Of a stretch of 64,000 nucleotides of DNA, positions 1 through 64,000 are shown piece by piece. The translations under genes and the position numbers were made by a program. The stretch's first letter is position 1; each line of letters begins with the position of its first letter. The stretch spans positions 62,001 through 126,000 of the forward strand of contig NZ_SZVP01000006.1 of the NCBI RefSeq assembly GCF_005885605.1, written 5' to 3'. This DNA comes from Colwellia ponticola (GTDB taxonomy: Bacteria; Pseudomonadota; Gammaproteobacteria; Enterobacterales; Alteromonadaceae). The notes beneath the pieces were generated by a model. That model saw only the letters and a program-made list of their open reading frames with translations, made no database searches and was not told where the DNA came from.

Positions 1-1085
1 GAACGTAAATGAAACAGAAAAATAACGCAAACTAACGCCACAACGGCAAACTCTTCTAATAGCTTGACCGCCAAGTTACTTACCGCGCGTTCAATTAACG
101 CAGAGCGGTCATACACGGTGACCAGTTCGACGCCATCAGGCAGGCCTTTTTTTAACTGTTCGAGTTTGGTTTTTACCCGGTTAATGACTTGCTGAGCATT
201 TTCGCCAAAACGCATTACTACAATACCACCAACGGTTTCACCTTCACCGTTAAGCTCGGCAATACCTCGGCGCATTTGTGGACCAGTGCTTATGTGAGCA
301 ACATCTTTAAGCAATAAAGGCGTGCCATTGTTATTAAGTCCTAAGGGAATATTTTCAAGATCGTCGAGCCCTTTTAAATAACCGGTAGCACGCACCATAT
401 ACTCAGCTTCGGCCATTTCTACTACAGAAGCACCAATTTCTTGGTTGCCTTGTTTAATAGCGGTTTGAATAAGCGATAACGGAATACCAAAAGCGCGTAG
501 TTTGTCAGGATTCACCTGTACTTGGTATTGTTTAACCATACCGCCAAGTGGAGCGACTTCTGAGACCCCTTTTACCGTTTGCAATTCATATTTTAAAAAC
601 CAATCTTGTAAGCTACGTAATTGGCTTAAATCATGTTGTCCGCTTTTGTCGATTAACGCATAAAGGTAAACCCAACCAACACCGGTAGCATCAGGACCTA
701 ATTGTGGCTTTGCCTCACTAGGTAAGTTGGCGGAAACCTGACTTAAATACTCTAATACACGAGAGCGAGCCCAATAAAGATCGGTATCTTCTTCAAAAAT
801 AACATAAACATACGAATCACCAAAAAACGAAAAACCACGCACAGTGACAGCGCCTGGTACTGATAACATGGCGGTTGTAAGCGGATAAGTGACTTGGTCT
901 TGAACCACTTGTGGCGCTTGTCCTGGGTAGCTCGTTTTGATAATAACTTGTACGTCAGATAAATCAGGCAGGGCATCAACAGGGGTATTTTTTATTGCAT
1001 ACAAGCCAGTCCCTACTAAGATCATGGTCGCTAATATCACCAAAAAACGGTTGCCGACCGACCAACGAATAATGGCAGCTATCAT
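1..1085 (-). CDS. cusA: CusA/CzcA-type RND metal efflux pump, N-terminal part (cut by window edge)
   Basis: Inner-membrane RND transporter of a tripartite heavy-metal (copper/silver or related cation) efflux system. The reading frame starts at the ATG at 1083-1085 and runs without a stop to base 1, about 361 codons of a protein usually near 1040 residues. The N-terminus ([18 protein letters not shown]) is the family's first membrane helix. It is followed by the porter-domain stretch [17 protein letters not shown] and by [10 protein letters not shown], both typical of CusA/CzcA rather than drug RND pumps. The start overlaps the stop of cusB in a TAATG junction, so translation is probably coupled. 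Which metal is exported cannot be told from this part. Confidence 0.9.
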
Positions 1086-2764
1086 TATTTCTCTCCCTGA
1101 TGCATGTTATGGCTCATGTCATCGTTCATATTTGTACTCATGTCAGTATTGGCGTTATGTGAAGTACCGTGAGAGTCATCATGTAAAGAGTCATGTGACA
1201 TACCTTGCTCCATCACCATGGCGTTAACAATAATAAATTCGCCGTTATGAATCTCGAAAGTAAACATCAGATAAGCATCAACAGTAAAAAGTGTTATATC
1301 GACAGCTTCACTGACAATAAAGTCAACACTGGCAGCGGCGCGATCCCACTTGGCAATAGCCTCACGGTCGATAGTGACCATGCGATGATCAGTCATCACC
1401 GCAGTAACCGTACCATGGACAGTGGCTGAGTCAACTTCATTTTTTTGGGGGCTAGCATGGGCATTTTCTTTCGGGGTTTGCTCAACCGCCATACGCTTAA
1501 AATCTGAGTTTTTACTTGATTCTGAATCAAGTAAAAACTGGGCAGAGCTTACCACTTTTTCACCCGCAGAAAGACCTGACAGTATTTCAATATTATGATC
1601 ATCAAAACGACCAATTTGCACCGCAACAGATTTAAAATAACCATCGCCGAGCGCTAACACGACTCGGTTTTGGTGACCCGTGCGAATAACTGCTTCTTTA
1701 GGTATTTGTAAAACAGGTTCTTGGTTACTATCCGTGGCAATGGTAATTTGCGCAAACATGTTTGGTCGTAGCTTATGGTCTGTATTATCAAAATGTAATC
1801 GAACAATACCGGTTCTGGTTATTGGGTCTAGCATCGGGTGTATATGCTCAACGCTACCGCGCCATTGTCTGGCAGGAGAATAATCTAATTGCATGTTGGC
1901 GCTATCGCCCATCGCTACTTTAAAAATATCGTGCTCAAAAACTTCAGCTTTTACCCATACTTGTGACAAATCGACTATTGATAATATATTGCTTTCAGGT
2001 TTTACGTATAAGCCTACTCTAACCGCTAAGCTTTCAATAACGCCATTTTGTGGTGCGTAAAAAGTGACATTACGTTGTATTTCCCTTGCTTTTTTTAAAG
2101 TGTTTATTGCTGATTGCGGGATTTTGAGCGCGATAAGGCGATTTTCAGCCGCGCTAATTAAAGGCTTACTTTTTCTTTCTAAAGCGAGTAGCAATTCCTC
2201 TTGAGCATTGACTAATTCGGGCGAGTAAATATCATAAAGTGGTTGACCTTTGGTGACCGGTTCACCAATGGCATTAATATAAAGTTTTTCAATCCAGCCA
2301 GTAACCCTTGGATTAATATAGACTAATTTTCTTTCATCATAACTGACATAACCAACAGTTTTTATTGTGCTGTTGAGCGCACTATAAGTCGCTGTTGCTG
2401 TACGAACCCCTAAATTGTTAATAACACTTGGCGATATATGAATAGTGCCAACACCTTCATCAATACTATTGTTTTGACTACCATAATAAGGAATTAAGTC
2501 CATGCCCATAGGAGATTTTCCAGGTTGGTCACGGCGATAATTAGCATCCATCGGTGCGACCCAATACAGCGGTTTACTTTCATCAGAGCTAGATGTGCTA
2601 TTAGCCGTATTACCTGTAAGATTATTGTTTAAAGGCTGTACTGGTAATAATTTCAGCACAATCAGGGTGATAATAGCACCAATGAATATGCCTATAGCGA
2701 TGAAGGTAGCGATACGTGTGTTATTACTTGGTTTGTTGTTATCGTTTTTGTGTGAACTAGTCAT
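1085..2764 (-). CDS. cusB: CusB/CzcB-type efflux periplasmic adaptor with C-terminal CusF-like domain
   Basis: Membrane fusion protein linking the RND pump to the outer-membrane channel; 559 residues, longer than E. coli CusB (about 407). One N-terminal membrane helix (about residues 17-41) is followed by a heavy-metal-binding-domain-like stretch ([19 protein letters not shown], about 67-85) in which the usual Cys before Pro-Met is Ala. Barrel-sandwich and beta-barrel adaptor domains follow. The extra C-terminus (about 445-515) resembles CusF, then comes a Met/His-rich tail. In the CusF-like part the Trp survives (AIAKW), but the Met pair that binds Cu(I) in E. coli CusF is missing. It overlaps cusC and cusA by TAATG junctions. 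Confidence 0.88.
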
Positions 2765-4254
2765 TATTTTTCCTCACGTTTAGCAAATGCTTGCTGCTCG
2801 TTTATTGAGCTTTTTTTAACGCTGCTTAGGGTATTTTGTGTTGCCAAACGGTTTGCTAAGCTACCGACAAAGAGGTAATTTAGCTCTAAAATTATTTTCT
2901 GTTCTTCAACGGTAATGTTTAATTGCTCAATTTCAGCATTGAGCACGGCAATACGAGCTCTTACTACGTCTGAAAAATCACCATTATCATTGGTATAGGC
3001 GGTTAATGAAGCTAACGCCTGATTATGTGTTTGTGGCAATAACCTTGTTTGGTAAAGGGTCTGACGATGATGCAGACGCGACAAGCGACCTTGTGCACTG
3101 GAGAATGCACCGAGTAACTGGCGTAGTAATAATATTTTTTCTGTTTTAACCGCTTCAGTGGCTGAAATCGCTGATTTTACCGTCATATCTTGACGATTAT
3201 CAGTAAAGAGTGGTAAATCAAACGTTAGCCCGACAGAGAAAAAATCTGCACGGCTTCTTCCCATAGGATCATCATCGCGATAGCCATAACTAGCAGTAAC
3301 GCCCCATTCAGGTTTATAAGCTTGCTCAGCTAAGTTAACTCCTGTTTTAGTTGCTAAGATTTTTTTATCCAAAGCCATAACGGCTGGGTGCTGAGCAAAG
3401 TAACGCGCGAGCTCATCTACAGATAGCCAGTTAGCGGTAGTGGCTAAGCGTTTATCAGCTAAGTCTTGATAAATTAAAGTTAGCTCTGGTAACTGTGGTG
3501 TTAACTTAAGCACGTGAAACTGATTGAATGTGGTGTTGCTTTGTTGAGCGGTATTACTAAGAAAAGCCATTGATAACCATTGTGACAATCGACCTAAATA
3601 AGCATTTTTTTGCTGCGCCAAAACATCCAGTCTGTCGTCAAGTTGGGTTAATTCAAGTTGCGCCCTTATTATGTCTTGTTGGCGCGTTTTACCTAATGTT
3701 GAAGAATAACTTGCCTGCGCGACACCAACTAATTGCTCGAATAAAGCACGATTTTTTTCTATTAAGGCAATACTCTGTTGTACGCGGTAGGCATCAAGCC
3801 ACAAACTGCCAACGGTTACGGCAACTTGTGCTTCTCTATCGGCTCGCTGAAACGGGTAAGCTTGACTCTGAATACGCAGTTGCTGATTTTTTATTGATAA
3901 ACTATCACCACGGGGGAACATTTGCGTAATGCCTACCTTGAGCTGTGTCATACCTTCTTGAGAAAAATCAAAACCATTGGTTGGTAAATTAGCCAGCGCC
4001 ACTGACATTTTAGGATCAGGTAAGCTAGTAGCGGCGTGACTCATCGCCTCAATAGCTTGTTGTTGGTGCTTGTTACCGTTGAGCCAAGGGTCATTTTTTT
4101 GTGCGGTGTTAATGGTGTTATTAAACGACCAAGCTCTGTTGGGATCAGCAGCTGTGCTTATTGCACTATAGAACAATACTCCCGTTAAGATGAGCGTACT
4201 GACAACACGAGTAATAGCAATGTTTGCTGTCGCTGTAAAAGAAAATGAAAACAT
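2764..4254 (-). CDS. cusC: CusC/CzcC-type outer-membrane efflux channel (TolC family)
   Basis: Outer-membrane factor of the metal efflux pump, first gene of the cusCBA-like operon; 496 residues. The N-terminus carries a hydrophobic export signal ending near AISTAA. The body has two TolC-type repeats rich in Gln, Ala and Leu coiled-coil helices, with strands such as VTASYGYRDDD. The ATG at 4254 is preceded by a strong Shine-Dalgarno (AGGAGG, about 6 bases upstream), which fixes the start. The stop overlaps the cusB ATG. A CzcC rather than CusC specificity is possible. Confidence 0.85.
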   Translation of the reverse strand: MFSFSFTATANIAITRVVSTLILTGVLFYSAISTAADPNRAWSFNNTINTAQKNDPWLNGNKHQQQAIEAMSHAATSLPDPKMSVALANLPTNGFDFSQEGMTQLKVGITQMFPRGDSLSIKNQQLRIQSQAYPFQRADREAQVAVTVGSLWLDAYRVQQSIALIEKNRALFEQLVGVAQASYSSTLGKTRQQDIIRAQLELTQLDDRLDVLAQQKNAYLGRLSQWLSMAFLSNTAQQSNTTFNQFHVLKLTPQLPELTLIYQDLADKRLATTANWLSVDELARYFAQHPAVMALDKKILATKTGVNLAEQAYKPEWGVTASYGYRDDDPMGRSRADFFSVGLTFDLPLFTDNRQDMTVKSAISATEAVKTEKILLLRQLLGAFSSAQGRLSRLHHRQTLYQTRLLPQTHNQALASLTAYTNDNGDFSDVVRARIAVLNAEIEQLNITVEEQKIILELNYLFVGSLANRLATQNTLSSVKKSSINEQQAFAKREEK

Positions 4255-4590
4255 AACTCCCTCCTAGGGGGAATATTTTACCGAATAGCTGATTTACACT
4301 AATTACATTAATTACCTGAACATTTTTACCATTTAAAACAATAAGATAAGGTGTTATTTCTTTAATAGTTAACGCTACACGGATGTAGTTTATTAGACAA
4401 TGTACGAGCACATTGTTCTGAATAACTCGTTATAAAATAAAAGCCTGTATTTGTTTTTTTCCTAGGTATAACGTAGATTACTTAATTAACGAACCTGGTC
4501 TTATCAGCGAAATTGCGATAATTTTTTACTGTTTAATGGAGATTTCTGCTACTTGATAAGCAGCAAAATCAAGACGTAATGAGGCCGTAA
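4255..4590. other. Intergenic region upstream of the efflux operon
   Basis: 336 bases without a supported gene. It must contain the promoter of the minus-strand efflux operon. I looked for a CueR-type dyad or a CusR-type box and did not find a convincing one. Apart from the cusC ribosome binding site at its left end I see nothing further. Confidence 0.4.
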
Positions 4591-4938
4591 CTAGCTCAGT
4601 ATTGGTGGTCTATAAAGTGAGGAGGGGGTTTGACTAACAGTTAACACCTTGGTTAATGCTATTTTAGTGGTTGTAGCAAAAATTGGCGTGTAAGTGATTA
4701 TTGCTGAAAATGCCGAGACGGTAGAGCAACTACTGGTTAAACAGTCACACTCTTGTGCACAGCAATCGTCAGTAGTCATAGCAGCCATATCATGCGCTGA
4801 ATCGTCAGCTGCCATCATATGGTGTGTGTTACTTGTCGATGGTGCTTTAGTCATTGCTTGCATACTGACCATATTATAAAACATAGACATAGATGCCATT
4901 GATTGACCGATAAAGATCAAACAAAATAATAACACCAT
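4591..4938 (-). CDS. Small exported Met/His/Cys-rich protein, putative metal-related
   Basis: About 115 residues from the ATG at 4936-4938; in-frame TTG (4971) and GTG (4965) codons upstream are possible starts and would put a Lys before the hydrophobic segment. MVLLFCLIFIGQSMA looks like a signal peptide. The mature part is rich in Met, His and Cys (HHMMAADD, DDCCAQECDC) and ends in LYRPPILS, a tail I associate with DUF2946/CopL-like proteins near copper-resistance genes. It is transcribed in the same direction as the efflux operon 336 bases downstream. A periplasmic metal-binding role is inference from composition and place. Confidence 0.6.
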   Translation of the reverse strand: MVLLFCLIFIGQSMASMSMFYNMVSMQAMTKAPSTSNTHHMMAADDSAHDMAAMTTDDCCAQECDCLTSSCSTVSAFSAIITYTPIFATTTKIALTKVLTVSQTPSSLYRPPILS

Positions 4939-5069
4939 GGTGGTTTTATTGATAAAAGTAGGCACAAGCAACAGTTAGGTTATATAAAAGACACGTTAAT
5001 TTTAGCACTATTAAAAACAATATATCAACAGTCCCAATAGTTAGCTGATTTAATTTATTGTTAACAGAT

Positions 5070-5119
5070 GTAAAAATATAATGAACCAATAAACATAGTG
5101 TTATTGGTTCATTATATTA
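5070..5119 (-). terminator. Terminator-like long hairpin at the end of the ilv operon
   Basis: An 18-bp perfect stem (5075-5092 with 5101-5118) around an 8-base loop. Read on the minus strand it lies about 60 bases after the ilvA stop and is followed by a T run, so it probably terminates ilvGMEDA. The stem is AT-rich. Confidence 0.65.
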
Positions 5120-5176
5120 AGTAGCGGCAAAGTAACTAAAAAGAAATTAAAAGCTTATTAAAAATCAGTTAAAACA

Positions 5177-6745
5177 TTAATTCAAAAATGTTTGGTAAGC
5201 AGGGTTGTCAGTTTCTTCTTGGCATTGATAACCAAGGGTCTCAATATGCTGAAAAAACTCTTCTTGCTGGCTATTGTCAAGATTAAAACCGGCAAGTACC
5301 TGTCCAAAGGCTGCGCCATGATTGCGATAATGAAACAAGGTGATATTCCAATGTTCGCCCATCGCGGCTAAAAACGTTTCTAAGGCGCCAGGGTACTCGG
5401 GAAATTCAAAACTAAATAAACGCTCATTGTCACTAATATCCGGAGTATTAGGGTTTTTACCACCAATCATGTAGCGAAGATGTAACTTAGCTAATTCATT
5501 ATCGGTTAAATCCTTTACTTGATAATCTGCGTTTAGTAGTCCTTGCAGTAACTCTTGATGCTCTTGAGCACTACCGCCAAGACGAACACCAACAAACACT
5601 TCCGCACTCGCTTTATCTGAATATCGATAATTAAACTCAGTGATCGCGCGGTTGCCTATTGCTTGGCAAAAATTCTTAAAGCTACCTTTTTCTTCAGGGA
5701 TTGTGACCGCTAAAATAGCTTCTTTTTTCTCGCCTAATTCACAGCGCTCAGATATATAGCGCAAGGTATGAAAATTCATATTCGCGCCAGAGAGAATGGC
5801 TGCTAAAGATTCACCACCTTTGCTGGTCATGCAATATTTTTGTAATCCAGCCAAAGAAAGTGCTCCAGCGGGCTCAGCAATAACACGTGTCTGCTCGAAG
5901 ATGTCTTTGATTGAAGTACAAATTTCATCAGTAGTTACCGTAATGACTTCATCACAATAGTGCTTAATTAAATTAAAGGTATTTTCGCCAATACGTTTTA
6001 CCGCGACACCATCAGCAAATAAACCTACTTGGGTAAGATCTACCGGCTTGCCGGCGTCAAAGGCCGCTTTTAAACAGGCAGAATCTTCTGCTTCAACACC
6101 AATAATTTTAGTTTTTGGGCTAAGTTGCTTTAAATATACCGACATACCCGCGAGTAAACCACCGCCGCCAACAGGAATAAAAACTACATCGGCATGAGGT
6201 AATTGCTGTAATAACTCTTTAGCCACTGTGCCTTGACCGACAATAACATCAACATCATCAAAGGGATGAACAAGGGTTTTGCTCTCAGCTTTAGCATACT
6301 CAATAGAAGCCGCTTGTGCTTCATTAAAGCTATTACCCACTAGGCGCACTTCACCACCAAAGCGTCGTACATTATCGACTTTAATATCCGGTGTGGTTTT
6401 AGGCATAACAATAGTTGCTTTAATCCCCAGTTTTTTTGCCGCAAGCGCTAAGCCTTGTGCATGGTTACCAGCCGATGCTGCAATAACACCGTGAATGCAC
6501 TGTTCTTCACTAAGGTTATTAAGTTTGTTATAAGCGCCGCGTAACTTAAACGAATGCACGGGTTGTTGATCTTCACGTTTTAAATATATTTGATTATTTA
6601 AGCGCGTTGATAATTTAGTTAGGTGTGTTAATTCGGTTTCAACGGCGAGATCATAAATAGGAGCTAACAAAATGCGTCTTAAGTAATCTAATTGTGTGGC
6701 TTGTGTTGATTTTTCATCAGCGAGTGGCGCTTGTGTTTCTGTCAT
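5177..6745 (-). CDS. ilvA: Threonine ammonia-lyase (biosynthetic threonine deaminase)
   Basis: Converts L-threonine to 2-oxobutanoate and ammonia, the committed step to isoleucine; PLP enzyme, cytosolic tetramer. 522 residues, close to E. coli IlvA (514). The PLP lysine is in HSFKLRG (K67) and the phosphate-binding loop is VGGGGLLAG near residue 193. The C-terminal third has two ACT-like regulatory domains (starting near EKKEAILAVTIPEEKGSF and near ERLFSFEFPEYPGAL), which marks the isoleucine-inhibited biosynthetic form, not catabolic TdcB. It is the last gene of ilvLGMEDA. Confidence 0.96.
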   Translation of the reverse strand: MTETQAPLADEKSTQATQLDYLRRILLAPIYDLAVETELTHLTKLSTRLNNQIYLKREDQQPVHSFKLRGAYNKLNNLSEEQCIHGVIAASAGNHAQGLALAAKKLGIKATIVMPKTTPDIKVDNVRRFGGEVRLVGNSFNEAQAASIEYAKAESKTLVHPFDDVDVIVGQGTVAKELLQQLPHADVVFIPVGGGGLLAGMSVYLKQLSPKTKIIGVEAEDSACLKAAFDAGKPVDLTQVGLFADGVAVKRIGENTFNLIKHYCDEVITVTTDEICTSIKDIFEQTRVIAEPAGALSLAGLQKYCMTSKGGESLAAILSGANMNFHTLRYISERCELGEKKEAILAVTIPEEKGSFKNFCQAIGNRAITEFNYRYSDKASAEVFVGVRLGGSAQEHQELLQGLLNADYQVKDLTDNELAKLHLRYMIGGKNPNTPDISDNERLFSFEFPEYPGALETFLAAMGEHWNITLFHYRNHGAAFGQVLAGFNLDNSQQEEFFQHIETLGYQCQEETDNPAYQTFLN

Positions 6746-6918
6746 GGGATTGCCTAAATTACTTTAAAATATAGTGTTAATACCTAATCTCAGTAAGTAA
6801 TGAAATGGGTATAACGATGAAATTGTCATCATTGAGGTGGTTTATCTAAGCTCTATTTGCTCTACGGAATAAAAATCAGCTTGCCGATAATAACACCCGG
6901 GCATGACACCATCAAACT

Positions 6919-6957
6919 AATGGCGTTAGCAAGATTGTTTCTTTGCTAACGCCATTT
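6919..6957. other. Stem-loop between ilvD and ilvA
   Basis: GGCGTTAGCAA and TTGCTAACGCC form an 11-bp or longer stem in the 228-base ilvD-ilvA gap. On the minus (operon) strand no U run follows, so read-through with mRNA protection or processing is likelier than termination. The T run after it lies on the plus strand, where no gene precedes it. Confidence 0.45.
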
Positions 6958-6973
6958 TTATTATGCAAGTCGA

Positions 6974-8833
6974 TTAATCGACTAAACCATCAAGTAATGC
7001 ACGGTTACGTACCGCACCTTTATCAGCACTTGTTGCTAACATGGCGTAGTTTTTAAGTGCATAGCTAATTGGACGAACACGATCTGCAGGTTTCCAAGCA
7101 TTTTTGCCTTTGGCTACCATGGCAGCACGACGCGTATCAAGTTCAGCTTCAGATACTTGTAAAGTGATTTCACGCGTAGGAATATCAATATGAATGATAT
7201 CACCTTGTTCAACTAAAGCGATGGTGCCGCCGTCAGCTGCTTCAGGAGAAACATGACCAATAGATAAGCCAGAAGTACCACCAGAGAAACGACCATCAGT
7301 CAATAAAGCACAAGCTTTCCCTAAGCCCATAGACTTTAAGTAAGTGGTTGGGTAAAGCATTTCTTGCATGCCTGGTCCGCCTTTAGGGCCTTCATAGCGA
7401 ATAACGACTACTTCACCAGCAACAACTTTACCATCAAGAATACCCGCTACCGCATCATCTTGACTTTCAAAAATATGCGCAGGACCTGTAAACACTAGGT
7501 TATCGTCACTTACGCCCGCTGTTTTAACAACACAGCCATCTACCGCAATGTTACCAGATAGTACTGCTAAACCACCCTCTAATGAGAATGCATTATCAAT
7601 GCTACGGATACAGCCATTCGCTCTATCGTCATCTAAGGTATCCCAACGACAATCTTGGCTAAAGGCTTTAGTGGTACGAATGCCAGCAGGTCCAGCACGA
7701 TAGAATTTTTTAACGTCTTCATCGTCAGTTACTTTGATATCATATTTAGCGATAACATCAGCTAACGTCGTTCCTAATACGTTTGGCACGTCAGTTGTTA
7801 GTAAGTTAGCACGGGCTAATTCACCTAAAATTGCAATAACGCCACCGGCGCGATGGACATCTTCCATATGGTATTCAGGTGTCGATGGCGCAACTTTACA
7901 CAGTTGCGGAACTTCACGTGATAATTTATCCATATCGTCCATGGTGTAATCAATTTCTGCTTCTTGTGCGATAGCCAGTAGATGCAAAATAGTATTGGTT
8001 GAGCCACCCATCGCAATGTCTAAACACATAGCGTTAGCGAACGAAGCTTTGTTAGCAATGTTGCGAGGTAGTGCAGAGTCATCATTGTCTTGATAATAAC
8101 GCTTTGTTAGTTCAACAATTTGTTTGCCGGCATTTAAAAATAAGTCTTTGCGATCAGCATGAGTGGCTAACATTGAACCGTTACCAGGTAGTGCTAAGCC
8201 AAGTGCTTCAGCTAAACAGTTCATCGAGTTAGCGGTGAACATACCTGAACATGAGCCACAGGTTGGACAGGCAGAGCGTTCTATTTTATCACTGTCTTCA
8301 TCACTTACTGTTGGATCTGCGCCTTGGATCATGGCATCAACTAAATCAAGCTTGATGATTTGGTCGCTCAATTTGGTTTTACCGGCTTCCATTGGGCCAC
8401 CAGAAACAAAAATAACAGGGATGTTTAAGCGCATTGCCGCCATCATCATGCCAGGGGTAATTTTGTCACAGTTAGAAATACAAACCATGGCATCAGCACA
8501 ATGAGCATTAACCATATACTCTACTGAGTCGGCGATTAAATCACGAGATGGTAAGCTATAAAGCATGCCAGAGTGACCCATAGCAATACCATCATCTACG
8601 GCAATGGTATTAAATTCTTTAGCAACGCCGCCAGCTTCTTCAATAGCGCCAGCCACTAATTGTCCCATGTCTTTTAAATGTACATGACCCGGTACAAATT
8701 GGGTGAAAGAGTTTACTACAGCAATAATCGGCTTGCCAAAATCGCCGTCTGTCATACCTGTTGCACGCCATAGGGCACGAGCACCGGCCATATTACGGCC
8801 TTGAGTAGAAGTTGCTGATCTTAATTTAGGCAT
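6974..8833 (-). CDS. ilvD: Dihydroxy-acid dehydratase
   Basis: Fe-S enzyme that dehydrates 2,3-dihydroxy-isovalerate and 2,3-dihydroxy-3-methylvalerate in valine, leucine and isoleucine synthesis. From the ATG at 8833 the protein begins [17 protein letters not shown], matching the E. coli start MPKYRSAT; an ATG five codons upstream (8848) is possible but has no Shine-Dalgarno. About 619 residues. Cluster ligand motifs are visible: [12 protein letters not shown] and [19 protein letters not shown]. The C-terminal [20 protein letters not shown] is the family signature. It lies between ilvE and ilvA. Confidence 0.96.
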
Positions 8834-8994
8834 GATGTTGGTATCCATTATAAAAGGTGGAAAGATTTTTAATAACTCTTTATAGGCTTATTAAAGATTT
8901 AGTAAAATAAATTTTATTTTGAAAAATATTTTAGAGAAGAGCTATAGCGCGGTTAAATACTTTTAAAAATAAAACCTTATTTGATTAATAATTT

Positions 8995-9046
8995 GCACAC
9001 TTATATCTTTAGATATGCCTTGAGAGCATAGGCAATATAAGTGTGC
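8995..9046. other. Stem-loop between ilvE and ilvD
   Basis: GCACACTTATAT (8995-9006) pairs perfectly with ATATAAGTGTGC (9035-9046), a 12-bp stem in the 237-base gap between the ilvE stop and the ilvD ATG. There is no U run on the operon strand. It is probably an mRNA processing or stabilising structure. Confidence 0.45.
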
Positions 9047-9070
9047 TGAAGCTGGAAAGATACGTAACGG

Positions 9071-9997
9071 TTATGCTACTGGCTCTAACCAACCCCATTT
9101 ATCTTCCGTAGTGCCATCAAAAATACCAAAGAAAGCATCCTGTAAGGCTTTAGTAATTGGACCACGAGAACCAGTACCGACAGGTAATCCGTCAACCGTT
9201 TTAACCGGCACAATTTCAGTCGCTGTACCCGTCATGAAAAATTCATCAGCAATATATAATGCATCACGCGCAATGCTTTCTTCGCGTACTTCATAACCTA
9301 AATCAGCAGCTAATGTCATAACTACGTCACGTGTTAATCCAGTTAAAATAGAAGCTGAACTAGGCGGCGTATAGATGACACCTTTACTGACTAAAAATAA
9401 GTTTTGTCCTGCACCTTCACTTACTAGGTTATTTACGTCTAACGCAATCCCTTCAGTGTAGCCGTGGCGGTGAGCTTCAGTTGAAATAAGTTGTGAAGAT
9501 AAATAGTTACCACCTGCTTTTGCGGCAGTAGGCATAGTATTTGGTGCTAGACGATTCCAGCTAGAAACACCCACATCAACGCCATTTTCAATAGCGTCCG
9601 CACCTAAATAAGCTTCCCAGCTAAATGCTGCAATCATAGCATCAGCTACAGCATCTAATGGTGGACGTAAACCCATGCCAATATCACCTAAGAAAAATAG
9701 AGGGCGTAAGTAAGCTGACTTTAGGTTGTTTTTAACGACGGAGTCTTTACATGCTTGAATAATTTCTTGTTGAGTAAAGGGGATATTCATACGGTAAATT
9801 TTTGCCGAATTAAAAAGACGCGCGATATGTTCTTCTAAACGAAAAATACAGGTTCCTTTATGTGTTTCGTAGGCACGAATACCTTCAAAAACTGAAGAGC
9901 CGTAGTGTAATGCGTGACTCATGACGTGAACCGTAGCATTTTGCCACGGCATTAATTCACCATTAAACCAAATTAAGTCTGCGTTTACTTTAGCCAT
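9071..9997 (-). CDS. ilvE: Branched-chain amino acid aminotransferase
   Basis: PLP-dependent fold-type IV transaminase doing the last step of valine, leucine and isoleucine synthesis. 308 residues, the same size as E. coli IlvE (309). Visible landmarks are HYGSSVFEGIRAYETHKG near the N-terminus, PTAAKAGGNYLSS with K160 as the likely PLP lysine, and LVSEGAGQNLFLV and TGTATEIVPV in the cofactor and substrate pocket. The ATG follows AGGAAAAG. It lies between ilvM and ilvD in the operon. Confidence 0.96.
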   Translation of the reverse strand: MAKVNADLIWFNGELMPWQNATVHVMSHALHYGSSVFEGIRAYETHKGTCIFRLEEHIARLFNSAKIYRMNIPFTQQEIIQACKDSVVKNNLKSAYLRPLFFLGDIGMGLRPPLDAVADAMIAAFSWEAYLGADAIENGVDVGVSSWNRLAPNTMPTAAKAGGNYLSSQLISTEAHRHGYTEGIALDVNNLVSEGAGQNLFLVSKGVIYTPPSSASILTGLTRDVVMTLAADLGYEVREESIARDALYIADEFFMTGTATEIVPVKTVDGLPVGTGSRGPITKALQDAFFGIFDGTTEDKWGWLEPVA

Positions 9998-10109
9998 TAT
10001 CTTTTCCTAATTTTGTGCTCTGCGGTAATTGACGTTACTCTACATATGAGTAACGTCAATTAATAGGAGCGAATTTTTATTACACAGCGCTGTTTCAATG
10101 CTGTATCTT

Positions 10110-10367
10110 TTACAGTCTACTATTGTCTACTTTGACACCTTTGATGTCGATCAATTTATTAATTTGATCAACAAGCAAAGTAATAGGGCGCTCGCTACTA
10201 ACACTCATGGTGATGGTGGCTTCATTGTTACCTGTATTGACTTCAGCATTAATACCGTTAATGAGAAAGCCGCGATAACGAGTTACTTGTAAAATACGCT
10301 CTAGTACCACTTGTTTATCATCAGCCATAATGATTAATTGATACTTATTTAGTGTTATAGGCTTCAT
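10110..10367 (-). CDS. ilvM: Acetolactate synthase II small (regulatory) subunit
   Basis: ACT-domain partner of IlvG; 85 residues. The ATG at 10367 lies one base after the ilvG stop (TAACATG) and about 9 bases after GGAGG; a GTG at 10376 inside the ilvG end is too close to that Shine-Dalgarno to be preferred. The sequence pattern (LERILQVTRYRGFLINGI, then DQINKLIDIKGVKV) follows E. coli IlvM (LERVLRVVRHRGF, then LNKLVDVAHV). Coupled translation with ilvG is expected. Confidence 0.88.
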   Translation of the reverse strand: MKPITLNKYQLIIMADDKQVVLERILQVTRYRGFLINGINAEVNTGNNEATITMSVSSERPITLLVDQINKLIDIKGVKVDNSRL

Positions 10368-10368
10368 G

Positions 10369-12033
10369 TTAAACACCCTCCATCATTTGGTCATTTGCGG
10401 TATTTGGCGGAACTAATGGCCAAACATTTTCTGCGGCATCAATTTTTACTTGTAAGAAATAAGGACCGTCATGATCTAACATTTCCTCAACAGCAGCGTT
10501 TACTTCACTCTTTTTAGTGATCATTCTTGCTTTAATATCAAATGCTGTTGCTAACATCACAAAATCAGGGTTATCAGACAAATCTGTTTGGCTTAATCGT
10601 CCATCAAAGAAAAGATCTTGCCATTGTCGAACCATACCTAATTTAGCATTATCAATTAGCACTACTTTTACGGGGACTTGGTAACGCTTAATAGTCGCTA
10701 ATTCTTGTACATTCATCATCACTGAACCATCACCAGATACCGCAATAACAGTATCATGAGGACGTGATATTTGTGCGCCAATAGCGGCAGGTAAACCAAA
10801 TCCCATAGTGCCCATACCCGCACTGGTTAAAAAGTTACTTGGATCATCAAAGCTCATATGTTGCGCTGCCCACATTTGATGTTGGCCAACATCAGTGGTG
10901 ACGCAAGTATTACTTGGCATAAGATCACTAATGGTTTTTAATACCGCAGGAGCAAAAATATTTTCTCCTGGATGGTCATAGCGCCAAGCAAAATCACGAC
11001 TCATTTGCTGTAATTTTTGTTGCCAAGCAGCTATGTTTAAATCAGTAACGAGTGACGGTAAGTTCGCTTTTAGGTCGCCTAATATCGCTACGTCAGCAGC
11101 ACGGCGCTTATTAATTTCAGCGGTATCTATATCAAAATGGATAACTTTTGCATTCGGTGCAAATTCATCAAGCTTGCCAGTTACTCGGTCATCAAAGCGA
11201 GCACCAACCACGACTAATAAATCACTTTCTTGTACGGCAATGTTAGCTGTTTTTGTGCCATGCATGCCTAGCATACCCAGATAATTCTCGTTATCTGGGT
11301 TAATTGAGCCCAAACCTTTTAAAGTTGAAACACTCGGCATACCGGTTTTTTCTGCAAAATCACGTACTTCTTCTACCGCGTTCGCCATACCAACACCGCC
11401 ACCTACGTATAAAATAGGTTGTTTAGCTTTATTAAGTAGTTCAAGCGCTTGATTGATATCTGCTAAAGGCAATTGCACTTTGTTCTGTAGGTGAGACAGT
11501 TTATCAAAACGTTCGGTAACTTCTGCTAATTGAATATCTTTTGGAATATCAACTAGTACCGGACCTTGACGGCCTTCTAATGCAATTTCAAAGGCTTGAT
11601 ATAATACTCTTTCAAGGTCATCAATATCAGTTACTTGAAAAGAATGTTTAGTACAAGCGAGCGATAAACCAAAAATATCAATTTCTTGGAAAGCATCACT
11701 ACCCATAGCTGCGGTAGGTACTTGTCCTGTAATGGCAACAACGGGAATAGAATCTGCTAAAGCATCAGCAAGCCCAGTGATCAGGTTAGTTGCACCTGGA
11801 CCTGAGGTGGCTAAACAAACACCAACCGTGCCAGCAGCGCGTGCATAACCGACAGCAGAAAATGCTGCACCTTGCTCATGACGGCAGAGGAAATGTTTGA
11901 CATTACTATCGTATAAAGCGTCATAAATTGGCATTATAGCGCCGCCAGGGTAGCCAAAAACGTGTTTAACCCCGTGTTCTTCTAATACTTCAAATAATAA
12001 TGCGCCGCCTGTTAGCGTTTTACTTTCGGTCAT
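10369..12033 (-). CDS. ilvG: Acetolactate synthase II large (catalytic) subunit
   Basis: ThDP- and FAD-dependent enzyme making acetolactate and acetohydroxybutyrate. It starts at the ATG at 12033 ([19 protein letters not shown]), giving 554 residues; the longer frame upstream reads through the attenuator and is not coding. Intact, unlike the frameshifted ilvG of E. coli K-12. Features are [15 protein letters not shown], the RHEQGAAF catalytic Glu, and the ThDP motif [20 protein letters not shown]. It is the first structural gene after the leader peptide and attenuator. Confidence 0.96.
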
Positions 12034-12120
12034 GATGATTCCAAATGTTATTTTGTTAAAATCTATATTTTTAGCGTTTTTACCTTTACACCGTAAAGCC
12101 ATAAAAATGAGTGGAAAAGG

Positions 12121-12201
12121 CTAAAAAGAAAACCCTCGGTTCTTGCGAAGCGAGGGTTATAATTTGATTGATTGCTTTTTTTTAGCTCAACAAAACCCTC
12201 G
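12121..12201 (-). promoter_or_regulatory. ilv attenuator: antiterminator and rho-independent terminator
   Basis: Read on the minus strand: AACCCTCG (12158-12151) pairs with CGAGGGTT (12138-12131), followed by TTCTTTTT, an intrinsic terminator about 90 bases before ilvG. A second copy of CGAGGGTT lies at 12201-12194 inside the end of the leader-peptide gene. It can pair with the same AACCCTCG arm to form an antiterminator. Stalling at Ile/Leu/Val codons would leave the upstream copy free and prevent termination; a ribosome that reaches the leader stop would cover it. This is the classical ilv attenuation logic, directly readable here. Confidence 0.85.
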
Positions 12202-12261
12202 AGATGATTTAATAATCACCACGACGAGAAGGTTAATAATGATTGAGTTAAATGATTGCAT
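12187..12261 (-). CDS. ilvL: ilv operon leader peptide (24 residues)
   Basis: A short frame from the ATG at 12261 to the TGA at 12187. The peptide contains SIIINLLVVVII, eleven regulatory residues (Ile, Leu, Val) within twelve positions of the centre, exactly what attenuation of ilvGMEDA by charged Ile, Leu and Val tRNA needs. The last codons overlap the antiterminator arm (CGAGGGTT). A weak AGAG precedes the ATG. The role is inferred from composition, place and the adjacent terminator. Confidence 0.87.
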   Translation of the reverse strand: MQSFNSIIINLLVVVIIKSSRGFC

Positions 12262-12303
12262 TTTATCTCTTTGCTTGTGTTTTTTTGGTACATTCTTTTG
12301 CCA

Positions 12304-12377
12304 ACTGAGTGTTAGTTTTACCTACTCAGTATCGTTTCCTTATTAAATTAGTACCATAGCTCTAATCCTATATGCAA
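12304..12377 (-). promoter_or_regulatory. Candidate ilvL promoter region with 5' hairpin
   Basis: On the minus strand a TTGCAT box (12377-12372) and, 18 bases later, TACTAA (12353-12348) could be -35 and -10 elements. Downstream a perfect 7-bp dyad, ACTGAGT and ACTCAGT (12304-12330), could form a hairpin in the leader RNA. The promoter boxes are weak matches. Confidence 0.35.
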
Positions 12378-12518
12378 GTTTTTTTGTTAGAGTTTTTTTG
12401 TTTATTAACGCATCATAGGGAATAAACTGATGTCAAATTCATCGGTATGAAATTGCTTAATCAAAGTAATATTTATTGAACTACACTAAAAAAAGGTTAC
12501 CAATAAAATGGAATTTTT

Positions 12519-13175
12519 ATGTCACTTTCTTGTGTGTATAGTCGAGCTCGAATAGGTCTTGAATCACCACTTGTTACCGTTGAAGTTCACCTAGCTAATG
12601 GTCTACCGGCATTTAATATTGTCGGCTTACCAGAGACCTCAGTTAAAGAGTCAAAAGATAGGGTACGCAGCGCAATAATTAACTGCGGCTATGAGTTCCC
12701 GGCAAAGCGAATAACGGTCAACCTTGCGCCAGCGGATTTACCTAAAGAGGGCGGGCGCTTTGATTTGCCCATTGCTATTGGTATTTTGGCGGCATCAGAG
12801 CAACTACCTCCCGTTGACTTATCTCAATATGAATTTGCTGGCGAGCTAGCACTATCGGGCGAGCTCAGAGCTATTGTCGGTGAAATACCGGTAGCGATGG
12901 CCAGTAGTCAAAGCCAGCGAACGCTAATTATCCCAAGTCAAAATACCGAACAAGCCAGTTGGGTTAAGCAAGCAAAAATTCATGCGATAAACCATCTTAC
13001 ACAACTGTTCGCTCATTTTTCCGGTCAGCAAATATTACCGTTAGTGTCAGAACAACTTATCGCTGAAGAATTTGTTGAACAAGAGCAAACGCTTGATATG
13101 AGTGAGGTCATGGGTCAACCTCTGGCTAAGCGCGCTTTAGAAATTGCGGCAAGTGGTGGCCATAATTTATTGTGA
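12519..13175 (+). pseudogene. comM: comM (yifB), 5' fragment, split by mobile element
   Basis: N-terminal 218 residues of the ComM/YifB Mg-chelatase-like AAA+ protein, a branch-migration helicase for natural transformation. The Lon-like N-terminal domain is intact (VKESKDRVRSAI, NLAPADLPKEGGRFDLPIAIGIL). The frame ends at a TGA formed by element DNA directly after GGHNLL, just before the Walker A motif. The rest of the gene lies 9.8 kb away (22934-23810). Divergent from ilvL, as in E. coli. The split gene should give no functional ATPase while the element is integrated; excision would restore it. Confidence 0.93.
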
Positions 13176-13189
13176 TTATGTCGTAATCC
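13155..13189. other. attL of the comM element
   Basis: The comM half-site GGTGGCCATAATTTA, then TT (13170-13171), then the element half-site GTGATTATGTCGTAATCC. Compared with attR, the TT is the only dinucleotide I found that restores comM to the expected length (GGHNLLFIGPPGTGKT) and also centres the inverted repeats of both attB and attP. Confidence 0.8.
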
Positions 13190-13216
13190 TAATTATTTAT
13201 TTAGAGGAATTCAAGG

Positions 13217-13393
13217 ATGAATATTATTAAAATAGAAAGAATTAAATATTTAACAGATCAATTTAATTTAAAATCAATTACAGAAGAAGAATTAACCGAA
13301 CTTAACCACCTACAAGCTGAATGGCTTGATATAGGTGATTTAGGTCAGAAAGAAGATATTGCAATAGAGAGGAGTATTAAAAGTATAAATTGA
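13217..13393 (+). CDS. Small hypothetical protein next to attL (58 residues)
   Basis: ATG at 13217 preceded by AGGAATTCAAGG, stop at 13391. The protein is charged and probably helical (ITEEELTELNHLQAEW), pI near neutral, no membrane segment. It is the first gene inside the left end. I do not recognise it. A recombination directionality factor or a small regulator would fit the position, but nothing in the sequence proves either. Confidence 0.55.
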   Translation: MNIIKIERIKYLTDQFNLKSITEEELTELNHLQAEWLDIGDLGQKEDIAIERSIKSIN

Positions 13394-13478
13394 TCCAGCA
13401 CCTAAACCTATACACTTTTTACGAGATGTTTACATCTGTAAATCATACTTTATAAGCGAAATTATCTAATAAGTAATG

Positions 13479-13518
13479 TATAATATTTTATCAAATTAAA
13501 GCCCTGTATTTTTATACA
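13479..13518 (+). promoter_or_regulatory. Candidate promoter and palindrome upstream of the methyltransferase
   Basis: A TATAAT hexamer at 13479-13484 is followed by a perfect dyad CTGTAT-tttt-ATACAG at 13503-13518, about 40 bases before the methyltransferase ATG. The dyad could be an operator for self-regulation of the modification gene. No good -35 box is visible. Confidence 0.35.
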
Positions 13519-13556
13519 GTATGGTAAGCTGTGATAAATAACTACAAGGTCTATTT

Positions 13557-14822
13557 ATGATAATTACAGATGGTTTCTTAAAAGAAACATTAGATAATAA
13601 AAAGTTTAAAAAAGAGTTTTCTAATCAACAGGATATGATCGCCTCTTTAACTCACTTTTTACATAATAAAAGTGCAGTGTACTCTGAACATTTTAAAGCG
13701 GAAGCTCTTAACTTTATAAAGTCGCTATTATCGTGGAAGTTTCCAGACAAGGAAATCTCTGAAAAGATGCTCAACGATGCCTTAAATACGATTGCAGATA
13801 GTTCAAGTATGGATTACCCATTTCCAACATCTGAAAACTCACACTTTACTTTTATAGATTTATTTGCAGGTATTGGTGGTTTTAGACTGGCCTTACAAAA
13901 TATTGGCGGTAATTGTGTTTTCTCAAGTGAATGGGACGCTTTTTCAAAACAAACTTATAAAGCTAACTTTGGGAAGTTGCCGTTTGGTGATATTACATTA
14001 CCAGAGACAAAAGCCGCTATTCCTAAATCATTTGATGTTTTATGTGCAGGTTTTCCTTGCCAAGCATTCTCTATTGCAGGAAAGAGAGGGGGCTTTGAAG
14101 ACACTAGGGGAACTCTTTTCTTTGATGTTGCAGAAATTATTAAAAAACATAAACCAAAAGCATTTTTATTAGAAAATGTTAAAGGGTTAACTAATCACGA
14201 TAAAGGGAAGACTTTAGCGACAATTTTGAATGTATTAAGAGAAGATCTTAATTACTTCGTTCCTGACCCTCAAATTATAAACGCAAAAGATTTTGGTGTT
14301 CCACAAAATCGAGAGAGAATATTTATAGTAGGCTTTAGAAAAGACTTAAATATTAACTCATTTAAATACCCTAAACCATTAGATGTAAGTCCAAGCGTTA
14401 GTGATATTCTTGAAAAAGAAGAGGTCTCTGTAAAGTATTACTTATCAAAACAATACTTATCTACATTAGTAAATCATAAAAAACGCCACGAAGATAAAGG
14501 TAATGGTTTCGGTTATCAAATATTAGAAAATAACGGTATTGCTAACGCTGTAGTCTGTGGTGGAATGGGGCGAGAACGCAATCTAATTTTGGATCATAAG
14601 CTAACAAACTTTACACCCGTAACGAAAATTAAGGGCGAAGTTAACCGTGAGGGAATACGAAAAATGACCCCTAGAGAGTGGGCAAGGTTGCAGGGCTTCC
14701 CTGATACTTATGAAATTGTTGTTTCAGATGCTCAAGCATATAAACAATTTGGAAACTCTGTTGCTGTTCCTGCAATTCAAGCAACAGCTCAAGAAATATT
14801 AAATTTATTGGACTTAAAATGA
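13557..14822 (+). CDS. DNA (cytosine-5) methyltransferase of the restriction-modification pair
   Basis: Modification enzyme, 421 residues. The C5-methyltransferase motifs are in order: I FIDLFAGIGGFRLAL, IV GFPCQAFSIAGKR with catalytic Cys168, VI LENVKGL, VIII PQNRERIFIVG, IX KMTPREWARLQGFPD, X QFGNSVAVP. About 90 residues precede motif I, longer than the minimal enzyme and similar in layout to Dcm or to modification enzymes that repress their own promoter. It overlaps the endonuclease gene by four bases (ATGA). Specificity cannot be read here; CCGG would be expected if the partner is HpaII-like. Confidence 0.93.
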   Translation: MIITDGFLKETLDNKKFKKEFSNQQDMIASLTHFLHNKSAVYSEHFKAEALNFIKSLLSWKFPDKEISEKMLNDALNTIADSSSMDYPFPTSENSHFTFIDLFAGIGGFRLALQNIGGNCVFSSEWDAFSKQTYKANFGKLPFGDITLPETKAAIPKSFDVLCAGFPCQAFSIAGKRGGFEDTRGTLFFDVAEIIKKHKPKAFLLENVKGLTNHDKGKTLATILNVLREDLNYFVPDPQIINAKDFGVPQNRERIFIVGFRKDLNINSFKYPKPLDVSPSVSDILEKEEVSVKYYLSKQYLSTLVNHKKRHEDKGNGFGYQILENNGIANAVVCGGMGRERNLILDHKLTNFTPVTKIKGEVNREGIRKMTPREWARLQGFPDTYEIVVSDAQAYKQFGNSVAVPAIQATAQEILNLLDLK

Positions 14823-15907
14823 GCATCAAAGGGAATATCGGAGAGTGGAGTGAGATTTACACACTTTTAAAAGTATTAGGTGATGAAACACTATTTGCTG
14901 GTGATGAATCTCTAGAGAAACTTAAAGATGTAGTTTATCCAGTGCTTAAAGTATTAAGAACGGAATCAACAGGCGATTTTGAATATTCTTTAAATCAAAA
15001 CGTAGTATTTATTACAAGTAATGGTGAAGAGTTATTAAATCTACCTGTATCAGAGTTTGCTTTAAAAGCGCAAAAAACATTAGAAAAAATTATTGAGAAT
15101 AAAAAACAAAAAAATACCACGTTTTCAATTCCAGAAATTGAAACATTTATGAGCCTGATTCACTGTAAATCATTAAAAGCTTCATCAAGTCAAAAAACAG
15201 ATATAACAATTGTTATACACGATGAAAAAACAAATCAACAACCAGTGCTTGGTTTTAGTATTAAATCTCAACTTGGTGGAGCTTCAACTTTATTAAATGC
15301 AGGAAAAACAACAAACTTTTGTTATAAAGTTGACGGACTTAGTTCTGCTGATGTGATTGAAATAAATGCTATTGGGAACCCTAGTAAGATTTTAAAGCGA
15401 GTAGAAAAAATTACAGAACTTGGTGGAACATTTGAGTTTAATAAAATACTTAATAATATTTTTTCAAATAACTTAGTGTTAATTGATAGCCTCTTACCTC
15501 AAATAATTAGCGAGATACTTCTTAGCTTCTATACAACAAGTTCTAAAACAGTAATTGACTTAGTTAAATTATTAGAAGAGTTGAACCCTCTTAATTTTGA
15601 TAATTCCAATAAACACCTTTTTTATACTTACAAAGTGAAAAAAATGCTTACGGATATCGCACTAGGCTTAACTCCTGCAAAGGTATGGACTGGTCAATAT
15701 GATGCAACAGGTGGGTATTTAATTGTTAAAGATGATGGTGATGTACTATGTTACCACCTATACAATAGAAATGAATTTGAAGATTACTTATTTTCAAATA
15801 CTAAATTAGAGACCGCAAGTACAAGCAGGTATAAGTTTGGTGAACTTTATGAGGAATCAGGTAGTATTTATTTAAATTTAAATTTGCAAATTAGATTTAT
15901 TAAATAG
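14819..15907 (+). CDS. Type II restriction endonuclease, HpaII-like
   Basis: 362 residues, translationally coupled to the methyltransferase. The start SIKGNIGEWSEIYTLLKVL is what I recall for the HpaII restriction endonuclease family, and the size fits R.HpaII (358). A PD-(D/E)XK-like core is suggested by KTDITIVIHDE followed by LGFSIKSQLGG, giving Asp and Ser-x-Lys as candidate active-site residues. Very AT-rich codon use. If the family is right it cuts CCGG. Family recognition is from memory; the role as restriction partner is well supported by context. Confidence 0.78.
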   Translation: MSIKGNIGEWSEIYTLLKVLGDETLFAGDESLEKLKDVVYPVLKVLRTESTGDFEYSLNQNVVFITSNGEELLNLPVSEFALKAQKTLEKIIENKKQKNTTFSIPEIETFMSLIHCKSLKASSSQKTDITIVIHDEKTNQQPVLGFSIKSQLGGASTLLNAGKTTNFCYKVDGLSSADVIEINAIGNPSKILKRVEKITELGGTFEFNKILNNIFSNNLVLIDSLLPQIISEILLSFYTTSSKTVIDLVKLLEELNPLNFDNSNKHLFYTYKVKKMLTDIALGLTPAKVWTGQYDATGGYLIVKDDGDVLCYHLYNRNEFEDYLFSNTKLETASTSRYKFGELYEESGSIYLNLNLQIRFIK

Positions 15908-16204
15908 TTTATTACAGAATACCCTATTTAATATTATCCAATCACCCCTGTAAGTTACTTTCTTTAAATGCCTATCTATCTGATAGGCGTTCATCAAAAA
16001 ACATCTAATAAAGCCATTTTAGATAAGTTAGCTTTAATAATTTATCTTTATGCTCATTTCGCAAGCTCAAATCGCCAAACCAGAAAGCGGCTTTGCCGCA
16101 ATGCTCTTTAAAATGTTTTTGAATAAAAATAAATCTCAATTTCAGTCTTTATTAAAGGATCTTTGTTAATAATCTGAGTTAGTCTTTTAGTGTGTATTAT
16201 TAGG

Positions 16205-16290
16205 ATGTTAAGTTGTTGCATTTTGTATATGTTGAGTTGTTGCAAGTGGAGCTGTTGACTTGTTACGCCTGTGTATGTTGAGTTGTTGCA
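16205..16290 (+). repeat. Iteron array, probable replication origin
   Basis: Three near-identical copies of ATGTTGAGTTGTTGCA (16205-16220 with one change, 16229-16244, 16275-16290) and one degenerate copy (16252-16267). Start-to-start distances are 24, 23 and 23 bases, so all sites face about the same side of the helix. This is the pattern of initiator-binding iterons in theta-replicating plasmids, placed directly upstream of a Rep-like gene. Confidence 0.78.
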
Positions 16291-16344
16291 TTACTGCTTT
16301 GTTTGACTTCTATTTTTAAAATGATAGTTATATATCTATGGACG

Positions 16345-16370
16345 TAAAAAAAGCCACTTGGCGGTGGCTT
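16345..16370 (-). terminator. Minus-strand terminator upstream of rep; possible end of a countertranscript
   Basis: AAGCCAC and GTGGCTT form a 7-bp stem around a 6-base loop, followed on the minus strand by a run of T. No minus-strand gene precedes it within the rep leader. A TTTACA box about 75 bases upstream on that strand (near 16435) with AT-rich -10 candidates suggests a short antisense RNA to the rep leader. Confidence 0.5.
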
Positions 16371-16522
16371 GATTAAATTGAACTTTCTCTGTGTCAGGAG
16401 ATAACTATATATTTAACACCTATTTAAATATTGTAAAGTGAAATCGGGTGTAAATATTATTGTATCTCTTATTAATTGTTGAAGTTCAAGCGTTTTATTT
16501 AACCATTAATGAGAGACAAATT

Positions 16523-17365
16523 ATGAAAAATAATAAAAACACTAACACATTTTTAGCAGTTCCAAACGACATTATGAATACAAAACACCCATTACATTAC
16601 GAATTATTAAACTTTGATACTAATATTGAATTAAAGCTTTTTATTGCAATATTAGCTAAATCCACAATGATTTATAAAAGCAATAAGAAGAAAGGAATAC
16701 AAACTTTCTCTATCCAAGGTATTCTTGGAAAAGATAGTTTCATTCCAAGATCGAAATCAATTAATCACGAAAATTTATTAAAAATAATAAATAGCTTTAA
16801 CAGTAAGTTTTTCAATTTTTTATTGCTAGAAAAGAAACAAATTCAGTTTGAGCTTTCTAACAAATATATAAAAACATTAAACAGTGGTTTTACTAATTTA
16901 AACCTGATGGATTTAAAAAAGCATAAAGATTTAAAAACCACTAAACTGGCGATGCTTACAACAATTTACCCAAGCACAACTAAAAACCCCAAGCCATATT
17001 TTCATTTAAATTATCTTTGTGAATATTTAAAAATTAATGAAACATTGAAACGTTTTGAAAAAATAAGACAAATTAAAAAAGCATTTTCAAAATTAGAAAA
17101 TATAGAATTTGAGTATAAACACCCTGTAAATCAGAATGCCGAAGAATTACCAGAACATTACAAATTTCACTATAAAACTCTAACTAAAAAAAATGACGAA
17201 ATTAAAGAAACAGAGGTAGAAATTAAACCTAATGTTGACTCTACTGAAAGAGAGAAAGCGATTGATAAAACTTTTAATGAAGATTTTGATTTAGATGAAT
17301 TGCTAAAAGAACATAAAGAACCAAACCCTGTTGAAAAAAATGATGTTTATGACATACCATTTTGA
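16523..17365 (+). CDS. Putative plasmid replication initiator (Rep_3/RepB-like)
   Basis: 280 residues from the ATG at 16523, preceded by GAGAGA; an upstream TTG at 16460 has no support. The pattern fits a two-winged-helix Rep: NFDTNIELKLFIAILAKST in the first half and FHLNYLCEYLKI with FEKIRQIKKAFSKLE in the second. Iterons lie just upstream, which supports the assignment more than the weak sequence likeness. The last residues are NDVYDIPF, strikingly like the acidic C-terminal tip of single-stranded DNA-binding protein (DDDIPF). It would start replication of the excised circle. Confidence 0.65.
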   Translation: MKNNKNTNTFLAVPNDIMNTKHPLHYELLNFDTNIELKLFIAILAKSTMIYKSNKKKGIQTFSIQGILGKDSFIPRSKSINHENLLKIINSFNSKFFNFLLLEKKQIQFELSNKYIKTLNSGFTNLNLMDLKKHKDLKTTKLAMLTTIYPSTTKNPKPYFHLNYLCEYLKINETLKRFEKIRQIKKAFSKLENIEFEYKHPVNQNAEELPEHYKFHYKTLTKKNDEIKETEVEIKPNVDSTEREKAIDKTFNEDFDLDELLKEHKEPNPVEKNDVYDIPF

Positions 17366-17374
17366 GGTTAAAAA

Positions 17375-17542
17375 ATGTTGATTAATTCGCCAGAAACTCA
17401 TGAGCTAGCTTTGCTAGTTCTTGAAGTGTTAGAAGAAAATAACGCTGAAAATGTGATAGCTTTTGATATATTATTTAATGAAATATACGAGTATGAAGAA
17501 ACAGCGCCAGAACTTACTGAATTCAATTCAAGATTTGTTTAA
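17375..17542 (+). CDS. Small acidic hypothetical protein downstream of rep (55 residues)
   Basis: ATG at 17375 with GAGG eight bases upstream, stop TAA at 17540. Acidic, mostly helical (LALLVLEVLEENNAENVIAF). It follows rep by 9 bases and is probably cotranscribed. Its stop overlaps that of the convergent relaxase gene by three bases. I do not recognise a family. Confidence 0.55.
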   Translation: MLINSPETHELALLVLEVLEENNAENVIAFDILFNEIYEYEETAPELTEFNSRFV

Positions 17543-19593
17543 ATCCTATTTCCTGAATGTCTTTTATTTATGTTTTTTGGTGCTATTTTTTTAGTAACTT
17601 TTGGGATTGATATTTTATTAGCTGCTTTTCGTTTTTCTTCAATTTTGATTTTTTCTTGTTCTTCTTTATTTTTTAGCTCACTAACTTCAATAGCTTTTTG
17701 TAATGAATGACCATCTTTTAAAAGTGAATTTATGACAGTTAAATCTTCTTTATGTTCTTTTAATTGTTGTTTAACAAAAACTAAAGCTTCTTTTTTATCG
17801 TCTTTATGAATTAAGTTATGATCAATTAATTTTATTAAGTTATCTTTTGATAATAGTTCATCTCCAATAATTTCTTTAAGCTCTGACATTTTTAAAGTCG
17901 GCTCATTTGTCGAAAAGAAAAATAAATCATCTTTATTTTCTTGGTATGCAACAGCCATACAACGTTGTATAAGATCTTTATTATCTGATTTTGCATTGCT
18001 CCAATTTTCATTTCTAGCTAAACGATAAGCAAGCTTCAAATCGTGATCATTACTAAACTGACCAAACGAAATTTTGTTTTTTTCTGCATTGATTTTTAAG
18101 TTGTGATTGTGCGGATATTTATCAGAATCTTTTTTATTATAAAAGATGGACGTTGAACCATCTGGATTGATTTTTTGTTTGTAGTTTTTATTGAGTTTTT
18201 CAATATTTAAAATAGGTGTCTCCGATGGAGACAGTTTATTAGTAATTTCACCAAATCCAGTTTCACCAGTCAAAAGAGCGAATAAATCAGGATCATTTTT
18301 TTTGATTTTGCCAAAAGTAAGATATGAGTTTACTTTACCCCCTGCCATTGAAATACCGCTATTTAAATCATTAAATGAAATACCGCCTTGTCCGTTTTGA
18401 CGATAAGTAATACAAGCCTCTATATCGTTATCGTTGAGCGTTTTTAAGAATGTTTCAGCAGTTTTTGAACTACGGTAAGCATTATTTGTTAAGTCTCTAA
18501 AATCATTATATAGCTTGTCCTTTTTGGCATTTTCGTTAATGCCTTTTTTATCGTCTTTGATTTCAGCGACAACAGCTTTTTCTTTTTTTAGATTTGAACT
18601 TATAGCATCTTCAATTTTTATAATCTGTTTATAAATATCATTTTCTTTAACATCAGCAGATTTATTTATTCTGTGAATTTGTTCTTTTTCCTCTTTTAAT
18701 TTTTCACTCCTCTCAAAAATATCTACTTCGGCAAAGTTAGTAATATATTTTTGCCAAAGCGTATAACGGACTGGTTGTTCTAACTGAGATATTGAGTTTT
18801 GAAGTGTTGAAATGTCATTAGTTCTTTTTGTGTGAACTTTATTTTTTTGCTGATAAAGTGCTTTTTCTTGTTTTCTATCATCAGAGATTTTTTTCTTTAA
18901 ACTTTGGAAATATTTAATATTGCCTTTTTTATCAATTTTAATTTTATAATCTATGTCTTTATTTTTAGCTATTTTTGAATTGTTATTATTCCCTTGCGGA
19001 ACATATACACGCTTATATTTTCCATCAACTTTTTTATTAATCCAATTGTCGGGGGTATTTTTGCCAGTCAAAACCAAGTTATGCTTTTTCTCAAACTTTT
19101 GTAGAAAATTATTCATAGTATGAAAATCATTAGATTTCTTTTGATACTTTCCTTGATCATCATGTAGCCCACGCACTAGATGGAAATGAAGTTTATTTTT
19201 ATCTGTGTCAATTTGTGGCCATAACATTTGAGGCGCACCATTGGGATTTGCTTTTTTAGCAACTTCCAAAGCTAATTCCGTAGCTTTTTTCATTCCTAAT
19301 TTTTCATCATCTTCCATTTCAAATGAAATTGTTGAGTGTTCATAAATATATTTTTGTCGTTTATTTGTTGATAATTTTGAATTAGCTTCAATGCTTAAAA
19401 CAAAATCATCCATCAAGTTTTGATATTCAACAGTATCAAGAACGCTTTCACAACCTCCAACATTTGAATGAACATCAATTAATCTTGGATTGTCTTTGTT
19501 GTTAATTCCTTTCTTGTCGTTAGTGTTGTATCTAATAATATTTCTAAGGTTTCTTAATGTCTTACCATTATGCAGTGATATAAATACAGCCAT
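17539..19593 (-). CDS. mobA: Relaxase/mobilization nuclease (MobA-like, probably MOBP)
   Basis: Nicks one strand at oriT and pilots the DNA during conjugative mobilization; 684 residues. N-terminal relaxase domain (about 1-180): candidate catalytic Tyr22 in IIRYNTN, a YEHSTISF strand near residue 85, and the metal-binding H136-x-H138 in KLHFHLVRG. The C-terminal half is long, Lys/Glu-rich and probably coiled-coil, ending in a basic tail. The ATG overlaps the mobC stop (TAATG). Very AT-rich, like the rest of the element. No coupling protein or type IV secretion genes accompany it. Confidence 0.85.
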   Translation of the reverse strand: MAVFISLHNGKTLRNLRNIIRYNTNDKKGINNKDNPRLIDVHSNVGGCESVLDTVEYQNLMDDFVLSIEANSKLSTNKRQKYIYEHSTISFEMEDDEKLGMKKATELALEVAKKANPNGAPQMLWPQIDTDKNKLHFHLVRGLHDDQGKYQKKSNDFHTMNNFLQKFEKKHNLVLTGKNTPDNWINKKVDGKYKRVYVPQGNNNNSKIAKNKDIDYKIKIDKKGNIKYFQSLKKKISDDRKQEKALYQQKNKVHTKRTNDISTLQNSISQLEQPVRYTLWQKYITNFAEVDIFERSEKLKEEKEQIHRINKSADVKENDIYKQIIKIEDAISSNLKKEKAVVAEIKDDKKGINENAKKDKLYNDFRDLTNNAYRSSKTAETFLKTLNDNDIEACITYRQNGQGGISFNDLNSGISMAGGKVNSYLTFGKIKKNDPDLFALLTGETGFGEITNKLSPSETPILNIEKLNKNYKQKINPDGSTSIFYNKKDSDKYPHNHNLKINAEKNKISFGQFSNDHDLKLAYRLARNENWSNAKSDNKDLIQRCMAVAYQENKDDLFFFSTNEPTLKMSELKEIIGDELLSKDNLIKLIDHNLIHKDDKKEALVFVKQQLKEHKEDLTVINSLLKDGHSLQKAIEVSELKNKEEQEKIKIEEKRKAANKISIPKVTKKIAPKNINKRHSGNRI

Positions 19594-19988
19594 TATTTTT
19601 TACTCCTAATTTTAAAATTAGGAATGACTTTTTTACAGAAATAATTTTTTACTTTTATAGATTCACGCCTAAAATCATTAACTTCTTTTAAATCCCGATC
19701 ATCAATTTGTTTATTTTGATTTGCTATTTTTGCTATTTGATTTAAGTTGATTCCGATTTTTTGTAAATGATTAACTAACTTTAATGAGTGTCCTGTTTCA
19801 TCAACTAAAACTTTTCTGTAAGAAGTTCTATCATCGTGCAGGTGTATTAAAACATCTTGCCAAGTTGCAAATTTATTGAGTGTTTTTAATTCAATAAATT
19901 GATTGTAAACATCTTCATTTAATCTAATTTTGATTACTTTGTTTTTTGGTTTTATCTCTTTTTTCTTGTCCTTTTTTTTATTACTCAT
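19593..19988 (-). CDS. mobC: Mobilization accessory protein (MobC-like)
   Basis: 131 residues from the ATG at 19988 (MSNKKKDKKKEIKPKNK); a TTG 11 codons upstream is less likely. The N-terminus is very basic, then a ribbon-helix-helix-like stretch (VIKIRLNEDVYNQFIELK). The C-terminal half has KIGINLNQIAKIANQNK, the hallmark of MobC relaxosome proteins. It overlaps the relaxase start and lies directly downstream of the candidate oriT, the usual order for such modules. Confidence 0.82.
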   Translation of the reverse strand: MSNKKKDKKKEIKPKNKVIKIRLNEDVYNQFIELKTLNKFATWQDVLIHLHDDRTSYRKVLVDETGHSLKLVNHLQKIGINLNQIAKIANQNKQIDDRDLKEVNDFRRESIKVKNYFCKKVIPNFKIRSKK

Positions 19989-20095
19989 CACTAAAAATCC
20001 TTTAATATTATCCAAATGCAATGCGGAAATATTGATCTTTAATGCTTTAATTACTTATCTTTTAATCGTTTCATTTTCGAAGAAAATCAAGAGGT

Positions 20096-20121
20096 TTTGG
20101 GGACCCAAAGCCATATCTTGC
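20096..20121 (+). other. Candidate origin of transfer (oriT)
   Basis: A 6-bp inverted repeat TTTGGG-ga-CCCAAA (20096-20109) is followed after a few bases by TATCTTGC (20114-20121). An inverted repeat just before a sequence like ATCCTG/C is how MOBP oriTs such as that of RP4 are built, and the site lies about 110 bases upstream of mobC. The nick would be expected between G20120 and C20121. Confidence 0.5.
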
Positions 20122-20295
20122 AATATATCCTTTATTATCGTTTTATCATTCAAGGAATTATTGTCAAATTAGTATAGGTTTTTGTTTTTATTGGCCTTCG
20201 GCTAATTGCTCGCAAGCTCGCTTTTCTGAAATTTTTGATTATCTCCTTATTCGCATTTTATTTAGGCGACATCTGTATACCGTTTTTTTATTTCT

Positions 20296-20313
20296 GTTGT
20301 CAGTATTGACAAC
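20296..20313 (+). promoter_or_regulatory. Perfect palindrome over a candidate promoter
   Basis: GTTGTCAGTATTGACAAC is a perfect 7-bp dyad around four bases. Its right half supplies a TTGACA -35 hexamer, with TACGAC 16 bases downstream as a possible -10, so a protein bound here would block transcription of the three small genes that follow. Confidence 0.5.
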
Positions 20314-20370
20314 TTAAAAAGAAATGATACGACATTAATAATAGTTAATTAAATTTTGAGGAGAATAATA

Positions 20371-20508
20371 ATGAATAAAACTTATTGTGGTTGGACGAAA
20401 GAAGAAATATACGAGGCTGAAAATAGTGGTGATTATTATATTCCAACGGAAGTTTTAATTGCTTTTGAAAATGATGATTATGATGGTTCTGATGAGTGGA
20501 GTGAATAA
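20371..20508 (+). CDS. Small acidic hypothetical protein (45 residues)
   Basis: ATG at 20371 with a strong GAGGAG upstream, stop at 20506. Contains WTKEEIYEAENSGDYYIP and a very acidic end (NDDYDGSDEWSE). First of three closely spaced genes behind the palindromic operator. No family recognised; a DNA-mimic or plasmid-maintenance role would be speculation. Confidence 0.55.
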   Translation: MNKTYCGWTKEEIYEAENSGDYYIPTEVLIAFENDDYDGSDEWSE

Positions 20509-20511
20509 ATT

Positions 20512-20721
20512 ATGTTATTAAATGATTTTCAAATTGAAATGCTTTTAGACAACATTGAAGAATTAGCATACTTCAATCAAGAGTTTAACGAAGAAAAAGA
20601 GACTCAATATGTTTTTGATTTTCTTCAATCATTACTTTCAACTATTGAATATAATTCAAATATTGAAGAGTCAAAAAAAGAAGAAATAAAAGAAAGATTT
20701 AAAAAATACGATATTTTATAA
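20512..20721 (+). CDS. Small acidic hypothetical protein (69 residues)
   Basis: ATG three bases after the preceding stop, so probably translated from the same message. Acidic and predicted mostly helical (IEMLLDNIEELAYFNQEF, SKKEEIKERFKKYDIL). No signal peptide or membrane segment. Family not recognised; member of the small-gene operon of the element. Confidence 0.55.
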   Translation: MLLNDFQIEMLLDNIEELAYFNQEFNEEKETQYVFDFLQSLLSTIEYNSNIEESKKEEIKERFKKYDIL

Positions 20722-20736
20722 AAAAGGGGAATAAAA

Positions 20737-21012
20737 ATGGAAGATACTAATTTATTTGAAACACAAGGAATGCTTTTTGAGTTTTTTAAATCGGAACTTT
20801 CAAAAAAAGATTTATTTATCTTTTTTCAAATGTATCTTTATAGAAATAAATACGACAAATTTTCTTTTGAAAAATATACTTGTTCCCAAGAAGTTATATT
20901 TAAGTGTGATAAATCTAATTTTTCAAGAAGTGTTAAAAAATTAATAGCTGCACAATGGCTAATTAAAATAAATACAAATGAATATGAATTATTGTATCAC
21001 CAACCTTTTTAA
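20737..21012 (+). CDS. Small putative winged-helix protein (91 residues)
   Basis: ATG at 20737 after AAAAGGGG. The middle and end (KYTCSQEVIFKCDKSNFSRS, then VKKLIAAQWLIKI) read like a helix-turn-helix followed by a wing, as in small MarR-like or plasmid copy-control proteins. It is the last gene of the three-gene operon, ending at the start of a strong terminator. It is a candidate for the protein that binds the palindrome at 20296, by position only. Confidence 0.5.
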   Translation: MEDTNLFETQGMLFEFFKSELSKKDLFIFFQMYLYRNKYDKFSFEKYTCSQEVIFKCDKSNFSRSVKKLIAAQWLIKINTNEYELLYHQPF

Positions 21013-21043
21013 CTTGTTGTTGTCGAAGTTGACAACAACAAGT
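21012..21043. terminator. Bidirectional terminator between convergent genes
   Basis: ACTTGTTGTTGTC and GACAACAACAAGT form a perfect 13-bp stem around six bases, squeezed between the stop of the 91-residue gene and the stop of the recombinase gene. The stem contains the same TTGTC/GACAA core as the palindrome at 20296. Confidence 0.7.
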
Positions 21044-21044
21044 A

Positions 21045-22883
21045 TTAAGTAATCTTTAATTTTATTAATAATTGAGTCGTTTTCTCTATTTGATAAATAA
21101 TTTTATCGAATAGCTCAATATCTTGATCAAGAATTATTTTGTTAATTAATTTATTTATTCTATTGAGATAATTATCTAATTTTTTATTTTTAATATTTTT
21201 AGTTTCATCAAGTAAAGCAATAAAGTTCTCTTGAATTTGCCAAATCATCGGGTCGATAGGCGTAGGAACTCCGTTCAAGCGTTTATAGCTAACTTCTCCA
21301 CTTGGCAAGGTGCAACCACCGAAATTATAATTTTCATCTAAAATGATTGTATGAACGTGTTTATCTTTCATTTTAAAGATAATAAAAGGACAATGATCAT
21401 AAATAAAATATGCACTCTCAATTTTATTTAATAGATAACTATTAAAGTTTATTCTGTTTGAATATAACTTTGTTTTATCTTCTTCAAGAATTACATCATT
21501 ATATAAATCATCATATTTATATTCGGGTTTGAAAGTTAAAATTTTATCTTCAAGATTATTAATTTCTAAACTGTAATTTTCTATATCTTTTGATAATTCA
21601 CTTATTTTATTTTGTATTGGTAAAGCTGTGAAATCTCCCATTAGTAAAAAATTAAGATCATTACTCGCTTTTTCGTTTAAATCTTGAAGTTTAGCAAGCC
21701 TTAAATTTAGTTCTGTGGGTGGTTCAGGCTTTGGCATAAAGCCATTTTCTGTTGTAAGGTGCAATAGCATTAATTCAAGCGGTAAATACTTATAATGCTT
21801 ATTTTGAGAACATTCACCGCCTCTTTTCGAGTTAGCACAAGTTAAATATTTACCACCTTTAACTCTATCATTTCCTTTATTTACAAACTCCATTTTTCCA
21901 TCACAATGCCCGCATTTTATAAAACTTCTATATAAGTTTGAAAAGTGTTCATTGCTTAACTTGCCACGCCCGACCACTCTACTTTTTCTTGCTATTTGTG
22001 CTTTTAAAAAAGTTTCTTCATCAATAACTTGAGGATAATAATCTAAAATAGGATCTCCTAGAGGTTTACGCTTTTTATCTCCTATACCTCCGTGTTTACC
22101 GATGTGTGGCTGATATTCACCAAGAACTGATTTATCTGTCAAAATACGAGATACGCTTGTTCTCGCCCACAATTTACTTTTAGAGGTTGGAGTAGGAAAT
22201 TGATCAAGATTATTGTTTAACTGCCTTACAAGCTGGGTTACGCCTACACCCTCAATACATTTATCATAAATATATTTTATTATTTCAACACGATCTTTTT
22301 TTATATGGAATGTGGCTTTATCTTTTGACAAATTCAGCCAGTGAGGAATTAAAGAAGTTAACTTTTTAGTTTGTATGTTTTCACGCCTTTCGTCCCAACT
22401 TTCTTTAAGTCTTTTTTGTTTTGTAGAGCTTTCATTGTAAGCTCTCGACATTATGACAAGGCTCGTAATGATGTCTAACATTTGATTATCATTTTTTTCT
22501 GCTACATCATCTTCATCATCTTTGATATGTAGGTATTTTTTCTCATCTTGCGTTGTATAAATATTTACATATTCTAATAAATGCAAAAATTGTCTCATTG
22601 CGACATTTATTTTTTTGCGTGATAATCGATCTAAATTTTCAACAATAAGAAGAGAACCTTTTTCAATTTTTCCTGTTTCACAATCTTGAATAAATCTTTT
22701 CAAATTTTCTTGATCACCAGAAAAACCTGAAATACCCAACTCTTTATAAATTGACAACTCTTGATCTAATTCATAACCATTTTTATCACAATACGCTTGT
22801 GTCGCTGCTAGTTGTCGTCTAAAACTGTCGCCTTTGGCTTGTTGCGGAGAAGAGTAACGAATATATGAATATGCTTTTTTCAT
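21045..22883 (-). CDS. Large serine recombinase (integrase of the element)
   Basis: 612 residues. The N-terminal resolvase-type catalytic domain starts MKKAYSYIRYSSPQQAKGDS with Ser11/Ser12 as candidate nucleophile, and has ENLDRLSR further on. A recombinase domain follows (about 180-300), then a zinc ribbon (CGHCDGKM near 325, then LTCANSKRGGEC) and a C-terminal coiled-coil (about 385-460). This is the standard large serine integrase plan. It lies 30 bases inside attR, reading inward, and most likely catalyses integration at the comM attB. An excision factor is not identified. Confidence 0.93.
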   Translation of the reverse strand: MKKAYSYIRYSSPQQAKGDSFRRQLAATQAYCDKNGYELDQELSIYKELGISGFSGDQENLKRFIQDCETGKIEKGSLLIVENLDRLSRKKINVAMRQFLHLLEYVNIYTTQDEKKYLHIKDDEDDVAEKNDNQMLDIITSLVIMSRAYNESSTKQKRLKESWDERRENIQTKKLTSLIPHWLNLSKDKATFHIKKDRVEIIKYIYDKCIEGVGVTQLVRQLNNNLDQFPTPTSKSKLWARTSVSRILTDKSVLGEYQPHIGKHGGIGDKKRKPLGDPILDYYPQVIDEETFLKAQIARKSRVVGRGKLSNEHFSNLYRSFIKCGHCDGKMEFVNKGNDRVKGGKYLTCANSKRGGECSQNKHYKYLPLELMLLHLTTENGFMPKPEPPTELNLRLAKLQDLNEKASNDLNFLLMGDFTALPIQNKISELSKDIENYSLEINNLEDKILTFKPEYKYDDLYNDVILEEDKTKLYSNRINFNSYLLNKIESAYFIYDHCPFIIFKMKDKHVHTIILDENYNFGGCTLPSGEVSYKRLNGVPTPIDPMIWQIQENFIALLDETKNIKNKKLDNYLNRINKLINKIILDQDIELFDKIIYQIEKTTQLLIKLKIT

Positions 22884-22913
22884 TGCTTAAAATACCATTT
22901 AATAGCTTTATGC

Positions 22914-22948
22914 GGATTATAACATAACTAGTTATTTATTGGTCCACC
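22914..22948. other. attR of the comM element
   Basis: The element half-site GGATTATAACATAACTAG, then TT (22932-22933), then the comM half-site ATTTATTGGTCCACC. With attL it gives an attP whose two 18-base arms match at 13 of 18 positions as an inverted repeat, and an attB flanked by GGTGG and CCACC at equal distance from the TT. Confidence 0.8.
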
Positions 22949-23810
22949 TGGCACCGGAAAAACCATGTTAGCGAGTCGTTTGGCGGGTATTTTACCGCCG
23001 ATGACGGAAGAAGAAGCGTTGCAAGTTGCCGCTATTCAATCAATTAGTCATCAAGATATAACGCGTAAATCTTGGTTTACTCGACCTTTTCGTGCGCCAC
23101 ATCATACCGCGTCATCGGCGGCTCTAGTCGGTGGCGGCAGTCAACCCCGACCAGGAGAAATTACCTTAGCGCATAACGGCGTACTGTTTTTAGATGAGTT
23201 GCCAGAATTTGAACGAAAAGTGCTAGACGTATTACGAGAGCCAATGGAGTCAGGTGAAGTCACTATTTCTCGAGCTCTGCATAAACAGTGTTTTCCTGCG
23301 CGCTTTCAATTAATTGCCGCGATGAATCCTAGCCCTACCGGTTTTTATAACGACCAGCGTAGTACACCAGAGCAGGTATTACGCTATTTAAACCGCTTAT
23401 CAGGGCCTTTTCTTGACCGTATTGATCTGCAAATTGAAGTCGCTCGACTACCACGGGGTACATGGGCGCAGAGCACACAACAAAATGAGTCTAGTGCAAA
23501 AATACAGCAGCGAGTCCAAGCATGCCGAACAAGACAACTGCAACGACAGGGCAAGGCGAATGCCCATATTAGCAGTAGCGAATTGAAAAGCTATTGTGGA
23601 TTAAGTACTCAAGACAATGAATTTTTAGAACTTGTTGTAGAGAAGCTTGGTTTATCGACGCGTGCCCATCATAAAATTTTAAAAATTGCCCGCACCCTTG
23701 CCGATATGGAAGGCAGTGAAGATATTAGCCATCAACACCTTGTTGAGGCGTTATCTTACCGCGCTATGGACAGACTACTGCGACACTTAACGGGTAGTGT
23801 GTCGATTTAG
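22934..23810 (+). pseudogene. comM: comM (yifB), 3' fragment, split by mobile element
   Basis: C-terminal part of ComM, opening in frame with FIGPPGTGKTMLASRLAG (Walker A). It continues with the Mg-chelatase AAA+ core (GEITLAHNGVLFLDELPEFE as Walker B, AAMNPSPTGFYND) and the C-terminal helical lid (LSTRAHHKILKIARTLADME). An ATG at 22965 could start translation of a truncated 281-residue product lacking Walker A. The coding sequence itself looks intact, so function should return upon precise excision. Confidence 0.92.
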
Positions 23811-23850
23811 TATGTAGTTAGTTGCAAGGTTTAGCGGCGTTAATAAGACG

Positions 23851-24729
23851 TTAAGCAATAGACGAAAAAAATGCTTTGATCAGCGGCTGAGCTCTTGATT
23901 GATTCAAACAACAAACGCCTAAATCAAAAGGTTCAATATCGCCGATATTCTCAAGGTTAGTGACTTTATCTTTTACCGGGCTGTTATCAACAACAACTTG
24001 CGGCACTATGCCTACACCACAACCTAACGCTACCATACTCACTAGCGCTTCGTGGCCAGAGACGGTTGCGTAGATATTGGGTTTGCCTTGCTGCTTTTTT
24101 CGATACCAAAGTTCAAAGCGCTTTCGAGCCGCGCCATGCTCAGGCAAAATAATAGGAATGTCAGACCAACTCAGTATTTTTTGACTCAGTTGCTGCTGAA
24201 CCTTACATATCATTGTTGGCGCTATTATCGCCAGCGCTATGGTATCAAGATGATGAAAGTAGACACTGCGGGGCAAATGCTCTGGGGCAGCAGCAATGGC
24301 AAAATCGACTGATTTATTGTGAACTTGTTCAAGAGCATCGGCCGGATCTCCGGTGATTAACATTATTTCTACTAACGGGTGTTGCACACGAAAGCGCTCA
24401 AGCAAGGGCGGTAAATGACTATAGGCTGCGGTCACTGAGCAGTAAATATGAAGCTTACCGGTTAATGCCGTTTGTTTATGTTCGAGAGATTGTTTGAACG
24501 AATGCCATTGCTCAAGCTGATGCTCAGCATAAATTTTAAATTTTTTGCCCGTATCGGTTAGTACTACTGTGCGATTGTCGCGATGTAATAACTCCCCACC
24601 TACTTCATCTTCTAGCCGTTGAATAGCTCTACTTAGCGTTGACGGACTTATATGGTGCGCTTGTGCGGTTTTACCAAAATGTAAGCTTTTACTTAAATGG
24701 GCAAACATCGCTAGTGCTTTTTGATCCAT
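23851..24729 (-). CDS. ilvY: LysR-type activator of ilvC
   Basis: 292 residues from the ATG at 24729, preceded by AGAGAG; the longer frame upstream runs into the regulatory region. The N-terminal helix-turn-helix (HFGKTAQAHHISPSTLSRAI) and the effector domain (LHIYCSVTAAYSHLPPLLERF, GHEALVSMVALGCGVGIVPQ) follow E. coli IlvY closely. IlvY activates ilvC in response to acetolactate/acetohydroxybutyrate. It is divergent from ilvC, as in E. coli. Its 3' end converges on comM. Confidence 0.93.
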   Translation of the reverse strand: MDQKALAMFAHLSKSLHFGKTAQAHHISPSTLSRAIQRLEDEVGGELLHRDNRTVVLTDTGKKFKIYAEHQLEQWHSFKQSLEHKQTALTGKLHIYCSVTAAYSHLPPLLERFRVQHPLVEIMLITGDPADALEQVHNKSVDFAIAAAPEHLPRSVYFHHLDTIALAIIAPTMICKVQQQLSQKILSWSDIPIILPEHGAARKRFELWYRKKQQGKPNIYATVSGHEALVSMVALGCGVGIVPQVVVDNSPVKDKVTNLENIGDIEPFDLGVCCLNQSRAQPLIKAFFSSIA

Positions 24730-24918
24730 GTTAACTCTCTTGGTTGTGTTGCAATAAACGCAACGTAGTGGTGCGAATATATCACTTTTTGCAACATCAA
24801 GGCTAGGGTATGATGGCTTCATTGTAAGAATATTACAAAAAATATTGTCAGTAACTCTGACTCACATCATCAATAAATATAATTTAGTGATTTTATTAAG
24901 ACATTCGAAGGAAGCAGC
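24730..24918. promoter_or_regulatory. Divergent ilvY-ilvC control region
   Basis: 189 bases between the two start codons. It contains an inverted repeat GTTGC-aataaac-GCAAC (24748-24764) and another TTGCAAC (24789-24795) about 40 bases on, plausible tandem IlvY sites in the LysR style. Promoter boxes are not clear enough to assign. Confidence 0.5.
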
Positions 24919-26400
24919 ATGAGCAATTATTTTAATACTTTAAGTTTACGTGAAAAATTAGGCCAGTTAGGCAAATGTCGTTTTATGAAGCGTGAAGAGT
25001 TCAACGATGGCTGTAACTTCATCAAAGATTGGAACATTGTTATTGTTGGTTGTGGTGCGCAAGGTTTAAATCAAGGCTTAAATATGCGTGATTCAGGTTT
25101 AAATATTTCTTATGCATTACGTGATGCCGCTATCAGTGAGAAACGTCAATCATGGCAGTGGGCTACTGAAAATGGTTTTACCGTTGGTAATTACGCTGAA
25201 TTAATTCCTCAAGCAGACTTAGTATTAAACTTAACACCTGATAAGCAACATACTTCAGCGGTTAATGCGGTAATGCCGTTAATGAAAAAAGGCGCTACTT
25301 TATCTTATTCACACGGTTTCAACATCGTTGAAGAAGGTATGCAAATTCGCCCTGATATTACCGTTGTTATGGTTGCTCCTAAATGTCCAGGTACTGAAGT
25401 ACGTGAAGAATACAAACGTGGTTTTGGTGTACCAACACTTATCGCGGTTCACCCAGAAAATGATCCGCAAGGCAATGGCTTAGCTATTGCTAAAGCCTAC
25501 GCAAGTGCAACAGGTGGTGATAGAGCGGGTGTTTTACAATCTTCTTTCATCGCTGAAGTTAAATCTGACTTAATGGGTGAGCAAACTATCCTGTGTGGTA
25601 TGTTGCAAACAGCGGCTGTTTTAGGCCATAAGCAATTAGTTGCTCAAGGTATCGACGCAGCTTACGCACGTAAATTACTACAATACGGTTTAGAAACAAC
25701 CACTGAAGGTCTTAAGCACGGCGGCATCACTAACATGATGGACCGTTTATCAAACCCTGCGAAAATCAAAGCGTTTGATATGTCTGAAGAATTAAAAGTT
25801 ATTCTACGTCCGTTATTTGAAAAGCATATGGATGACATCATTGAAGGTCGCTTCTCTGAAACGATGATGGCTGATTGGGCTAATGATGATATTAACTTAT
25901 TAACATGGCGCGCAGAAACAGCAGAAACTTCATTTGAATTAGCACCTGATTGTGACACTGAAATCACTGAACAAGAATACTACGATAAAGGTATCTTTGT
26001 TGTTGCTATGATCAAGGCAGGTGTTGAACTAGCCTTTGAAGCTATGGTTGCAGCTGGTATCATTGAAGAGTCAGCATACTATGAGTCACTTCATGAAACG
26101 CCATTAATTGCTAACTGTATTGCTCGTAACAAGCTTTATGAAATGAACGTTGTTATTTCTGATACAGCTGAGTACGGTAACTACTTGTTTACGCACGCTG
26201 CAGTACCATTACTTGAAGACTACGCTGCTAACTTAACGTTAGAGCAATTAGGTGAAGGCCTAAAAGATAGTTCAAACAATGTTGATAATGCACGTTTAAT
26301 TGAAGTGAATGAAGCAATTCGCAGTCACGGCGTTGAAGTGATTGGTAAAGAGCTTCGTGGTTACATGACTGATATGAAAAAAATTGCTAGTGCAAAATAA
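24919..26400 (+). CDS. ilvC: Ketol-acid reductoisomerase (class II)
   Basis: NADPH- and Mg-dependent enzyme converting acetolactate or acetohydroxybutyrate to the dihydroxy acids used by IlvD. 493 residues, the long class II form (E. coli 491). The Rossmann motif is [20 protein letters not shown] near residue 45; the duplicated C-terminal KARI domains carry the metal ligands ([17 protein letters not shown]). GAAGGAAGC precedes the ATG. Expected to be activated by the divergent ilvY. Confidence 0.97.
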
Positions 26401-26491
26401 TGTTATTTTAGCGCGAAACGTTTAATGTCGAGTTACTTTTCAAATAACTCGTAATTAAATAACGCTTTAAATAATGATACTAAGCAAATAA

Positions 26492-26530
26492 AACGGTACT
26501 TGAGATTAATTCGGTACCGTTTTTTATTTT
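26492..26530 (+). terminator. Rho-independent terminator after ilvC
   Basis: AACGGTAC and GTACCGTT form an 8-bp stem, followed by a long T-rich run. It sits between ilvC and ppnP, so ppnP probably has its own promoter or relies on read-through. Confidence 0.8.
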
Positions 26531-26562
26531 TAAATAATTTAAAACTTAATAAGGAAGATACC

Positions 26563-26877
26563 ATGTCTGATTTTAAAGAAGTAACTATTAACAGAGCCGC
26601 TAACGTATATTTTGACGGTAAAGTAACCAGCCGAACCATCACTTTTAGCGATGGCAGCTTTAAAACGCTTGGTATTATGCAAGCGGGTGAGTACAACTTT
26701 GGCACCAAAGAAGCTGAATTAATGGAAATTACTGCAGGTGATTGTGAAATTTTACTTGCGGGTGCTACACAGTGGCAAACTATTAAAGGCGGCGAGTCTT
26801 TCAATGTTGACGCTAACAGTTCTTTTGATATTAAAGCGAAAACAGTTATCGATTATTGTTGTACTTATATAAGCTAA
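26563..26877 (+). CDS. ppnP: Pyrimidine/purine nucleoside phosphorylase (YaiE/PpnP family)
   Basis: Small cupin-fold enzyme that phosphorolyses several nucleosides. 104 residues from the ATG at 26563 (MSDFKEVTINRAANVYFDGK), with AAGGAAG upstream; a longer frame begins inside the ilvC terminator and is rejected. VTSRTITFSDGSFKTLGIMQAG and the end SFDIKAKTVIDYCCTY are the typical family landmarks. Confidence 0.9.
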   Translation: MSDFKEVTINRAANVYFDGKVTSRTITFSDGSFKTLGIMQAGEYNFGTKEAELMEITAGDCEILLAGATQWQTIKGGESFNVDANSSFDIKAKTVIDYCCTYIS

Positions 26878-26926
26878 TCACTTTCCGTGCTGCTGTTTTA
26901 GAGCAGTACATGATAAGTAACCCTAA

Positions 26927-26957
26927 AAGCACCTAACTTATTGGTGCTTTTTTTAGT
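26927..26957 (+). terminator. Rho-independent terminator after ppnP
   Basis: AGCACC and GGTGCT with a 9-base loop, then seven T. About 50 bases after the ppnP stop. Confidence 0.8.
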
Positions 26958-26972
26958 TTTTGACATTGTAGA

Positions 26973-27000
26973 AAAAGCCCTAGAGTAGATCTAGGGCTTG
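26973..27000 (-). terminator. Terminator of the ubiquitin-fusion/OMP operon
   Basis: AAGCCCTAG and CTAGGGCTT form a 9-bp stem; on the minus strand a short T run follows. It lies 10 bases after the stop of the outer-membrane protein gene. Confidence 0.75.
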
Positions 27001-27009
27001 TATTCATCA

Positions 27010-27624
27010 TTAAAAAGCGTAGCTTAGCGCTATATTAATGTTATCAACATCAGTATCTGATAGTTGAAAGCGTTGCCAATTAGTCGAGATAGCCCAACGT
27101 TCACTGACTTGATAACGCGCGCCAACACTTAAAAATAAGTCGGTGCCAGTATCATCGGTTGCTATGGTGTTATTGTCAAAAGTGCTGGTTAACTCGGCTT
27201 TCCAATTGAACAAACCTAGTTGTAAATCAAGTGCTATATTTTCACTGACCCAGAACTTATGGCCTGCCGATAAGGTAAAACCATTACCAAGTACCGGTCC
27301 TATATTTGTTAATTCTTGTTTAAGCGTGCCTGCTTGCAGCGTGTCTGCGGTTAAGGTGACACTGGCGTTGCCTAAATCTAAGTAGCCTGCACTCACATAC
27401 CAATGTTTATCAAATAGATAGGCAATGTTGGTATTGATACTGATGCCTGAATCATCAAGGGAAACAATGTGCAGTTGTTCACCTGAGGGAGTAATAGAAA
27501 GTTGCGTATCGGCAGTGCTATGACCTACACCTAGCGTAAGCTCCCATTGTGTACCATTCGCAACGGCTGTTGAGCTCATCACGAATATCGCCATTGCTGA
27601 CATAGTCACCATAATTTTTTTCAT
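27010..27624 (-). CDS. Small outer-membrane beta-barrel protein (OmpA-barrel/OmpW-like)
   Basis: 204 residues. Signal peptide [22 protein letters not shown], then alternating strands (WELTLGVGHSTADTQLSI, WYVSAGYLDLGNASVTL, WAISTNWQRFQL) and a terminal aromatic residue in NIALSYAF, as expected for an 8-stranded barrel inserted by BAM. Its ATG overlaps the stop of the upstream ubiquitin-containing gene (TAATG), so the two are translationally coupled and may work together on the cell surface. Exact family uncertain. Confidence 0.78.
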   Translation of the reverse strand: MKKIMVTMSAMAIFVMSSTAVANGTQWELTLGVGHSTADTQLSITPSGEQLHIVSLDDSGISINTNIAYLFDKHWYVSAGYLDLGNASVTLTADTLQAGTLKQELTNIGPVLGNGFTLSAGHKFWVSENIALDLQLGLFNWKAELTSTFDNNTIATDDTGTDLFLSVGARYQVSERWAISTNWQRFQLSDTDVDNINIALSYAF

Positions 27625-30600
27625 TAGTTTGAGCCTTTTAATAAACGTACTGATATATAGCGATTGATAACCAATAAGCTAAGCATCAACACTATCCAGC
27701 TAGGCAATGAGCCACCAGACGATTTATTCGTTACCGTAATTGTTTCATAAGCTTGTACCGACACGGTAACAATGCCTGTTACGTCAACACCGTTACCGTC
27801 GCTTACGTTATATTCAATAGTATCAACACCTTCAAAGCCTACTTTAGGGGAGTACACTAATTGGTTACCTTTAATCACCACACTGCCATGTTTCGCAAAG
27901 GCACTACTGATAGTTAATGGGTCGTTGTCAGCATCAGTATCGTTGGCTAACGCATCAATGGTGATAGTGGTGCGATCGTTAGTTGACGTATTATCAGCAG
28001 CGACTTCAGGCAAGGTATTGCTAATAACTTTCACCGATACTTGTGCGCTTGCAACGCCGCCATTACCATCGGTAATGCTGTAAGTAATCAAATCGTTACC
28101 GAGAAAGTTAGGCGCGGCCGTATAGGTGAGCAGAGCCTCGTCTTTAATAACCACGTCACCGAAATTCACATTAACACTTGAAATGACTAATGTATCACCG
28201 TTTGCATCAGAGTCGTTCGCAAGCACATCAATATCAATTGACTCGTTCCAGAACACCTCAATACTATCGGTTGTTGCAATTGGTGCAGTATTGCCACTGT
28301 TTAATACGGCAACACCACCAGGGTCAACAATGGCATTGTTGATCATGCCATCATCATCGTTTGGTCCGCCATCGCTCAGTGTTAACTGCACACACCAATG
28401 ACCTGCAGTCAGACCTGGAGTCCACTGAGCAGCATTAGGTGGAGGACAAAAACCAGGCTCTCCTAAGGTTGAATATATCGCGTTATATTCATCTTCAACA
28501 AAATTAACCCAAGTGTTATCGTTATTTAATTTGCGATAAATAGCGTTGTTTGGAATAGGCGCGTGTTGCGGGAATACTACTTGATACGTTTGACCTGCTT
28601 GTGGTAATCCGTAAGCGATAAAGTCAAATACACCACCAATATTGGCGGCTAACGTGTCATCACCCAAGGTGTTTTCAATTTCGGTATTACTTAATAAGGC
28701 ACCACCACTTTGTGCACTGGCAACAGAATTACCTTTGCGTAAACAAACCCCTGGCTCACCTTCAACTAAGAAGCCTTTTTGATTAGTGATGTGCGAAGGT
28801 AATACATTACACGCATTAATCGCATCGAGATAATTTGGAATGCCGTCACCGTCCTCATCACTATAGCCTTCGGCGTTATCAGGAATTAAATCGCCATCAG
28901 TATCGGTGCTAGCTAAGGCAGTTAGTGCATTAACTACTTCAATATAAACATTGGCTTGTGTGGTTTTAGTGGGTTCGCCATTATCACTTACCTCGACACT
29001 GAGTAAATACACCCCCACATCAAGTTCACTTGGGTTGATATTGACTACTTTCGAGCTTTCGCCGCTAATCATATTGTTAACGTCACTGTCAGTACTGTGC
29101 CATATAAAGCTATGCATATCTGACACATTTAAGTCGGTTACTAAAGCTTCAATGACAGCGCTACCAGCATTTTTGGCGAATAGTAAACGTTGCTCAGTAT
29201 CTTGCGTTACCAGTAAACTTACTTCTGGTGCAGCATTACCTTCAGTAATAGTAATTATCTGAGTTGCATTAGCGGAGGCATTGATTTCAGAGTCAATCGT
29301 GATAACAATAGTTTCAACATCTTCATCAAGGCCGTCATCAAAAATATTGAAGCTAACTGATGCGCTATTGGTTTCATCAATGCTAACAGAGTCAGCGATT
29401 AAGTCGTGGTCTGAGCCACTACTTGCACTACCACTAACCGTAAAAGGTACTTCAACAGGATAAGTGGGTGATTGTCCATTTAAGATAAAGTTAACAGTAA
29501 CACTTGAGCCTTCAATTACGGTTTGGTCTTTTGATATAGACACCAACGGGTGCACGGTAACCGTTTGTGCCGCGATAGTTTGATTACCTAAGCGATCAAC
29601 TGATTGCCAATAAGCCTTGTTATTGCCTGGCGCAAACATAATGTTGCCGTCAAGCAGATAAACCGGTAATGCCTGACCGTTAATATTAACGGCAGTGGCA
29701 ACACCTAATTCGGCTTTAGTATATAAACCCGTGGCATTAATGACGATATCATCAGGTAAGGTGATGACGGGTGCATCAGGGTCAGTACTACCCCCAAGGG
29801 TTAACACTACATTGGCTTTATCACTGCCATTATTACCGTCGCTAATGGTGTAAGATAAATTAACAACACCGGCATACCCTTGCTCACCAATATAGGAAAC
29901 AGATGCGTCGTTGATACTTACTTGACCAATATCAGCCGATATTGCCATGACTGTTAAGATATCACCATCTACATCTGTATCATTGCTCAGTAATGACAAC
30001 GCGTATTGGTTATTCGCGGCTTTAGGAAGTGCAATAGTATCATCGACAGCATCTGGTTTATCATTGACTGGATTCACCGTAATAGAAACAGTGGCTTGTG
30101 TAGAGTCAACCTCGCCATCATTGGCAATAAAGTTAAAGCTGTCATCACCAAAGTAATTAGCGCCTGGCGTATACTGCCAATTATCACCCACTTGCTCTAG
30201 TGAACCATTGCTTGGCAGACTGGTGATGGTAATAGCTAAGACGTCGCCGTCTAGGTCACTTACAGATAACATAAAGGTTGTCACGCCATCTTCATCAACT
30301 GAAATACTCTCACTATTTGCTACTGGTACATCATTAACTTTTTTAACGGTAATACTAAAAGCTGCTAACGAAGCGCTACTGGTATCAGTATCAGATACCG
30401 TGATAACAATACCTGAAAAAACACCTGAATTACCGTTACCTGGCGTGCCTGTTAACGCACCCGTTGCGCTGCTAAAGGTTGCCCAGCTTGGTTTATTGGT
30501 AATACTAAAGGTTTTAGTATCACCGGTATCAACATCGGTCACGGTTGGTATAAAACTATAGGCGGCATCTTCTGCAACCGTTGTAGCAGGCGAGCCTGAA

Positions 30601-32069
30601 ATAACGGGTGCATCGTTGGTATTTGTTACGGTAATGTTGAAACTCAGGCTATCTGTTGCTCCAGCTTTATCGGCAACGGTAATTACAATGCCGGTGACAG
30701 TACCTATATTGGCCTGTGTTGGCGTGCCCGTTAACGCGCCCGTTGCGGTGCTAAAGGTTGCCCAGCTTGGTTTATTGGTAATGCTAAAGGTTTTAGTATC
30801 ACCGGTATCAACATCGGTCACGGTTGGTATAAAACTATAGGCAGTATCTTCTGCAACTGTTGTAGCAGGCGAGCCTGAAATCACGGGTTTATCGTTCACC
30901 GACGCAATATTGAAGGTAAGTGTTTTCGTTGTTTCACCTAGAGTGCTTTCCTTCGCTAGAACGATAATAGTCCCCGCGTTAATGCCATTTAAATTAGGTG
31001 TGGGAGTGAATGTGAGGCTGTTCAGAGCGTTGTTTACATCAACTAAAGCGCCAGAAAACCTAATAAGGCTATCATCTAAGCCGTCGCCGCTCAGCAAGTT
31101 TATTCCTGTAGTATCTATTGAAATGTTACCGCCATTAGCGCTTAAAGTAACTTCTTGATTTTCACAATCGACATCAGTTATTTCAATGTCGTCACTAATA
31201 GCAACATTAGTTTCATCTTCGCTCACAATTGGTAATGGTGGCAGGTTTATTGAAGGTGGGCTGGGCAAACTTAAATTTATATCGTCAAAATAAAGACTAA
31301 AAATGTCTCTGGTAAAGTTGGTAATTCGAAATTCATCAATATCTGCAAACTCTGGGGTATCAGCAAAGCATATTTTTGATAATGCTTTATTACTAATGGA
31401 GAATGTTTTTAAAGCACCAACAACCTGACTACCATCTTTATAGCCGACAACATCAAAAACCACAGGGTTTCTTGTACTTATATCACTGGGGTAAACTTTA
31501 AAGTTATTTAAAAAAAACTCTGAGCGATCATTCGAACTGAACGCTACATCGATTAATTTATTCGTCCGCCCCTGATCTCTACCTGAAATAGAGTCTGTGT
31601 CACTAGTAATGTGTGAATCATTATGTATACCAATTGCAGCGTATTGCCCAGGTTCATTATCTCCCGTAACTGAAAAGTCCCAGCCGGTGCCTAAAATATT
31701 TTTAGCCAATGCTGTTGGGTTCGCATTCACGAATTGACCATCAGAAGCGCTGACCAAACCATCAAAGGTGGTTATTGTACTGGGCGCCAAATTCCTTAAT
31801 GCTAGAGTTAGCACAAGAGTTGATTCACTCTGGATATTATAATCACTTAATGTCCTATCATTTTCTAATTCTTTTATGCCAAAATGAAGGCGTTGCTGAT
31901 CTGGAGGAATGCCCTCTTTATCTTGGATTTTAGCTTTTACGTTTTCAATCGAGTCACCTGCTTCAACTTCTAAAGCAATCTTTTTTTCTGTTGATGTTTC
32001 GACAAAAATTAGCATAGCTTGTAAATTAAAAGAGCAAAACATGAAGAGGACAATGGTTATTAATTTCAT
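27624..32069 (-). CDS. Exported ubiquitin-domain protein with cadherin-like repeats and GlyGly-CTERM-like anchor
   Basis: 1481 residues. Signal peptide at 1-18 ([18 protein letters not shown]). Residues 19-94 are a ubiquitin domain, about 55 of 76 identical to eukaryotic ubiquitin ([20 protein letters not shown], then RTLSDYNIQ); predicted cleavage leaves its Met1 as the mature N-terminus. The ubiquitin GG end is NL, so conjugation is not expected. Then: a beta-rich domain (about 95-280), two near-identical 93-residue He_PIG/cadherin-like repeats (about 394-580), further cadherin/Ig-like repeats, a Calx-beta-like domain (about 841-945), a calcium-binding [13 protein letters not shown] stretch (about 1055) and a tail with SSGGSLPSW, a membrane helix and Arg/Lys, like GlyGly-CTERM. 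Coupled to the downstream OMP gene. Function unknown; surface adhesion or host interaction is inference. Confidence 0.9.
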
Positions 32070-32532
32070 TATGTGTTTACCTTTGTTCGTAATGTACTTG
32101 CCGGCATTGAAAATGCCGAGCTAAGCAATAGGGTTGAGAAAACATAAAGGCTATATTGCTTAAAATGTTTTTTATATTTTTTTAGGGAAAGCTTGAAAAC
32201 GTTTGCGGTAACAGCGCATTGCCATTTTTTTAAAAGCCAGTTCATAATTTAATTAATACCTTTAAAACTGTGATACGGATGTAGTGTGTAATGGGTAACC
32301 AAAAGATTGACAAGGGTGGGGTGTTAATCAGTTAGGTGTGAGTATTCTCAACGGATAATTTTACCTGTGATCTGGTGGCAGTAGTTATAGTTGATTGTGA
32401 CCTTGTGTGACCTGTATGACCACGTTTGGCGGCGCATAGCCTTATGATTATGCTGTTCATTATTCATATTGTTATCAACGGATGAACACCTTATCATTGA
32501 CACAATAAATACTTTCTACTCTGTAATACACA
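32070..32532. other. Divergent intergenic region upstream of the ubiquitin-fusion gene and the sensor kinase
   Basis: 463 bases with no gene, serving as promoter region in both directions. Three TGACC-type direct repeats with about 10-base spacing (TGTGACC at 32396 and 32406, TATGACC at 32415) and CTGTTCATTATTCATATT at 32453-32470 may be regulator sites. The latter resembles E. coli Tor boxes (CTGTTCATAT), but the match is not strong. Confidence 0.35.
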
Positions 32533-34746
32533 ATGCTTGATTTACAAACACTTAGCCTATCAACGGTGATAGCTTCTAGTATTCATGCTTTATTTTTTAT
32601 TCTTGTGTGGCGATTAAACCGGGAATTTTCAGGAATAAACTATTGGTTAGTAGGCATGTTATTGCAGCCTATAGGCTGGGCGTTACTTGCCGCTAGAGGT
32701 TATATTACCCCGTGGATAAGTATATTTGGCAGCATCATTATTATTATCTCAATGTTATCGTACCTGTTGGGCGCATATCGATTTTTTAAACGAGAACAGC
32801 CGCGTTATTTGCCGACTATTTATTTAGCCTTATTTTTACCTATTTTTATTTATTACACTTTTGTTGACGAAAGCATTACTGCGCGCATTATCATTGTTTA
32901 CAGTATCGGTGCAGCCATAATGTTGCAGTGTGTTAGTATTCCTTTTTTAATCGATAAGACTCAGAGAATATTTGGTGGTTATGTTTTCTCGTTAATCAGC
33001 GGCGTGATATTTTTACTTATTTTTATTCGTTTAATAGCCACTGTGTGGTTTCCCGCTATCGATAAGCTTTATGATTTTTCTGTTAGTAATTTAATTGGCG
33101 TGCTCATTGGGTTTTTGATGTGTTACGGTATGGGGTTTACCTTCACTATTTTGTGTAATGAACGCCGTATTAGGGATATTGTTCAATTAAAAGAGTCGGC
33201 AAAACTTGATGCGCAACTCAAAAATAATTATTTAGCTGTTTTAAGCCATGAATTACGAACGCCACTCAATGCTATTGTCGGTACAGCTCAGCTTATGCAA
33301 ACTAAAATTATATCTGATGAGTTAAAGCATGATTGCGACATTATTATTGATGTCGGAAAAGCATTGTCAGATATTTCTCTTGAGGCGTTAAGTTACGCTT
33401 CGTTTAATGACATTAAAAGCCAAGCTGTTCAATTAGATTGGGTTGAGTTACCTCATTGGTTAGCAACTATTGTTAAGCTACTCAACCCACTTGCTGAAAA
33501 TAGAGGGTTAACCCTACGTTTAGTTGTAAAGAAATTGCCTAAAAGTGTAAAGCTTAATACGAAGACAATCAGGCAGGTGCTTATTAATTTAATAGGCAAT
33601 GCCATTAAATATACCAATGATGGCGGTATTATTTTGGTTGTTAATTTCACTGAAATAGAAACACAGAGCCCTACACTTAAAGGAGAGTTTGTATTTGAAG
33701 TGATTGATACTGGTATTGGTATTCCTAAAACGGAACAAGCTCAATTACTAAAGCGCTTTACACAAGGTAAAAATAAAGGGGCTAAACAGACAACCATCAG
33801 CTCAGGAGGTGTTGGGCTAGGTTTGTCAATTGCAAATAAATTGCTAAAAGCGTGTAATAGCGAGTTAGCCTTTACGAGTGAGAAAAATAAGGGGAGTTGT
33901 TTTAGGTTTTCATTACAATTAGAGTGTTCAACAGATGAAAGTCTATCTTTTATAGAGCAAGCCGCTGCGTTAACTGGCTTAAATATTTTAGTGATAGAAG
34001 ATGTAGCGCTTAATCAGCGTGTCATTTTGTCGATGTTAACGTTAGATAAACACCAAGTAGATTTAGCTGAAACAGGTATAGTCGCCTTAGAAAAATTATC
34101 AAGGTCTCCTTATGATGTCATTTTGTTAGATATGCAATTACCTGACTTGCATGGTTTAACTATTTATCAAGCATTACGAAACGATAAACAAAATGTGAAT
34201 CATCACACCGCTATTATTGGCTTAACAGCAACCATAACGCCTCAAGATAAAGTAAAATATCAGCAAACCGATCTTATTAGTATTGTTGGAAAGCCTATTA
34301 TGCTTGATAAATTACGTGCAGCAATAATTGATAGTCAACGTAAATCGAGTAAGAAAAAAGCGCTTCAGCTGGACAATAATTCTGCGATGGTTGGCAATGA
34401 TGAGTTAACCGAATACCCACTTTTTAACCCCAAGCCTTTGACTTTTATCAAAGAAAATCTTGAAAGTAATGACTTAATACGCGCAATTAACGAGTTACCT
34501 AAGCAACTTGACGAGTATAATGCAATAATACAGCTAGCGTATCAGCAACAAGATTTGGCGCTAGTCAGTCAAACAGCACATCAATTAGCGGGCTATAGCG
34601 CTCAAATGGGCTTAGTGAGATTAGCAAAGTATGCTGAAGATATTGGATTACAACTCGCTGACGGGAAAGATATATGTTTGGTGCAATTACCTAAACTTTG
34701 TCAACGTAGCTCAAATGAAATTATTCAAATGAATTCTTCTTTATAG
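32533..34746 (+). CDS. Membrane hybrid sensor histidine kinase (HisKA-HATPase-REC-Hpt)
   Basis: 737 residues. Six to seven membrane helices fill the first 210 residues, with no large periplasmic domain. HisKA has H239 in LSHELRTPLNAIVGTAQLMQ; the ATPase domain has NLIGNAIKYTNDGG, VIDTGIGIP and GVGLGLSIANK. A receiver domain follows with D533 (VILLDMQLPDL), then an Hpt domain with H683 (TAHQLAGYSAQMG). This is the TorS/ArcB-type phosphorelay order, but the sensor part is different. The convergent response regulator 15 bases downstream is the likely partner. The signal is unknown. Confidence 0.9.
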   Translation: MLDLQTLSLSTVIASSIHALFFILVWRLNREFSGINYWLVGMLLQPIGWALLAARGYITPWISIFGSIIIIISMLSYLLGAYRFFKREQPRYLPTIYLALFLPIFIYYTFVDESITARIIIVYSIGAAIMLQCVSIPFLIDKTQRIFGGYVFSLISGVIFLLIFIRLIATVWFPAIDKLYDFSVSNLIGVLIGFLMCYGMGFTFTILCNERRIRDIVQLKESAKLDAQLKNNYLAVLSHELRTPLNAIVGTAQLMQTKIISDELKHDCDIIIDVGKALSDISLEALSYASFNDIKSQAVQLDWVELPHWLATIVKLLNPLAENRGLTLRLVVKKLPKSVKLNTKTIRQVLINLIGNAIKYTNDGGIILVVNFTEIETQSPTLKGEFVFEVIDTGIGIPKTEQAQLLKRFTQGKNKGAKQTTISSGGVGLGLSIANKLLKACNSELAFTSEKNKGSCFRFSLQLECSTDESLSFIEQAAALTGLNILVIEDVALNQRVILSMLTLDKHQVDLAETGIVALEKLSRSPYDVILLDMQLPDLHGLTIYQALRNDKQNVNHHTAIIGLTATITPQDKVKYQQTDLISIVGKPIMLDKLRAAIIDSQRKSSKKKALQLDNNSAMVGNDELTEYPLFNPKPLTFIKENLESNDLIRAINELPKQLDEYNAIIQLAYQQQDLALVSQTAHQLAGYSAQMGLVRLAKYAEDIGLQLADGKDICLVQLPKLCQRSSNEIIQMNSSL

Positions 34747-34761
34747 CTATTACTATGACAA

Positions 34762-35484
34762 TCAAACTTGCGCCACCAGTAAGTAACCTTTGCCTCGTTG
34801 AGTAATTATATAATCAAAAACACCCCCTACTTTATTCAACTTTGCTCTAAGCCTACTCACTAACTTATCAATATTGCGATTGCTTTTTTCTAATTGAGGA
34901 TAAAGGTTTGTCGCAATTTGCTGTTTACTGATCACACTTCCTTGTTGTCCTATCATTAACAATAATAGTTGGTGCTCAGAATAACCTAACTCGACCATTT
35001 GGTTTTTGCATCGCAATATCCGTGATTCAGGATTCACTTGAAAATGGAGAAAATTAATATTGGTATTAGCGGCGTCATCTGATGAAACAGCTGACAACGT
35101 TTTAATACGCAACAATAAAGCTTGGGTACGTAATAAAAGCTCAGTAGAGTCTAACGGTTTGACAATGTAGTCATCTGCTCCTAAACGCAACCCTTTGATT
35201 CTATGTTCTAAGGCGCTATTAATCGAAATAAATATTTTACCTAAATGGGGTTTGTTGTGCAGAGAGTCTATTAATTCATAGCCACAAGTATTCGGCATAA
35301 CAATATCAGTGACAATAATGTTTACGGGAAATTGGCTATCTAAACTGTGTTCTATAAATTCAGCTACGCCATCGGCAGATTCAAAGTCAGTGGTAAGGTA
35401 GTTGCTTTTTTGATAGCAATTGACAATAGCTTTTCGTAATAAAGCGTCATCTTCAACCACGACTATATGGCCTTTATAATTCAT
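34762..35484 (-). CDS. OmpR/PhoB-family response regulator
   Basis: 240 residues from the ATG at 35484 (MNYKGHIVVVEDDALLRKAI); the longer frame begins with TTG and lacks homology. Receiver domain with acidic pair (VEDD), phospho-acceptor Asp in IIVTDIVMPN and Lys in DYIVKPLDS. C-terminal winged helix, including ELGYSEHQLLLLMIGQQGSV and RNIDKLVSRLRAKL, ends in YIITQRGKGYLLV, as in TorR-type regulators. Faces the hybrid kinase gene end to end. Confidence 0.88.
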   Translation of the reverse strand: MNYKGHIVVVEDDALLRKAIVNCYQKSNYLTTDFESADGVAEFIEHSLDSQFPVNIIVTDIVMPNTCGYELIDSLHNKPHLGKIFISINSALEHRIKGLRLGADDYIVKPLDSTELLLRTQALLLRIKTLSAVSSDDAANTNINFLHFQVNPESRILRCKNQMVELGYSEHQLLLLMIGQQGSVISKQQIATNLYPQLEKSNRNIDKLVSRLRAKLNKVGGVFDYIITQRGKGYLLVAQV

Positions 35485-35593
35485 CGAACATTCTCTTTTT
35501 TCATATTCTAGTATTTTAGATGGGCGTATGATCGACGCCGTTGCGCAAGGTGTACAGTTGTCATCACATACTAAAATGTGATTCAAGTATTAA

Positions 35594-35956
35594 GTTTACA
35601 ATCTGAACGAGGCCCTGAGCAACGCTTATTATAGCCAGATGAAAGCCCTGAGCAGAATAAAAAATTTACATTTTTTTTACCTAGAATTCCCGGTACAACA
35701 ATTAATTATTGAACAGTTACACTTTACCCGTGGTGAACGTGTGGTGTTATTAGGGCCTATTGGCTCAAGTAAATTTGTCGCTAAACTTCTTGGTGTGGTT
35801 AAGAGAGTCTGTGTGAGGGCAACCTCTGGACGTACATTGGATATTTTACCTGGGATGACTGCTCAGGTTGATATTCGTACTGGTGACAGAACGGTCATGG
35901 ACTATTTATTAAAGCCGTTACGTAAAACCTTATCAGAATCCTTTGGTGAACGTTAA
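35594..35956 (+). pseudogene. Deletion-fused remnant of a type I secretion system (ABC ATPase + HlyD-like adaptor)
   Basis: An open stretch whose first part (NLHFFYLEFPVQQLIIEQ, then FTRGERVVLLGPIGSSKF) is the start of an ABC nucleotide-binding domain of a LapB/LssB-type exporter. Its Walker A is damaged (GSSKF instead of GSGKS). After about 15 residues it changes to LDILPGMTAQVDIRTGDRTV and DYLLKPLRKTLSESFGER, the C-terminus of a HlyD/LapC-type membrane fusion protein. The middle, nearly two whole genes, is gone. Not functional; probably the scar of a lost adhesin or RTX exporter. An ATG at 35639 gives a 105-residue frame. Confidence 0.75.
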
Positions 35957-36389
35957 GTTAGGTGAAGCATTAAAATAATAACGAATGAAAGCGATAACCG
36001 AGATGTTATCGCCTTTTTTTGCCACACAAAGCAGTAATACCATTCTGCATAAAGAAGTGTTCACTTAGAATGGCATGGACGACAGTAGAACAAATAAAAT
36101 TTATGCCGATATAGTTACCCTACATCAAGTAAATTTTATGACGTTATCATGGTGTCCATGCATTCCCAAAGGGCCATTTTTAAAGGCTTATATGCATCGT
36201 TATTGATTTTGACAAGGGAACAACCCTTGCCTACAATCAATGCCTTGCCTCTAAGCCTTTAAATTCTGGCTAAGAGATCACTTTCTTATGCAGATTGGTA
36301 TAACTCCATCTGCTTGCAATAAAATGGAGTCAGCCTGACTACAGGGTAGACAATCCGAATAGCTGGAGCATAGTGTTTTGAACAACTAG
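35957..36389. other. Intergenic region holding a palindromic repeat element
   Basis: 433 bases without a gene. A short GCGATAAC...GTTATCGCC hairpin with T run (about 35992-36020) follows the relic. Most of the rest is the 265-bp repeat element at 36037-36301. Confidence 0.5.
36037..36301. repeat. MITE-like element A, 265 bp, with 26-bp terminal inverted repeats
   Basis: The left end starts ATACCATTCTGCATAAAGAA and the right end, reverse complemented, ATACCAATCTGCATAAGAAA; over 26 bases 22 match. There is no coding capacity. The ends belong to the same family as the elements at 38370-38531 and 41384-41430. Confidence 0.7.
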
Positions 36390-37748
36390 TTATTGATATA
36401 TTTTATCTGCCCAACGCGCTAAACCTGCGGTAACACTACCAAAGTGATCGCCAACCACAATAGGAATGTTAGGCATTTGTTGTTGTAAAAATTCACTTAA
36501 TACTGGCGATTTAGCGGTGCCGCCAGTCACAAAAATTACTTCGGGCTGACAGCCTGCTTGCTGCACTGCCAAATGCATTATCTCAGCAATACTTGCTAGT
36601 GTGCGCTTGTTGGCTACGCGTAATGTTTCTTTGTTAACGTCGCTATAAAGTCCAGCGCTAATGTCATTGAGGTCGATGGTTTGTTTATCTTGTGCTGAGA
36701 GAGCAATTTTGGCTTGCTCAGCAGCATTGACTAATTGATAGCTCAGTTTTTGATCGTGCACAGTGACTAAGCGCTCTATCATGGCAGATTCTTTGGCGTC
36801 ACGTGATAGTTGCAATAAATCACGTCTGTTTTTAGCGCTATAAAACTCGGTTTGCTCATTAATGTTATTAATCGCTAGTGCTTGATAAAAGCTACTGGTT
36901 GGCATGGGCTTACCTGTTTTTAATAAACTATTCATCCCCAAACTCGGCATAATACCTTGTAGCGCTAATTGAATATCAAAATCATTACCGGCAACACGCA
37001 CACCAGAATGCGCTAGTAGATGCTCATTACGATTATCGTTATCGGTGAACTTAGGACTCATTAACAACATTGAACAATCGCTGGTACCACCACCAATATC
37101 AACCACTAGTACGCGGGTCTCTTTTGTTAATGAGGCTTCAAACTCAAAACCCGCTGCAACAGGTTCATATTGAAATTCAACCTCTTTAAAACCGACACGC
37201 TTAGCAGCATTAGTTAATACGGTAATGGCTTGTCGATTACTTTCTTCGCCGTGTAATCCTTGAAAATTAATAGGTCGACCAATAACGGTTCGTGTTACTT
37301 CTTTTTGTAATGCTTTTTCAGTGAGCTTTTTTACATTACTCATCATGCAGGCAACAATATCTTCAAAAAAGTCGATTTGAGCCGGGGCTAAACCACTCGC
37401 TCCCAGGAATGATTTAGGCGATTTGATGTAATAACCTTCTTCAGGGTCCTCAAGGTATTGTTCTAATGCTGTTTTGCCAAAGAGTAATTCAGTTGATATA
37501 CCATCAAACGATAATTCACGTAGCGCTGCTTTGCCTTTTAGTAACTGATTTTTACGCTCAGCAAGAAAGGCCGCTTGTTGTGTCGTTGGCAATTGTTGAG
37601 ACAGCCAATGACTGATTACATCGCGACTTGGCGCATAGAGATTAGAGGCAATGTATGACTCATCACCTAACAAGGGAATAATGTGTGGCTGACCATTGCG
37701 CATATTGGCAACACCGCAGTTAGATGTGCCGTAATCAAAACCTATCAT
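36390..37748 (-). CDS. yegD: YegD-like Hsp70-family protein
   Basis: Actin/Hsp70-fold ATPase of the YegD group, 452 residues (E. coli 450). The nucleotide-binding motifs are complete: phosphate 1 MIGFDYGTSNCGVANM at the very N-terminus, phosphate 2 VLVVDIGGGTSDCSMLLM near residue 210, and adenosine VIFVTGGTAKSPVLSEF near 405. There is no substrate-binding domain of the DnaK kind. The cellular role of the family is not well defined. It is monocistronic. Confidence 0.88.
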   Translation of the reverse strand: MIGFDYGTSNCGVANMRNGQPHIIPLLGDESYIASNLYAPSRDVISHWLSQQLPTTQQAAFLAERKNQLLKGKAALRELSFDGISTELLFGKTALEQYLEDPEEGYYIKSPKSFLGASGLAPAQIDFFEDIVACMMSNVKKLTEKALQKEVTRTVIGRPINFQGLHGEESNRQAITVLTNAAKRVGFKEVEFQYEPVAAGFEFEASLTKETRVLVVDIGGGTSDCSMLLMSPKFTDNDNRNEHLLAHSGVRVAGNDFDIQLALQGIMPSLGMNSLLKTGKPMPTSSFYQALAINNINEQTEFYSAKNRRDLLQLSRDAKESAMIERLVTVHDQKLSYQLVNAAEQAKIALSAQDKQTIDLNDISAGLYSDVNKETLRVANKRTLASIAEIMHLAVQQAGCQPEVIFVTGGTAKSPVLSEFLQQQMPNIPIVVGDHFGSVTAGLARWADKIYQ

Positions 37749-37925
37749 TATTAGTACCTATTTAACATCTAGCAGGAAAAAGCCGCGTAGCATACTGAGT
37801 AACTGATATAATCTCAAGTCTTGTGAGGTATTAATTTGCCGACTTTTTAACGCTACGGTTCATTTTGCTGGTAGTGTTTATTTTTTAGACGGTTAAAATG
37901 ATTGAAACGGTGTTGAGAATTAACG

Positions 37926-38315
37926 ATGAAATTAACGAAAACTAATCAAAAAATTGATAATAATATTTGTAAAGCACTAACGATTGCTTGTGAATCATCT
38001 TTGCATGATATTGCTGGCTTTGTTTGGTTAACCCATAGAGCCAACTACACTAATTTTCCCGCTAGTTTAGTGATCACTTGTGTCTTTAATAGCAATGATG
38101 ATATTGAGGCAATGAAAGCGCAACACCAAGATGAACAGTTACGCTTAACTATTCAAAAGCAATTAGTCAAAGTGGGCGTGGTAGTGAAAAATATAAAACA
38201 AAGCGTGCATTTTGATAGTGAGGAAGCCTGTCAGCAACAACATCGCGGCGAGTGGGATACACGTCTAGCGTTACGTGTTATCAAGCAAAAGCCAAATGCG
38301 GGTAAGGTTCACTAA
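37926..38315 (+). CDS. Conserved hypothetical protein (129 residues)
   Basis: ATG at 37926. A cytosolic alpha/beta protein without signal or membrane segments; stretches such as HDIAGFVWLTHRANYTNFPA and TIQKQLVKVGVVVKNIKQ are visible. Similar proteins in related marine bacteria are, as I recall, labelled Fis family regulators, but I see no Fis-type helix-turn-helix here and give no function. Confidence 0.65.
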   Translation: MKLTKTNQKIDNNICKALTIACESSLHDIAGFVWLTHRANYTNFPASLVITCVFNSNDDIEAMKAQHQDEQLRLTIQKQLVKVGVVVKNIKQSVHFDSEEACQQQHRGEWDTRLALRVIKQKPNAGKVH

Positions 38316-38369
38316 AAGCACCTTAACCTTAAATAAATAGCGTCATCGTAGCTTGTTTTAACTCGTATA

Positions 38370-38531
38370 ATACCAGTTTCATTAATTAGGTGATCTACTT
38401 TATACGCAGGAAAGACAGCCAAATACAAGGCGTTTATTTTAATAACTAGTTGTTCTAATTATAAAATAAATAACGCAGTAGTTGGTTGTTCTAACCAGTA
38501 GAAATGATCACATAGTTAGTGAGATTGGTAT
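38370..38531. repeat. MITE-like element B, 162 bp, with 26-bp terminal inverted repeats
   Basis: The left end ATACCAGTTTCATTAATTAG matches the reverse-complemented right end ATACCAATCTCACTAACTAT; over the first 26 bases, ending GTGATC on both sides, 21 match. Inside, GTTGTTCTAA recurs at two places. Non-coding. Confidence 0.7.
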
Positions 38532-38556
38532 AAATGAGCTGATAATAGGTTAAGCA

Positions 38557-38588
38557 TAAAAAAGCCTAAGGTGATATTCACCTTAGGC
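38557..38588 (-). terminator. Rho-independent terminator of proBA
   Basis: GCCTAAGGTGA and TCACCTTAGGC form an 11-bp perfect stem with a 3-base loop, followed on the minus strand by TTTTTT. About 50 bases after the proA stop. Confidence 0.88.
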
Positions 38589-38638
38589 TTAGTATGTCAA
38601 TTTAGCAGCTTACTGCTAATGGGTGTAAAACGTGTTAT

Positions 38639-39895
38639 TTATACTCTAACTTGACCATCACCAAAGACAACAAATTTCTCAGTTGTTAAGGCCTCTAATC
38701 CCATCGGACCGTAAGCATGCAGTTTACTCGTAGAAATACCAATTTCTGAACCCAAACCTAATTGGTTACCATCAGAAAAACGCGAAGACGCATTTACCAT
38801 AACAACAGACGAATTAATTTGGCGAACAAAATTTTGACCGCGTGAAATGTCTTGCGTGATAATCACTTCAGTATGATCAGAGGTATATTCATTAATATGA
38901 TTAATTGCCTGCTCATAGCTACTCACTACTTTTACCGCAATTTCTTGCGCTAAATATTCAGCGTGGTAATCATCTTCTGTTGCCAATTCAGCATTAGTGA
39001 AATAGCCAATACTGTCTTTACACGCATGAATTTTTACTTGTGCTGCGTCATTAAGGGCTTTAGCCGCTAACGGTAGAAACTTAGCACTAATATCACCATG
39101 GACTAAAACTGTTTCAAAGGCATTACAAGCACTTGGACGTTGAGTTTTACCATTAACTAAAATATTAATAGCTTTATCTAAGTCAGCGTATTTATCAATG
39201 TATAAGTGACAAACACCCTTGTAATGTTGAATTACAGGGATACGGCTGTTTTCAGTAACATAGCGAATAAGACCTTCACCGCCACGTGGGATAACTAAAT
39301 CAATCGTATCATTTTGCTGTAATAACTCTTCAATAACACTGCGGCTAGTATCGGGAATAACGCTGACAATATTTTTATCAATATTATGCTCTGTTAATAC
39401 TTGATGTAAGCAATTTGCGATAGCTAAATTAGAGTGAATAGCTTCTGAGCCACCACGTAAAATTACTGCGTTACCTGACTTTATACATAATGCTGCGGCT
39501 TCAGCAGTAACATTAGGGCGTGCTTCGTAAATCATAGCTATCACACCAAGCGGAATACGCATTTTGCCTACTTGAATGCCATTTGGGCGTAATGATAATT
39601 TATCAACATCACCGACAGGGTCAGCGAGGGCAGCAATCTCACGAATAGCAGAGCTAATGCCTTTAATGCCTTTATCATCTAGCACTAACCTGTCTAGCAT
39701 GGCTTGTGTTAAACCTTTCTCACGGCCAGCGATAATGTCTTTACTGTTTTCTTTGATAATTATCTCGCTATTGTGCTCAATGGCAGTAGCAATAGCGTTT
39801 AGTAGTGTGTTTTTTTCACTGGTGTTTAGCTGCGCAGCAACTCTACTGGCTTTTTTAGCTTGTTGTGCCATAGTGGCGATATTAAAGTCTGTCAT
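38639..39895 (-). CDS. proA: Glutamate-5-semialdehyde dehydrogenase (gamma-glutamyl phosphate reductase)
   Basis: Second step of proline synthesis: NADPH reduction of glutamyl 5-phosphate to the semialdehyde. 418 residues, equal to E. coli ProA (417). The aldehyde-dehydrogenase fold is clear; the catalytic Cys is in KTQRPSACNAFETVLVH. Other landmarks are GVIAMIYEARPNVTAEAAAL and SSRFSDGNQLGLGSEIGIST. It lies 66 bases downstream of proB in the same operon. Confidence 0.96.
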   Translation of the reverse strand: MTDFNIATMAQQAKKASRVAAQLNTSEKNTLLNAIATAIEHNSEIIIKENSKDIIAGREKGLTQAMLDRLVLDDKGIKGISSAIREIAALADPVGDVDKLSLRPNGIQVGKMRIPLGVIAMIYEARPNVTAEAAALCIKSGNAVILRGGSEAIHSNLAIANCLHQVLTEHNIDKNIVSVIPDTSRSVIEELLQQNDTIDLVIPRGGEGLIRYVTENSRIPVIQHYKGVCHLYIDKYADLDKAINILVNGKTQRPSACNAFETVLVHGDISAKFLPLAAKALNDAAQVKIHACKDSIGYFTNAELATEDDYHAEYLAQEIAVKVVSSYEQAINHINEYTSDHTEVIITQDISRGQNFVRQINSSVVMVNASSRFSDGNQLGLGSEIGISTSKLHAYGPMGLEALTTEKFVVFGDGQVRV

Positions 39896-39961
39896 TTTGC
39901 TCCTATTGTCTAAAAATTGTTGGCGAAAAATGTGTTATCACGGAAAGAAAATTTCGCTAGA

Positions 39962-41059
39962 TTATAAAATAACCATGTCATCACGATGTACCACAACATC
40001 GCCATAGTCATGTCCTAAAATAGCCGTAATATCATTACTATGTTTACCCATAATTCGCTTCAGGTCATAGTGGCTATATAAGGTAATACCTTTGGCTATC
40101 ACAGTATTATTTTCTGCATCTATCAGTTCAATGGCATCACCCGCTTTAAACCTATTGGTGACAGATTTTATACCTGCGGGTAATAAAGAAGCCCCTTGAT
40201 TAACTACTGCGTTAACAGCGCCGGGATCAAGTTTAATTTTACCGCGACTTTTTAAGGTATGTTTTAACCAATGTTTTTTAGCGCTAATAATATCTTTGTC
40301 ACCAGCAAAACGAGTACCTGGATTAACCTGTGCTAAAAGCGAGCTAAATACTTCACTTTTAGTACCATTAAGAATATAGGTGTTTATGCCGTGTTCAGTG
40401 GCTTTTTCAGCTGCTTGAATTTTAGTTTTCATGCCACCCTTAGCTAAAGGATTGCGACTTGTACCAGCCATGGCATAAATTTCATCGGTGATTTCATCTA
40501 TATTAGGGATTAAGACCGCATCGTCAGCGATGTTAGGGTCTTTGGTAAATACCCCATCAATATCACTTAATATAAATAAACTATCAGCTTCACAAGCTTG
40601 CGCTACTAATGCTGCAATATTGTCATTGTCGCCTATGGAAAGGGCTTGCGTGGTAACCGTATCATTTTCATTAACAATGGGTAATATACCATTAGCTAAT
40701 TGAATTTTGATGGTTTCCTGAATGCTTATATAGCGCTCTCTATCGGCTAAATCATTCTGTGTGATGAGTATTTGACTACAAGGAACATCAAAAAATCGTT
40801 GCCAGTTAGCCATCATTTGCATCTGACCAACACTAGACATTGCCTTTTTAGTGGCGAGTGATAACTCGGGGGAGCCATGTTGAATAATAGTACGACCAGC
40901 TGCGACACCGCCGGAGGACACTAAAATAATTTCTTTACCTTGCAGTTGACACTGAGTGATAAATTGCGCAATTGCTAAGATATATTGACCGCTACAACCA
41001 TCACTAGTTGGGGCGACTAAAGCACTACCAACTTTGATTACAGCTCTATTAAAGTCCAT
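39962..41059 (-). CDS. proB: Glutamate 5-kinase
   Basis: First and feedback-controlled step of proline synthesis. 365 residues (E. coli 367). The amino-acid-kinase domain (AVIKVGSALVAPTSDGCSG, IILVSSGGVAAGR, VNENDTV, SDIDGVFTKDP) is followed by a C-terminal PUA domain (about 275-365, starting near GKIKLDPGAVNAV). The ATG follows AGGAGAAC. First gene of proBA. Confidence 0.96.
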   Translation of the reverse strand: MDFNRAVIKVGSALVAPTSDGCSGQYILAIAQFITQCQLQGKEIILVSSGGVAAGRTIIQHGSPELSLATKKAMSSVGQMQMMANWQRFFDVPCSQILITQNDLADRERYISIQETIKIQLANGILPIVNENDTVTTQALSIGDNDNIAALVAQACEADSLFILSDIDGVFTKDPNIADDAVLIPNIDEITDEIYAMAGTSRNPLAKGGMKTKIQAAEKATEHGINTYILNGTKSEVFSSLLAQVNPGTRFAGDKDIISAKKHWLKHTLKSRGKIKLDPGAVNAVVNQGASLLPAGIKSVTNRFKAGDAIELIDAENNTVIAKGITLYSHYDLKRIMGKHSNDITAILGHDYGDVVVHRDDMVIL

Positions 41060-41455
41060 CTGTTCTCCTTATGTTATGCTTGACCCAGTATGCTATAAAT
41101 CGAGTAAAAACTCAATTGATAAGGTTATTGTTCATAATTTGAAGGTATAAAACGTATACTTTTAATCTTTTCATAACATATATATAGACAAGTGTTCATT
41201 TTACAAGGTTTCTCCTTACTAATAATGATCATTGCCCTACCATAAAATTATAATGTGTGTTTTTTATGCAAGTACAGAGCTTACTCGCAGTACTTCTTAT
41301 AAATGAACTTGTTTGTTAATCTGCGATAAAAAATTTTAATTATTGATTGAATCGTGATTAAATGGCGCTATCCATATTACCTTATACCATTACGCTAAAG
41401 AAGTGACCACTTTCTTATACGGATTGGTATACTTATTATTCGTTATTATTAAGCT
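41060..41455. other. Divergent intergenic region proB / acyltransferase
   Basis: 396 bases without a gene, presumably carrying promoters for both directions. Only the palindromic element at 41384-41430 is recognisable; it ends 25 bases before the acyltransferase ATG, so it may affect that message. Confidence 0.4.
41384..41430. repeat. Minimal palindromic element C of the ATACCA family (47 bp)
   Basis: Left ATACCATTACGCTAAAGAAG, right (reverse complement) ATACCAATCCGTATAAGAAA: the same ends as element A, now directly abutting, giving a fold-back of about 22 bp with one indel. Confidence 0.65.
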
Positions 41456-42379
41456 ATGCTAAATTTTTTACCCGCAAAAGTGATCGGCTTTTTATCTATT
41501 ACCCTTTATATAATTAATACTATATTTTGGTTGTTACCTATTTTAGTTTTTTCTTTATTTAAAGCCTTAATACCACTAAATACTTCTAAAAAAGTATTTA
41601 GTTATTTACTTGATTTAATGGCGAGTAATTGGGTTGCTATTAACAGTGTTATCCAAAAAATATTCACTAAAACAACCATTGTAGTCACTGGCTTAGAAGA
41701 CCTTAAAATCGACGATTGGTATTTAGTGTTAGCAAACCATCAAAGCTGGGTTGATATTGTGGTATTACAGCGAGCATTACACGGTAACATTCCTTTTTTA
41801 AAGTTTTTTCTAAAAAAAGAACTCATTTATATACCTTTATTAGGGCTAGCCTGGTGGGCACTCGACTTTCCTTTTATGAAACGCTATAGCCAAGCCTTTT
41901 TAAAGAAAAATCCTCATCTGCGCGGTAAAGACTTAGAAACAACCCGCAATGCTTGTGCTAAATTTAAGCATAAACCTGTCAGTGTAATGAATTTTATTGA
42001 GGGCACTCGCTTTACCCAAAAAAAACATGATATGCAAGGTTCCCCGTTTAAAAACCTGCTTAAGCCTAAATCAGGTGGCATCTCTTTTGTACTAGATGCC
42101 ATGGGAGAGCATTTAGCTAAAATTGTTGACGTGACAATTTATTACCCTGAAGGCATTCCTAACTTTAGTGACTTTATTTATGGGCAAGTAGGGACGGTTT
42201 ATATTGATATTCAAACGTATGATATTGACAGTGAACTGGGGCATATCGATTTTTCAGACCGTAATGACCGAATTGCTTTTCAAAAATGGTTAACTCAGTT
42301 TTGGTCTGATAAAGATAAAAAGCTCGAGGCGTTGAAGCATAAGCATAGTGAGCCAAATAATAACGCTTTGGTGGACTAG
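41456..42379 (+). CDS. Lysophospholipid acyltransferase (PlsC/YihG family)
   Basis: Inner-membrane 1-acyl-glycerol-3-phosphate acyltransferase-like enzyme, 307 residues. An N-terminal membrane helix (about 8-38), then motif I NHQSWVD (H95, D100), motif II around PFMKRYSQAFL and motif III FIEGTRFT. Length and C-terminal region fit E. coli YihG (310), an alternative acyltransferase that shapes the acyl composition of phospholipids. Nearby yihI also recalls the E. coli neighbourhood. Confidence 0.85.
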   Translation: MLNFLPAKVIGFLSITLYIINTIFWLLPILVFSLFKALIPLNTSKKVFSYLLDLMASNWVAINSVIQKIFTKTTIVVTGLEDLKIDDWYLVLANHQSWVDIVVLQRALHGNIPFLKFFLKKELIYIPLLGLAWWALDFPFMKRYSQAFLKKNPHLRGKDLETTRNACAKFKHKPVSVMNFIEGTRFTQKKHDMQGSPFKNLLKPKSGGISFVLDAMGEHLAKIVDVTIYYPEGIPNFSDFIYGQVGTVYIDIQTYDIDSELGHIDFSDRNDRIAFQKWLTQFWSDKDKKLEALKHKHSEPNNNALVD

Positions 42380-42441
42380 TACCGCCTTTTTGGGTCATGG
42401 TTTGCTCGAGGCTAAACTACTTAATAGTGAAGGTATTTTAA

Positions 42442-42993
42442 ATGAAGTCAATTGAAGAGCAGTTAGCGCGCTATAAAAGTGTTCATTTAAATCAAAAAAA
42501 TATTAATACGCATTTTATTGGTGTACCTTTAATCGTTTTCGCGGTTACGCTCATGCTTAGTGCGATTACTATTGAAATAAATCTCGATAACGTCTTAAGT
42601 ACAGAGGGGACGCTAAGCTTTACTTTAGCTATGGTCATCTTTGCTTTTGTCGCTTTGTATTATGCCGCCTTACACCGTTTATTAGCGTTGGGTATGCTGA
42701 TTTATCTCTTAATTAATTTATTTGTTGCACAATTATTTAGTGACAGTGAAGGTCTGCTTTATATCGCGTTAGCTTTATTTGTTGTTGGTTGGATTATTCA
42801 ATTTATTGGTCATTATTATGAGAAGGCTAAACCTGCCTTTGTTGATGATTTAAGTCAGTTTTTAATTGGGCCTTTATTTTTAATGGCTGAAGTCTATTTT
42901 TTCTTAGGTTTAGAGTCGAGATTACAGGCGGATATTACTAAATTAGCCATAGAAAAACGTAACGCACTATCCGATAAAGCCAGTTCTAAATAG
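42442..42993 (+). CDS. DUF962/Mpo1-like membrane protein
   Basis: 183 residues with four to five membrane helices. The start MKSIEEQLARYKSVHLNQKN, then NTHFIGVPLIVFAV, and the later HYYEKAKPAFVDDLSQFLIG are the DUF962 (yeast YGL010w/Mpo1) signature, with conserved His residues. In yeast Mpo1 is an Fe(II)-dependent dioxygenase of fatty-acid alpha-oxidation; activity here is inference. It follows the acyltransferase by 62 bases in the same direction. Confidence 0.8.
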   Translation: MKSIEEQLARYKSVHLNQKNINTHFIGVPLIVFAVTLMLSAITIEINLDNVLSTEGTLSFTLAMVIFAFVALYYAALHRLLALGMLIYLLINLFVAQLFSDSEGLLYIALALFVVGWIIQFIGHYYEKAKPAFVDDLSQFLIGPLFLMAEVYFFLGLESRLQADITKLAIEKRNALSDKASSK

Positions 42994-43008
42994 TGCATCG
43001 TCATTTAT

Positions 43009-43866
43009 TTAGCGTTGTCGAATAACGCCTTCCTGCATAGTAGAAGCAACTAACTGACCTTGACGGTTGTATATTTGCCCACGAACTAAGCCTCTACCAT
43101 TACTTGCCGACGGACTATCCATACAATAAAGCAACCAATCATCAAAGCGAAATGGGCGATGAAACCACATAGCGTGATCTATGGTGGCAATTTGAAAGTT
43201 AGGGTGCCAATGGCTAGCGCCATGAGGAAGTAATGCCGTTGGTAAAAAGTTTAAGTCGGAAGTATAAGCGAGCATATAAGTATGTATGCCTAAATCATCA
43301 GGCAAATCACCGTTAGCTTTTATCCACATTTGACTGGCAGAATCAGTGGCTGTTGGCTGTAACCAGTTATATTGCTGAACAGGGCGCATATCAATAGGCT
43401 TCTCAGCTAAAAATTTCTCGCGTATAGGCTCAGGTATATACTGTTGATTGTCTCTAATGAAGTCCATAAATGAGGGCAACTCTTCAGGCGGTGTTACATC
43501 AGGCATGATATCTTGATGATCAAAGCCTGTTTCAGTATGTTGAAAAGAGGCAGTCATATAAAAAATAGCTTTACCATTTTGCACAGCTTGCACTCTACGT
43601 GTGCTAAAACTTGAGCCATCACGAATGTTTTCTACTTCATAAACAACCGGCAAACTGGCATCGCCTGGGCGTAAAAAGTAAGAATGTAGTGAGTGAACAA
43701 ATCGATTAGCGACAATAGTCTCTTGCGCGGCTGAGAGTGCTTGGCCCATTACTTGGCCGCCAAAAAGTGAATTAAAGCCTAAATCTTGACTTTGTCCACG
43801 ATAGATACCTTGCTCAATCACTTCTAATGTTAATAACGCTGATAATTCATCTAATACACGTGTCAT
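43009..43866 (-). CDS. tesB: Acyl-CoA thioesterase II
   Basis: Double-hotdog thioesterase hydrolysing medium and long acyl-CoA; 285 residues (E. coli TesB 286). Landmarks: GQSQDLGFNSLFGGQVMGQA, VHSLHSYFLRPGD, and in the second half ATIDHAMWFHRPFRFDDWLL and SNGRGLVRGQIYNRQGQLVA. The catalytic triad Asp is expected in ATIDHAMWF. It is convergent with the Mpo1-like gene. Confidence 0.95.
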   Translation of the reverse strand: MTRVLDELSALLTLEVIEQGIYRGQSQDLGFNSLFGGQVMGQALSAAQETIVANRFVHSLHSYFLRPGDASLPVVYEVENIRDGSSFSTRRVQAVQNGKAIFYMTASFQHTETGFDHQDIMPDVTPPEELPSFMDFIRDNQQYIPEPIREKFLAEKPIDMRPVQQYNWLQPTATDSASQMWIKANGDLPDDLGIHTYMLAYTSDLNFLPTALLPHGASHWHPNFQIATIDHAMWFHRPFRFDDWLLYCMDSPSASNGRGLVRGQIYNRQGQLVASTMQEGVIRQR

Positions 43867-44043
43867 TTTTTACCTATATATCAAAGACTATTTGATGATA
43901 AATTCACTAATTTAAGTTAACTAGTGTAATCGCTATTGATGTTATAAGTAAAGTGGGTTAAATTTCGTTCAAATTACTGTTAGTTATTCATAAAGACAAT
44001 TATAAAGACAATCATAAAATAATTAGACTAGGGAAGGGAAGTT

Positions 44044-44301
44044 ATGGCCGTAATTAGGCAAAGAGAAGAGCTGCTTGAGAGACGGCAAAAAGTGCTAGAC
44101 AATACAGATGAGCTTTGGCAAGACTTAACCTTAGCCCAAAAGTTTTCTGCCAGTAGCCTAACCCAATTTGGTTATAAACTTAATTTCATTAGAGATTTTC
44201 ATGATACCCATGTGGCCGTGTTAAGCTGTAATGACACTATTGCTGTTATTTCTAAAGGTGGAGAAATCAACACTCACCCAAATATTAAAATTCGCTCCTA
44301 A
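44044..44301 (+). CDS. Small conserved hypothetical protein (85 residues)
   Basis: ATG at 44044 with AAGGGAAG upstream. Starts MAVIRQREELLERRQKVLDN (helical, charged) and ends in a beta-like part (HVAVLSCNDTIAVISKGGEI). No signal peptide. Followed by a terminator, so a real transcription unit. No function recognised. Confidence 0.65.
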   Translation: MAVIRQREELLERRQKVLDNTDELWQDLTLAQKFSASSLTQFGYKLNFIRDFHDTHVAVLSCNDTIAVISKGGEINTHPNIKIRS

Positions 44302-44334
44302 GTTCAGCTGAGGTTCAACTTAAGTTCAAGAAAT

Positions 44335-44361
44335 AAAAAAGTGCTGAGAGCGCTTTTTTTG
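44335..44361 (+). terminator. Rho-independent terminator after the 85-residue gene
   Basis: AAGTGCT-gag-AGCGCTT forms a 7-bp stem with one mismatched G-T type pair, followed by a T run. 34 bases after the stop. Confidence 0.65.
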
Positions 44362-44434
44362 TTTCTTTTTCCTGCATTTAATCCATTAATGACGTAAAAT
44401 AGCGGTCATTATTAGTAAAGAAGTTATTGTAATC

Positions 44435-45043
44435 ATGTCTCGTTCAAAAAAATCTAGAAAACCAGGTGGAGCACCAACGGCTAAACCTAAGTTAAGTAAG
44501 CAAGAATTAGAAAAAGTAGAAAAACGTATCCGTAAAAAAACCGGTAAAGTGTCGGGCAATCGCCAGAAAGAAGCTAAACCACAATTCGCTGATGATAATA
44601 ATAAAGCGGGTAATAAAGACCCACGTCTTGGTAGTAAAACGCCCATTGTCTTAGGGAAAGCAATTAGCAAACAAGAAAAATCAGCACAAGCTAAAGCTAC
44701 TAGCGCCAAAGTTTCTCCTATTGCTAAGGTACGTTTTGTTGATAGCACCGATGCTGAGTTACCTTTAAAACAAGCGCTAACAGCAGAGCAAGAGTTAGAC
44801 GCTATTGAAGAAGACGAGATGTTACAAAGCATTTTAGCTAAACAAGAAGCTAATATTGACTTAACGGAACAAGATGTTAATTACTACAATGACATGATGG
44901 ATCGCCACCAAGCGTTATCAGCTGAATTAGGTCTTGATGAAGAAGATGAATTTAGCGAGAGTGATGAAGTAAACGACAACGAAGATGATTTGTGGGATAA
45001 ATTAGATCGCACAGATTTTTCAGACTTTGAAAACAAAGAGTAA
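44435..45043 (+). CDS. yihI: Der GTPase-activating protein YihI
   Basis: Modulates the GTPase Der in 50S ribosome assembly. 202 residues (E. coli 169). The basic N-terminus MSRSKKSRKPGGAPTAKPKL and RIRKKTGKVSGNRQKE are the YihI hallmark, the centre has LDAIEEDEMLQSILAKQE and the end is very acidic (EDEFSESDEVNDNEDD). It is followed six bases later by the DUF2489 gene, its usual partner in related bacteria. Confidence 0.9.
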   Translation: MSRSKKSRKPGGAPTAKPKLSKQELEKVEKRIRKKTGKVSGNRQKEAKPQFADDNNKAGNKDPRLGSKTPIVLGKAISKQEKSAQAKATSAKVSPIAKVRFVDSTDAELPLKQALTAEQELDAIEEDEMLQSILAKQEANIDLTEQDVNYYNDMMDRHQALSAELGLDEEDEFSESDEVNDNEDDLWDKLDRTDFSDFENKE

Positions 45044-45048
45044 TCCGA

Positions 45049-45537
45049 ATGAGTGATTTTTGGTTCTATGCTTTGTTACTTGCTACTATTATTGTCATTG
45101 CGCTCGCGTTTTATGCCGGTAAATTATTAAAACAGCTTGCCGAGCAAAAAAACCAACAAGCGCAACAAAAGTTAGCCCAGCAGCAAGCACTAAAAAAACA
45201 CGATAAAAAAATACTCGATAGTGTGTTATTAATTACCCGCGCTATGCAAGCGCAGCAGTGTGAGTTTGATGAAGGTTGCTGGCGCTTATCGGTATTGCTA
45301 TCGTCTTTGAAGACATTCACTGACTTGTCTGCTCAGTTTCCGAGTATTTACGCGCTCTATGATGAAATTAAAGATATGGCTATTCTTGATGCGCGTAAAC
45401 AGTTAACTAAAAAAGAGCGGATGCGAGAAGATTATAAGCGGATGACAGCGTTAAATACTATGCACGATGATGTGGTTACTGATTTAACTAACCTGTATGA
45501 GTTTACCTCCGAACAACTGACTCGTTTAGCAAGCTAA
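45049..45537 (+). CDS. DUF2489 family membrane-anchored protein
   Basis: 162 residues, one N-terminal membrane helix (FWFYALLLATIIVIALAFYA) then a Gln/Lys-rich coiled-coil (about 24-50) and a helical domain with CEFDEGCWRLSVLLSSL. This looks like DUF2489, a family of unknown function found next to yihI. Probably in one operon with yihI (gap of five bases). Confidence 0.82.
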   Translation: MSDFWFYALLLATIIVIALAFYAGKLLKQLAEQKNQQAQQKLAQQQALKKHDKKILDSVLLITRAMQAQQCEFDEGCWRLSVLLSSLKTFTDLSAQFPSIYALYDEIKDMAILDARKQLTKKERMREDYKRMTALNTMHDDVVTDLTNLYEFTSEQLTRLAS

Positions 45538-45546
45538 CACAATAGC

Positions 45547-45584
45547 ATCAAGCGCAATAATCATTCTCTGTTATTGCGCTTGAT
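45547..45584 (+). terminator. Terminator-like hairpin between the yihI operon and hemN
   Basis: ATCAAGCGCAATAA and TTATTGCGCTTGAT form a perfect 14-bp stem with a 10-base loop just after the DUF2489 stop. No clear T run follows, so rho-independence is uncertain. Confidence 0.5.
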
Positions 45585-45647
45585 CAATACCGGCAAACCA
45601 CAATCGGCTATAATATTTTCGTTAATTACATCAAACGGTAAGAAAAT

Positions 45648-47018
45648 ATGAAAGTAAGCCAATTTTTCGATAATACGCTATTAAATAAATACAATACTAG
45701 CGGACCAAGATACACCTCTTATCCGACAGCGCTAGAGTTTCATGATGACTTTACCCATGATGACTTTATTAACGCGATAGAAAACTCACAAAACCGAGAG
45801 TTGTCACTGTACGTTCATATTCCCTTTTGTCATACGCTTTGCTATTACTGTGGTTGTAATAAGGTTATTACTCGTCATCGTGATAAAGCCGATACTTATC
45901 TTGAGTATCTAGCTCAAGAAATTGCCCTACAAGCACCACTGTTTAAAGACTATACGGTTAAACAACTCCATTGGGGTGGTGGTACACCAAGCTTTTTAAC
46001 CCACTCACAAATTACCAAACTGGTGTCTTTATTAAAAGAGAAATTTAACTTCTCTGATAATGTAGAAATGAGCATTGAAATTGATCCACGTGAAATTGAA
46101 ATGGGGCTCGCTGAACATTTATATTCATTAGGTTTTAATCGTTTGAGTTTAGGTGTACAAGATCTTGATTTGAAAGTACAACAAGCTATTAACCGGGTAC
46201 AGTCAACAGAGTTTATTGGTGACTTTATTGCCCACGCTAAAGCGGTAGGCTTTAAGTCAATTAACATTGATTTGATTTACGGCTTACCTCATCAAACGCT
46301 CGATAATTTCACTAAAACGTTAGTGAAAGCACATGAGTGGGATGTTGAGCGAATTTCACTATTTAGTTACGCCCATTTACCCAGTCGTTTTGCTGCACAG
46401 CGTAAATTACGTGACGAATGGTTACCTAATGTTGAAGAAAAATTTGCCTTAATGAAGTTAGCGATAGAAACACTTTGTGATCTTGGTTACGACTTTATTG
46501 GTATGGATCATTTTGCTAAGCCTAACGATGAGCTGGCTATTGCACAAAACAATGGCAGCTTGCATCGTAATTTTCAAGGCTATACCACTGGTGGTGACTG
46601 TGATTTATTAGGTTTAGGGGTGTCATCAATTAGCTCTATTGGCAATAGTTTTAGTCAAAATATAAAAGACCTGAAAGAATATTACCAAGCAATAACAGAA
46701 AAACAGCATGCGCTAATTAAAGGCGTAAGTTTATCTAAAGATGATATTTTGCGTGGAGAGGTTATTCAAGAATTGATGTGTAACTTGTACTTAGACAAGC
46801 ACATGATTAATGAAAAATACCGTATCAATTTTGATGAGTATTTCGCTGAAGATTTACCGTTATTAACCTCGTTTATTGACGACGGTTTATTAGAAAATAA
46901 TGAGAATTATATTAAAGTAGCGCAAAAAGCGCGTTTATTAATTCGTATTATTTGTATGAGTTTTGATGCTTATATGAAAAAACATATTAACCAACAACGC
47001 TTTTCACGCGTTATTTAA
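45648..47018 (+). CDS. hemN: Oxygen-independent coproporphyrinogen III oxidase
   Basis: Radical SAM enzyme converting coproporphyrinogen III to protoporphyrinogen IX without oxygen. 456 residues (E. coli HemN 457). The 4Fe-4S motif is C61-HTL-C65-YY-C68-G-C70 in YVHIPFCHTLCYYCGCNK, with the extra Cys typical of true HemN. LHWGGGTPSFL binds SAM, and the start SGPRYTSYPTALEF is the HemN-specific N-terminus. This separates it from HemW-like relatives. Confidence 0.95.
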   Translation: MKVSQFFDNTLLNKYNTSGPRYTSYPTALEFHDDFTHDDFINAIENSQNRELSLYVHIPFCHTLCYYCGCNKVITRHRDKADTYLEYLAQEIALQAPLFKDYTVKQLHWGGGTPSFLTHSQITKLVSLLKEKFNFSDNVEMSIEIDPREIEMGLAEHLYSLGFNRLSLGVQDLDLKVQQAINRVQSTEFIGDFIAHAKAVGFKSINIDLIYGLPHQTLDNFTKTLVKAHEWDVERISLFSYAHLPSRFAAQRKLRDEWLPNVEEKFALMKLAIETLCDLGYDFIGMDHFAKPNDELAIAQNNGSLHRNFQGYTTGGDCDLLGLGVSSISSIGNSFSQNIKDLKEYYQAITEKQHALIKGVSLSKDDILRGEVIQELMCNLYLDKHMINEKYRINFDEYFAEDLPLLTSFIDDGLLENNENYIKVAQKARLLIRIICMSFDAYMKKHINQQRFSRVI

Positions 47019-47137
47019 GCTCGTCAATCATAGGCAGGATTAATCCCAGGTTGCTCAAAGTCGCTCTAGGGTTAATCTTGTTTCTACCTCATATAACTCA
47101 CTATCGTTTGTTTTTACTTGCTAAAGGCGATGAGTAA

Positions 47138-47389
47138 TCAACTTTCCAATAGCGGCTGTAGCATTCCCTCTAAGCCATTGAGTTTTACCTCATACATTAA
47201 CGCCATTTGTTGCCCTAGTTTACCTTCAGGAAAACCCTGGCCATGAAACCAAACTAAGTAAGGTTCAGGCAATTGTAATAGTTTTCTACCGGCATATTTG
47301 CCAAAAGGCATGGTTTGATTGATGGCTTCAATAAGGGCTTGTTGATCGTTTAACAAATGACATCCTGTATTAGGTACTGACTCTGTCAT
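47138..47389 (-). CDS. DUF3820 family protein
   Basis: 83 residues, minus strand between hemN and the next gene. MPFGKYAGRKLLQLPEPYLVWF and GFPEGKLGQQMALMYEVK are the DUF3820 signature (a family sometimes called putative quorum-sensing-regulated virulence factor). Function unknown. Confidence 0.82.
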   Translation of the reverse strand: MTESVPNTGCHLLNDQQALIEAINQTMPFGKYAGRKLLQLPEPYLVWFHGQGFPEGKLGQQMALMYEVKLNGLEGMLQPLLES

Positions 47390-47490
47390 ATTAATGACAT
47401 ATTAAAATCACAAAAGTTTCATAAGCGCTCATTATACTGCTCCTATCTTAAAAGGTTAACTTAACCTTATTAATTAATGTAGGGATAAAG

Positions 47491-48603
47491 ATGACTATTA
47501 TTAGAAAACGCAGTGCTGATCACCATGCTCATTTGCCTGGTAATGTACGCGATAATCAATATATTTTAGCTGAGTTTAGTTTAACTGATGCGCTATTTCA
47601 GCAGTTTTCAGGAAAATACAGTGAGTTAAAACCACAGCCTTATTATGATTTATATCAGTGTCTTGCTGATGTTTTTTTTAAGTTAACTGATGAAGTAGCG
47701 CTTGATAATTGCCAGTTTATTGCGAACGATAAATTAGCTCGAGTACGCTACAGTCAAGAAATGCATCAATGGCAAACCAATCAACAAATTCTATTTTATT
47801 ATAGCCCCGAAAAGCATCACCTTAAAAAGTCATTTTTTGATGGCAGTAAAAGAGCACGCAAAATTTGCTTATTGTTTTTAGCAACGGGCAATGACATTCG
47901 AGTTAATGCGGCCAGCTTTCATCATAAGGTCAGTCAAGTAGTCGAGCAGTTTTGTCAAAAAATAAACATAGCAACTAGCGATATTCGCCTAAGAGATCAT
48001 CAGCATATTACTTATGATTTATTTGCTAAGCAAAAGGGCTGTACAACCAGCCAGGTTCATCAACTACGTGAAATTAATAAACGTTACGCCAGTCAAAATG
48101 TAACCATACCAAGCCAGCATAGTGCCTTAAATTATGCCGTGGTTACCTTAAATATAACTAATGAATTATTGAAGAAAGTAGAAATAGATAGTCATTCAAC
48201 AGACCCTTACAATCCTTTATATACTTATTTAACGGATAGTTTTACCAAGGTTGCCAAGCAGTATAATTTGAACAATGGTGCGTTAATTGCCAATGGTTTA
48301 GTACCGATTGTGAGGTACAGTATCCACGATATTGTTTCGCGGGTAGGGGAGTTACAAATGCTAGGCTATAATCCTGAGCAAAGCCCATGTGGCTTAGTGA
48401 GTAAATGGAATGCGGCAGAATTAACCGATAATGTACAGTTGATATTTGTCGCCACCCCAGAAAATAACAATGAACATGGCTTTGGTCGTTTTTTAAATCA
48501 AATTGAACAAGCAATTACCTTAATGGCAGAGGAGCTTGCCATTGAGCCAAGCAAAGAAGAGATTGTGGTTAGATTTCATCAGCACTTGGCATACCATTTT
48601 TAA
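47491..48603 (+). CDS. Hypothetical protein with an internal tandem duplication (370 residues, DUF3083-like)
   Basis: I do not recognise a characterised family; DUF3083 of marine gammaproteobacteria is a possibility from memory. The protein consists of two related halves (about 25-175 and 208-370). YDLYQCLADVFFKL with QFIANDKLARVRYS in the first matches NPLYTYLTDSFTKV with ALIANGLVPIVRYS in the second. Later FYYSPEKHH and LLFLATGNDI correspond to LGYNPEQSP and LIFVATPENN, each followed by a helix and a conserved His near the end. No signal peptide. Probably a cytosolic pseudo-dimer. Confidence 0.75.
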   Translation: MTIIRKRSADHHAHLPGNVRDNQYILAEFSLTDALFQQFSGKYSELKPQPYYDLYQCLADVFFKLTDEVALDNCQFIANDKLARVRYSQEMHQWQTNQQILFYYSPEKHHLKKSFFDGSKRARKICLLFLATGNDIRVNAASFHHKVSQVVEQFCQKINIATSDIRLRDHQHITYDLFAKQKGCTTSQVHQLREINKRYASQNVTIPSQHSALNYAVVTLNITNELLKKVEIDSHSTDPYNPLYTYLTDSFTKVAKQYNLNNGALIANGLVPIVRYSIHDIVSRVGELQMLGYNPEQSPCGLVSKWNAAELTDNVQLIFVATPENNNEHGFGRFLNQIEQAITLMAEELAIEPSKEEIVVRFHQHLAYHF

Positions 48604-48668
48604 ACGTTTTGGTAACCAAGCTATCTTAAAACTTTGCTCAGTGGCTTACTTTAGGAAATCTTAGCAAA

Positions 48669-49241
48669 TTATACCGGTTGAGGGCGCTTTTGTAACTTTC
48701 GTTGTAGTGTCCTTCTATGCATACCAAGCTGTCTAGCCGTTGCTGAAATGTTGCCTTGGTTTACCTTTAGTACCTGTTGAATATGTTGCCATTCAACTTG
48801 CTCTGCTGATAATGTTTGTTCGGTTAGTTGATCAACTTCAATAACGTCAGCTTTACTACCCTTTAGTGTTGCCAGTAGTGTTTTACTATCTACCGGTTTA
48901 GACAAATAGTCATCTGCTCCTAGCTTTATTGCGTCAACCGCTGTGGCAATGCTGGCAAAACCGGTGAGTAATATAATTCGGCTGTTTGGCCGCAATTTAC
49001 GTAGCGGTGTGATAATTGATAGCGTATTTTCCTCAACTAACTTCATATCCAGTAAAATATAGTCAGGAGTGTATCGATGGCAGGCTAACAAGGCATCACT
49101 ATTATTATCAACTTGTACACAGTCAAAGCCATATTTAGTTAAACGCCGGTTCAGTGTATTAGCAAAAATAATATCATCTTCTACGATTAATAGTTTTGAT
49201 GTTGTGGGTTTTATTGCCGGTGTCGCTGCGTGAGTCATCAT
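48669..49241 (-). CDS. RegA/PrrA/ActR-type response regulator
   Basis: 190 residues; ATG at 49241 (a second ATG follows directly). Receiver domain with EDD at 21-23, phospho-acceptor D65 (DYILLDMKL) and Lys in YLSKPVDS. No sigma-54 domain. The C-terminal Fis-type helix-turn-helix (VNQGNISATARQLGMHRRTL) is the conserved RegA/PrrA DNA-binding region. Downstream of, and partner to, the RegB-like kinase; in proteobacteria this pair controls redox-responsive genes of respiration and energy metabolism. Confidence 0.88.
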   Translation of the reverse strand: MMTHAATPAIKPTTSKLLIVEDDIIFANTLNRRLTKYGFDCVQVDNNSDALLACHRYTPDYILLDMKLVEENTLSIITPLRKLRPNSRIILLTGFASIATAVDAIKLGADDYLSKPVDSKTLLATLKGSKADVIEVDQLTEQTLSAEQVEWQHIQQVLKVNQGNISATARQLGMHRRTLQRKLQKRPQPV

Positions 49242-49255
49242 TACTCTCTTCTCGT

Positions 49256-50497
49256 TTACGTTGATGAAATCGGGATGCTCAGGGTCACAAGCGCACCACC
49301 ATCTTGATGGTTGGTTAAGGCTAATTTACCCCCTAGACGCTCTAAACTGGCATGACTTAACAAAACGGCCATGCCAAAACCTTGCTCGCTATTCACAGGC
49401 TTTACGCCTAATTCTTTAAGTTTTTTTAACGTAAAGCCTTTACCGTAATCACGAATAGTAAATTGCCAGTTGTCATTAATAACTTCGCTGGTGAGACTCA
49501 GCGTTTTACTGTTATTGGCTTTACTGGCTCTGATAGCATTATTAATTAAATTGATAATGGCTGGTATTAAGGCAGCATCAGTATTAATAGTGATATTTTT
49601 ACTGTTTTCGTCATTATTCTTTACTAATTGCAAGTTTATTTCGGGATTATTAATCCTAACATTATCGGTTATTTCAACAAATAAATCGTCACAATTAGCG
49701 ATTTTAATCACTTGCTCTTTGATATCGAAAACCATAGCGCGAAAGTCAGATAAACTGTCTCGACAGCGTGCTAGCTGACTTTGTATATCGAGTATAATTT
49801 CATTGTCAGGGAAGTCTTCACTGAGTTCATCGGCAAGTAATTGTACTGTGGCAATCGGGGTCGCTAGTTGATGAGTTACCTGCGCAGAAGCGACGCCGAG
49901 TGAGGTGACTTTTTCTTGTTTTAATAAGTTTTCACGATAAGCGGCAATAGCCAGCTCTTGTTGATTAATGCTGCGCGCCATTTTACCTACCACAATAGCT
50001 ACGACTAAAGCGGAAAACAAAAAGTTGATACCCATACCAATAAAGTGACCTTGCATATTACCGTGCATAACGCTCATGGGTAATGCCCATAATAAAATGC
50101 TATAAGAGGTAATAGCTAATGAAGCGACTATAGCCAGCAACAAAGGTGTTAAAGTGACCGCGGCTATTGCGATAGGGATGAGTAATAACGAAACAAAAGC
50201 ATTAGTAGCGCCACCACTAAAAAATAGCAGTAACGACAAAAAAATAATATCAGCACATATTTGTACTAGTATTGCTTTTTGGCTCGATTTTTTATCACTG
50301 ACATGGTTATGGTAAAAGTAACTGCTTATAGTAAATAGTATTTCTAAACTAATAACGCTGAACAAAGGTATCCAAGGCAGTTGATAAGCTAAACCTACAT
50401 TGACAAATAAAATTAATAATAGTTGAATGATGATGGCAATACAGCGCAGCGCAATAATCACCTGTATTTGACTGGTTCTTTTGAAAAATTGTGACAT
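49256..50497 (-). CDS. RegB/PrrB-type redox sensor histidine kinase
   Basis: 413 residues with six membrane helices (about 11-175). GGATNAF (95-101) sits where RegB has its quinone-binding GGxxNPF loop, with Pro replaced by Ala. H209 in AQVTHQLATPIATVQLLADE is the phospho-acceptor. C245 in SQLARCRDSLSDF corresponds to the redox-active Cys of RegB's dimerisation interface. The ATPase domain has NLINNAIRA, DYGKGF and GFGMAVLLSH. The stop is 14 bases before the regulator's ATG, so they form one operon. Confidence 0.87.
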   Translation of the reverse strand: MSQFFKRTSQIQVIIALRCIAIIIQLLLILFVNVGLAYQLPWIPLFSVISLEILFTISSYFYHNHVSDKKSSQKAILVQICADIIFLSLLLFFSGGATNAFVSLLLIPIAIAAVTLTPLLLAIVASLAITSYSILLWALPMSVMHGNMQGHFIGMGINFLFSALVVAIVVGKMARSINQQELAIAAYRENLLKQEKVTSLGVASAQVTHQLATPIATVQLLADELSEDFPDNEIILDIQSQLARCRDSLSDFRAMVFDIKEQVIKIANCDDLFVEITDNVRINNPEINLQLVKNNDENSKNITINTDAALIPAIINLINNAIRASKANNSKTLSLTSEVINDNWQFTIRDYGKGFTLKKLKELGVKPVNSEQGFGMAVLLSHASLERLGGKLALTNHQDGGALVTLSIPISST

Positions 50498-50768
50498 ATA
50501 TTTCTTAGCAACTAAATAGGCGTATAATGTTTGGATTATGTAAATATCAGCGATAGTTCCGATAATGCCAAACGGATGAATTTTCGCGAAGTGATCTATT
50601 CATTGACCCACTTGGTATTACATCAATAAATCAACAAACATCTTAGCTTATTTATTAAGGTAAAAGACTGAGATAAACCATTAAACCTACATTCATTAAA
50701 CATAACTTGATTAAATCTTCCTCGGTTAAAATAAGCTTAATGAGTATACATTGAATAAGGCAGTAAAC

Positions 50769-51323
50769 ATGACAACGCAACTTAAAGAACAGTCATCAAC
50801 AGTAGCAACGCTAGCAGGAGGTTGTTTTTGGTGTATAGAAAGTGCTTTTAACAGTGTTAAAGGTATTATAACGGCTAAATCAGGTTATATGGGTGGGCAT
50901 AGTACAGAGCCTACTTATGAAGAAGTCTGTAGCGGTAGTAGTGGCCATGCCGAAGTAGTGCAACTACACTTTGATAACCAAGTGATTAGCTACAGAGAAA
51001 TATTAGAAATATTTTTTAGTTTGCACAACCCAACACAACTCAATCGCCAAGGTAATGATATTGGCACCCAGTATCGTTCAGAAATATTTACCCATGATGC
51101 CGAGCAACAGGCGCTAGCCGAACAGATTATTAACGAGATTAATCAACAACAGTTGTTTGACGATGCTATTGTTACCCAAGTTAGCCCTGCAGTGACTTTT
51201 TATTGTGGTGAAGATTATCATCAAGAGTATTTTAAAAATAATCCAGAAAACCAATATTGTCAGGCAGTGGTATCACCAAAATTGGCTAAGTTTAGAAAAA
51301 CTTTTGTCGCCAAATTAAAATAA
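50769..51323 (+). CDS. msrA: Peptide-methionine (S)-S-oxide reductase
   Basis: Reduces methionine-S-sulfoxide in oxidised proteins. 184 residues from the ATG at 50769 with AAGG nine bases upstream; a TTG six codons earlier is less likely. The catalytic motif GGCFWC has Cys19; KSGYMGGHSTEPTYEEVCSG and SGHAEVV are typical, as is YHQEYF near the end. A further Cys (NQYCQAV) can serve as resolving residue. No MsrB domain is fused. Confidence 0.93.
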   Translation: MTTQLKEQSSTVATLAGGCFWCIESAFNSVKGIITAKSGYMGGHSTEPTYEEVCSGSSGHAEVVQLHFDNQVISYREILEIFFSLHNPTQLNRQGNDIGTQYRSEIFTHDAEQQALAEQIINEINQQQLFDDAIVTQVSPAVTFYCGEDYHQEYFKNNPENQYCQAVVSPKLAKFRKTFVAKLK

Positions 51324-51348
51324 GCTATATGAGCATAAGCGAGACATT

Positions 51349-51383
51349 AAAAAAGTGACAAAACATCAGTTTTGTCACTTTTT
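51349..51383. terminator. Bidirectional terminator between msrA and nadC
   Basis: AAAAAGTGACAAAAC and GTTTTGTCACTTTTT form a near-perfect hairpin with T runs on both strands, between the two convergent stops. Confidence 0.85.
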
Positions 51384-51432
51384 ATTATTTATATATTACT
51401 TATCTTTTAATAATATATTATTTATCCAGTGT

Positions 51433-52353
<921 letters not shown>

Positions 52354-52356
52354 CTA

Positions 52357-52878
52357 TTACAGGGGATCCCGTAAGATTAATTGTTTACCGGTTTGATAAA
52401 AATCGACTTGTTTTAATGCGCTCATACCTAAGAGTATTTCATCTGTTTTCATTGCCGGGTTAATGTGAGCAGCAACATTATACAAGAAAATGTTGCCTAA
52501 GCTCAATTGGGTAATTTCAGTTTGATAGACAGTAACACTACCATTGGCCGTTTGTACCCGATAACTCCCTTTCGCGACTAAACCTAATTGCTCTGCTATA
52601 TGAGCCGGAATTGACACCTGTGTTGCGCCAGTATCAAGTAAAAAGGTGACGGGGTTTTCATTTATCGTACCGCGAGCAACATAATGACCTTGTCTGTTTT
52701 GAGCTAAAATTACTTCGGCTTGACCACTTTGTGTTAAGCGTACTTCGGGCTGACTGTTGGGGTTATATTGACTATCAAGTACGTCTTGAAAAACAAACAT
52801 TAATAAAGCTAAAGCTATTATCCAGGCTAGCCAAACGAATATTCTTGCTATTTTGTTTGTTGGGTCAACTTCAGTCAT
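52357..52878 (-). CDS. Retropepsin-like aspartic protease, membrane anchored (clan AA)
   Basis: 173 residues. One N-terminal membrane helix (ARIFVWLAWIIALALLMFVF), then a single-domain aspartic protease with FLLDTGATQVSIP (catalytic D82) and a flap-like region; the end LGMSALKQVDFYQTGKQLIL is typical of the TIGR02281 type. Presumably acts as a homodimer on the periplasmic side. In one operon with nadC. The substrate is unknown. Confidence 0.83.
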   Translation of the reverse strand: MTEVDPTNKIARIFVWLAWIIALALLMFVFQDVLDSQYNPNSQPEVRLTQSGQAEVILAQNRQGHYVARGTINENPVTFLLDTGATQVSIPAHIAEQLGLVAKGSYRVQTANGSVTVYQTEITQLSLGNIFLYNVAAHINPAMKTDEILLGMSALKQVDFYQTGKQLILRDPL

Positions 52879-52958
52879 ACTAACAGCCTCTATAATAGGT
52901 CAATATTGCTACGCCTATATCTTAATTACATCTAACAACATTATAAAATGAGTAGCCT

Positions 52959-53528
52959 ATGTATTCTATTTCTGCTGGCTGGTTAACACAAGCACAGCAT
53001 TTACCCTCGCCGCACTTTACACCGCGCGCACTAGATGAAGAAATTAATTTACTTATTGTTCATAATATTTCACTGCCGGCCGGACAATTTGGTGGTTGTT
53101 ATATTAGTGACTTGTTTTTGGGACAGCTTGATTGCAATGCTCATGCTAGCTTTAATGATTTACAAGGCGTTGAAGTGTCGGCGCATTGTCTGATTCGCCG
53201 TGATGGTAGTGTTATTCAATATGTTTCTTTTAATGATAAAGCTTGGCATGCCGGTATTTCATCATTCAACCAAAGACCGTGTTGTAATGATTATTCTATT
53301 GGTATTGAATTAGAGGGTACAGACGATATACCTTACACCACAGAGCAATATCAACAATTAAGCGCATTAACGTTTTGTTTACAGCATAAATTTCCTGCTA
53401 TTATCATTGATAATGTTGTCGGTCACTGTGATGTTGCTCCTGGAAGAAAAACCGATCCTGGGCCGGCATTTGATTGGCAATACTTTCGTCAGTGTTTAAC
53501 TGAACAATCGATAAGGATTAACACCTAA
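52959..53528 (+). CDS. ampD: 1,6-anhydro-N-acetylmuramyl-L-alanine amidase
   Basis: Cytosolic zinc amidase recycling anhydromuropeptides; 189 residues (E. coli 183). Zn ligands are visible in LIVHNISLPAGQFGG and VGHCDVAPGRKTDPGPAFDW, and SAHCLIRRDGSVIQYV and DYSIGIELEG complete the amidase_2 fold. In bacteria with AmpR/AmpC its loss induces beta-lactamase. The ampE start is one base after the stop, so the two are coupled. Confidence 0.95.
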   Translation: MYSISAGWLTQAQHLPSPHFTPRALDEEINLLIVHNISLPAGQFGGCYISDLFLGQLDCNAHASFNDLQGVEVSAHCLIRRDGSVIQYVSFNDKAWHAGISSFNQRPCCNDYSIGIELEGTDDIPYTTEQYQQLSALTFCLQHKFPAIIIDNVVGHCDVAPGRKTDPGPAFDWQYFRQCLTEQSIRINT

Positions 53529-53529
53529 C

Positions 53530-54474
53530 ATGAGTTTATTAAGTCTATTAATTGCATTGGCGGTAGAGCGCTCCTTATCTACCCAAGCATTTCGATTTAG
53601 CTTTTATTACCAGCACTACCAACATTTTTTTAGTAAAAATTTCACGGCTAAACAAGGGAAAGTGGCCAGTGCTATCTTTATTCTTTTACCGGTACTAGCG
53701 ATATTCTTAGTAGTAGATACCATTGATAACCCAGTATTTGAGTTAGTTTTCTCTACGTTAATACTGATTGTTTGCTTTGGTTGTAATATCACTCGAACAC
53801 GTTATAAAAACTACCTCTACTCAGCCTTTAAAGGTGAGCACACCACCACTAAAATGCATCACCAACAGTTATTATCCGATAAAAACTTGCCTGATATAGG
53901 TTTTGGTCAAGCACTCGTTTGGTTAAATTACCGCTACTATATCGCCATTATGTTGTACTTTACTGTCTTTGGTGCTGCTGGAGCCGTATTTTATCGTTTA
54001 TTAACGAGTGTTATTGAAGATAAAAAATCAGCTTGTATAGCACAAAACTTTGCAACAGCCTCTACCGAGCATAGCGAAGTAGAGACTAATGTTACTGCTG
54101 AGGAAGAAGATTTAACCAATCAGCCAAAAACAGCGGATCAAGAGAAGATAAATCCAACGATACTAAGTGGCTGTCAAAATCATCACGATGTACTCTTTTG
54201 GGCAGATTGGCTGCCTGTGCGTATTGCTTCGTTTGGTTATGTGTTTGTAGGGCACTTTTCCAAAGCCATGCCTGTGTGGTTAGAAAGCTTGTTTGATAAT
54301 AAAAAGCCAACGCATCAAGTGTTAATAACAGTAGCAGAAAGCTCAGAAGATATTATCGTTAATAAAGACGACTGTACCGAAGAGCCTTGTTTGCTCGTTA
54401 GGCTGGCAAAACGCAATGTGCTATTCGTCTTCGCAGTTATTTCGATATTAACCCTAGTAGGTTTGATTAATTAG
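53530..54474 (+). CDS. ampE: Inner-membrane protein AmpE
   Basis: 314 residues (E. coli AmpE 284) with about four membrane helices. Starts MSLLSLLIALAVERSL; RYYIAIMLYFTVFGAAGAVF and RIASFGYVFVGHFSKAMPVW are typical of the CobD/CbiB-like AmpE family. An acidic hydrophilic loop (about 175-215) is longer than in E. coli. Proposed role with AmpD in sensing or transporting muropeptides; mechanism not settled. Confidence 0.88.
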   Translation: MSLLSLLIALAVERSLSTQAFRFSFYYQHYQHFFSKNFTAKQGKVASAIFILLPVLAIFLVVDTIDNPVFELVFSTLILIVCFGCNITRTRYKNYLYSAFKGEHTTTKMHHQQLLSDKNLPDIGFGQALVWLNYRYYIAIMLYFTVFGAAGAVFYRLLTSVIEDKKSACIAQNFATASTEHSEVETNVTAEEEDLTNQPKTADQEKINPTILSGCQNHHDVLFWADWLPVRIASFGYVFVGHFSKAMPVWLESLFDNKKPTHQVLITVAESSEDIIVNKDDCTEEPCLLVRLAKRNVLFVFAVISILTLVGLIN

Positions 54475-54876
54475 CCTACTGTTCACGTTGAGATATAGGT
54501 GAGCGGGTAAACAGCATTACAAGACATTCACCTTATCTACATATCAGTATATTGTTAGTACCCACTTAGCACAGGTATTTGTTTCGTGGGTAATTCTTCT
54601 TAAAATAAATGGTAAGACCAATCTGTTTTTTTGCTTGAATAGCTAAAAAACATACCATTTTATCGTATAAAAACCTTGCGTAAATACTAGCCATAGACTA
54701 AATTTACTTGTCAAAAGTCGCTTTTTTTGTTATTTTATTACCTAGGAAAAGCAATGGTCTTACCAATTTACCAAATATTTCACTGGTGCTTATCGATTGT
54801 TTTTTAGGCGTTGAGTTAAGTGGTTTATGCTTTTTATTGTTTTTTAACCGTAGGGATAGCTTGCTAAATCAATTTT
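54475..54876. promoter_or_regulatory. pdhR control region with two PdhR-like operators
   Basis: 402 bases without a gene. TGGTAAGACCA (54610-54620) and TGGTCTTACCA (54755-54765) each fit the PdhR core TGGT-N3-ACCA known from E. coli (AATTGGTaagACCAATT); the second is 112 bases before the pdhR ATG. They suggest autorepression relieved by pyruvate. The two sites are 145 bases apart, which could allow looping. Confidence 0.7.
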
Positions 54877-55668
54877 ATGAATGCCAACGTAACGATAAAA
54901 AAACCATTGCAGGCATCAACATGCGCTGCGCGAGTTAAGCCGAAGAAATTAGCAGATATTATTTTAGCTCAACTTGAGGCGATGATAATTGAAGGTAGTT
55001 TACAACCCGGGGAAAAGTTATTACCTGAACGTGAACTTGCTTTGCAATTTGAAGTCTCAAGACCATCATTACGAGAAGCAATACAAAAACTCGAAGCCAA
55101 AGGACTGGTCACGCGTAAGCAAGGCGGTGGTACTTTCGTTTGTCAAAACCTATTAAGTGGTTTTTCTGATCCACTGTTTGAATTGATGTCGAATAATAGT
55201 GAATCACAATTTGATTTATTAGAGTTTCGTCATGGTATTGAAGGTATGGCGTCGTATTATGCTGCTATGCGAGGTACGCCAGCAGATTTTGAACAAATTC
55301 GCGTTAAACATGATGAAATAGGTACCAGTCAGTTAGAAGACGACTATAGTGGAGAAGCAGCAGCGGTGGTTGAGTTTCATTTAGCCATATGTGCTGCATC
55401 ACATAATGCGGTGATATTACAGTCGGCTCGAAGTATGTCGTCATTACTCGCTGACAATATCGAACAAAACTTAACAGTACTAGCAAAACGTCCTGATATA
55501 TTTAGCAGGATTACCAATTACAGAAAACGTTTACTCGATGCCATTATCAGTGGTCAACCCCAAAAAGCTTGGGGAGCTAGTCACAGACATTTAGCATTTA
55601 TTGAAGAAGTGTTATTGAAGTTAACACAAGAAAACAGTCGCATGGAAAGATCAATGCGACGCATGTAA
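54877..55668 (+). CDS. pdhR: Pyruvate dehydrogenase complex repressor (GntR/FadR family)
   Basis: 263 residues (E. coli PdhR 254). N-terminal winged helix: GEKLLPERELALQFEVSRPS, then LREAIQKLEAKGLVTRKQGG. C-terminal FCD effector domain with LLEFRHGIEGMASYYAAMRG and SHRHLAFIEEVLLKL. It binds pyruvate and represses its own operon in E. coli. Lies upstream of aceE-aceF-lpdA in the same direction, in the conserved order. Confidence 0.94.
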   Translation: MNANVTIKKPLQASTCAARVKPKKLADIILAQLEAMIIEGSLQPGEKLLPERELALQFEVSRPSLREAIQKLEAKGLVTRKQGGGTFVCQNLLSGFSDPLFELMSNNSESQFDLLEFRHGIEGMASYYAAMRGTPADFEQIRVKHDEIGTSQLEDDYSGEAAAVVEFHLAICAASHNAVILQSARSMSSLLADNIEQNLTVLAKRPDIFSRITNYRKRLLDAIISGQPQKAWGASHRHLAFIEEVLLKLTQENSRMERSMRRM

Positions 55669-55782
55669 AAAATTATGCGCCAAGCGCAAATAACCAGAAA
55701 AAAATTAACGTATCTACATTACACATAGTTAAACATTAATTTTAAACATTTACTAAAAATAAAGTATTGGAGACTAAACAAT

Positions 55783-58464
55783 ATGTCAGATCTACCAAAT
55801 ATCGATGTTGATTCAGCAGAAACCCAAGAGTGGTTAGAATCATTAGAATCAGTATTAGAAAATGAAGGTCCAGAGCGTGCACATCAATTATTAGAAACAC
55901 TAATTGACCGCGCTCGTCGTGGTGGTACGCATTTACCATTTGACGCGACTACGGCTTATGTTAACAGTATTCCACCAGGACAAGAACCACATATGCCTGC
56001 GGATCAAACCATTGAGTCACGCATTCGTGCGGCGATTCGTTGGAACGCTTTGGTATTAGTATTACGTGCTTCTAAAAAAGATTTAGAGCTTGGCGGTCAT
56101 ATTGGTAGTTTCGCTTCTTCATCGACACTTTACGATGTAGGTTTTAACCACTTCTTTAAAGCAGCAACACCAGAAAATGGCGGCGATTTTATTTTCGCTC
56201 AAGGCCATATTTCTCCAGGTATTTATTCACGTGCTTTTATGGAAGGTCGTTTAACTGAAGAGCAAATGAACAACTTCCGTCAAGAGTGTGATGGTAAAGG
56301 TTTATCTTCTTACCCACATCCGCATTTGATGAAAGATTTCTGGCAGTTCCCAACCGTTTCTATGGGCTTAGGTCCATTACAAGCGATTTACACTGCTCGT
56401 TTCTTAAAATACTTAACAGATCGTGGTATTAAAGACTGTTCAGGTCAACGTGTTTACTGTTACTTAGGTGACGGTGAAACAGATGAGCCAGAATCATTAG
56501 GTGCTATTGGTTTAGCAACACGTGAAGGTTTAGATAACTTATGTTTCGTTATCAACTGTAACTTACAGCGTTTAGATGGCCCAGTACGTGGTAACGGTAA
56601 AATCATCCAAGAACTTGAAGGTACATTCCGCGGCGCAGGCTGGGAAGTAGTAAAAGTTATTTGGGGCTCTTACTGGGATTCACTTATTGCTCGTGATACT
56701 TCAGGTAAATTACTACAGTTAATGAACGAAACAGTTGATGGCGAATACCAGAACTGTAAAGCGAAGGGTGGTAAGTACACACGCGAAAACTTCTTTAACA
56801 AGTACCCTGAAACGGCAGCAATGGTTGCTAACATGTCAGATGATGACATTTGGCGTTTAAACCGTGGTGGTCATGATCCAGTTAAAGTTTACGCAGCTTA
56901 TGAAAAAGCGAAAAACACTAAAGGTCGTCCAACAGTTATCTTAGCTAAAACGGTTAAAGGTTTCGGTTTAGGTGCGTCAGGCGAAGCATTAAACATCGCG
57001 CATAACGTGAAGAAACTAGACGTTGATTCATTGAAGAGCTACCGTGATCGTTTCAACATCCCAGTAGGCGATGATGAAATTGCTGACTTACCTTTCTATA
57101 AATTCCCTGAAGACAGCGAAGAATTTAAGTATATGAAAGCGCGTCGCGAAGCATTAGGTGGTTCTCTACCTGCACGTCGTGAACAAGCCGAAGAGCAACT
57201 TGAAATTCCAGCATTAAAAATCTTTGATCCTATTTTAAAAGGTTCAGGTGACCGTGAAATTTCATCAACGATGACATTTGTACGTGTACTTAACAACTTA
57301 TTAAAAGATAAGAAAATTGGTAAGCGTATTGTACCAATTATTCCTGATGAAGCGCGTACCTTTGGTATGGAAGGTTTATTCCGCCAAGTAGGTATTTATG
57401 CAAGCGAAGGTCAAAAATACGTTCCTCAAGATGCTGATCAAGTTGCTTATTATCGTGAAGATAAAAAAGGTCAAGTATTACAAGAAGGTATTAATGAGTT
57501 AGGTGCTATGGCGTCTTGGGTAGCGTCTGGTACGTCTTACTCAACGTGTAATGCAACGACTATCCCGTTCTACATTTACTACTCAATGTTTGGTTTCCAA
57601 CGCGTTGGTGATTTAGCATGGGCAGCAGGCGATAGCCAAGCACGTGGTTTCTTATTAGGTGCAACTGCAGGTAGAACAACGCTTAACGGTGAAGGTCTAC
57701 AACATCAAGATGGCCATTCACATGTACAAGCAGGTTTAATTCCTAACTGTGTGACTTATGATCCAACTTACGGTTATGAAATTGCAGTTATCGTACGTGA
57801 AGGTTTACGTCGTATGTACGAAGAAAATGAAAACATCTTCTTCTACCTAACGCTAATGAATGAAAACTACAAGCACCCAGCAATGCCTGAGAGCAAGTCA
57901 GTTGAAGAAGAAATTATTAAAGGTATTTACCAACTTGAGCAAGCTGCTCCTGCTAAAGGTAAAGCGATTGCTAATGTGCAATTACTTGGCTCAGGTACTA
58001 TCTTAGAGAAAGTACGTGAAGCAGCACAAATACTTAGCGATGAATTCAACATCTCAAGTGACGTTTACTCTGTGACTTCATTCAATGAATTAGGTCGTGA
58101 TGGTCAAGACGTAACACGTTGGAACATGCTTCACCCAGAAAGTGAGCAGCGTGTACCATACATTGCCCAAGTAATTACTAAAGATGCTGGTCCAGCAATT
58201 GCTGCTACCGATTACATCAAAAACTACTCAGATCAAGTACGTGCGTATATTGACACTGAATACCGTTGTTTAGGTACTGATGGTTTTGGTCGTAGTGATA
58301 GTCGCGATAACCTACGTACTCACTTCGAAGTAAGCGCCGCTTACATTGTTGTTGCTTCATTATATGAATTAGCAAACCGTGGTGATATCGAACGTTCAGT
58401 GGTAACAGCAGCAATTAAGCGTTTCAATATCAATACTGAAAAACTTAACCCTCTTTACGCCTAG
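55783..58464 (+). CDS. aceE: Pyruvate dehydrogenase E1 component (homodimeric)
   Basis: ThDP-dependent decarboxylation of pyruvate and reductive acetylation of lipoyl-E2. 893 residues (E. coli 887). The ThDP motif begins YLGDGETDEPES (about residue 227) and continues to FVINCNLQRLDGPVRGNGK. HIGSFASSSTLYDVGFNHFF near 107 and the active-site loop around GEGLQHQDGHSHV are typical. Codon usage is strongly biased (many GGT, CGT, GAA), consistent with high expression. Confidence 0.97.
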   Translation: MSDLPNIDVDSAETQEWLESLESVLENEGPERAHQLLETLIDRARRGGTHLPFDATTAYVNSIPPGQEPHMPADQTIESRIRAAIRWNALVLVLRASKKDLELGGHIGSFASSSTLYDVGFNHFFKAATPENGGDFIFAQGHISPGIYSRAFMEGRLTEEQMNNFRQECDGKGLSSYPHPHLMKDFWQFPTVSMGLGPLQAIYTARFLKYLTDRGIKDCSGQRVYCYLGDGETDEPESLGAIGLATREGLDNLCFVINCNLQRLDGPVRGNGKIIQELEGTFRGAGWEVVKVIWGSYWDSLIARDTSGKLLQLMNETVDGEYQNCKAKGGKYTRENFFNKYPETAAMVANMSDDDIWRLNRGGHDPVKVYAAYEKAKNTKGRPTVILAKTVKGFGLGASGEALNIAHNVKKLDVDSLKSYRDRFNIPVGDDEIADLPFYKFPEDSEEFKYMKARREALGGSLPARREQAEEQLEIPALKIFDPILKGSGDREISSTMTFVRVLNNLLKDKKIGKRIVPIIPDEARTFGMEGLFRQVGIYASEGQKYVPQDADQVAYYREDKKGQVLQEGINELGAMASWVASGTSYSTCNATTIPFYIYYSMFGFQRVGDLAWAAGDSQARGFLLGATAGRTTLNGEGLQHQDGHSHVQAGLIPNCVTYDPTYGYEIAVIVREGLRRMYEENENIFFYLTLMNENYKHPAMPESKSVEEEIIKGIYQLEQAAPAKGKAIANVQLLGSGTILEKVREAAQILSDEFNISSDVYSVTSFNELGRDGQDVTRWNMLHPESEQRVPYIAQVITKDAGPAIAATDYIKNYSDQVRAYIDTEYRCLGTDGFGRSDSRDNLRTHFEVSAAYIVVASLYELANRGDIERSVVTAAIKRFNINTEKLNPLYA

Positions 58465-58533
58465 TTAGTATAAATACCGGTTACCATGCAAATGTTATCT
58501 TGCTTGGTAACGGGTATGAATAAGGAAAATATA

Positions 58534-60207
58534 ATGTCTATTGAAAAAGTTCTAGTCCCTGATGTGGGTGGCGATGAAGTTGAAGTAATTGAAATTTGTT
58601 TTGCAGTAGGAGATACCTTAGAAGCAGATGAAGGTATTATTACTGTTGAAACAGATAAAGCTTCAATGGATATCCCAGCACCATTTGCCGGTGAGCTTGT
58701 TAGCTTAGCCGTTAGCGTTGGTGACAAAATTAAAGAAGGCGATGTTATTGCCGAAATGAAGAGCGCTGCAGCAGCATCTACTGAAGATGCACCTGCTGTT
58801 GAAGATGCACCTGCTGCTGAAGCTGCACCTGCTGCTGAAGCTGCACCTGCTGTTGAAGATGCACCTGCTGCTGAAGCTGCGCCTGCTGCAGTAGCGACAG
58901 CTTCTGAAGTGATTGAAATCGTTATTCCAGATATTGGTGAAGACGGTGAAGTGGAAGCGATTGAAGTACTCGTTGCTGTTGGCGATGTGATTGAAGTAGA
59001 AGATGGTCTAATTACGCTAGAAACAGATAAAGCGACCATGGACGTACCGTCAACACATGCTGGTACCGTAAAAGAAGTATTTATTAACGTTGGCGATAAA
59101 GTTAAGCAAGGTAGTCTAGTTATTAAACTTGAAACTGCCGCTAGTGAAACGCCGGCAGCGCCAGCTGCTGCTCCAGTTGCCGCTCCAGCGCCAGCTAAAG
59201 CAGCGCCAGTTGCCGCTCCAGCGCCAGCTAAAGCAGCGCCAGTGCCACATCATCCACAAGCAGGTAATGTGAATAAAGGTGCTATTTACACTTCACCATC
59301 AATTCGTCGCATTGCCCGTGAATTTGGTGTTGATTTAACGCTTGTTAAAGGTACGGGTCGTAAAGGTCGTATTTTAAAAGAAGATGTACAATCATATGTT
59401 AAATATGAATTGTCTCGTCCAAAAGCGAATGCAGGTAGCTCAGTTGCTGCAGGCGAAGGTGGTTTACAAGTCGTTAGCGCTAAGCCAATTGATTTCTCTA
59501 AATTTGGTGAAATCGAAACTAAGCCATTATCACGTATTCAGAAAATTTCTGGACCATTCTTACATCGTAACTGGGTAACAATTCCACATGTTACGCAATT
59601 TGATGAAGCTGATATCACCAACGTTGAAGCGTTCCGTAAAGAACAAAACGTTGTTTGTGAAAAACAAAAGCTTGGTTTTAAAATTACGCCATTGGTCTTT
59701 ATTTTAAAAGCAGCGGCAGATGCTTTACGTGCCTTCCCAACGTTTAACTCAAGCTTGAGTGAAGACGGTGAGAGCTTAATCCTTAAAAAGTACATTCACA
59801 TTGGTGTTGCCGTTGATACACCAAATGGTTTGGTTGTACCGGTAGTACGTGACGTTGATCAAAAAGGTATTCATCAGTTATCTCGTGAATTACTTGAAAT
59901 CAGCATGAAAGCACGTGATGGCAAGTTAAAAGCGACAGACATGCAAGGCGGTTGTTTTACTATTTCTAGCTTAGGTGGTATTGGCGGTACGGCATTTACG
60001 CCAATCGTTAACGCGCCAGAAGTAGCTATTTTAGGTGTTTCTAAATCAGAAATGAAACCTAAATGGAATGGTAAAGACTTCGAGCCTAAACTAATGCTTC
60101 CATTATCAATGTCATACGATCACCGTGTTATTGACGGTGCCCTAGCTGCGCGCTTTACTGTGCATTTAGCTGGTGTTATGTCAGACATTCGTAAACTGGT
60201 ACTTTAG
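58534..60207 (+). CDS. aceF: Dihydrolipoamide acetyltransferase, E2 of pyruvate dehydrogenase
   Basis: 557 residues from the ATG at 58534 (AAGGAAAATATA upstream). Two lipoyl domains, with lipoyl-lysines K42 (VETDKASMD) and K166 (LETDKATMD); E. coli has three. Ala/Pro-rich linkers with exact short repeats follow each. A peripheral subunit-binding domain ([20 protein letters not shown], about 265-300) and the catalytic domain ([13 protein letters not shown] near the end) complete the protein. The repeats in the linkers (58790-58890 and 59150-59240) are prone to length variation. Confidence 0.96.
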
Positions 60208-60267
60208 TCAACGAAAGTACGTTAAATCATCAATTGTGCTACTTTAGTCGGCACTGGTGAATTAACA

Positions 60268-60303
60268 TTGGCGATTTTGCTTGGCAAAGAGTAAAATCGC
60301 CAA
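60268..60303 (+). other. Stem-loop between aceF and lpdA
   Basis: TTGGCGATTTT and AAAATCGCCAA form a perfect 11-bp stem in the 182-base gap. There is no U run after it, so it may be a processing or stability element rather than a terminator. Confidence 0.5.
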
Positions 60304-60389
60304 CATACAACTTTCGTAAATTAACAATAAGCAAATGATGAGAGTGAACCATCGCTTATCATCATTGCCAATTAAATTTGAGGATAAGC

Positions 60390-61823
60390 ATGAGTAACGA
60401 TATCAAAACTCAAGTAGTCGTTTTAGGTTCAGGCCCTGGCGGCTATTCTGCAGCATTTCGCGCAGCCGATTTAGGTTTAGACGTAGTATTAGTTGAAAGC
60501 CGTAAAACATTAGGTGGCGTTTGTTTAAACGTGGGCTGTATCCCATCAAAAGCGCTACTTCACGTAGCTAAAGTTATCGATGACGCAGCGGCTATGGCAT
60601 CTCACGGTGTTACTTTTGGGAAACCTGAAATTGACCTAGATAAAATTCGCAACTGGAAAGATAGTGTTGTTAGTCAACTTACTGGTGGTTTAGGCGGTAT
60701 GTCTAAAGCGCGTAAAGTAACGACAGTATACGGTTACGGTAAATTTACTTCAGATAAAACCATTGAAGTTGCTGGTAATGACGGCGAAACAACGACCGTT
60801 ACTTTTGATAACGCTATTATTGCCGCGGGTTCTTCAGTAATCGATCTACCTTTTATTCCTAACGACGATCCTCGTGTTATTGACTCTACTGGCGCATTAG
60901 AACTTAAAGATGTACCAGAAGAAATGTTAGTACTAGGTGGCGGTATTATCGGCCTAGAAATGGGTACTGTTTATGCTGCATTAGGCTCTAGCGTATCTGT
61001 GGTTGAATTTGCTGATCAATTAGTACCTGCTGCTGATAAAGATATTGTTAAAGTTTATAACAACTACAACAAGAAAAAATTCAACATTATGTTGTCTACT
61101 AAAGTGGTTGGTGTTGAAGCAAAAGATGACGGTTTATACGTGACTTTTGAAGGTGAAAAAGCACCAGCAGAGCAAATACGTTATGACAAAATTTTAGTTG
61201 CTGTTGGTCGTAAGCCAAATGGCCATTTAGTTGATGCTGATAAAGCAGGCGTCAATGTTGATGAGCGTGGCTTCATTAACGTAACTAACGAAATGCGTAC
61301 TAATGTATCACACATCTTCGCTATCGGTGATGTTGTGGGTCAACCTATGCTTGCCCATAAAGCGGTTCATGAAGCTCATTGTGCGGCTGAAGTTATTTCA
61401 GGTAAGAAGCATACCTTCGAACCTCGTTGTATCCCTTCAATCGCTTATACTGATCCAGAAATGGCTTGGGTTGGTGTTACTGAAGCTGAAGCAAAAGAGC
61501 AAGGTTTAAACATTGAAGTGGCTAACTTCCCTTGGGCTGCTTCTGGTCGTGCTATTGCCTCTGCTCGTACGGAAGGTAAAACTAAGTTAATCTTTGAAAA
61601 AAGCACTGGTCGTGTGCTTGGTGGTGCCATTGTTGGTATCAATGCCGGTGAAATGCTTGGTGAAATTTGTTTAGCGGTTGAAATGGGCGCAGATGCTGAA
61701 GATATCGGTTTAACGATTCATGCTCACCCAACGTTAAATGAATCAATTGGTATGGCTGCTGAGATTTTTGAAGGTACTATTACTGATATGCCCAATGCAA
61801 AAGCAGTAAAGAAAAAGAAATAA
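60390..61823 (+). CDS. lpdA: Dihydrolipoamide dehydrogenase (E3)
   Basis: FAD flavoprotein reoxidising lipoyl groups of pyruvate and 2-oxoglutarate dehydrogenases. 477 residues from the ATG at 60390 (GAGGATAAGC upstream). FAD motif VVVLGSGPGGYSAAFRA, redox-active C45/C50 in GGVCLNVGCIPSK, NAD motif LVLGGGIIGLEMGTVYAALG, second FAD motif HIFAIGDVVGQPML, and the active-site His in TIHAHPTLNESIG. Its own distance from aceF suggests a separate promoter may also exist, as in E. coli. Confidence 0.97.
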   Translation: MSNDIKTQVVVLGSGPGGYSAAFRAADLGLDVVLVESRKTLGGVCLNVGCIPSKALLHVAKVIDDAAAMASHGVTFGKPEIDLDKIRNWKDSVVSQLTGGLGGMSKARKVTTVYGYGKFTSDKTIEVAGNDGETTTVTFDNAIIAAGSSVIDLPFIPNDDPRVIDSTGALELKDVPEEMLVLGGGIIGLEMGTVYAALGSSVSVVEFADQLVPAADKDIVKVYNNYNKKKFNIMLSTKVVGVEAKDDGLYVTFEGEKAPAEQIRYDKILVAVGRKPNGHLVDADKAGVNVDERGFINVTNEMRTNVSHIFAIGDVVGQPMLAHKAVHEAHCAAEVISGKKHTFEPRCIPSIAYTDPEMAWVGVTEAEAKEQGLNIEVANFPWAASGRAIASARTEGKTKLIFEKSTGRVLGGAIVGINAGEMLGEICLAVEMGADAEDIGLTIHAHPTLNESIGMAAEIFEGTITDMPNAKAVKKKK

Positions 61824-61872
61824 AATAACATGTAGCTATTTCATTTAAGTGAAATAATGCTTACTAGTTAAT

Positions 61873-61918
61873 AAAAGCCAAGCAGCGTTAGTTTATCTAA
61901 TGTTGCTTGGCTTTTTTG
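61873..61918 (+). terminator. Rho-independent terminator after lpdA
   Basis: AAAGCCAAGCA and TGCTTGGCTTT form the base of a long stem with an extended, partly paired top; TTTTTTG follows. It ends the pdh operon. Confidence 0.85.
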
Positions 61919-61961
61919 TTTGCTAAGCTAAGGTATAACATCAACGTTAAAGGAAATAACC

Positions 61962-62354
61962 ATGACCATGAAAAAAATAAAATTGATAGGCCGATATAGC
62001 CTAGCGGTTACCTGTTTTATCTTATTAGCGGCATGTACTGCGCCAAGCCCAATGATGGTGGGTCAAGTACAAAATAATTGGGACTTTGATCATAAACTAC
62101 AATTTAAAACCACTAAATTTGCTGATAATCGCTACCAATTAGAAGTCATGGCTAATGATAAGCAGGGGTTTGAGCGCTTATCTGCTTTTTTATTACGCCA
62201 AAGTTATTCAATTTGCGGCAGTTATGGTTATACGCTTGAGCTTATTGCTGGTGTTGAAAGCTTTGATTATTCATTTACTTCACCTAACTTAATTCGGTCA
62301 AACTTAACGGCAAAGCTTGAATGCCCTCGTCAAGATAAAATTGCTAAAAAGTAA
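61962..62354 (+). CDS. Small lipoprotein of unknown function
   Basis: 130 residues. The first ATG (61962) follows AAAGGAAATAACC. A lipobox LLAAC near residue 25 predicts a lipid-anchored envelope protein. The mature part has two further Cys (SICGSYGY and LECP) that could form a disulfide. Convergent with acnB. No family recognised; it may be specific to marine gammaproteobacteria. Confidence 0.72.
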   Translation: MTMKKIKLIGRYSLAVTCFILLAACTAPSPMMVGQVQNNWDFDHKLQFKTTKFADNRYQLEVMANDKQGFERLSAFLLRQSYSICGSYGYTLELIAGVESFDYSFTSPNLIRSNLTAKLECPRQDKIAKK

Positions 62355-62397
62355 TAACGGCTAGCCCTCTTTCTAAGATTAGTTTTTACAAGGGCAA

Positions 62398-62462
62398 TAA
62401 AAAAGGGTTACTTATTTTAGTTGATGGTAAGTATTATCTTACCGAACTAAACAAGTAACCCT
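62398..62462 (-). terminator. Rho-independent terminator of acnB
   Basis: AGGGTTACTT (62404-62413) pairs with AAGTAACCCT (62453-62462); the stem continues with TTTAGTT/AACTAAA and an inner GGTAAG/CTTACC hairpin. A T run follows on the minus strand. Confidence 0.82.
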
Positions 62463-62466
62463 CGAT

Positions 62467-62500
62467 GCTATCTTAATTACTGCTTAAGATAGCTTTTCTC
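62467..62500 (+). terminator. Terminator-like hairpin, probably of the lipoprotein gene
   Basis: GCTATCTTAA and TTAAGATAGC, a perfect 10-bp stem with a 7-base loop, followed by TTTTCTC on the plus strand. It lies between the acnB stop and the acnB terminator. Confidence 0.5.
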
Positions 62501-62522
62501 GCTAAGGTAATAAGCTAGCGAA

Positions 62523-64000
62523 CTATACTACCTTAATAGGTACAGCGGTACCTGCATACTTAGTGCTCATTTCTTCCGTTGGAGGAATGAAATCAGTTAG
62601 CGTAATTCCTTCTACTGCGTTCTTATATTCTGCAAGAGTAGGGAAGCGACCTAATACAGATGAAAGCACAACTAAAGGCGTAGAGCCAAGTAGTGATTCG
62701 CCTTTTTTCTCTGCGGTATCTGCTACAACGCGACCTTGGAATAAGCGTGTTGAGGTTGCAATAACCGTGTCACCTGGTTCCGCTTTTTCTTGGTTACCCA
62801 TACATAAGTTACAGCCTGGGCGTTCAAGGTACATAATGTTTTCGTATTTAGTACGTGCAGCATTTTTCGGGTGCGCATCGTCAAATTCAAAACCAGAATA
62901 CTTTTGCAAAATCTCCCAATCACCTTCAGCTTTAAGCTCATCAACAATGTTGTATGTTGGTGGTGCAATAACTAAAGGAGCTTTAAAGCTTACGCTACCA
63001 TTTTGTTTTTCAAGGTTACGTAACATTTGCGCGATAATTTGCATATCACCTTTGTGTACCATACAAGAGCCAACAAAGGCTAAGTCAACAGGCTTATCTT
63101 GGTAGAATGATACTGGACGAATAACATCATGAGTATAACGCTTAGACACGTCTTCATTGTTGACGTCAGGGTCAGCAATCATAGGTTCGTCGATAGCGTC
63201 TAGGTCTACGACGACTTCTGCAAAGTATTTAGCATTATCATCAGGTGATAGCGCAGGGTTTGTGCCAGAAGTAATTTCTTCGATACGTTTGTCAGCTAAG
63301 GCAATTAAACCGTTAAGTGTTTTCGCTTCGTTTTCCATACCCTTGTTAATCATGATTTGGATACGGCTTTTAGCTAATTCAAGTGATTTCACTAATGTTT
63401 CATCATTTGAAATACAGATTGAAGCTTTTGCTTTCATTTCTGCAGTCCAGTCAGTGAAGGTGAATGCTTGGTCAGCTAATAAAGTACCAATGTGTACTTC
63501 AATAACACGGCCTTGGAAGACGTTTTCACCGAATTGCTTAAGCATTTGCGCTTGTGTTGCATGTACCACATCACGAAAGTCCATGTAGCTTTTCATATGG
63601 CCTTTAAAAGTGACTTTCACTGAATCTGGAATTGGCATTGCCGTTTCACCGGTTGCTAATGCAACGGCCACTGTGCCTGAGTCAGCGCCAAAAGCGACAC
63701 CTTTTGACATACGCGTATGTGAGTCACCACCAATAATGATAGCGCGGTCGTCTACGGTAATATCATTTAATACTTTATGAATAACATCCGTCATTGCATG
63801 GTAAGCGCCTTTCGGGTCACGGGCAGTGATAAGACCAAACTTATTCATGAAGCTCATTAGTTTAGGGATATTTGCTTTAGCTTTACTATCCCAAACCGAT
63901 GCCGTGTGACAACCTGATTGGTAGGCACCGTCAACGATTGGCGAAATAGTAGAAGCTGCCATCGCTTCTAGTTCTTGACACGTCATAGGACCGGTAGTGT
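62523..64000 (-). CDS. acnB: Aconitate hydratase B, C-terminal part (cut by window edge)
   Basis: TCA-cycle aconitase/2-methylisocitrate dehydratase. The frame is open to base 64000; the ATG at 63986 is internal (E. coli AcnB has TTGPMTRDEL here, this protein TTGPMTCQEL). About 492 residues of roughly 865 are present. GGDSHTRMSKGVAFGADSGT and the 4Fe-4S ligand region VGSCMVHKGD with ERPGCNLCMGNQEKAEPGD are visible. Located after lpdA, as in E. coli, but in the opposite orientation. Confidence 0.96.
   Translation of the reverse strand, partial: TTGPMTCQELEAMAASTISPIVDGAYQSGCHTASVWDSKAKANIPKLMSFMNKFGLITARDPKGAYHAMTDVIHKVLNDITVDDRAIIIGGDSHTRMSKGVAFGADSGTVAVALATGETAMPIPDSVKVTFKGHMKSYMDFRDVVHATQAQMLKQFGENVFQGRVIEVHIGTLLADQAFTFTDWTAEMKAKASICISNDETLVKSLELAKSRIQIMINKGMENEAKTLNGLIALADKRIEEITSGTNPALSPDDNAKYFAEVVVDLDAIDEPMIADPDVNNEDVSKRYTHDVIRPVSFYQDKPVDLAFVGSCMVHKGDMQIIAQMLRNLEKQNGSVSFKAPLVIAPPTYNIVDELKAEGDWEILQKYSGFEFDDAHPKNAARTKYENIMYLERPGCNLCMGNQEKAEPGDTVIATSTRLFQGRVVADTAEKKGESLLGSTPLVVLSSVLGRFPTLAEYKNAVEGITLTDFIPPTEEMSTKYAGTAVPIKVV

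Follow-up and report, generated by a model that had tools for sequence, protein, structure and literature searches.

A ubiquitin domain heads a surface-type repeat protein of Colwellia ponticola and appears to belong to a broad class of exported bacterial ubiquitins

Textbooks present ubiquitin as a modifier that works inside eukaryotic cells. The closest described bacterial system is BfUbb of Bacteroides fragilis, presented as a unique bacterial homologue in one source (excerpts of PMC3352274) and, in another, as one among a small number, with antibacterial activity directed at kin (excerpts of PMC5705921). BfUbb and the protein described here share a bacterial gene, a signal peptide ending before Met1, and the lack of a usable C-terminal Gly; however, BfUbb is a free, soluble antibacterial protein of 76 residues, whereas the domain described here heads a large surface-type protein of 1481 residues (compared with excerpts of PMC3352274 and PMC5705921). 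A secreted ubiquitin of plant-parasitic nematodes likewise combines a signal peptide, ubiquitin and a C-terminal extension, but it is eukaryotic, acts in the plant, and carries an extension of 12 residues (excerpts of PMC5705921). As regards the tail of the protein, the substrates of the GlyGly-CTERM/rhombosortase system share with it a Gly-rich motif, a hydrophobic stretch, and a basic end (excerpts of PMC6219818 and PMC3237569). Ubiquitin-headed surface proteins, or a wide class of them, were not found described in the open-licence literature (which covers few subscription journals) beyond the B. fragilis case, and the excerpts of PMC4378268, PMC1949818, and PMC11354881 contain no second bacterial case.

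The protein is encoded in a 64,000-nucleotide stretch of C. ponticola DNA (the window), and its features are collected in Table 1. An initial annotation had placed a ubiquitin domain in this protein, with about 55 identities to human ubiquitin over 76 positions; its coordinates were correct, with the domain on the minus strand, and a gapless alignment of human ubiquitin to residues 19–94 gave 55/76 identities. The Pfam family PF00240 matched the protein at 8e-21 (74 bits; cut-off 25.4), and a phmmer comparison with single-ubiquitin chains in the PDB reached ~5e-28. A model of residues 1–300 showed a confident ubiquitin fold over the domain (block-mean pLDDT of 97–98 across residues 21–90 and 69 across residues 91–100), which superposed on single-ubiquitin chains with a TM(target) of mostly 0.91–0.98 and an rmsd of mostly 0.5–1 Å. 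Residues 19–94 are thus confirmed as a true ubiquitin homologue, as opposed to a chance or generic beta-grasp similarity, and the genome has no second match at E ≤0.001.

Table 1. Features of the ubiquitin-headed protein and of the adjoining barrel gene in the window.
Feature	Position	Strand	Basis
OmpA-type outer-membrane beta-barrel, 204 a.a	27010..27624	(-)	profile/sequence comparison
Whole protein, 1481 a.a	27624-32069	(-)	ORF
GlyGly-CTERM-like tail and stop codon	27624..27719	(-)	tail under family cut-off
Stalk of tandem-95/Big_9/cadherin-like/He_PIG Ig-like repeats	27747..31169 (outer borders approximate)	(-)	profile matches
Choice-of-anchor U domain within stalk	residues 1146-1255	(-)	profile match
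Family-less stretch, ~200 residues	31170..31787	(-)	no Pfam/NCBIfam match; model confidence mostly low
Ubiquitin domain, predicted mature N-terminus (residues 19-94)	31788..32015	(-)	Pfam, phmmer, alignment, model
Signal peptide, 18 residues, cleavage expected between ...LQA and M	32016..32069	(-)	by eye plus hydrophobicity and A/V-x-A count

Among the differences from human ubiquitin are the substitutions L8S, I44H, V70T, K6E, K63S, and R72A. The first three fall on L8, I44, and V70, which we take to form the Ile44 patch, the receptor-binding surface of ubiquitin; with S, H, and T at these positions the patch is polar in this copy, making classical receptor binding unlikely. Positions 75–76 read NL where human ubiquitin has GG and 1387 residues continue behind them, so that no C-terminal GlyGly is exposed and conjugation via the C-terminus of this copy is excluded.

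The remainder of the protein has a surface-type layout. Signal peptides were called by eye together with a simple hydrophobicity and A/V-x-A count, and the predicted junction (NLQA, then MLIFV), with ubiquitin beginning right behind it, supports the 18-residue signal peptide of the initial annotation. The ~200 residues behind ubiquitin were modelled with block-mean pLDDT values of 27–72 (model of residues 1–300). In the stalk, the tandem-95 profile NF012211 scored 213.4 bits (cut-off 90), and Big_9 and Cadherin_4/5 were matched by Pfam, which bears out the cadherin-like half of an earlier "cadherin/Calx-beta-like" label; the Calx-beta half found no Pfam match in this protein, although Calx-beta was matched in its relative L096. 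The C-terminus, read earlier as a surface-anchor tail, has the shape of a GlyGly-CTERM tail (a glycine motif, then a hydrophobic stretch, then a basic end) but scored 12.9 and 14.1 bits against TIGR03501, under the cut-off of 15.5. A rhombosortase is encoded in the same genome (TIGR03902, 173.7 bits; cut-off 84), and the autotransporter barrel PF03797 was absent by Pfam from the protein. Taken with the adjoining barrel gene, the repeats and tail support a surface-type architecture, and surface exposure is well supported, if not proven, by these features; cleavage at Met1, surface location, and orientation are what we infer from them. Elsewhere in the window (21045–22883 and 22965–23810), the C-terminal part of a YifB/ComM-type gene adjoins a gene for a large serine recombinase, as if an element had inserted into the YifB/ComM-type gene.

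The ATG of the barrel gene overlaps the TAA of the ubiquitin gene by one base (TAATG). In a genome of the same order (G343; L097), ubiquitin, NHL and Ig-like repeats, an OmpA-type barrel, and an OmpA peptidoglycan-type domain occur in a single polypeptide of 2525 residues, while in a complete Pseudoalteromonas plasmid (L094) and in a genome of the same family (G647; L096) a barrel gene lies directly upstream of a ubiquitin-headed giant. The barrels of the window and L096 share 22% identity (E of 9e-12 in a single comparison and 2.8e-9 in a genome search); a tblastn search with the window barrel at E ≤1 found the barrel of L097 alone and missed those of L094 and L096. From these arrangements, the barrel would belong to the ubiquitin-headed protein. 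Matches to the window barrel at E ≤0.001 were present in 123 of 295 genomes of the family (own counted), many inside frames of >1000 residues, and the weakest of the 123 may be other OmpA-like barrels. The tandem-95/choice-of-anchor giants of this family share with the window protein the repeat stalk, the choice_anch_U domain, a GlyGly-CTERM-like tail, and an overlapping or fused barrel; in G643 and G510 (L140, L141), giant and barrel gene overlap by four bases. Unlike the window protein, nine such giants (seven closed, L133–L136, L138, L139, and L143, and the front part of L144 and L145) showed no ubiquitin in a profile scan of their first 300 residues, their heads matching Big_12, DUF4347, or Laminin_G_3, with six having no match. 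The presence of repeat-barrel giants with other heads in the family suggests that the window protein is a giant of the local type whose head is ubiquitin.

Around the window, ubiquitin matches were found in 4/394 genomes of the order sample (own counted; two of these a short protein of another kind), in 4/295 of the family sample (own counted; one weak, one partial) but in none of its 15 other genomes of the genus, and in 2/398 of the phylum sample (own counted). A match in G406 (5e-4, 26% identity) was not counted. Of five congeneric genomes, four have the interval between ppnP and an Hsp70-like gene in full, and the ubiquitin and barrel genes are absent from it; they are likewise absent in the fifth (L130), where the stretch ends before the Hsp70-like gene. 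In G357 (L137), a repeat-barrel giant, its N-terminus cut by the contig end, lies beside the same Hsp70-like gene (identified by eye). Three kinds of match deserve mention: a partial one (residues 17–50) opening a long repeat protein in G434 (L100:10129-11979); a short ubiquitin-like protein shared by two congeneric genomes (L099:9563-9853 and L004), with a LysM protein gene nearby in G170; and a ubiquitin-headed protein of 259 a.a without a signal peptide, whose gene lies downstream of a VgrG-type gene, a few genes away, in G728 (L142:8756-9535), and which scored 26.6 and 24.0 bits against PF00240 in two scans (cut-off 25.4).

Across bacteria, a genome-contig scan found at least 159 relatives, a lower bound since the scan was seeded with query peptide words such as KAKIQDKE and SDYNIQSE, the conservation of which is thereby inflated. 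Among the matches listed, 72 of 80 loci were kept and eight without a recognisable signal peptide were left out; the window, viral-contig, plasmid, and genome-search loci bring the full set to 83 domains at 80 loci. Loci left out by eye for having no signal peptide were L012, L019, L027, L041, L043, L051, L068, L075, L089, and L090, some of which carry tandem or RGG-ended ubiquitin, as in eukaryotes, though not all ten need be eukaryotic; L003 and L004 were left out as another kind. The domain begins with Met in 82/83 cases and is preceded by Ala in 71/82. Of the 82 domains with at least 15 residues upstream, 81 have a hydrophobic stretch with a permissive −3/−1 pair, a loose form that stands without a control, and the strict A/V-x-A form precedes ubiquitin in 61/82, as against 7/458 neighbouring ORFs (many perhaps not genes; residue 24 only). 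The hydrophobic-stretch test alone is weak, being passed by 204/458 neighbouring ORFs and by two of the ten testable excluded domains (L003 and L004). A signal peptide precedes ubiquitin almost throughout the set. The fusion is therefore no isolated case, and by its sequence the protein belongs to a wide, little-described class in which an exported bacterial ubiquitin forms the N-terminus of secreted proteins with unrelated anchoring systems. Reviews by Burroughs, Iyer and Aravind may touch on secreted bacterial ubiquitins.

Records not marked MAG or uncultured by their titles account for 21 of the 72 loci (nine Pseudomonadota, six Bacteroidota, five Bacillota, and one Campylobacterota), placing ubiquitin-headed secreted proteins in at least four phyla, with more by metagenome labels. 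The labels of all rows name 15 phyla, some doubtfully; L007, titled a cyanobacterium, and L046, titled Methylotenera, have neighbours that share 78% identity. Among the 81 full proteins (window counted), an autotransporter barrel was found in 21 and SLH (S-layer) domains in three, both at E ≤0.001, while a T9SS tail was found in seven and IPTL-CTERM in four at a loose E ≤0.5 (six and three, respectively, at 0.001 in Pfam). The passenger of the short autotransporters (L007, for example) consists of ubiquitin and ~100 more residues. A few free forms were also seen, among them the products of four tandem genes for secreted ubiquitins of diverged sequence in Pedobacter cryoconitis (L009:7228-8627). 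In Dyella (L035:6758-8228) and a viral-collection contig (L085:3593-5134), a signal peptide is followed by ubiquitin with its RGG end intact, each gene being preceded by one for a related 370–386-a.a protein (46.6% identity). No ubiquitin match was found in phage records.

We favour, as a reasonably probable reading, that the surface-displayed, non-conjugatable ubiquitin is a stable ligand-binding tip on an Ig-like stalk tied to the outer membrane. Sec would export the protein, and signal peptidase would cut so that the mature chain starts with Met1 of ubiquitin; attachment to the outer membrane would come from the C-terminal tail and from the OmpA-type barrel, whose gene is translationally coupled. 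The display routes found here hold a protein by its C-terminal part and leave its N-terminus unbound, which should put ubiquitin at the far end of the long stalk as its free tip. This tip, very stable and protease-resistant, may bind its ligand through a part of its surface outside the lost Ile44 patch. The identity and position of the domain, the architecture, and the class can be read from the sequence; any binding of a partner by the domain, and the choice of partner, is a guess. Arguing against the tip are the tail score under the GlyGly-CTERM cut-off, the rarity of ubiquitin heads near the window, the L094 and L096 barrels missed by tblastn, and the lack of a recurring neighbour, other than generic or lineage-limited clusters, in the 50 loci with flanks. 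Heading secreted and surface-type proteins in at least four phyla, ubiquitin gains a second, extracellular life without conjugation; its binding target becomes a testable question in cultured strains, and the many natural variants under other selection may tell which ubiquitin surfaces serve which function.

The strongest rival, which we consider rather doubtful, is that ubiquitin is a passive cap, kept for its fast folding and protease resistance, that shields exported N-termini and binds nothing. In 79 distinct domains (realigned and de-duplicated), identity to human ubiquitin was 0.94 at 18 core positions, 0.865 at 48 others, and 0.77 at four Ile44-patch positions, which speaks for a passive cap; the scan words inflate part of these values, V70 lies close to the fusion joint, and the lists of core and patch positions are those we presume to hold for ubiquitin. 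Fusion to many unrelated bodies also suits a cap, as does the lack of an overall partner gene: all-against-all comparison of 458 ORFs across 50 loci with flanks yielded no recurrent partner, an absence that fits a passive domain equally well. Seven neighbour clusters reached at least three loci, being generic (ABC transporters, regulators) or lineage-limited, the most telling a SET-like gene. On the other side, the non-core positions are still highly conserved (in part by the scan words), and among 15 hand-picked pairs, dN/dS of the domain lay between 0 and 0.22 for 12 and at ~0.55 for another whose members are nearly identical (two not computable). Free secreted copies, such as the four tandem Pedobacter genes, have no body to cap, and BfUbb has an activity of its own (excerpts of PMC5705921).

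The most interesting rival, a special case of the ligand-binding tip, is antagonism, in which the domain would harm close relatives in the manner of BfUbb, here by contact given that it is anchored. We judge this unlikely. BfUbb has the same junction of signal peptide and Met1, likewise lacks a terminal Gly, and acts on kin strains (excerpts of PMC5705921). The patchy presence of the domain among genomes and the VgrG-type gene near L142 would agree with such a role, but BfUbb is small and soluble, whereas the window copy heads a protein of 1481 residues, and no immunity-like neighbour recurs. A later paper reportedly names a peptidyl-prolyl isomerase as the target of BfUbb.

A second special case, proposed in the initial annotation as contact with a protist, alga, or animal, is receptor mimicry, or disturbance of such a eukaryote's ubiquitin system. 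High similarity to eukaryotic ubiquitin speaks for it, as do hydrophobic residues at positions 8, 44, and 70 in 61 of the 79 bacterial domains (one of the other 18 merely cut short). These residues are lost, however, in the window copy (S/H/T) and in L094 and L096 (P/T/T), and the window copy further carries R72A and no GlyGly, which counts against the proposal for this protein; GlyGly at 75–76 is found in just 5/79 domains, with six of the others ending before it, and cytosolic ubiquitin enzymes are not ordinarily within reach of a protein anchored outside the cell. We regard this reading as distinctly improbable. Contamination or misassembly fusing a eukaryotic ubiquitin to a bacterial gene is scarcely credible, even in a draft genome of 238 contigs, given one intact frame within a long contig, the ubiquitin-repeat-barrel layouts of independent records (L094, a complete plasmid, L096, and L097), the 21/76 differences from human ubiquitin, and the same head in L078, a record of Pseudomonas protegens whose title reads chromosome, complete genome.

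An ultimately eukaryotic (or eukaryotic-virus) origin of the domain is plausible, and with signal-peptide–ubiquitin heads so widespread in bacteria, the nearest source may be another bacterium. GC3 of the domain tracks that of the flanking ORFs (Spearman 0.77, n = 73, some near-copies), pointing to resident copies. In a tree of 72 positions and 100 rows, 3/92 inner branches were starred and eukaryote-like rows were scattered; it held almost no eukaryotic sequences, and L094 and L096 entered without a one-residue gap, giving false long branches, so neither a single nor a multiple origin can be claimed from it.

More tentatively, and as something we hold to be somewhat less than probable, the class as a whole may represent a general extracellular ubiquitin shared by bacteria: an ultimately eukaryotic module placed at the mature N-terminus of surface proteins through five unrelated display routes (autotransporter, T9SS, exosortase-type IPTL-CTERM, rhombosortase-type tail with OmpA barrel, and S-layer), kept under purifying selection as a tip for cell–cell recognition, one branch having a SETD3/LSMT-like methyltransferase that may modify it.

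As for the SET-like gene, the predicted fold of its ~330-a.a product weakly resembles SETD3/LSMT SET-domain proteins, which we offer as a lead only. Three members scanned had no Pfam match, and a sequence profile retrieved nothing from the PDB. The model was of moderate confidence (mean pLDDT of 68), and its first 18 Foldseek hits were SETD3, Rubisco LSMT, and chains of the plastid RNA polymerase complex, the last presumably SET-type PAP subunits, at a probability of 0.75–1.00 but with TM ≤0.40 and an rmsd of ~12–15 Å. The gene adjoins a ubiquitin-autotransporter in six loci: L046, L061, L007, L020, L006 (divergent), and L033 (downstream).
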